A stretch of 20,756 bases of DNA from a virus. Shown here one piece after another: positions 1-20,756 of this stretch (within the stretch, counting starts at the first letter, position 1; each line of letters opens with the position of its first letter). The notes beneath the pieces were generated by a model. That model saw only the letters and a program-made list of their open reading frames with translations, had not been told where the DNA came from and did no database searches. The stretch spans positions 1 through 20,756 of the IMG/VR virus record IMGVR_UViG_3300037485_000489; one strand, given 5' to 3'. The translations under genes and the position numbers were made by a program.

Positions 1-272
1 AATTCAATCTCAGACTCTTCGGCTTCATCGTTAAATTGATTAACCATTATATTATACCATACCACATTTGTGGAGTCTTCCGCATCGGTACATACCAATG
101 ATTCATCAAAAGAATAGTGGAGTTGGGTATTAAAATAGTCCTTAATTGCATCAATTGGGTTAGAAGAGTGTACTCTTTCGCTATTCATATAGGCGTTAAC
201 CATATCTAATTCACCATCGTTATAGTCATCAACGTATATTTCGTGGTAACTTTTAATAAAATACTCGTTCAT
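1..272 (-). CDS. Hypothetical small early protein, partial (runs off left edge)
   Basis: An open frame starts with ATG at 272 and reads leftward off the window edge for 90 codons without a stop. It begins MNEYFIKSYHEIYVDDYNDG and is acidic, with no recognised motif. It lies 20 nt downstream of the 34-residue gene ending at 292. No copy of the 40-nt promoter lies directly in front of it, so it is probably co-transcribed from the element at 702-741. Function unknown; the C-terminus is not visible. Confidence 0.7.
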   Translation of the reverse strand, partial: MNEYFIKSYHEIYVDDYNDGELDMVNAYMNSERVHSSNPIDAIKDYFNTQLHYSFDESLVCTDAEDSTNVVWYNIMVNQFNDEAEESEIE

Positions 273-291
273 AATTTACTTTTTTAATTAG

Positions 292-396
292 TTATCTTCT
301 TTGCACCCACGCCGCCGCATTAGCTAAATCTTGAAATGTCATTTTAAACTTTAATAATACAACTCTAACCGCTTTTGAATAGTTTCTCATTTTCAT
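292..396 (-). CDS. Small basic hypothetical protein (34 aa)
   Basis: ATG at 396 and TAA at 292-294 give a 34-residue basic protein starting MKMRNYSKAVRVVLLKFKMT and ending DLANAAAWVQRR. A second ATG two codons in could also be the start. It sits in the same strand and spacing pattern as its neighbours, 11 nt beyond the stop of the 90-residue gene at 408-680. The C-terminal LANAAAW stretch resembles VNAAIWA near the end of that neighbour, which may be distant homology or chance. No function is recognised. It is supported by context rather than by any known family. Confidence 0.5.
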   Translation of the reverse strand: MKMRNYSKAVRVVLLKFKMTFQDLANAAAWVQRR

Positions 397-407
397 ATAT
401 TTATTTG

Positions 408-680
408 TTAATAATTATTTTTATAGTCAAAGTATGCCCATATTGCCGCATTAACTTTAGATATTTCACTTTGATCGGGATGTAAATATGGCTCTATAGC
501 CTTGAAGAAGTTAGTTAAATCTTCATCAATCTCATTGTAATTATCTAAAAACGCCTCTAAATCGTCACCTTGACAGTAATTTATACCATCGATTTCGCCA
601 TTTACACGCTTAATTAGTATATGTCTATCATCACCATGACACCACACAATCTCCTCACTTAAAATTATTTTATATTCCAT
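408..680 (-). CDS. Hypothetical acidic protein (90 aa)
   Basis: A complete leftward frame from ATG at 680 to TAA at 408, about 22 nt downstream of the promoter-like element at 702-741. The product is acidic (a DDLEAFLDNYNEIDEDL stretch at about residues 39-55) and ends AIWAYFDYKNNY. There is no signal peptide, membrane segment or catalytic motif. Being small, acidic and under its own early-type promoter fits a host-takeover protein, but that is inferred from position only. Confidence 0.72.
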   Translation of the reverse strand: MEYKIILSEEIVWCHGDDRHILIKRVNGEIDGINYCQGDDLEAFLDNYNEIDEDLTNFFKAIEPYLHPDQSEISKVNAAIWAYFDYKNNY

Positions 681-701
681 AGTATTACTTTGTTATTGTT
701 A

Positions 702-741
702 CATTTATATTATCAATTTACAATCGTATTGTTATTGTAAA
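702..741 (-). promoter_or_regulatory. Early promoter element, copy A
   Basis: Minus-strand 40-nt element with TTTACA at the upstream end, ACGA in the middle and TGATAATATAAATG at the downstream end. The same boxes recur at the same spacing at 953-992, 2031-2070, 2280-2319 and 2636-2675. It ends 22 nt before the ATG at 680. Its role as a promoter is inferred from recurrence and position. Confidence 0.65.
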
Positions 742-767
742 GAGGTTGTTATTTATTTACTCATTTT

Positions 768-800
768 AAAGAGAGTACAGGTATAACTGAGTACTTCTCT
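768..800 (-). terminator. Possible terminator of the 44-aa gene
   Basis: Read on the minus strand, AGAGAAGTAC pairs with GTACTCTCT (one bulged A) around a 12-nt loop, and is followed by TTTAAAATG. The stem begins at the stop codon of the gene ending at 799. It is a plausible weak intrinsic terminator; the U-tract is short. Confidence 0.4.
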
Positions 801-933
801 ATTTATCACTCATTTTGCTTAAAATATCTTTCATTTCGTCACTTAATTGATCGAAACCACCAATTCGGTCGATATAGTCAAAGATTAATTCCTTTATTTG
901 ACTAATTTCACTTTTATTTAATTTTAAAGTCAT
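799..933 (-). CDS. Small helical hypothetical protein (44 aa)
   Basis: ATG at 933 and TAG at 799-801 give MTLKLNKSEISQIKELIFDY and on, ending DEMKDILSKMSDK. Charged and hydrophobic residues alternate as in short amphipathic helices. The start lies 20 nt downstream of promoter copy B. The first residues (MTLKLN) match those of the 60-residue gene at 2059-2241 (MTLKIN), and both follow an ATAATT leader, so the two may be related early genes. Function unknown. Confidence 0.6.
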   Translation of the reverse strand: MTLKLNKSEISQIKELIFDYIDRIGGFDQLSDEMKDILSKMSDK

Positions 934-952
934 AATTATTATTATTTTGTTA

Positions 953-992
953 CATATATATTATCAATTTGACTTCGTGTTGATCTTGTAAG
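953..992 (-). promoter_or_regulatory. Early promoter element, copy B
   Basis: Minus-strand CTTACA, then CACGAAGT, then TTGATAATATATATG at the same spacing as the other copies. It lies 20 nt upstream of the ATG at 933. A paired TGCTATAC repeat (1007-1026) begins 15 nt further upstream. Confidence 0.7.
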
Positions 993-1006
993 GGTCTTTT
1001 GGGTGA

Positions 1007-1026
1007 TGCTATACGCGTTGCTATAC
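1007..1026. repeat. 20-nt repeat, copy 1 (paired TGCTATAC boxes)
   Basis: TGCTATACGCGTTGCTATAC, identical to 2676-2695. It is two TGCTATAC boxes spaced 12 nt start to start, immediately upstream (minus-strand sense) of promoter copy B. Probably an operator or activator site. Confidence 0.6.
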
Positions 1027-1198
1027 ACTTTTTACCTAAAAAGGTCAAATTACTCAATATTTGGCTATGGGGTAGGACGGAGTCTACTCTTCCGACGCTA
1101 TTTCAAAGCCAGGCTACATAATTATTATCAAAAAAGGACCGTGTTAGTCCTGTATGCTATACACCTTCGGTGTAGTTGCAAGCAACTGGTGTAAAAGT

Positions 1199-1242
1199 GT
1201 GACATTAGCTGTTTAAGGTAATAAATAGCAGGCTAACGTCGC
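1199..1242. repeat. Conserved stem-loop, copy 1
   Basis: GTGACATTAGC (1199-1209) faces GCTAACGTCGC (1232-1242) across a 22-nt loop containing AATAAATAGCAG. The same arrangement recurs at 3490-3533 with loop and stem retained and several stem bases changed while still pairing or nearly so. A T-run follows at 1244-1249 on the + strand. Read leftward it lies just after the stop of the gene at 1248-1481, so it could terminate that transcript. The presence of a second copy far away argues for a specific element rather than a chance terminator. Confidence 0.6.
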
Positions 1243-1247
1243 ATTTT

Positions 1248-1481
1248 TTATTCGTCCGGTGATAGATAGATTGTATCATTTATGATTGTATCAACCTTAA
1301 CGTATCCTTGTATCGGCACAGACTCAATATCATCATTCCAGATGAATACTTGTGTTGGTTCTTTTGGTTCGTTCTCAGACATTCCTATATCATTAATTAG
1401 AGTTAGCATTACAATGCTTAGTAATATTCCTGTACCAATCAGTATACGTCCAATTATTCTATCTTCTTGTTGATGTGTCAT
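1248..1481 (-). CDS. Single-pass membrane protein, hypothetical (77 aa)
   Basis: ATG at 1481, TAA at 1248-1250. A charged start (MTHQQEDR) is followed by one hydrophobic segment at about residues 10-29, then a roughly 48-residue acidic tail that would probably lie outside the inner membrane. There is no lipobox or cleavage site. The gene overlaps the 3' end of the 39-residue frame at 1459-1578 by 23 nt and probably shares its promoter (copy F). A small inner-membrane protein in an early region could act in superinfection exclusion or host membrane modification; this is inference only. Confidence 0.68.
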   Translation of the reverse strand: MTHQQEDRIIGRILIGTGILLSIVMLTLINDIGMSENEPKEPTQVFIWNDDIESVPIQGYVKVDTIINDTIYLSPDE

Positions 1482-1578
1482 CTTTCTTTGGTTTTAATTT
1501 GTTAGTAATGAATTGATCTAGTGTTGTACTTGCTCGAGCTACACGAGCGATGTACTTGTGTTTGTTATTTGTTCTCAT
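1459..1578 (-). CDS. Small basic hypothetical protein (39 aa)
   Basis: ATG at 1578 and TAG at 1459-1461 give a basic protein beginning MRTNNKHKYIARVARASTTL. Its coding sequence is richer in G and C than the spacers around it and fills the gap before the membrane-protein gene, overlapping it by 23 nt. The ATG is the one inside promoter-like copy F, so a transcript from that element would be nearly leaderless. In copies A, B, C and E the equivalent ATG is followed within a few codons by a stop. The start is therefore uncertain and the gene could be spurious. Confidence 0.42.
   Translation of the reverse strand: MRTNNKHKYIARVARASTTLDQFITNKLKPKKDDTSTRR
1526..1554. repeat. Inverted repeat inside the small basic ORF
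   Basis: GTAC-TT-GCTCG and CGAGC-GAT-GTAC face each other across AGCTACA, forming GCTCG/CGAGC and GTAC/GTAC stems with a small internal loop. A GCTCGAGC palindrome overlaps one arm. It may be an RNA hairpin or a protein-binding site near the start of the membrane-protein transcript. Confidence 0.35.
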
Positions 1579-1618
1579 ATATAATTATTATCATTTGTAA
1601 TTCGTGATCAGTCTGTAG
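1576..1618 (-). promoter_or_regulatory. Early promoter element, copy F (divergent)
   Basis: Minus-strand CTACAG, then CACGAA, then ATGATAATAATTATATATG. It matches the other copies but has about 3 extra nt in the downstream box. An inverted TGCTATAC box (1622-1629) lies 4 nt upstream. Confidence 0.5.
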
Positions 1619-1633
1619 AGTGTATAGCACCTG

Positions 1634-1993
1634 TTATTCAACAGATACTAACACTTCAACTTTAGCCAGATGTCTGACATTACTTGGCATATCAGTAGAT
1701 TGCGACCAGTATTCTCTTTTAATCCAACATGGCATTAGATTTAACTTTGGCAACATAACTTTTAATACTTCATCATGATTGTAAGTTATCTTTTGATTTT
1801 TGTTATTTACAAAAGTGATTACTTGATTTCTACCTAACCATGACTTTCTTACAACAAAGTTAGCTCTTTCAATAGGTGGATAGATTAACGCTAACTCTTC
1901 TGGACTTAACTTTGAGATTGCTTCAGAAATTAATTCTTTTGAAGACTTTACTACTTCAACTACTTCTACTACTTTTTTTACTTGATTTTTCAT
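1634..1993 (-). CDS. Hypothetical protein (119 aa)
   Basis: ATG at 1993, TAA at 1634-1636, with promoter copy C starting 38 nt upstream. The N-terminus is a Lys/Val repeat (MKNQVKKVVEVVEVVKSSKE), probably helical. It is followed by a more globular part with PPIERANFVVRKSWLGRNQV and, near residue 93, PCWIKREYW. No domain family is recognised. It is the largest complete gene of the leftward block. Confidence 0.72.
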   Translation of the reverse strand: MKNQVKKVVEVVEVVKSSKELISEAISKLSPEELALIYPPIERANFVVRKSWLGRNQVITFVNNKNQKITYNHDEVLKVMLPKLNLMPCWIKREYWSQSTDMPSNVRHLAKVEVLVSVE

Positions 1994-2030
1994 AATTTAT
2001 TTATTTAGATTGTTATTTGTTATTTATTTA

Positions 2031-2070
2031 CATTTATATTATCAATTATACTTCGTACTTATCTTGTAAG
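2031..2070 (-). promoter_or_regulatory. Early promoter element, copy C
   Basis: Minus-strand CTTACA, TACGAAGT and ATTGATAATATAAATG at the standard spacing. Its upstream box overlaps the last codons and stop of the gene at 2059-2241, so the promoter is embedded in the upstream gene. It would drive the gene starting at 1993. Confidence 0.7.
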
Positions 2071-2241
2071 AACTTTATATTTGTGAAAATTTCTAGTTAA
2101 TATTTTATCAACTTCTTCTAAGTCTTTTGAGTCTATTAAAAGTTTACTTTTAAAGATATAAAAAGTGAAGTTTAATTTGTGAGAGTTTATTAATTGATTA
2201 TTAATAATTGAAGTGAAATTTTGATTGATTTTTAAAGTCAT
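2059..2241 (-). CDS. Small hypothetical protein (60 aa)
   Basis: ATG at 2241, TAA at 2059-2061. It begins MTLKINQNFTSIINNQLINS and is rich in Asn, Lys and aromatic residues, with no motif recognised. The start and leader resemble those of the 44-residue gene at 799-933. Promoter copy D lies 38 nt upstream, and the 3' end overlaps promoter copy C. Function unknown. Confidence 0.58.
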   Translation of the reverse strand: MTLKINQNFTSIINNQLINSHKLNFTFYIFKSKLLIDSKDLEEVDKILTRNFHKYKVLTR

Positions 2242-2279
2242 AATTATTTAATTTAGTTGTTTATATTAATTTCTTTGTT

Positions 2280-2319
2280 CATATATATTATCAAAATCAC
2301 TTCGTACCCAGACTGTAAG
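2280..2319 (-). promoter_or_regulatory. Early promoter element, copy D
   Basis: Minus-strand CTTACA, TACGAAGT and TTTGATAATATATATG at the standard spacing. A TGCTATAC box (2320-2327) directly abuts its upstream end. It would drive the gene starting at 2241. Confidence 0.7.
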
Positions 2320-2407
2320 TGCTATACACCGCTCCGCTCACTTGTAGCCACGGCCCCCTCTGTCCATTCCGCAGAAGCAGAGTAAAAGATCCCTGTTACA
2401 GGACCTT

Positions 2408-2442
2408 ACTGAGATCTAACTCAGTTAACTAAATACTGAGTT
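2408..2442 (-). promoter_or_regulatory. Overlapping alternative hairpins at a gene end
   Basis: AACTCAG (2418-2424) pairs perfectly with CTGAGTT (2436-2442). ACTGAG (2408-2413) pairs perfectly with CTCAGT (2420-2425). The two stems share the middle arm and exclude each other. The first contains the last codons and stop of the gene at 2425-2622. The arrangement is terminator- or attenuator-like, but no U-tract follows. Confidence 0.35.
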
Positions 2443-2622
2443 TCTTATTGATTCTAATTCTGTCACAAAGAATCCATTATCTATCTCTTCTTCAGTATAT
2501 TCAATATCTTCTGCAAAACTAGAATAACAGTATTCTGTCATATATTGCAGTAATTCTTCTTTAGATAGATCTTTAAGATTATTGATATAAAGTTCTGTTT
2601 TAATTAAATTCATCATAGTCAT
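2425..2622 (-). CDS. Small acidic hypothetical protein (65 aa)
   Basis: Starts at ATG 2622 (MTMMNL; in-frame ATGs follow at once, so the exact start is uncertain) and stops with TAA at 2425. The product is acidic, with a DIEYTEEEIDNG stretch at about residues 39-50 and a DLSKEELLQYM helix before it. It is the first leftward gene beyond the divergent intergenic region, 14 nt from promoter copy E. Function unknown; small acidic proteins in phage early regions are often host-directed inhibitors, but nothing specific shows that here. Confidence 0.68.
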   Translation of the reverse strand: MTMMNLIKTELYINNLKDLSKEELLQYMTEYCYSSFAEDIEYTEEEIDNGFFVTELESIRNSVFS

Positions 2623-2635
2623 ATTATTTTAAGTT

Positions 2636-2675
2636 CATATATATTATCATAATCATCTCGTATTCACTCTGTAAA
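2636..2675 (-). promoter_or_regulatory. Early promoter element, copy E
   Basis: Minus-strand TTTACA, TACGAG and TATGATAATATATATG at the standard spacing. The 20-nt repeat TGCTATACGCGTTGCTATAC (2676-2695) directly abuts it upstream. It is the rightmost leftward promoter. Confidence 0.68.
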
Positions 2676-2695
2676 TGCTATACGCGTTGCTATAC
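2676..2695. repeat. 20-nt repeat, copy 2 (paired TGCTATAC boxes)
   Basis: Identical to 1007-1026; two TGCTATAC boxes spaced 12 nt apart start to start, touching promoter copy E. Candidate operator. Confidence 0.6.
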
Positions 2696-2698
2696 GCA

Positions 2699-3400
2699 AC
2701 CGCTCCGCGTGTCGCTCCGCTCCGTGTATCGTAATACGATTCGAGCACACGACTCGGGTCACCGATCCAATCCGATCCGATCCGTACAACCAGATCGAAC
2801 CTCAACACGATTCGACACCGATCCGTACGATTCGTAAACCGAACCTCGACCACACGACACGTAACACGACCAAACCAAACCGTATACATACACGATACGT
2901 AATACGATTCGGTCCAGCACGGAGACACGACACAACCCGACTCGACCCTGATTCGATACACCAACCAACAGACTCGGCTACGACTCGACACCAACGTATA
3001 CGACACAGACCAGACTCGAGTACACGACACAGACCAGACCGGTCGACACTCGACACGACACAACACCAAGTCATAACATTCGTACGACATTATATCATAA
3101 CAAACATACGGATCGGTACGACTCGACACAGCACAGACACACGACACAGCCGTAACCCGATCGCTCGACACTATCTACGATTCGTAACACGACACGACAC
3201 AGCAGCCGACTCGGCACACCGCACCGCACCGCACACCAGCACAGCACGTGCTACGGTTCCCGAACGAATTCCCAAAAGTTCTGCCGTACCGGACATGCGA
3301 CCCGAACCAACCGACCCATGCATACGAAACTTGGGGGACCCGGCGAAACGAAAACCGTTTTCCTTTTCGAGCGGGCAGCCGAAAAATAGTGCATAGCCCC
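2699..3400. other. Anomalous GC-richer low-complexity intergenic block
   Basis: The + strand is dominated by short words such as CGACAC, CGATTCG, GATCCG, ACACGAC and ACCGCACC, very unlike the AT-rich genes on either side. CGTAATACGATTCG occurs twice (about 2730 and 2897), CGACACAGACCAGAC twice (3001-3015 and about 3025), and GATTCG at least six times. All three minus-strand frames are long and open here because the minus strand is G/T-rich and poor in stop triplets; the predicted products (Arg/Val/Ser/Cys-rich) do not look like proteins. With the tract that follows, it separates the leftward from the rightward genes. Candidate origin or packaging/control region; no function is shown. Confidence 0.5.
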
Positions 3401-3486
3401 TTCCTTATATATTTGTCATAACGTTTTTTAAATTCCCCTATATTGATATTTTTTTTCAAAAAATTTTTTACAATATTTTTTTTAGA
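3401..3486. other. Very AT-rich tract, possible DNA unwinding element
   Basis: Long T and A runs (for example TTTTTTTTCAAAAAATTTTTT at about 3449-3469) follow the GC-richer block and precede stem-loop copy 2. Such an AT-rich tract next to repeats is typical of origins, but it could be a simple promoter-flanking spacer. Confidence 0.35.
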
Positions 3487-3489
3487 AGT

Positions 3490-3533
3490 GTGACGTTAGG
3501 TTGTTATATTAATAAATAGCAGGCTAATGTCAC
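3490..3533. repeat. Conserved stem-loop, copy 2
   Basis: GTGACGTTAGG (3490-3500) faces GCTAATGTCAC (3523-3533) with AATAAATAGCAG in the loop, matching copy 1 at 1199-1242 in order and spacing. Compared with copy 1, a T-G pair becomes T-A and an A-C mismatch becomes a G-T wobble, so pairing is kept or improved. It sits about 57 nt before the first rightward gene. Confidence 0.6.
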
Positions 3534-3555
3534 GTTGTAAGATTTGAGTGATGTA

Positions 3556-3580
3556 CGTGATTGTATATACTATATAAAAC
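3556..3580 (+). promoter_or_regulatory. Candidate late promoter
   Basis: CGTGATTGTATATACTATAT followed by AAAAC, ending 9 nt before the ATG at 3590. It resembles GGTGATATATAACTTATAT before groEL (10862) and CGTGATATATATATTA before 14568. Confidence 0.4.
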
Positions 3581-3589
3581 AGATTAATT

Positions 3590-4102
3590 ATGGCCTTTCA
3601 ATTAAAATCTCAAACACCAATAAAGCAAACTTATAAAGAAGACACTTCTAGGTTTGAGAATTTTGATATTAAGAATGATACTTTAATTAAAGGTAACTCT
3701 ATGGATTTGCCTACTTCTAGAAAAATTATGGTATTTAATTCGCGTAATATGGTGGATGGATACAAGGACGAAAAAACGTTTAAGGAAAAAGACGGAACAT
3801 ATTCAACTATGCGTTCTTATAAGAAAAAGCCCGCCCCAAAGCAAGTTGAGTCTCCTTTATTAAAACAAAAATTATCTCCTAAGGCCGCTAAGGCTAAAGC
3901 AGCGAGAGATCTTGCTTATGCTAAGACGGATGATAGAACGGCGAAGAAGGCGCACTCCCAAAGAATGCATCGTAAAAACCCTGGTAATAAAGGTATGGAC
4001 TATGACCATGAAGATGGTAGATTTGAATCTGTAAAACAAAACAGGGGTAACGAGGGTGAAGGTACTAAGAAAGAAAGTGGTAAAAAATATAAAACAAAAT
4101 AA
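3590..4102 (+). CDS. Lys-rich hypothetical phage protein (170 aa)
   Basis: The first gene of the rightward block, starting ATGGCC at 3590 after a candidate late promoter. The N-terminal half (to about residue 75) is mixed. The C-terminal half is very basic and looks disordered, with KKKPAPKQ at about 78-85, KAAKAKAARDLAYAK at about 99-113 and a closing KKESGKKYKTK. That composition suits a nucleic-acid-associated or packaged internal virion protein, but no domain is recognised. Tail-type genes follow 17 nt downstream. Confidence 0.72.
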   Translation: MAFQLKSQTPIKQTYKEDTSRFENFDIKNDTLIKGNSMDLPTSRKIMVFNSRNMVDGYKDEKTFKEKDGTYSTMRSYKKKPAPKQVESPLLKQKLSPKAAKAKAARDLAYAKTDDRTAKKAHSQRMHRKNPGNKGMDYDHEDGRFESVKQNRGNEGEGTKKESGKKYKTK

Positions 4103-4119
4103 CTAAAACAAAAAATAAC

Positions 4120-4827
4120 ATGGCAATAATTCCAGCAAATGAGAAAGTATTCATGGTGGGTACAAGCACAAACACAACTTACGGTGGTAGTGCTGCATTG
4201 AAAGCAATGCAACAATGGTATACAATGCAAGATGTAATTGACACAGTAGGAGGTCCTGCTTCGGTGTTAACAACTTACCCAGTAACAAATGCAGCGTTAG
4301 CTGGAGAAAGGTTTTGGTATAAAGGTAATGAATGGCATTACATGACACAGGCAGAGATTGATTCAGCGGGATGGACAGGGTTAGTGAGTGTTGGATTTCC
4401 TGCTCCTGTTTATAAAAATTTAAACAAATATATTTATTTCTCAGACGTAGAATTTGTTGGTGATTATAACTCTCTATTAAGTGTTCAAGAAGGAACAACA
4501 TCAACAATTGTTGATTTTATAGGACTTGGACTGCCTAATAAAATCAGAAGAATTATTCCTGACAGTAGTGGAAACTCACTTTTACCGTATGGAATTACTA
4601 TAACTGGATTTAAAAATGCTAATTTATTATCTGAATTAGAAAATCTTGGAACTACTAATGCTTTAAGATTTATTAACAATGGACTAACAGCGTTAGTTAT
4701 TGATGATTTATTTACTCAATTACCATCAACAACAAAAACAGTAACTATTAATGTTAATGGAAATCCAGGAGCTGCAACTTGTAATCCAACAATAGCAACT
4801 GCAAAAGGATACACTGTAGTAGTATAA
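4120..4827 (+). CDS. Putative tail or fibre protein with shared N-terminal anchor
   Basis: A 235-residue protein. Residues 1-44 (MAIIPANEKVFMVGTSTNTT, then YGGSAALKAMQQWYTMQDVIDTVG) closely match the N-terminus of the collagen-like protein at 5905, so both probably dock on the same virion site. The middle and C-terminal parts contain alternating Leu/Ile-Asn repeats (ALRFINNGLTALVIDDLF) like an irregular beta or leucine-rich solenoid. It ends with TVTINVNGNPGAATC and IATAKGYTVVV, a tail I recall from LRR-like phage and Bacteroidota surface proteins. Probable receptor-binding or decoration protein; the distal specificity is unknown. Confidence 0.65.
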   Translation: MAIIPANEKVFMVGTSTNTTYGGSAALKAMQQWYTMQDVIDTVGGPASVLTTYPVTNAALAGERFWYKGNEWHYMTQAEIDSAGWTGLVSVGFPAPVYKNLNKYIYFSDVEFVGDYNSLLSVQEGTTSTIVDFIGLGLPNKIRRIIPDSSGNSLLPYGITITGFKNANLLSELENLGTTNALRFINNGLTALVIDDLFTQLPSTTKTVTINVNGNPGAATCNPTIATAKGYTVVV

Positions 4828-4828
4828 T

Positions 4829-5455
4829 GTGAAACTATTTAGCGTAGCAATAGGAGAAAAATATGAGAAGGAAGCGGTGCGTTTACAGCGCACTGTTAAT
4901 CTTCCTACAGAAGTGTTTACTAACTCTAGTAGTAATTATGTTGAAATTAACACCGATCTACTGATTAATGGGCTGTGGCATAAATGTAATTTTGCTAACT
5001 ACATAGATGAAGCAGAAGGAGCAGTTGTTTTTATGGATGCTGATATGTTTACATTAACAGAAAATCCATTTAGTACATTTAATGTAGAAGAAGATACAGA
5101 TTTTGCTTATGTACCATATCAGGGTAAATGGCATTTTCCAGATACAATTAGACAAGAAGCATTTAATCATCATGGGCATAAAATTAATAGTGGTTTTATG
5201 TATTTTAGAAACTTAGAGATAGCTAAAAATATTTGCACTAAGTGGGCAGAAGAGTTTTTAAAAAGACCTTTACATTGGATTAAAAACGAATATGATGAAT
5301 ATGCTTTAATGATAGCATTAATGAATATGAATTACAAAATAGAACTTCTTGATAGTAAATGGAATGAGTGGGAATTAAAAACAGAAGAAGAAATTAAATC
5401 TTCGAATAATATATTTTTTCAATCACACGATTTTTTAGAAATAGATAAAATTTAG
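4829..5455 (+). CDS. Putative GT-A fold glycosyltransferase
   Basis: A 208-residue protein with a GTG start at 4829, one base beyond the previous stop codon (the overlapping ATG at 4827 hits a stop at once). It shows the features of GT-A nucleotide-sugar transferases: an opening beta strand MKLFSVAIG, a hydrophobic strand ending in a D-A-D motif (VVFMDAD, residues 70-72) that would bind metal and sugar nucleotide, HKINSGFMYFRN (about 118-128) and an acidic YDEYAL (about 155-160). This resembles GT8-type and nucleotide-diphospho-sugar transferase families; substrate and linkage cannot be told. Lying between two fibre-type genes, it may modify fibres or host glycans. No signal peptide, so probably cytoplasmic. 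Confidence 0.68.
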   Translation: MKLFSVAIGEKYEKEAVRLQRTVNLPTEVFTNSSSNYVEINTDLLINGLWHKCNFANYIDEAEGAVVFMDADMFTLTENPFSTFNVEEDTDFAYVPYQGKWHFPDTIRQEAFNHHGHKINSGFMYFRNLEIAKNICTKWAEEFLKRPLHWIKNEYDEYALMIALMNMNYKIELLDSKWNEWELKTEEEIKSSNNIFFQSHDFLEIDKI

Positions 5456-5507
5456 AAGCCAAATAAGACAATAGAAATAAGAGTTTATAACTAATAAATA
5501 AAATAAT

Positions 5508-5891
5508 ATGCACGGAAAAGGTATCGGACCTCAAGGATTAGGCGTAAGCAAAAATAACGGGTATACTATTGGAGAGGGCAAAGGATGCGGTTGTAAAGGC
5601 GATTGCGGTTGTAGCCCATTAAAGAAGACCGCGGCTTGGACACGTAAAGAAGGGAAGTCTGCGACTGGTGGATTGAACGCTAAAGGTGTTGCAAGTTATA
5701 GAAGAGAAAACCCGGGAAGTAAATTGCAAACAGCGGTAACTAAAAAACCATCGGAATTAAAACCAGGTAGTAAAGACGCAAAGCGTAGAAAATCTTTCTG
5801 TGCTAGAATGTCCGGTATGCCGGGACCAATGAAAAAACCAAATGGTGAACCAACAAGAAAGAAACTTGCATTAGACAAGTGGAACTGTTAA
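5508..5891 (+). CDS. Basic Cys-containing phage protein (DUF6321-like)
   Basis: A 127-residue basic protein. The N-terminal part is Gly-rich with a cysteine cluster CGCKGDCGC (about residues 27-35) that could bind metal. From about residue 43 it has TRKEGKSATGGLNAKGVASY, then RRKSFCARMSGMPGPM and PTRKKLALDKWNC to the C-terminus. From memory this matches a family widespread in marine and Bacteroidota phages (DUF6321-like), whose role is unknown; the family name should be checked. It lies between fibre genes and is probably a virion or internal basic protein. Confidence 0.72.
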   Translation: MHGKGIGPQGLGVSKNNGYTIGEGKGCGCKGDCGCSPLKKTAAWTRKEGKSATGGLNAKGVASYRRENPGSKLQTAVTKKPSELKPGSKDAKRRKSFCARMSGMPGPMKKPNGEPTRKKLALDKWNC

Positions 5892-5904
5892 TAAATAAAA
5901 AGAT

Positions 5905-6822
5905 ATGTCAATAATACCAGCAACAGATAAAGTATATATGGTCCGTGAGGACGTTAATACTACCTATGGGGGAAGTGATGCTTTAAAGGTTTTACAAAAT
6001 TGGTACACTATGCAAGACGTACTTGATACAGTTGGACAAGGTACTGTTGGTCCACAGGGTCCGCAGGGTATTCAAGGTATTCAAGGAGTTCAAGGTATTC
6101 AAGGAGAGACTGGAGCTGCTTTAACGGTATTAGGATCTTATCCGGATCTTACCGCATTTAACGCAGGGGCCGGTGGTTCACCAGGAGCACCTGGTACAGC
6201 TTGGATTATAGAGTCTGATGGATCTTTATATGTTTGGAATACTGCTACAACCGCATGGGAAGATGTAGGTGATTTACAAGGACCGCAAGGTATTCAGGGA
6301 ATACAAGGTGTACAAGGAGAACAAGGTATACAAGGTGTACAAGGAATACAAGGAATAAGTGGAACGTCTGGATTAGAAAGTTATATAAGATATTCGCCAA
6401 CATTTACAGCAACAGGTATGACTTTTACTGGAAGCGGGGCAACTTATCCTACATATAATTCTTATTATGTTAAATCAGGATTATTAGTTAGTTTTGTAAT
6501 AGAGATTGATTTTACAACAGTCACTAATTTTGGCACTGGTCAATATAAAGTTGCATTACCATTTGCTCCTGCTTTTAGCTATAATCATTTTGCCGGGTGG
6601 ATTTGGGCCGATCCAAACATTCCGCCTGATACTGGAACTGGACATACAATACTTAATGCAGATACATCATCTGGCATTACAACAGTCTTAGACTTACACT
6701 ATTTAAAACAATCAGGAGGAGCTAACTCTCCAATTAGAGAAGGCTTATGGACTCAAGGTCTTCCTGTAACTTTAACAACAATTAGTAAAGCATACATAAA
6801 TGGTACTTATATAAGTATATAA
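5905..6822 (+). CDS. Tail fibre-like protein with collagen-like repeats
   Basis: A 305-residue protein. Residues 1-44 are the same anchor module as the protein at 4120 (YGGSDALKVLQNWYTMQDVL). Two collagen-like Gly-X-Gln blocks follow, about residues 49-69 and 125-152 (GPQGIQGIQGVQG type). Between them lies a short domain with WIIESDGSLYVWNTATTAWE, common in phage fibres. The C-terminal ~150 residues are Thr/Tyr/Gly-rich, probably a trimeric beta tip. The Gly-X-Y blocks imply a trimeric stalk. Probable receptor-binding or side fibre; the tandem GGT/CAA repeats in the DNA could change copy number by slippage. Confidence 0.75.
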   Translation: MSIIPATDKVYMVREDVNTTYGGSDALKVLQNWYTMQDVLDTVGQGTVGPQGPQGIQGIQGVQGIQGETGAALTVLGSYPDLTAFNAGAGGSPGAPGTAWIIESDGSLYVWNTATTAWEDVGDLQGPQGIQGIQGVQGEQGIQGVQGIQGISGTSGLESYIRYSPTFTATGMTFTGSGATYPTYNSYYVKSGLLVSFVIEIDFTTVTNFGTGQYKVALPFAPAFSYNHFAGWIWADPNIPPDTGTGHTILNADTSSGITTVLDLHYLKQSGGANSPIREGLWTQGLPVTLTTISKAYINGTYISI

Positions 6823-6836
6823 AATTAATAAACAAT

Positions 6837-7160
6837 ATGGCAATAGTATATAGTTACCCAGAAGGAATACCAACATTATCAGACACGTTACTAGGCACTC
6901 AATTTGATTATGAAAGCCCTGCTACAAAATCATTCTCAATTGCGGACATAGTAAACTTAATTGCAACCACTACGGTTAGTAATTCAACAGCCGTAGCGTT
7001 AAACCAAGCAACATTAAATACCTTGTATCCAAACGCAATGATTGGATTTAAAGTACAATGCGTTAATCTTATGTCTCCTAAGATATATGAAAAAACAGCA
7101 TTATCAGTATCAGGCCCTTTTACAACATGGGTAAGTTATAACATTACATTAGTAGCATAA
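6837..7160 (+). CDS. Small tail-associated protein (107 aa)
   Basis: Begins MAIVYSYPEGIPTLSDTLLG and contains TKSFSIADIVNLIA (about residues 30-43), the same kind of N-terminal module as the 661-residue adhesin gene that follows (MAIIYSYP, TKSFKILDLTAYFA). The rest is a short beta-rich part ending IYEKTALSVSG and WVSYNITLVA. It looks like an anchor module with a minimal distal domain, perhaps an adaptor or tip piece. From memory such small proteins accompany fibre genes in related phages. Confidence 0.65.
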   Translation: MAIVYSYPEGIPTLSDTLLGTQFDYESPATKSFSIADIVNLIATTTVSNSTAVALNQATLNTLYPNAMIGFKVQCVNLMSPKIYEKTALSVSGPFTTWVSYNITLVA

Positions 7161-7170
7161 AAAAAACAAT

Positions 7171-9156
7171 ATGGCAATAATATATAGTTACCCAATAAAT
7201 ACAAATATACTAGCAACCGATATAATAGTTGGGTCTAGTACTGTTATTGTTGGGGGTAGACCAAAAAATCAAACAAAAAGTTTTAAGATTTTAGATCTTA
7301 CAGCATACTTTGCTTCGGTGCTAGTGCCTCCTGGTTCTTATGTTCCATATACAGGCGCAATTGGATCGGTAAATTTAGGAGTATATAGTTTAACAGCGGG
7401 GTCTATTATAAAAGCAGGTGGAACAAACCTTCAGTTTTTAATGGCAGACGGTTCTGTAAGTACAGCTCCTTCTTTAGCTGGGTTTGTCCCGTACGTGGGG
7501 GCAACTCAAGCAGTAGACCTAGGTGCTCAAGATCTTTATACAACAGGTCAAATAAGTACAACTGATTTTGTTGCCGGAAACGACATTTATGTAGGTAGTT
7601 TAACATCTGCAATAAGAGTAGGTAGAGGTCCGGGAAATAATAGTAAAAGTACTGTCCTTGGAGATTTAGCACTTAGTTCAGTTACTACAGGAGATGCCAA
7701 TACTGCTATAGGTGTTACAGCTTTACAAGTTACAACTTCAGGAAATGGGAATACTGCTATCGGAGCTCAAGTTTTAATAGTAAATACTACAGGTGCTTTA
7801 AATACAGCTGTAGGAAGTCAGGCTTTAAGAAATAATCTTGTAGGCAATAGAAATACTGCTATTGGAAATAATTCTCTTACTCTTAATACAGCAGATGATA
7901 ACACAGCAGTTGGATACAACTCGTTATTATCAAATACATCAGGAGCAAATAACGTAGCTATTGGTGTAGATTCTTTAAAGACAAATACAACTGGTCTTAG
8001 AAATACCGCTATAGGTACTTCCGCTTTACTTGCTTCAACTACAGCAAATGATAACGTAGCAATCGGTTCGGAAGCATTACAATCTAATACAGCCTCGAAT
8101 ACTGTAGGTGTTGGTTATCAATCATTAAAAAATAATACGGGAGCTGAAAATACAGCACTTGGGTATATATCTTTAAAAACAAATACAACCGGAGGACAAA
8201 ACACAGCGGTAGGGCGTGCTGCTTTAGCTGGAAATACCACAGGGTCTTCAAATACAGCGATCGGGAGAGCTACGCTAGGCGCAAATACAATAGGAATAAA
8301 CAACGTAGGAATAGGTGTTAATGCGCTTTTTGCAAATTCAACAACTAGTTACAATATTGGTATCGGAGTTAATGCTTTATTAGGTCCAGGAAATAATGGT
8401 ACTATAGGTATTGGATATGAGGCCGGTGCAAATAGTCCTATTGGTTTTAATACAAACTCTTTTAACTCTGTTTTTATAGGTAATCAAACTAAACCAGCGG
8501 GGAATGGAGAAACTAATCAAATTGTCATAGGAGATGTAGCTGTTGGAGCAGGATCAAACACCGTTACTTTAGGTAATACATTAATAACAACAACTAGGTT
8601 AAGAGGAGCGGTACGAGGAGGATCATTTGTAAAAGACAGTGGAACATCTTCTCAATACTTAATGGCAGATGGAACAACAACTACTGCAATAAAATCTACA
8701 TATATGATGACTGGTGTTTTCACCAATATGTTTGGAGGAGATCCAGGAGGTAATAGTAAAGATGTATTAGAATGGGTTGCAAGTACACCAAACTCAAGTC
8801 ATTCCTCAGCATTACCTATATTACAAAACTGTAGAATTACTGCAGCTGGATTTAAGTGGATTAGCTCAACGCCAATTGGAACAATTAATCCAGGAGACAG
8901 TTGGACAGTACAAGTATTAAAAATGACGAATCCACTAACAGATTCTACTACAGCTGATGGAAACTTTACTTTTCTAGGAAATCTAAATATAACATTGACT
9001 TCCGCAAACACAGGAACTACCCCTGGGGTGTTTTCGTCAGGTTTAAATGTTGTTTTAAACGCAGGAGATATTATAAGAATTGCAGGGATTGAAACAGGAA
9101 CTATTGCAGTATCAACAGAAGAAGCACAATTAACAGTATTATTTGAAGTTATTTAA
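7171..9156 (+). CDS. Large fibre/adhesin with YadA-head-like repeats
   Basis: A 661-residue protein. Residues 1-48 form the anchor module shared with the gene at 6837. Residues about 57-130 contain two copies of a VPY-TGA-VNLG / VPY-VGA-VDLG motif, the first followed by GGTNLQFLMADGS. From about 165 to 425 there are about a dozen degenerate 20-24 residue repeats of the NTAIG-AL-NTTG type, typical of the left-handed beta-roll heads of trimeric adhesins such as YadA. A second SFVKDSGTSSQYLMADGT piece lies at about 495-512, then a C-terminal beta domain. No S74-type chaperone domain is seen. Probable trimeric receptor-binding fibre. Confidence 0.75.
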   Translation: MAIIYSYPINTNILATDIIVGSSTVIVGGRPKNQTKSFKILDLTAYFASVLVPPGSYVPYTGAIGSVNLGVYSLTAGSIIKAGGTNLQFLMADGSVSTAPSLAGFVPYVGATQAVDLGAQDLYTTGQISTTDFVAGNDIYVGSLTSAIRVGRGPGNNSKSTVLGDLALSSVTTGDANTAIGVTALQVTTSGNGNTAIGAQVLIVNTTGALNTAVGSQALRNNLVGNRNTAIGNNSLTLNTADDNTAVGYNSLLSNTSGANNVAIGVDSLKTNTTGLRNTAIGTSALLASTTANDNVAIGSEALQSNTASNTVGVGYQSLKNNTGAENTALGYISLKTNTTGGQNTAVGRAALAGNTTGSSNTAIGRATLGANTIGINNVGIGVNALFANSTTSYNIGIGVNALLGPGNNGTIGIGYEAGANSPIGFNTNSFNSVFIGNQTKPAGNGETNQIVIGDVAVGAGSNTVTLGNTLITTTRLRGAVRGGSFVKDSGTSSQYLMADGTTTTAIKSTYMMTGVFTNMFGGDPGGNSKDVLEWVASTPNSSHSSALPILQNCRITAAGFKWISSTPIGTINPGDSWTVQVLKMTNPLTDSTTADGNFTFLGNLNITLTSANTGTTPGVFSSGLNVVLNAGDIIRIAGIETGTIAVSTEEAQLTVLFEVI

Positions 9157-9169
9157 AAAAAAACAAAAC

Positions 9170-9385
9170 ATGGAAAATTTAACACAAGAACAAATTCAAA
9201 ACTCAGTAAATGCTGCTTATGATTCAGTAAATTTAATCAATGAATTAAATTTAATTGAAGAATTATCTGATGAACAAAAAGATACATTAAGTAGAAACAA
9301 AGAACATATTAAAATTATGTTAGAAAAAGAATGGTTCTTTAATGCTTTAACAGAAGAACAAAAAGTAGAACTATCTAATATTTAA
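9170..9385 (+). CDS. Small acidic helical protein (71 aa)
   Basis: The ATG at 9170 was chosen over an in-frame ATG at 9143, which would overlap the end of the fibre gene and add nine Lys-rich residues; 9170 follows a typical A-rich leader. The product is acidic and helical, with two related segments: ELNLIEELSDEQKDTL (about 25-40) and FFNALTEEQKVELSNI (56-71). Function unknown. It stands just before the membrane and lysis genes. Confidence 0.65.
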   Translation: MENLTQEQIQNSVNAAYDSVNLINELNLIEELSDEQKDTLSRNKEHIKIMLEKEWFFNALTEEQKVELSNI

Positions 9386-9388
9386 AAA

Positions 9389-9571
9389 ATGAGTAAAGAA
9401 CAAATAGATATATTATTAAATAAATGGATTAGTAGAAAGCTATTGGTTTTTATAATAGCTTGTACTGGATTATTTTCAGGATATTTAACCTCATCAGATT
9501 GGATTATTATATCAACGGCCTATATAGGTATTCAAGGATTTACAGACATCGTTAATAAACTTAAAAGATAA
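9389..9571 (+). CDS. Small membrane protein, holin candidate (60 aa)
   Basis: Sixty residues: an amphipathic start MSKEQIDILLNKWISRK, then hydrophobic segments at about 18-32 and 38-49 separated by LTSSDW, and a basic end VNKLKR. This two-segment hairpin with charged ends suits a class II-like holin. It starts 3 nt after the previous stop and its stop overlaps the ATG of the next membrane gene, which in turn precedes the endolysin. The holin assignment rests on size, topology and position only. Confidence 0.6.
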   Translation: MSKEQIDILLNKWISRKLLVFIIACTGLFSGYLTSSDWIIISTAYIGIQGFTDIVNKLKR

Positions 9572-9750
9572 TGGATCACTGCAGTATTCGCGTTCTTTCT
9601 TTAAACGCAGCAACACTTATGATAAGTCTTACAAATTTGGAAGCAACTTTAAAAATATTGTTATTAATTATATCTATAGCATATACCTCAATGAAAATAT
9701 ATGATTGGGTAATATATAGAATAAAAGGTAAAAAAACAAATGAAGAATAA
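9571..9750 (+). CDS. Small single-pass membrane protein, lysis cassette (59 aa)
   Basis: The ATG at 9571 overlaps the preceding TAA by one base; TAA at 9748-9750 lies 2 nt before the endolysin start. The product begins MDHCSIRVLSLNAATLMISL, has a hydrophobic stretch TLKILLLIISIAYTSMKIYD (about residues 26-45) and a basic tail RIKGKKTNEE. One transmembrane segment with a cytoplasmic basic tail suggests a second holin or antiholin partner for the neighbouring 60-residue protein. No family is recognised with certainty. Confidence 0.6.
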   Translation: MDHCSIRVLSLNAATLMISLTNLEATLKILLLIISIAYTSMKIYDWVIYRIKGKKTNEE

Positions 9751-9752
9751 TA

Positions 9753-10256
9753 ATGGATGACAAAATAACCATTGATAGAATTAAAGAGGCACACCCTAGA
9801 CTTAGAAATAAAATGCTTCAAGATTACAGAGGAGCAAATAGCCGTTTAGGTAATGGGGTTCGATTAAGATTTGCTTATGTATTTAGAAGCAATTCTTTGC
9901 AAGACAAACTATACAATCAAAAGCCTAAAGTAACTAATGCTAAAGGGGGTCAATCAATTCATAATTACGGTTTGGCATTCGATATTGTTTTACTTTATGA
10001 CAATGATGGTAATGGAACGTTTGAAGAAGCAAGTTATTCTCAGATTAAAGATTTTGACAAAGACACTATTGCTGATTGGAAAGAAGTTACAGACTATTTT
10101 AAATCACAAGGCTGGGAATGCGGGGCAGATTGGAAAAAGTTTATAGACCCACCTCATTTTCAATACGATTATGGTTTTGATTGGAAAACTTTAAAAGCAA
10201 GAGTTGATAAAGGAATTATTATTACAGAAAACGGAATTACTTATCCAAAAATATAA
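9753..10256 (+). CDS. Endolysin, M15-family peptidase
   Basis: A 167-residue enzyme with the metallopeptidase signature of the M15 (VanY / L-alanyl-D-glutamate endopeptidase) family: S68-x-H70-x-x-G73-x-A75-x-D77 in GGQSIHNYGLAFD, and D132-P-P-H135 with FQ following near the C-terminus. H70, D77 and H135 would bind zinc and D132 would act as general acid/base. It would cut the peptide stems of peptidoglycan at lysis. There is no signal peptide, so a holin is needed to release it. Length fits single-domain phage endolysins of this family. It sits between small membrane genes and the putative spanin. Confidence 0.88.
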   Translation: MDDKITIDRIKEAHPRLRNKMLQDYRGANSRLGNGVRLRFAYVFRSNSLQDKLYNQKPKVTNAKGGQSIHNYGLAFDIVLLYDNDGNGTFEEASYSQIKDFDKDTIADWKEVTDYFKSQGWECGADWKKFIDPPHFQYDYGFDWKTLKARVDKGIIITENGITYPKI

Positions 10257-10259
10257 ATT

Positions 10260-10748
10260 ATGAAATATATACTTATTTTAGCAAGTTTGGCTTTATTAAG
10301 TTGTGGTAGTCGCAAGGTTGATATTCAAAGAACAACTATAAAAAAAGACAGTGTAGCTATAACAGAGGTTAAAGTTACAACTATGGAAACCGCAGAAAAA
10401 ACAGATTCTACAAATATAAATATAAATGCTGACAGTAGTGAAATTGTTATAACTCCTATTGATTCAAGTAAAACAATTATAGTTGATGGTAAAAGTTATA
10501 AAAACGTTGTTTTAAGAATAAAAAAAAGTAGAATTAATACTTTATATACAAATAATAAAAAAGAGTCTAATAATAAGCGTACAGACTCCACGGCGGTTGT
10601 TAAAGTAAATAAGACAGAGAAAGTTTCTGGTAAAAATAAAACTATAGATAGAAAGACTAGTTATTGGTGGATCCTATGGTTACTTTTGTTAATATTAATA
10701 TTATATCAATTATGGCGAAACAGACTGTCGTTACTAAAACTATTGTAA
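10260..10748 (+). CDS. Putative unimolecular spanin (lipoprotein with C-terminal TM)
   Basis: A 162-residue protein with an N-terminal lipoprotein signal (MKYILILASLALLSC, lipobox LLSC, Cys15) and a strongly hydrophobic C-terminal segment WWILWLLLLILILY (about 136-149) followed by a short basic tail. The middle is charged, Ser/Thr/Lys-rich and probably extended. An outer-membrane lipid anchor plus an inner-membrane segment in one chain is the hallmark of u-spanins (T1 gp11 type), which disrupt the outer membrane after endolysin action. It follows the endolysin gene by 3 nt, as expected. Its 3' end overlaps the next small gene. Confidence 0.75.
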   Translation: MKYILILASLALLSCGSRKVDIQRTTIKKDSVAITEVKVTTMETAEKTDSTNININADSSEIVITPIDSSKTIIVDGKSYKNVVLRIKKSRINTLYTNNKKESNNKRTDSTAVVKVNKTEKVSGKNKTIDRKTSYWWILWLLLLILILYQLWRNRLSLLKLL

Positions 10749-10846
10749 AAACTATATCTCGTCCGGGTGTACACGCTAAAACAAAATCATCTAAATTAAA
10801 AACGTCTAAGTTATATAAAAAAGCATATAAAGGACAAGGAAGGTAA
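10712..10846 (+). CDS. Small very basic conserved phage protein (44 aa), overlaps spanin gene
   Basis: ATG at 10712 lies inside the spanin gene in another frame (37-nt overlap); TAA at 10844-10846. The product begins MAKQTVVTKTIVKTISRPGV and continues HAKTKSSKLKTSKLYKKAYK, then GQGR. From memory a tail of the form RPGVHAKTK-SSKLK-YKKAYKGQGR is common in small proteins of Bacteroidota and marine phages; the role is unknown. The longer frame upstream (ATG at 10664) would run entirely within the spanin's membrane segment, so the internal start is preferred. The charge suggests nucleic-acid binding. Confidence 0.7.
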   Translation: MAKQTVVTKTIVKTISRPGVHAKTKSSKLKTSKLYKKAYKGQGR

Positions 10847-10861
10847 AACCTTTAAAAAACA

Positions 10862-10880
10862 GGTGATATATAACTTATAT
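10862..10880 (+). promoter_or_regulatory. Candidate late promoter before groEL
   Basis: GGTGATATATAACTTATAT, 20 nt before the groEL ATG, in one of the few wide intergenic gaps of the rightward block. Similar motifs precede 3590 and 14568. A weak AAGG-TAAAA-CCTT hairpin lies just upstream (10839-10851) and could end the lysis transcript. Confidence 0.4.
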
Positions 10881-10900
10881 CAATTTAATCAAATAAAATT

Positions 10901-12448
10901 ATGTCTGACGGAATCGTTAAAAATTTAAGCTTTGGTAAAGAGGCAAGCGACAAAGTATTTATAGGTATAGAGAAACTAGCAAAAGCAGTTGGATCTACAC
11001 TTGGAGCTAGTGGTAAGTGCGTTTTACTAGAGGATGGAGCAGGTAATCCTGTTATAACAAAAGATGGTGTAACTGTAGCAGATTCAATTATTCTTTTAGA
11101 TCCTGTTGAAAATATGGGGGCTACACTTTTAAAAGAAGCTGCAAGAAAAACAGTAAGAGAAGCCGGTGACGGAACCACCACCGCTACGGTATTAGCACAT
11201 GCAATTTTAAGTGAAGCTTATAAATTTCCTGAAGCCAATACCAGAAAAGTAAAAGAAGGAATCGAGGCAATGTGCGACAAAGTTGTAGATTACCTAGAAA
11301 AAATAAAAATACCCGTAACAGGTGATATGATTGATCATGTTGCAACTATATCAACTAATAATGATCCTGATTTAGGAAAACTAGTTGGTGATGCATTTAG
11401 ATCAGTTGGAGAGACAGGTGTTGTTATGATGGAAACATCTAATGACCCCGAATGTAGTTTAGAAATTGTAGAGGGAGTACAATATGGGAAAGGATTAACT
11501 AATAGTCATTTTGTAACAAACCCGCAAAAGAAAACGGCAGAACTTGATAACCCTTTGGTTTTATTAATTGAATCACCAATTGATACAATTAGACAGATAC
11601 AACCAGCGTTAGAGTATGTTATAAAAAACAACAAGCCTTTATTAATTATAGCTGATTTAGACACAAGTGTGCTTTCGGCATTAGCAATGAATAAAGTAAA
11701 AGGAAATATAAAAGTTAACGTCATTAATGCGCCTACTTACGGAATTAGTAAAAAAGAAGTTTTAGACGATCTTGCTTTATTAACCGGTGCAATTATAATA
11801 AATGAAGACTTAGGAGATGATATGGATATATTTGATCCAGGTGTTTTTGGAACATGCTTAAAAAGCATAACTTCCCACGAGGACACTATACTGCATGTTA
11901 AAGAGCCTTCTGAAGAAATATTAACCATTATAGAAGATTTAAAAAAATCTTTATTAGAAAATAATCCTGCTCATACCGTTGTAAGACTTGAAAAAAGATT
12001 AGCTAGACTAGCCGCTAAAATTGCGGTTGTAAAAGTTGGTGCTAATTCGAGTATAGAATTAAAAGAAAAAGCTGACAGAATAGAAGACGCAATATGCGCA
12101 ACAAAAGCAGCTATTAAAGAAGGCATTGTTCCTGGAGGCGGAATTGCTTTATTAAATGCGTCTCATAATATAGATTCTTTTGGCGATGGTCAAGCAATCT
12201 TACTAGATGCTATTAGAGCACCATTCAAATTAATATTAGATAACGCGGGGATTGAATTTGCTCCATTAGAAACAATATCTAAAAATGGTTATGGATTAAA
12301 CGTAGTAACAGGTAAAACTGTTGATATGATAAAGGCAGGAATTATTGATCCTTTATTAGTAACAAAAAGCGCATTAAGAAATGCGGTATCAGTAGCCACA
12401 ACAATATTGTCTACTAATTGTGTAATCAATAATTTGAGAATACAATGA
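10901..12448 (+). CDS. groEL: Phage chaperonin, GroEL family
   Basis: A 515-residue group I chaperonin subunit covering equatorial, intermediate and apical domains. Nucleotide-binding motifs are present: TKDG (53-56), GDGTTTATV (89-97), RIEDA with the likely catalytic Asp at about 396 (equivalent to E. coli Asp398) and EGIVPGGGIALL (about 407-418). It is shorter than cellular GroEL (about 548) and lacks the C-terminal GGM repeat tail. Sequence is clearly diverged, and base composition matches its phage neighbours, so it is not a recent host import. The 3' end overlaps groES by 4 nt (ATGA). It probably folds capsid or tail proteins, alone or mixed with host GroES. Confidence 0.9.
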   Translation: MSDGIVKNLSFGKEASDKVFIGIEKLAKAVGSTLGASGKCVLLEDGAGNPVITKDGVTVADSIILLDPVENMGATLLKEAARKTVREAGDGTTTATVLAHAILSEAYKFPEANTRKVKEGIEAMCDKVVDYLEKIKIPVTGDMIDHVATISTNNDPDLGKLVGDAFRSVGETGVVMMETSNDPECSLEIVEGVQYGKGLTNSHFVTNPQKKTAELDNPLVLLIESPIDTIRQIQPALEYVIKNNKPLLIIADLDTSVLSALAMNKVKGNIKVNVINAPTYGISKKEVLDDLALLTGAIIINEDLGDDMDIFDPGVFGTCLKSITSHEDTILHVKEPSEEILTIIEDLKKSLLENNPAHTVVRLEKRLARLAAKIAVVKVGANSSIELKEKADRIEDAICATKAAIKEGIVPGGGIALLNASHNIDSFGDGQAILLDAIRAPFKLILDNAGIEFAPLETISKNGYGLNVVTGKTVDMIKAGIIDPLLVTKSALRNAVSVATTILSTNCVINNLRIQ

Positions 12449-12705
12449 AAGCAATAGGTAGAAACTTAGTTATAAAGAAAACAAAAGAAGGTACAACCAC
12501 TACAAAAGGTGGATTGATGCTTGCTGAAAATCAAAGAGATGATATTAGATATATTGAAGCAACAATAGTATCACTTGGCGACGAGGTAGTAGGTATAAAA
12601 GAAACAGATACTATATTTTATGACCGTCATGCGGGACATAAAATTGAGATAGGTAAAGAAACATATCACGTTATAAAGTTATCCGATATTGTAATTGTTT
12701 TGTAA
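12445..12705 (+). CDS. groES: Phage co-chaperonin, GroES family
   Basis: An 86-residue GroES-type protein overlapping the groEL stop by 4 nt. It has the family layout: an opening strand RNLVIKK, a mobile loop at about residues 12-32 (TKEGTTTTKGGLMLAENQ) in which LML would take the place of the GroES IVL contact triad, then VSLGDE, a middle DTIFYDRHAG and the closing YHVIKLSDIVIVL. The length is slightly below bacterial GroES (about 95). It would cap the phage GroEL, with which it is translationally coupled. Its stop overlaps the next ATG by one base. Confidence 0.85.
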   Translation: MKAIGRNLVIKKTKEGTTTTKGGLMLAENQRDDIRYIEATIVSLGDEVVGIKETDTIFYDRHAGHKIEIGKETYHVIKLSDIVIVL

Positions 12706-13157
12706 TGAGACTAGACGCTAGTGATTTAAAAGATCTTGGTATATTAAAACATTATAGAATAATTCGCAGATGGGCTTGCAAGAATAATAACTTAACAGAC
12801 GCTGATTTAGAACTGTTAATTTATTTTGATTGTATGGAGTTCTTTACAAAACAAGATTATAAAATAGGTACATACGCATATAGTTGGGACAATAAACGCT
12901 GGAACAGTTTATTAAAAGAGGGTTGGATAGTGGTTTGGAGAAATAGAAACCATACAACTCAAAAATACAATATATATAAAGTTTCATTTAAGTGTAAACA
13001 ACTAATAAGTAAAATGTATCGTATAATGTTAGGTAAAGAAGACATACCAACAAGCCATAGGAATACTATAATGAAAGGTAAAACATACATGGACACTGTT
13101 GCAATAACAGCAATACATAATGTTAATAGTGATAAAACAAGAAATTTAAATAATTAA
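12705..13157 (+). CDS. Putative winged-helix protein (150 aa)
   Basis: Starts at the ATG overlapping the groES stop. An N-terminal helical part (DLGILKHYRIIRRWACKNNN, then LTDADLELLIYFD) leads into a segment with SWDNKRWNSLLKEGWIVVWR and NHTTQKYNIYKVS (about residues 64-93). This order, helices, a basic recognition-like helix and a two-stranded wing, resembles MarR-type winged helices. From memory it is a conserved hypothetical of Bacteroidota phages. It could regulate late genes or be a virion-assembly factor. DNA binding is an inference. Confidence 0.6.
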   Translation: MRLDASDLKDLGILKHYRIIRRWACKNNNLTDADLELLIYFDCMEFFTKQDYKIGTYAYSWDNKRWNSLLKEGWIVVWRNRNHTTQKYNIYKVSFKCKQLISKMYRIMLGKEDIPTSHRNTIMKGKTYMDTVAITAIHNVNSDKTRNLNN

Positions 13158-13168
13158 AATAAGAATAT

Positions 13169-13453
13169 ATGGCATATAATTCAGCTACAGGAATGGATAC
13201 AAGTCAAATGGGTGTGCCTATGCAGGATCCACGTCAAGTTAATCCAAATCAGATGGTACCAAGTCCAATTAACCCAAAAGCTTTTGGTGCTCCGCAAGCA
13301 ATTGCTGGTATTTATGGACAAGCAAACCCTGATACATTTACAAGGTCTGTTGATCCTCAAGCCCCTATGCCAATGGATGGACCCGTACCGGTTCCAACCG
13401 CAATACAAGATCAATCACAAATAACACCCAATCAAGGGTTTAACAATCTTTAA
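13169..13453 (+). CDS. Pro/Gln/Met-rich low-complexity protein (94 aa)
   Basis: Begins MAYNSATGMDTSQMGVPMQD and stays rich in Pro, Gln, Asn and Met throughout, with few charged residues, so it is probably disordered. It lacks a signal peptide or membrane segment. Position between groES-linked genes and small virion-type genes suggests a minor virion or assembly component. Other frames are also open here because of the composition, but this frame has the tight spacing to its neighbours (2 nt to the next ATG). Confidence 0.62.
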   Translation: MAYNSATGMDTSQMGVPMQDPRQVNPNQMVPSPINPKAFGAPQAIAGIYGQANPDTFTRSVDPQAPMPMDGPVPVPTAIQDQSQITPNQGFNNL

Positions 13454-13455
13454 TT

Positions 13456-13674
13456 ATGGACATATACGCAAAAAAACATCCGGCTTTCCCACTTGATAAA
13501 GAAGCTAAAATGTCAGGAGTAGGGGCTAATGCCGTTTGGGACGGACCATTAGACACAACCTCTTATCCAAAAGGTAAAGGCTCTAGTTCTGGTAAAAATG
13601 GAATTAAACTTAGATTTGATGAACCGGTTTATAAGCCAGGTCCTATTACAATGAAAGCAAAAGGAAAATATTAA
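13456..13674 (+). CDS. Small basic hypothetical protein (72 aa)
   Basis: Starts MDIYAKKHPAFPLDKEAKMS; Gly, Ser and Lys are frequent in the middle (YPKGKGSSSGKNG) and it ends PITMKAKGKY. No motif is recognised. It lies 2 nt after the previous stop and is followed by an A-rich leader before the next gene. Probably another small virion-associated protein; evidence is context only. Confidence 0.62.
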   Translation: MDIYAKKHPAFPLDKEAKMSGVGANAVWDGPLDTTSYPKGKGSSSGKNGIKLRFDEPVYKPGPITMKAKGKY

Positions 13675-13710
13675 TAAACAATAAACAACTAAACAAATAA
13701 AAAAAACAAA

Positions 13711-13971
13711 ATGGCAAAATTTATCTCAATCCCAGTAACATCAAAAGGAACAACATTAATTAGTACAGACGGCTTATGCACTGAATTTATTAGTGCTACT
13801 TCAATTAAATTAGCAGCTGGTTGCAGACTAGTTACTTTAACTATGGCGGGTACTGCAACTGCAGCAACTTTAGCGGCTATTAACGACGCAGCTGTAGCTT
13901 TAAATGGCCCAACAGTTGTGCCTGTAGTATTCCCTGCTGGACAAACTTGTACTACAGCAGCTATTTCATAA
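13711..13971 (+). CDS. Small Ala/Thr-rich probable structural protein (86 aa)
   Basis: Eighty-six residues, beginning MAKFISIPVTSKGTTLISTD, with almost no charged residues after the start and many Ala/Thr (LTMAGTATAATLAAINDAAVA). Alternating hydrophobic and polar positions suggest a beta-rich fold. A long A-rich leader precedes the ATG, a sign of strong expression. Together these suit an abundant virion protein such as a capsid decoration or head protein; nothing identifies which. Confidence 0.65.
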   Translation: MAKFISIPVTSKGTTLISTDGLCTEFISATSIKLAAGCRLVTLTMAGTATAATLAAINDAAVALNGPTVVPVVFPAGQTCTTAAIS

Positions 13972-13991
13972 TAATTAATTAGACAAAAGTT

Positions 13992-14192
13992 ATGGCAACT
14001 AAAAAAATTATTCAAAAGAAAAAACCAATGCCTCCGACGAAACAAGTAAGTAAAAAAACTGCTTATGATGTAAAAGAGGCTAGTAATCCAAAATTAACAG
14101 CTAGTGCTAGAAAAAACTATGCTGACAATGCTGAGGCAGCTATAAAACAAATTAAACCTAAAGTCTCTGCAGTTAAAATGAAAAAATGCTAA
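13992..14192 (+). CDS. Lys-rich protein ending in KMKKC (66 aa)
   Basis: A very basic protein starting MATKKIIQKKKPMPPTKQVS, with a central helical, Ala/Asn-rich segment and a C-terminus VSAVKMKKC. The terminal Lys-Lys-Cys resembles that of the 202-residue protein at 14955 (KQMKKKEC). Possibly an internal DNA-associated virion protein. Its stop lies one base before the next ATG. Confidence 0.6.
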   Translation: MATKKIIQKKKPMPPTKQVSKKTAYDVKEASNPKLTASARKNYADNAEAAIKQIKPKVSAVKMKKC

Positions 14193-14193
14193 T

Positions 14194-14508
14194 ATGAGTT
14201 TTATAATGAAGGGGGCACCTTATAATATGGATAATACTCCAATCTATAGTACGGACATGGACGATAACGTATTAGGTATGGCGCAAAATAATGGAACAAT
14301 CCTAATTAACAAAAACGTATCCCCTTTAGAATTACAAAAGAATAAAACAATATCCCACGAAAAAGTGCACATAGATCAAATGAGTAGAGGTGATTTAGAC
14401 TATACTGACACTCATGTTATGTGGAAAGGAAAGAAATATTCCAGAGCAACCATGAAGGAAGGTAGTAAAAAATTACCGTGGGAAGCAGAAGCTTACGCAA
14501 AACAATAA
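14194..14508 (+). CDS. Minimal zincin-like metallopeptidase (104 aa)
   Basis: Contains a HExxH motif, H55-E56-K57-V58-H59, in TISHEKVHIDQM, followed 37-40 residues later by PWEAEAYAKQ whose E97 or E99 could be the third zinc ligand, as in gluzincins. The stretch between has RGDLDYTDTHVMWKGKKYSR. From memory similar small HExxH proteins occur in Bacteroidota phages. With all ligands in about 45 residues it is close to a minimal catalytic core. No signal peptide, so it may act in capsid maturation or be carried in the virion. Activity is inferred from the motif only. Confidence 0.65.
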   Translation: MSFIMKGAPYNMDNTPIYSTDMDDNVLGMAQNNGTILINKNVSPLELQKNKTISHEKVHIDQMSRGDLDYTDTHVMWKGKKYSRATMKEGSKKLPWEAEAYAKQ

Positions 14509-14524
14509 AAAAGTAAATATTACA

Positions 14525-14540
14525 CGTGATATATATATTA
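14525..14540 (+). promoter_or_regulatory. Candidate late promoter before the exported protein
   Basis: CGTGATATATATATTA in a 59-nt gap, followed by AATCTAATAAAAT. The groEL leader has AATTTAATC-AAATAAAAT at a similar place, so the match continues downstream. Confidence 0.4.
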
Positions 14541-14567
14541 ATACTAATCTAATAAAATATATACACT

Positions 14568-14927
14568 ATGAGAAATTTATTTATTATTACAGCACTGGCA
14601 TTATCTTTGTTTTCTAACGCTCAGAAAATGAGTAAAGAATTTTTAAAAGGAGAATGGACATCTAGCGGCCAAGCAACAGAAGTATTGTTTTCTTTTACTG
14701 ATAAAAAAGAATTTATTATTGAGGAAATATCATCAACAAGCGGAAGGCCTCTTGATGTTATAAGTTATCAATTAACAAAAAACACATTATATATTAAAGC
14801 ATATTTTAAGCCAAACAATTTTGAATCAATAACTAAATTTGTAATTTTAGACGAAGATACCATGGCTGCTCATATTGTGAGTGATTACCCTGGGCATGTT
14901 ATATATAAAAGAGTAAAAAATAAATAA
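14568..14927 (+). CDS. Exported lipocalin-like small protein (119 aa)
   Basis: A clear signal peptide, MRNLFIITALALSLFSNAQ, with probable cleavage after A18 (SNA-Q); this ending is typical of Bacteroidota exported proteins. The mature part (about 100 residues) is beta-rich, starting KEFLKGEWTSSGQATEV, as in bacterial lipocalin-like domains (opening G-W plus alternating strands). No lipobox. It has its own promoter-like motif amid virion genes, so it may be a moron acting on the host envelope, for example in superinfection exclusion. The fold and role are inferences. Confidence 0.65.
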   Translation: MRNLFIITALALSLFSNAQKMSKEFLKGEWTSSGQATEVLFSFTDKKEFIIEEISSTSGRPLDVISYQLTKNTLYIKAYFKPNNFESITKFVILDEDTMAAHIVSDYPGHVIYKRVKNK

Positions 14928-14954
14928 ATAACTAAACAACTAAAAAAAAACAAA

Positions 14955-15563
14955 ATGGCATACACACAATCACCTGGAAGACCACCGTTTCCACAAACAG
15001 GTAGAGGTATTTCTCCTACAATGATGAACTGCGGTTCAGCAATGAAGCAAGTTAAAACCCCAACCAAACCACCAACGGTAACAGATATTGAATTAAACAA
15101 ATCGTATACAGAAGGCGTTGAAAAATCTAAAAGAATTGCCGCGGCAGATCCGGAAGCGCAAAAGCTAAGAGACGCAAGCATGGGCATGACAAGGAATTTT
15201 GCTACCAATGAAGTTACAGCTAATGCCTACGAAAAAAAATACATAGTTGGGCAAAACGACCTTGTAAAAGACAAAATTGTAGACGGATCCGGTAAATTAG
15301 TTTCTGAATCAGGCTCAGGGCCAGCGGCTAAAAGAGAATTTTTAAAAGCGTATGAAAGATCAAAATTAATTACAGATTCACAAAGAGCAGGTAATGTAAA
15401 AACAATTAATACATTAGGAGGCGGTACTCCTGCAGATAATCTTGATGAGGAACAAAAACTGAAGTTAACTAATATGGGAAGAGCCACTGTGGTTAATAAC
15501 GGACCAAAACAAATGAAAAAAGTTTCTGCTCCAGCAAAACAAATGAAAAAGAAAGAATGCTAA
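14955..15563 (+). CDS. Hypothetical virion-type protein (202 aa)
   Basis: Starts MAYTQSPGRPPFPQTGRGIS with a Pro/Gly-rich, probably disordered N-terminus, then a helical charged middle (KSKRIAAADPEAQKLRDASM). It ends GPKQMKKVSAPAKQMKKKEC, a Lys-rich tail closing in Cys with a repeated KQMKK. The tail resembles that of the protein at 13992. Long A-rich leader. No domain recognised; probably structural or internal. Confidence 0.65.
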   Translation: MAYTQSPGRPPFPQTGRGISPTMMNCGSAMKQVKTPTKPPTVTDIELNKSYTEGVEKSKRIAAADPEAQKLRDASMGMTRNFATNEVTANAYEKKYIVGQNDLVKDKIVDGSGKLVSESGSGPAAKREFLKAYERSKLITDSQRAGNVKTINTLGGGTPADNLDEEQKLKLTNMGRATVVNNGPKQMKKVSAPAKQMKKKEC

Positions 15564-15812
15564 ATGAAAAATATATCTATAACAGGTTATAAAAAAAATA
15601 GTCCTGATAAAGATAGACCTTATAATTTAATACCTGGCGGGGAAATTACAATGAAAAACGTAGGTTTCCCCGTTTTGGGTATTGATGACGAGGGCAATTC
15701 TAAATTGATGGAACCAGGTAAAGATTATTCTTTTCCAGGTGATGCCGTATTAGAATTTAAACTTAAAACAAAAAACAAAAATAAAATATACAACAAAATA
15801 TTTAAAAAATAA
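15564..15812 (+). CDS. Conserved hypothetical phage protein (82 aa)
   Basis: The ATG follows the previous TAA directly. It contains YNLIPGGEITMKNVGFPVLG and KLMEPGKDYSFPGDAVLEF, then a basic tail KTKNKNKIYNKIFKK. From memory a pattern of the form IP..ITM..V.FPV.G.D..GN..MM.PG.DY.FPGD is found in crAss-like and related phages among structural genes, with no assigned role. The closing basic stretch may be a species-specific addition. Confidence 0.7.
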   Translation: MKNISITGYKKNSPDKDRPYNLIPGGEITMKNVGFPVLGIDDEGNSKLMEPGKDYSFPGDAVLEFKLKTKNKNKIYNKIFKK

Positions 15813-15815
15813 ATT

Positions 15816-16112
15816 ATGGGACAATATGGTAATCAACCAGATTTTGGAACAAGAGCGAAAAATATAGTACCTATTGGTAATATTGCAACCGAAATACCAG
15901 GCGAAAATTTAGGATCAGCTGCATTATATATAGGCACTGGAGGAACTTTATATTGCACTGTTGTAGGGGGAAATGATAATGGGGGAGTTGAAACTTTTAC
16001 AGAATTTCACAATATCCCGGACGGTACATTTTTCCCTGTTATAGTTAGTAATGTATGGGCGGGTTATGATGAAGGAACAACAACTTGTTCTAACATAATA
16101 GCACTTTATTAA
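15816..16112 (+). CDS. Small beta-rich virion-type protein (98 aa)
   Basis: Begins MGQYGNQPDFGTRAKNIVPI and contains AALYIGTGGTLYCTVVGG and NIPDGTFFPVIVSNVWA, ending SNIIALY. This pattern (opening QPDFGTRA, then YIGTGG, then an aromatic-rich end) is one I recall from small proteins of many marine phages, where it is annotated as a virion or head-tail associated protein of unknown role. Its stop TAA overlaps the next ATG by one base. Confidence 0.68.
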   Translation: MGQYGNQPDFGTRAKNIVPIGNIATEIPGENLGSAALYIGTGGTLYCTVVGGNDNGGVETFTEFHNIPDGTFFPVIVSNVWAGYDEGTTTCSNIIALY

Positions 16113-16804
16113 TGGGTTGGGGTAATGGTATAGGTATAGGTTGGCCTAATGCAAGTGCGCAAGCAACACCTCCTTTACCTTTAGAAACTTATCTTATATC
16201 AGATTGTAATGGCTCTTACGAACCAAGATGGTCTCAATATTTACCCGAGGGTACATTATTGTTAGGCCAAAGAGTACCAACAACATCAACCTCTCCTGTT
16301 CAAACCTATGGTCTAGTTCAGGAAATAGGTACAACATTTGGCGAATTGGTTGCTGAACCTGTAGAAAATATTTATTACAATTGCGATCCACAAATAAATA
16401 TAGAAATTTCTATTGTGGCATCTGAATCTGGATCTAATATTAATTTTTTAGCGACTAAAGTAAGTGGCACTGCAATAAACTATAATTTTACAGGAAGTAT
16501 TAATTTTGAAGGATTTTATGATATTACAAATGGAGTAGATGACCCCCTTGAGGAAGAAGTTTATGACGGGGTTGCAATTATTCTAGAAAATCATATTATT
16601 GGAGAAGACAACATTTTGGCAACCTATGAATTATCTATTCCTGAGGGTTATACTTTAATTCCTGAATCTGTAGCGATGGGAATAAATAGTTTCTACTTAT
16701 CCCCTGGTTTTTATAATTATCCAGATGTAAACAATTACACCACAACAAGAACAATGACTCCTGAGGGAGATTTATGGGTATGGACATATTCAGAAGTTCC
16801 GTAA
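16112..16804 (+). CDS. Probable virion protein starting MGWGNGIGIGW (230 aa)
   Basis: A 230-residue protein beginning MGWGNGIGIGWPNASAQATP, a Gly/Trp-rich start I recall from structural genes of Flavobacteriia phages. The body is acidic and beta-rich with few basic residues, and contains YEPRWSQYLPEGTLLLGQRV near the start. The low Lys/Arg content fits an exposed tail or head-surface protein. It is the last gene before the tRNA-like gene. Confidence 0.65.
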   Translation: MGWGNGIGIGWPNASAQATPPLPLETYLISDCNGSYEPRWSQYLPEGTLLLGQRVPTTSTSPVQTYGLVQEIGTTFGELVAEPVENIYYNCDPQINIEISIVASESGSNINFLATKVSGTAINYNFTGSINFEGFYDITNGVDDPLEEEVYDGVAIILENHIIGEDNILATYELSIPEGYTLIPESVAMGINSFYLSPGFYNYPDVNNYTTTRTMTPEGDLWVWTYSEVP

Positions 16805-16819
16805 ATAATAATTAAAAAT

Positions 16820-16892
16820 AGCAGGTGGGAGGTAAGGTATCTCACGGGTCTCATAAGCCCGCTTAAACTGGTTCGACTCCAGTACGTTGCTA
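16820..16892 (+). tRNA. tRNA-like gene, anticodon CAU, bulged acceptor stem
   Basis: Read by hand: acceptor AGCAGGT, GG, D arm GAGG/TCTC around TAAGGTA (G18G19 present), A26, anticodon stem CGGGT/GCCCG with loop CTCATAA (anticodon CAU), variable CTTAA, T arm ACTGG/CCAGT with loop TTCGACT, then ACGTTGCT and discriminator A. The 3' acceptor strand is 8 nt and needs one bulged G. Position 14 is T, not A. CCA is not encoded. It could be an elongator Met, an Ile tRNA needing lysidine, or a decayed tRNA; the initiator GGG:CCC pattern is offset by one pair. Confidence 0.72.
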
Positions 16893-16920
16893 CTAATATT
16901 AACAATCAAATTAAATAAAC

Positions 16921-17175
16921 ATGAAAAAAGAAAACAAAATTACAGCAGAGCAATTAGAAACAATTGTAAACCAACAAAAAGATCTTCAAGCGTTATTAAC
17001 AAACGTTGGGGTATTAGAATCACAAAAGCATGGATTCTTACATCAAATTGCGGAAGTTAATAAACTAGTCGAAGATTTTAAAACTGAATTACAAGATCAA
17101 TATGGACCAATCAATATTAATTTAGAAGATGGAACTTATACTGAAATTGCGGAAGAGGTTCCAGTAAGTGAATAA
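16921..17175 (+). CDS. Coiled-coil small protein (84 aa)
   Basis: Begins MKKENKITAEQLETIVNQQK; residues about 8-62 have heptad-like hydrophobics and Gln/Glu/Lys typical of a coiled coil. It ends with DQYGPININLEDGTYTEIAE. From memory that closing motif (YG-INI-LEDG-Y) recurs in small coiled-coil proteins of marine phages. Probably oligomeric; could be a scaffold, a DNA-metabolism accessory or a terminase-associated protein. Its stop overlaps the next ATG by one base. Confidence 0.68.
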   Translation: MKKENKITAEQLETIVNQQKDLQALLTNVGVLESQKHGFLHQIAEVNKLVEDFKTELQDQYGPININLEDGTYTEIAEEVPVSE

Positions 17176-17402
17176 TGAGTTCTGTAATTAGAAAAATAAG
17201 TATAGGCGTTGACTATAAAAATGAAGCAATGCATTATTCTGTAGGCCAGCAGGTTTACGGGGGGCATGAAATTGCTTATATATTAGTTAGTGATGAGGAC
17301 AACTCGTACAACGTTTATATAAGAAAAGAAAACGAAGTAATGCCATGGAAAAAGTTTAATCATAACATGGCAGTCTCAGTAGAATACGATTTAGAGTACT
17401 AA
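17175..17402 (+). CDS. Conserved small hypothetical protein (75 aa)
   Basis: Begins MSSVIRKISIGVDYKNEAMH, then YSVGQQVYGGHEIAYI and MPWKKFNHNMAVSVEYDLEY to the end. It is beta-rich and without Cys. From memory the pattern VIRKIS-G-DYK-AMHY-VGQ occurs in cyanophages and Bacteroidota phages, with unknown role. Overlapping start and stop with both neighbours indicate one operon ending at the terminase. Confidence 0.7.
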   Translation: MSSVIRKISIGVDYKNEAMHYSVGQQVYGGHEIAYILVSDEDNSYNVYIRKENEVMPWKKFNHNMAVSVEYDLEY

Positions 17403-18028
17403 TGAAAAGTGTGTTTAATTTTATCGTAAAACCTGTAGGGGACAGATACGATAATAAAATTACAGTAGAGGGCAAAGACCTAATACTAAACACCCGAATA
17501 GAAAATTTTAAATCTGTGAATAATCTAGCGGTAGTAATATCTACTCCGCTGGTTTATTCAACTGACATAAAAGAAGGTGATCTTATTGTAATACATCATA
17601 ATGTATTTAGGAAGTTTTACGATATGAAAGGTAAACAAAAAAACAGTAGAGCTCATTTTCTAGAGGATTCTTATTTTTGTGAACTTGATCAAATATATTT
17701 ATATAATAATGGTGAAGAATGGAAAACAGTTGGAGACAGATGTTTCGTTAAGCCATTAAAAAATATAGACCATTTAAAGCTAGATAAAGAACAAAGGCTT
17801 ATTGGTATACTAAAATATGGAAACGAGTCCTTAAACAAGCTTAAAATTAACCCGGGAGACCTTATAGGATATACTCCTTATGGAGAATTTGATTTTATAA
17901 TTGAAGGAGAGCGTTTATATTGTATGAAATCTAATGATATTGTAATTAAATATGAATATAAAGGAGACGAAACTGAATATAATCCAGGCTGGGCACAAAG
18001 CAGTATTGGAACTCATCAAAGTAGCTGA
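17402..18028 (+). CDS. Tandem GroES-fold protein, second co-chaperonin-like
   Basis: A 208-residue protein with two GroES-like barrel units. Unit 1 (about 8-70) opens FIVKPVGDRYDNKITVEG and reaches IKEGDLIVIHHNVFR. Unit 2 (about 111-195) opens RCFVKPLKNIDHLKLDKEQR, contains INPGDLIGYTPYGEFDFIIE, and closes GERLYCMKSNDIVIKYEY, the typical GroES ending. It does not simply duplicate the short GroES at 12445. From memory phages encode such GroES-fold proteins of unknown role. It may act with the phage GroEL, or use the fold as a virion barrel. Its 3' end overlaps the next gene by 77 nt. Confidence 0.6.
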   Translation: MKSVFNFIVKPVGDRYDNKITVEGKDLILNTRIENFKSVNNLAVVISTPLVYSTDIKEGDLIVIHHNVFRKFYDMKGKQKNSRAHFLEDSYFCELDQIYLYNNGEEWKTVGDRCFVKPLKNIDHLKLDKEQRLIGILKYGNESLNKLKINPGDLIGYTPYGEFDFIIEGERLYCMKSNDIVIKYEYKGDETEYNPGWAQSSIGTHQSS

Positions 18029-18233
18029 AGAAGCAATCTTAGATAATGGTGAAGATGATTTAGCGGCAGACAAATTAAAAAACGCTGCAGCTACAAAAAA
18101 ACTAGCCATATTTGATGCATTTGAAATACTTACAAGAATAGAACTTGAAGAGCGTATAATATCAGATGAAGAAACCGCAAAAGACAATACTCAAAAGGTA
18201 TTTAAAGGATTTGCAGAAGGGAGATCTAAATAA
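17952..18233 (+). CDS. Small helical protein upstream of terL, small-terminase candidate
   Basis: A 93-residue helical protein starting MNIKETKLNIIQAGHKAVLE inside the preceding gene (77-nt overlap; no later Met start exists). It contains LIKVAEEAILDNGEDDLAAD and KLKNAAATKKLAIFDAFEIL, then an acidic end. Its stop TAA overlaps the terL ATG by one base. From memory the KNAAATKKLAIFDAFEIL segment is conserved in related phages. The position directly before terL fits a small terminase or packaging accessory, but no helix-turn-helix is evident. Confidence 0.6.
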   Translation: MNIKETKLNIIQAGHKAVLELIKVAEEAILDNGEDDLAADKLKNAAATKKLAIFDAFEILTRIELEERIISDEETAKDNTQKVFKGFAEGRSK

Positions 18234-20458
18234 TGTACGAACAAAATTTATTTAGGGTAATCCCGGACCATATAAAAACATCGGTAATTAAACAACAAAA
18301 CCGATACAATAAATGGAAATATGGTTATAACAAAGAACACGATGTTATTGTTATAAGCAAAACCGGTAAGATTGGAGAGATATACGAAATACAAAACTTA
18401 AAAGTTGCTTTACCATTAGCGGAAGAATCTTATTCGAGATCTAATAAAAAAGAAGAGCAATATTGGGAAAGAATAGACTATCCAAAAGAATTAGAAAAAA
18501 TAAAGAATGTATTTGATTGGAATAAATACCCGGATCATTTTAAAGAGCATTGGTACGATTATGTAGATAATGAATTTAAAAGAAGAGACGAAGGTGTATT
18601 TTTTAATAACAACGGTGTTTCTACTTATATAACCGGTACTCATTATATGTATTTGCAATGGAGTAAGATTGACGTTGGTGCTCCAGATTTTAGAGAATCA
18701 AATAGATTATTCTTTATATTTTGGGAAGCTTGTAAAGCAGATACTAGATGTTATGGAATGTGTTATTTAAAAAATAGACGTTCTGGATTTTCATTTATGT
18801 CTTCAGCAGAGTTAGTTAATCAAGCAACAATATCAAGTGATTCAAGATTTGGTATATTATCTAAATCAGGATCAGATGCTAAAACGATGTTTACCGATAA
18901 AGTTGTACCTATATCAATTAATTACCCTTTCTTTTTTAAACCTATCCAAGATGGTATGGATAGACCTAAAACAGAATTAGCTTATAGAATCCCTGCCTCT
19001 AAATTTACTAGAAGAAAATTAGATAATAGTGATTCCCCAGAAGAACTTGAAGGATTAGACACAACAATTGACTGGAAGAATACAGGTGATAACTCATATG
19101 ATGGGGAAAAACTAAAACTTCTTGTTCATGACGAGAGTGGTAAATGGCTAAGGCCAGACAATATATTAAACAACTGGCGCGTTACAAAAACGTGTTTACG
19201 ATTAGGTAGTCGTATTATTGGTAAGTGTATGATGGGTTCAACCTCAAATGCTTTAGATAAAGGAGGAGACAATTTTAAAAAACTTTACTACGATTCAGAT
19301 GTTACGAAAAGAAACCGCAATGGACAGACTAGCTCAGGATTATATAGTTTGTTCATACCTATGGAATGGTCGTACGAAGGATTCATTGATACTTATGGCA
19401 TACCTGTCTTCGACACTCCAAAAAAACCCATAAAAGGTGTTGATGGGAATGAAATAGAATACGGTGTTATTGAGCATTGGCAAAACGAAGTTGATGGCTT
19501 AAAAGCAGATCAAGACGGTTTAAATGAATACTATCGCCAATTTCCACGAACAGAACAACACGCTTTTAGAGACGAAGCAAAACAATCCCTATTTAATTTA
19601 ACAAAAATATACGAGCAAATAGATTATAATGATGATCTAAGAAACTCAGGTGTGTTAACAAGAGGTAGCTTTCAATGGGCTGGCGGGATACAAGATACCA
19701 CTGTAGATTTTTACCCAAACAAAGACGGTAGATTTTTAATTTCGTGGGTACCACCTAAACATCTCCAAAACCGTGTGATAATAAAGAATGGGTTGAAGAG
19801 TCCAGGCAACGAGCACTGCGGAGCATTTGGCTGTGATAGTTATGATATATCAGGAACAGTAGATGCGAGTAGAGGTTCCAATGGAGCTTTGCATGGATTA
19901 ACTAAGTTCTCAATGGAGGATGTACCTCCTAATCAATTTTTTTTAGAATATATTGCAAGACCTCAAACGGCTGAAATATTTTTTGAAGAAGTATTAATGG
20001 CTTTAGTATTTTATGGAATGCCTATATTGGCAGAAAATAATAAACCAAGATTACTTTACTATTTAAAGAGAAGAGGCTATAGAGGCTATTCAATTAATAG
20101 ACCAGATAAGATTTGGAATAAGTTATCGCCAGCTGAAAAAGAAATTGGGGGAATACCAAACTCATCACAAGATATAATGCAGGCTCATGCCTCCGCTATA
20201 GAAACTTATATTGAAAACAATGTAGGTTTTACAAATGGATCATATGGTAATATATACTTCCAACGTACATTAGAAGATTGGGCTAGATTTAATATAAACA
20301 ATAGAACGAAGCATGATGCTTCTATAAGTTCGGGGTTAGCTATTATGGCTTGTAACAAACATATGTATACACCAACAACCCCTTATGAAAAACCCAAATT
20401 TGAATTAGGATTTAAGAGATATAATAATAGTGGACATAATTCACAAATAATACAATAA
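18233..20458 (+). CDS. terL: Terminase large subunit
   Basis: A 741-residue packaging motor. ATPase: the Walker A equivalent is KNRRSGFSF (about 180-188), a deviant loop without the usual GK(S/T), as in many Bacteroidota phage terminases. Walker B is LLVHDE with catalytic Glu at about 301, and MMGSTSN (about 333-339) is the coupling motif. Nuclease (RNase H-like fold): acidic residues D535/D538 in FGCDSYD, VDASRGSNG after it, E601 in PILAENNKPR and D647 in QDIMQAH. Preceded by TGTHYMYLQWSKI (about 134-146), a motif I recall from crAss-like TerL. It would cut and translocate DNA into the prohead through the portal encoded next. Confidence 0.9.
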   Translation: MYEQNLFRVIPDHIKTSVIKQQNRYNKWKYGYNKEHDVIVISKTGKIGEIYEIQNLKVALPLAEESYSRSNKKEEQYWERIDYPKELEKIKNVFDWNKYPDHFKEHWYDYVDNEFKRRDEGVFFNNNGVSTYITGTHYMYLQWSKIDVGAPDFRESNRLFFIFWEACKADTRCYGMCYLKNRRSGFSFMSSAELVNQATISSDSRFGILSKSGSDAKTMFTDKVVPISINYPFFFKPIQDGMDRPKTELAYRIPASKFTRRKLDNSDSPEELEGLDTTIDWKNTGDNSYDGEKLKLLVHDESGKWLRPDNILNNWRVTKTCLRLGSRIIGKCMMGSTSNALDKGGDNFKKLYYDSDVTKRNRNGQTSSGLYSLFIPMEWSYEGFIDTYGIPVFDTPKKPIKGVDGNEIEYGVIEHWQNEVDGLKADQDGLNEYYRQFPRTEQHAFRDEAKQSLFNLTKIYEQIDYNDDLRNSGVLTRGSFQWAGGIQDTTVDFYPNKDGRFLISWVPPKHLQNRVIIKNGLKSPGNEHCGAFGCDSYDISGTVDASRGSNGALHGLTKFSMEDVPPNQFFLEYIARPQTAEIFFEEVLMALVFYGMPILAENNKPRLLYYLKRRGYRGYSINRPDKIWNKLSPAEKEIGGIPNSSQDIMQAHASAIETYIENNVGFTNGSYGNIYFQRTLEDWARFNINNRTKHDASISSGLAIMACNKHMYTPTTPYEKPKFELGFKRYNNSGHNSQIIQ

Positions 20459-20756
20459 ATGGTTTATACTAATAGTAATAGTACCTTTCCAAGTCAGGTA
20501 GTACCGGATGAAGAAAAACAAAGTTTAGAGTATGGTAAACAAGTAGCCCAAGCAATCGAATACGAATGGTTCAACGGAAACGGAGGATCAGGAAGTGTCG
20601 GCGGACTAGGCGGCGGGGGAAATCCTGGAGGAAGATGGGGAACCAACTGGCAAAAATACCATACATTAAGATTATACGCAAGAGGTGAACAACCTGTACA
20701 AAAATACAAAGATGAATTATCTATTAATGGTGATCTATCTTATTTAAACTTAGACT
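20459..20756 (+). CDS. Portal protein, N-terminal part (runs off right edge)
   Basis: ATG at 20459 directly after the terL stop; open to the window end (99 residues visible). It has an acidic helix (EEKQSLEYGKQVAQAIEYEW), a Gly-rich linker at about 40-58 (NGNGGSGSVGGLGGGGN), then WGTNWQKYHTLRLYARGEQP and QKYKDELSINGDLSYLNLD. From memory the YARG-Q..KYK..L..NGD.SYLNLDW pattern is that of crAss-like phage portals, which are also encoded next to terL. The Gly-rich insertion is notable. The assignment rests on position plus this N-terminal match. Confidence 0.75.
   Translation, partial: MVYTNSNSTFPSQVVPDEEKQSLEYGKQVAQAIEYEWFNGNGGSGSVGGLGGGGNPGGRWGTNWQKYHTLRLYARGEQPVQKYKDELSINGDLSYLNLD

Follow-up and report, generated by a model that had tools for sequence, protein, structure and literature searches.

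Divergent control regions between early and late genes are well known in tailed phages. Examples are the immunity and origin regions of lambda-like phages, and the crAss-like phages, whose genes lie in two opposed blocks. In an unrelated virus, too, a control region lies between divergent early and late genes, and contains promoters and the replication origin. The locus considered here resembles the tailed-phage regions: it is non-coding, two opposed gene sets set out from it, and predicted promoters stand on both sides. However, the familiar regions are made of conserved operators and promoters, whereas the predicted promoters here are separated by as much as 620 bp of low-complexity DNA, hypervariable and with a texture that recurs.

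The locus lies in an IMG/VR virus record, linear and 20,756 bases long, which was analysed at its full length and is called the window below. Its right part carries phage genes: TerL (18233-20458, phrog_6681), GroEL (10901-12448), GroES, an endolysin, and tail and other structural proteins. The TerL shares 63% identity with its counterpart in podovirus ctfjg026 (MW202828) and 44% with that of Flavobacterium phage elemo; TerL proteins of Cellulophaga, Maribacter, and Tenacibaculum phages are more distant matches (31-39% identity for the Cellulophaga and Tenacibaculum phages, Pachyviridae and kin). This kinship makes a member of the Flavobacteriia the probable host. By terL homology and the phrog_6681 match, the virus appears to be an uncultivated podophage-like relative of Elemovirus and the Pachyviridae. 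The complete relative G004 codes for a protein with sigma-70 region 2, a primase-helicase of the TOPRIM/DnaB type, an annealing protein of the Erf kind, and an exonuclease. GroEL and GroES adjoin in the rightward region (10901-12705, plus strand); in an elemo phage, the GroEL/GroES pair is oriented opposite to the neighbouring genes. Between two ORFs at 16821-16891 (plus strand) lies a tRNA-like match to RF00005, which at 26.8 bits falls below the gathering score of 29; ARAGORN finds no tRNA there.

An earlier note on this DNA had singled out an anomalous low-complexity block of CGA- and CAC-type words where leftward genes give way to rightward ones. Both the block and its position stand. The ORF map of the window, like those of five complete relatives, shows the leftward and rightward gene sets pointing away from the block on both sides. 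A scan of 4-mer content on the plus strand bounds the block at 2692-3383 and finds no comparable stretch elsewhere in the window; the variable part is a C/A-rich, G+C-enriched spacer at about 2692-3340. Its 4-mer entropy, at z = -21.9 against mononucleotide shuffles, is the most extreme of the window. The base counts over 2687-3340 are C 231, A 205, G 122, and T 96, and the same interval holds 14 copies of CGACAC, nine of ACACGAC, and five each of CGATTCG and CGACTCG. G+C content is 0.53, against values of 0.3-0.4 typical of this AT-rich genome, a contrast that had also been pointed out. Runs of A or T are few, as the note had observed: AAAA or TTTT occurs once (21.5 expected), and TTT, ATT, TTG, and TTA are strongly depleted. 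The partial promoter word TAnnTT is found twice (15.4 expected), and the full TAnnTTTG once (1.2 expected). The depletion therefore concerns AT-rich words generally. Purine-pyrimidine alternation, measured throughout in 150-base windows (genome mean about 0.48-0.49, SD about 0.05), reaches its window maximum, 0.70, at the block. The direct repeats that had been described are present as short ones, but they do not form a head-to-tail array: TRF run over the block gives a single two-copy match (3214-3247).

The block is non-coding. Coding had been called implausible at the outset, and it was rejected here: stops interrupt most or all of the reading frames in the blocks of most relatives, indel sizes are not divisible by three, and the block has no family match, Pfam included. 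The accompanying statement that all three minus frames are open was mistaken, however. In 2687-3340 these frames contain 6, 1, and 3 stops, and the sole stop-free frame is a plus frame. Z-DNA was also set aside for this window, where better tracts lie elsewhere (as judged by an energy table). In some relatives (G024, MW202828) the block does contain long alternating tracts that are the best of the genome.

The first leftward ORF (2425-2622, minus strand) encodes 65 aa of unassigned function, with no PHROG match and no significant Pfam match. Relatives of this ORF, 94% and 64% identical, likewise adjoin the control region. Beside it lies motif P, TTACA-N7-TACGA-N7-TTGATAATATANATG (2622-2675, minus strand; core about 2640-2673). 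Six copies of P stand before leftward ORFs in the window, and 98 copies of modal spacing in 14 records give the consensus TTACA-N7-tACGA-N7-TTGATAATATAnATG. This recurrence suggests that P is a phage promoter, reading leftward, and the sigma-70-like factor that a complete relative encodes for itself is in keeping with this. In one relative (L139:900-1010), a promoter-like unit, ATATATATCTAACAA, is tandemly repeated several times. Next to P, at 2677-2695, a GCTATACGCGTTGCTATAC repeat followed by CGCTCCGC words forms the left edge of the block. A longer pattern around this repeat was found in 23 viral stretches. In the window, the repeat has an exact second copy at 1008.

On the right, the block is bordered by a conserved control element of about 130 bp (3293-3430, plus strand), identified by alignment and a hidden Markov model, which contains GGGGGACCCGG, AAAACCGTTTTCCTTTT, ATAGCCCCTT, and TATATATTTG. 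The model was built from 21 hand-picked seeds, which match by construction. It matches the window, one of those seeds, at 3305-3426 (E 3.5e-24), and 65 of 78 relatives at E<1e-3. Within the element lies TATATTTG (3408-3415, plus strand), which fits the Bacteroidetes -7 promoter consensus TAnnTTTG. It is the sole plus-strand TAnnTTTG in 2601-3600 and is conserved in the alignment of relatives; we propose it as the rightward promoter. Judged by their sequences, the predicted promoters would point outward, P on one side and TAnnTTTG on the other. The earlier note had placed A/T runs after the block. They are indeed present, starting near 3400, but the conserved element (about 3293-3430) lies before them as a separate entity. 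The A/T tract proper, TTTTTTTTCAAAAAATTTTTTACAATATTTTTTTT (3449-3484, with AAAAAATTTTTT at 3458), is found again in many relatives. The first rightward ORF (3590-4102, plus strand) encodes 170 aa, the C-terminal part of which matches phrog_6437, a family of unknown function.

Between the A/T tract and this ORF, in the proposed 5' leader, lies a 42-bp dyad, TGTGACGTTAG...AGGCTAATGTCAC (3490-3531), recovered by pattern search. In an alignment of 50 copies, covariation in the dyad stem does not rise above that of shuffles, so the dyad is probably a DNA site. A second copy, 80% identical to the main one, lies at 1199-1240, immediately beyond the 3' end of the leftward ORF at 1248-1481, and is followed by a T run. 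Many relatives have one or two extra copies 1.2-3 kb left of the main one. The second copy may be a terminator, an operator, or a recombination site.

The earlier note had suggested comparing the same locus in relatives. With the first rightward ORF (3590-4102) as query, 78 viral loci were fetched, and a special non-coding element does recur at the same place. These loci share a plan. From the left, the P of the last leftward promoter is followed by a GCTATACGCG..CGCTCCGC stretch and the low-complexity block; then come the element of about 130 bp, ending in TATATTTG or TATATCTG, the A/T tract (in many), the 42-bp dyad, and the rightward gene. The block is real and not an assembly fluke. Its sequence differs between relatives while the flanks stay conserved. 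The distance from P to the right-hand element, in loci where both ends are clear, ranges from about 50 to 620 bp, with the window among the longest; one locus, L112, has almost no block, with the remainder of the control region intact. In 11 close pairs, the right-hand 130 bp are 86-98% identical without a single indel, and the adjoining block differs by between 0 and 5 indel events, with as many as 156 bases in gaps. The block gaps between L128 and L131, for example, are 1, 16, 1, 41, 5, and 20 bases, of which 16, 41, 5, and 20 are not multiples of three. L219 and L220, another pair, are 95-98% identical across the block and right element but carry different genes to either side, which suggests that genes were replaced around the control region as a whole. 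Recombination specific to the block was accordingly rejected, as this exchange spans the control region and not the block alone. A DNA-level search of phages and plasmids returned only short, insignificant phage matches and no plasmid matches.

A texture is often seen again in the relatives' blocks: enriched G+C, few A/T runs, and high purine-pyrimidine alternation. In four of the five complete relatives, the genome-wide maximum of alternation falls at the block (G024, 0.85; G010, 0.75; G022, 0.77; G032, 0.79), and in the fifth, G004, it ties with others for the top value (0.64). The block of MW202828 likewise holds the maximum, 0.90, in the 42-kb part examined. Among the 74 loci with enough upstream sequence, some of which share a contig and so are not independent genomes, 51 have their alternation maximum no more than 700 bases upstream of the right element. 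For about a third it lies elsewhere. Since the block is missing from some loci, part of the clade can do without it. Words too are held in common. CAC, ACG, CGC, CGT, and ACA occur in 24-25 of 26 blocks, and TTT, ATT, TTG, and CTT are depleted. Strand bias is less constant: C exceeds G on the plus strand in most relatives, and the C/A bias is common but not general, being flipped in L255, MW202828, and L146. The L255 block is G/T-rich, although the first leftward genes of L255 and the window are 94% identical. The suggestion that the composition is actively maintained thus survives for the texture, which many relatives display; it does not hold for the sequence, nor for a strand bias common to all.

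Any explanation has to account for the position of the block, the anatomy of its conserved flanks, its variable length, its change by indels, and its recurring texture. We favour the reading of the block as a spacer, expandable and poor in promoters, that separates the leftward and rightward promoters of a bidirectional control region, and give this an even chance. A purely neutral tract grown by slippage would look similar. Such a tract would be a recombination- and slippage-prone stretch, seeded by CGCTCCGC and GCTATACGCG words and tolerated because nothing important lies there. The strong indel variation among close relatives, the dispensability of the block in L112, and the words and strand bias that shift with lineage are all as expected of it. 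Against it, the texture returns at one site in many relatives, and usually nowhere else, despite an AT-rich background genome; we consider neutrality unlikely, though a serious rival. It is possible, if doubtful, that the clade keeps a G+C-enriched, alternating tract poor in A/T runs for its physical action (as a supercoil sink, a promoter-free insulator, or a loading zone for replication proteins), while letters, length, and strand bias turn over fast. The earlier note had also thought of a replication origin. Replication would then begin at the block, the conserved element, and the A/T tract, with the tract as unwinding element and the block's texture serving helicase or primase loading. In all five complete relatives, the minimum of cumulative GC skew falls in or beside the 2-kb bin of the block, the conserved tract at 3449-3484 is A/T-rich as an unwinding stretch should be, and G004 has its primase-helicase. 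But the skew turns where gene direction does, and the two arms differ in length (in G004, about 44 kb against 20 kb); transcription may therefore be what the skew reflects. Moreover, no conserved iteron or repeated initiator site was found in blocks whose words vary among relatives, nor was an initiator gene found beside the block. An array of T7-type primase sites (GTC; GAC on the other strand) was rejected as well: GACAC, with 16 copies, is striking in the window, yet GAC is enriched in only four of the 26 blocks, those of the window and three others. An origin here, the main rival, is unlikely, although the skew minimum leaves it some room.

The remaining proposals fare worse. A packaging start (pac) or a physical genome end within the block would fit the distribution of contig ends: 34 of 61 contigs shorter than 60 kb stop no more than 1.5 kb from the adjacent gene, on the side facing the block (4.7 expected), and none of the 61 does so on the opposite side. 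Yet these ends are scattered over more than 1 kb and mark no single site. Several relatives of 61-68 kb are closed maps that hold the block internally, with 127-base end overlaps resembling an assembly k-mer length; terL, at 18233, is about 15 kb from the block, and no terminase genes adjoin it. No fixed end or cut site, such as a cos or pac site would have, was apparent. The literature examined yielded no genome-end data for this phage group. The contig breaks are better read as assembly failure at a hypervariable, low-complexity stretch than as genome ends, and packaging, suggested early on, is very improbable. The block might instead be transcribed, either as a C-rich, G-poor, rut-like region for Rho loading or as a structured RNA. 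This would suit the excess of C over G on the plus strand of most relatives, and folding of single sequences, compared with just 20 shuffles, gives z of about -2.7 to -2.9 for both strands. Against it stand the flips of strand bias in L255, MW202828, and L146, and the two proposed promoters, both of which point away from the block. Rfam has no match in the block, only sub-threshold matches elsewhere in the window; the conserved element beside it has no consensus RNA structure, the dyad shows no covariation, and the block is itself too divergent to align. Conserved RNA structure, and with it the structured-RNA locus first imagined, is not supported, and a transcribed RNA element of either kind is scarcely credible.

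Under the spacer reading, then, the block region would be the bidirectional control region of an AT-rich podophage that probably infects Flavobacteriia. Leftward transcription, presumably of the early or replication side, would start from P (2622-2675), and rightward transcription, presumably of the structural side, from the TATATTTG promoter at 3408. The block between them would remain untranscribed. It would lengthen and shorten through short indels, of the kind that replication slippage or illegitimate recombination produces, and selection would mainly preserve texture: an elevated G+C content, a scarcity of A/T runs and of AT-rich promoter-like words, and frequent purine-pyrimidine alternation. 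Such DNA should be poor in spurious start sites, and might serve as a spacer or insulator between the two promoters, letting each fire separately and absorbing the negative supercoiling left by divergent transcription.

If this proves true, the block would be a clear natural example, at the main switch of a widespread aquatic phage group, of non-coding DNA whose bulk texture rather than sequence is under selection, and the frequent assembly breaks of these phages at the block would be accounted for. Motif P and the right-hand element would in addition offer a way into the transcription programme of these phages, none of which is in culture.

Divergent control regions between early and late genes are an established class. 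Keyword searches of the part of the literature that was searchable gave no account of one with a hypervariable spacer retained for texture, which is weak evidence. Among named phages, elemo has, at a comparable gene switch, about 1 kb in which all annotated ORFs are tiny. Alternation in the part of elemo examined peaks within this region (0.64), which is AT-rich, unlike the block. The model of the right-hand element finds nothing convincing in elemo or phi19:3. A likeness is also seen in Podoviridae sp. ctfjg026, from Manatee Spring (MW202828), where low-complexity sequence forms a block of about 240 bp close to the switch between gene sets (8302-8538 of the locus L002). There, however, the block is G/T-rich on the strand examined, where the window is C/A-rich, and the flanking element is not recognisably the same. 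Small ORFs are annotated near and over the MW202828 block; the one that overlaps it (L002:8285-8608) is probably spurious. The non-coding control region of the unrelated virus mentioned at the outset shares hypervariability with the block. In that virus, the variation consists of rearrangements of defined protein-binding blocks; here, it consists of low-complexity words.
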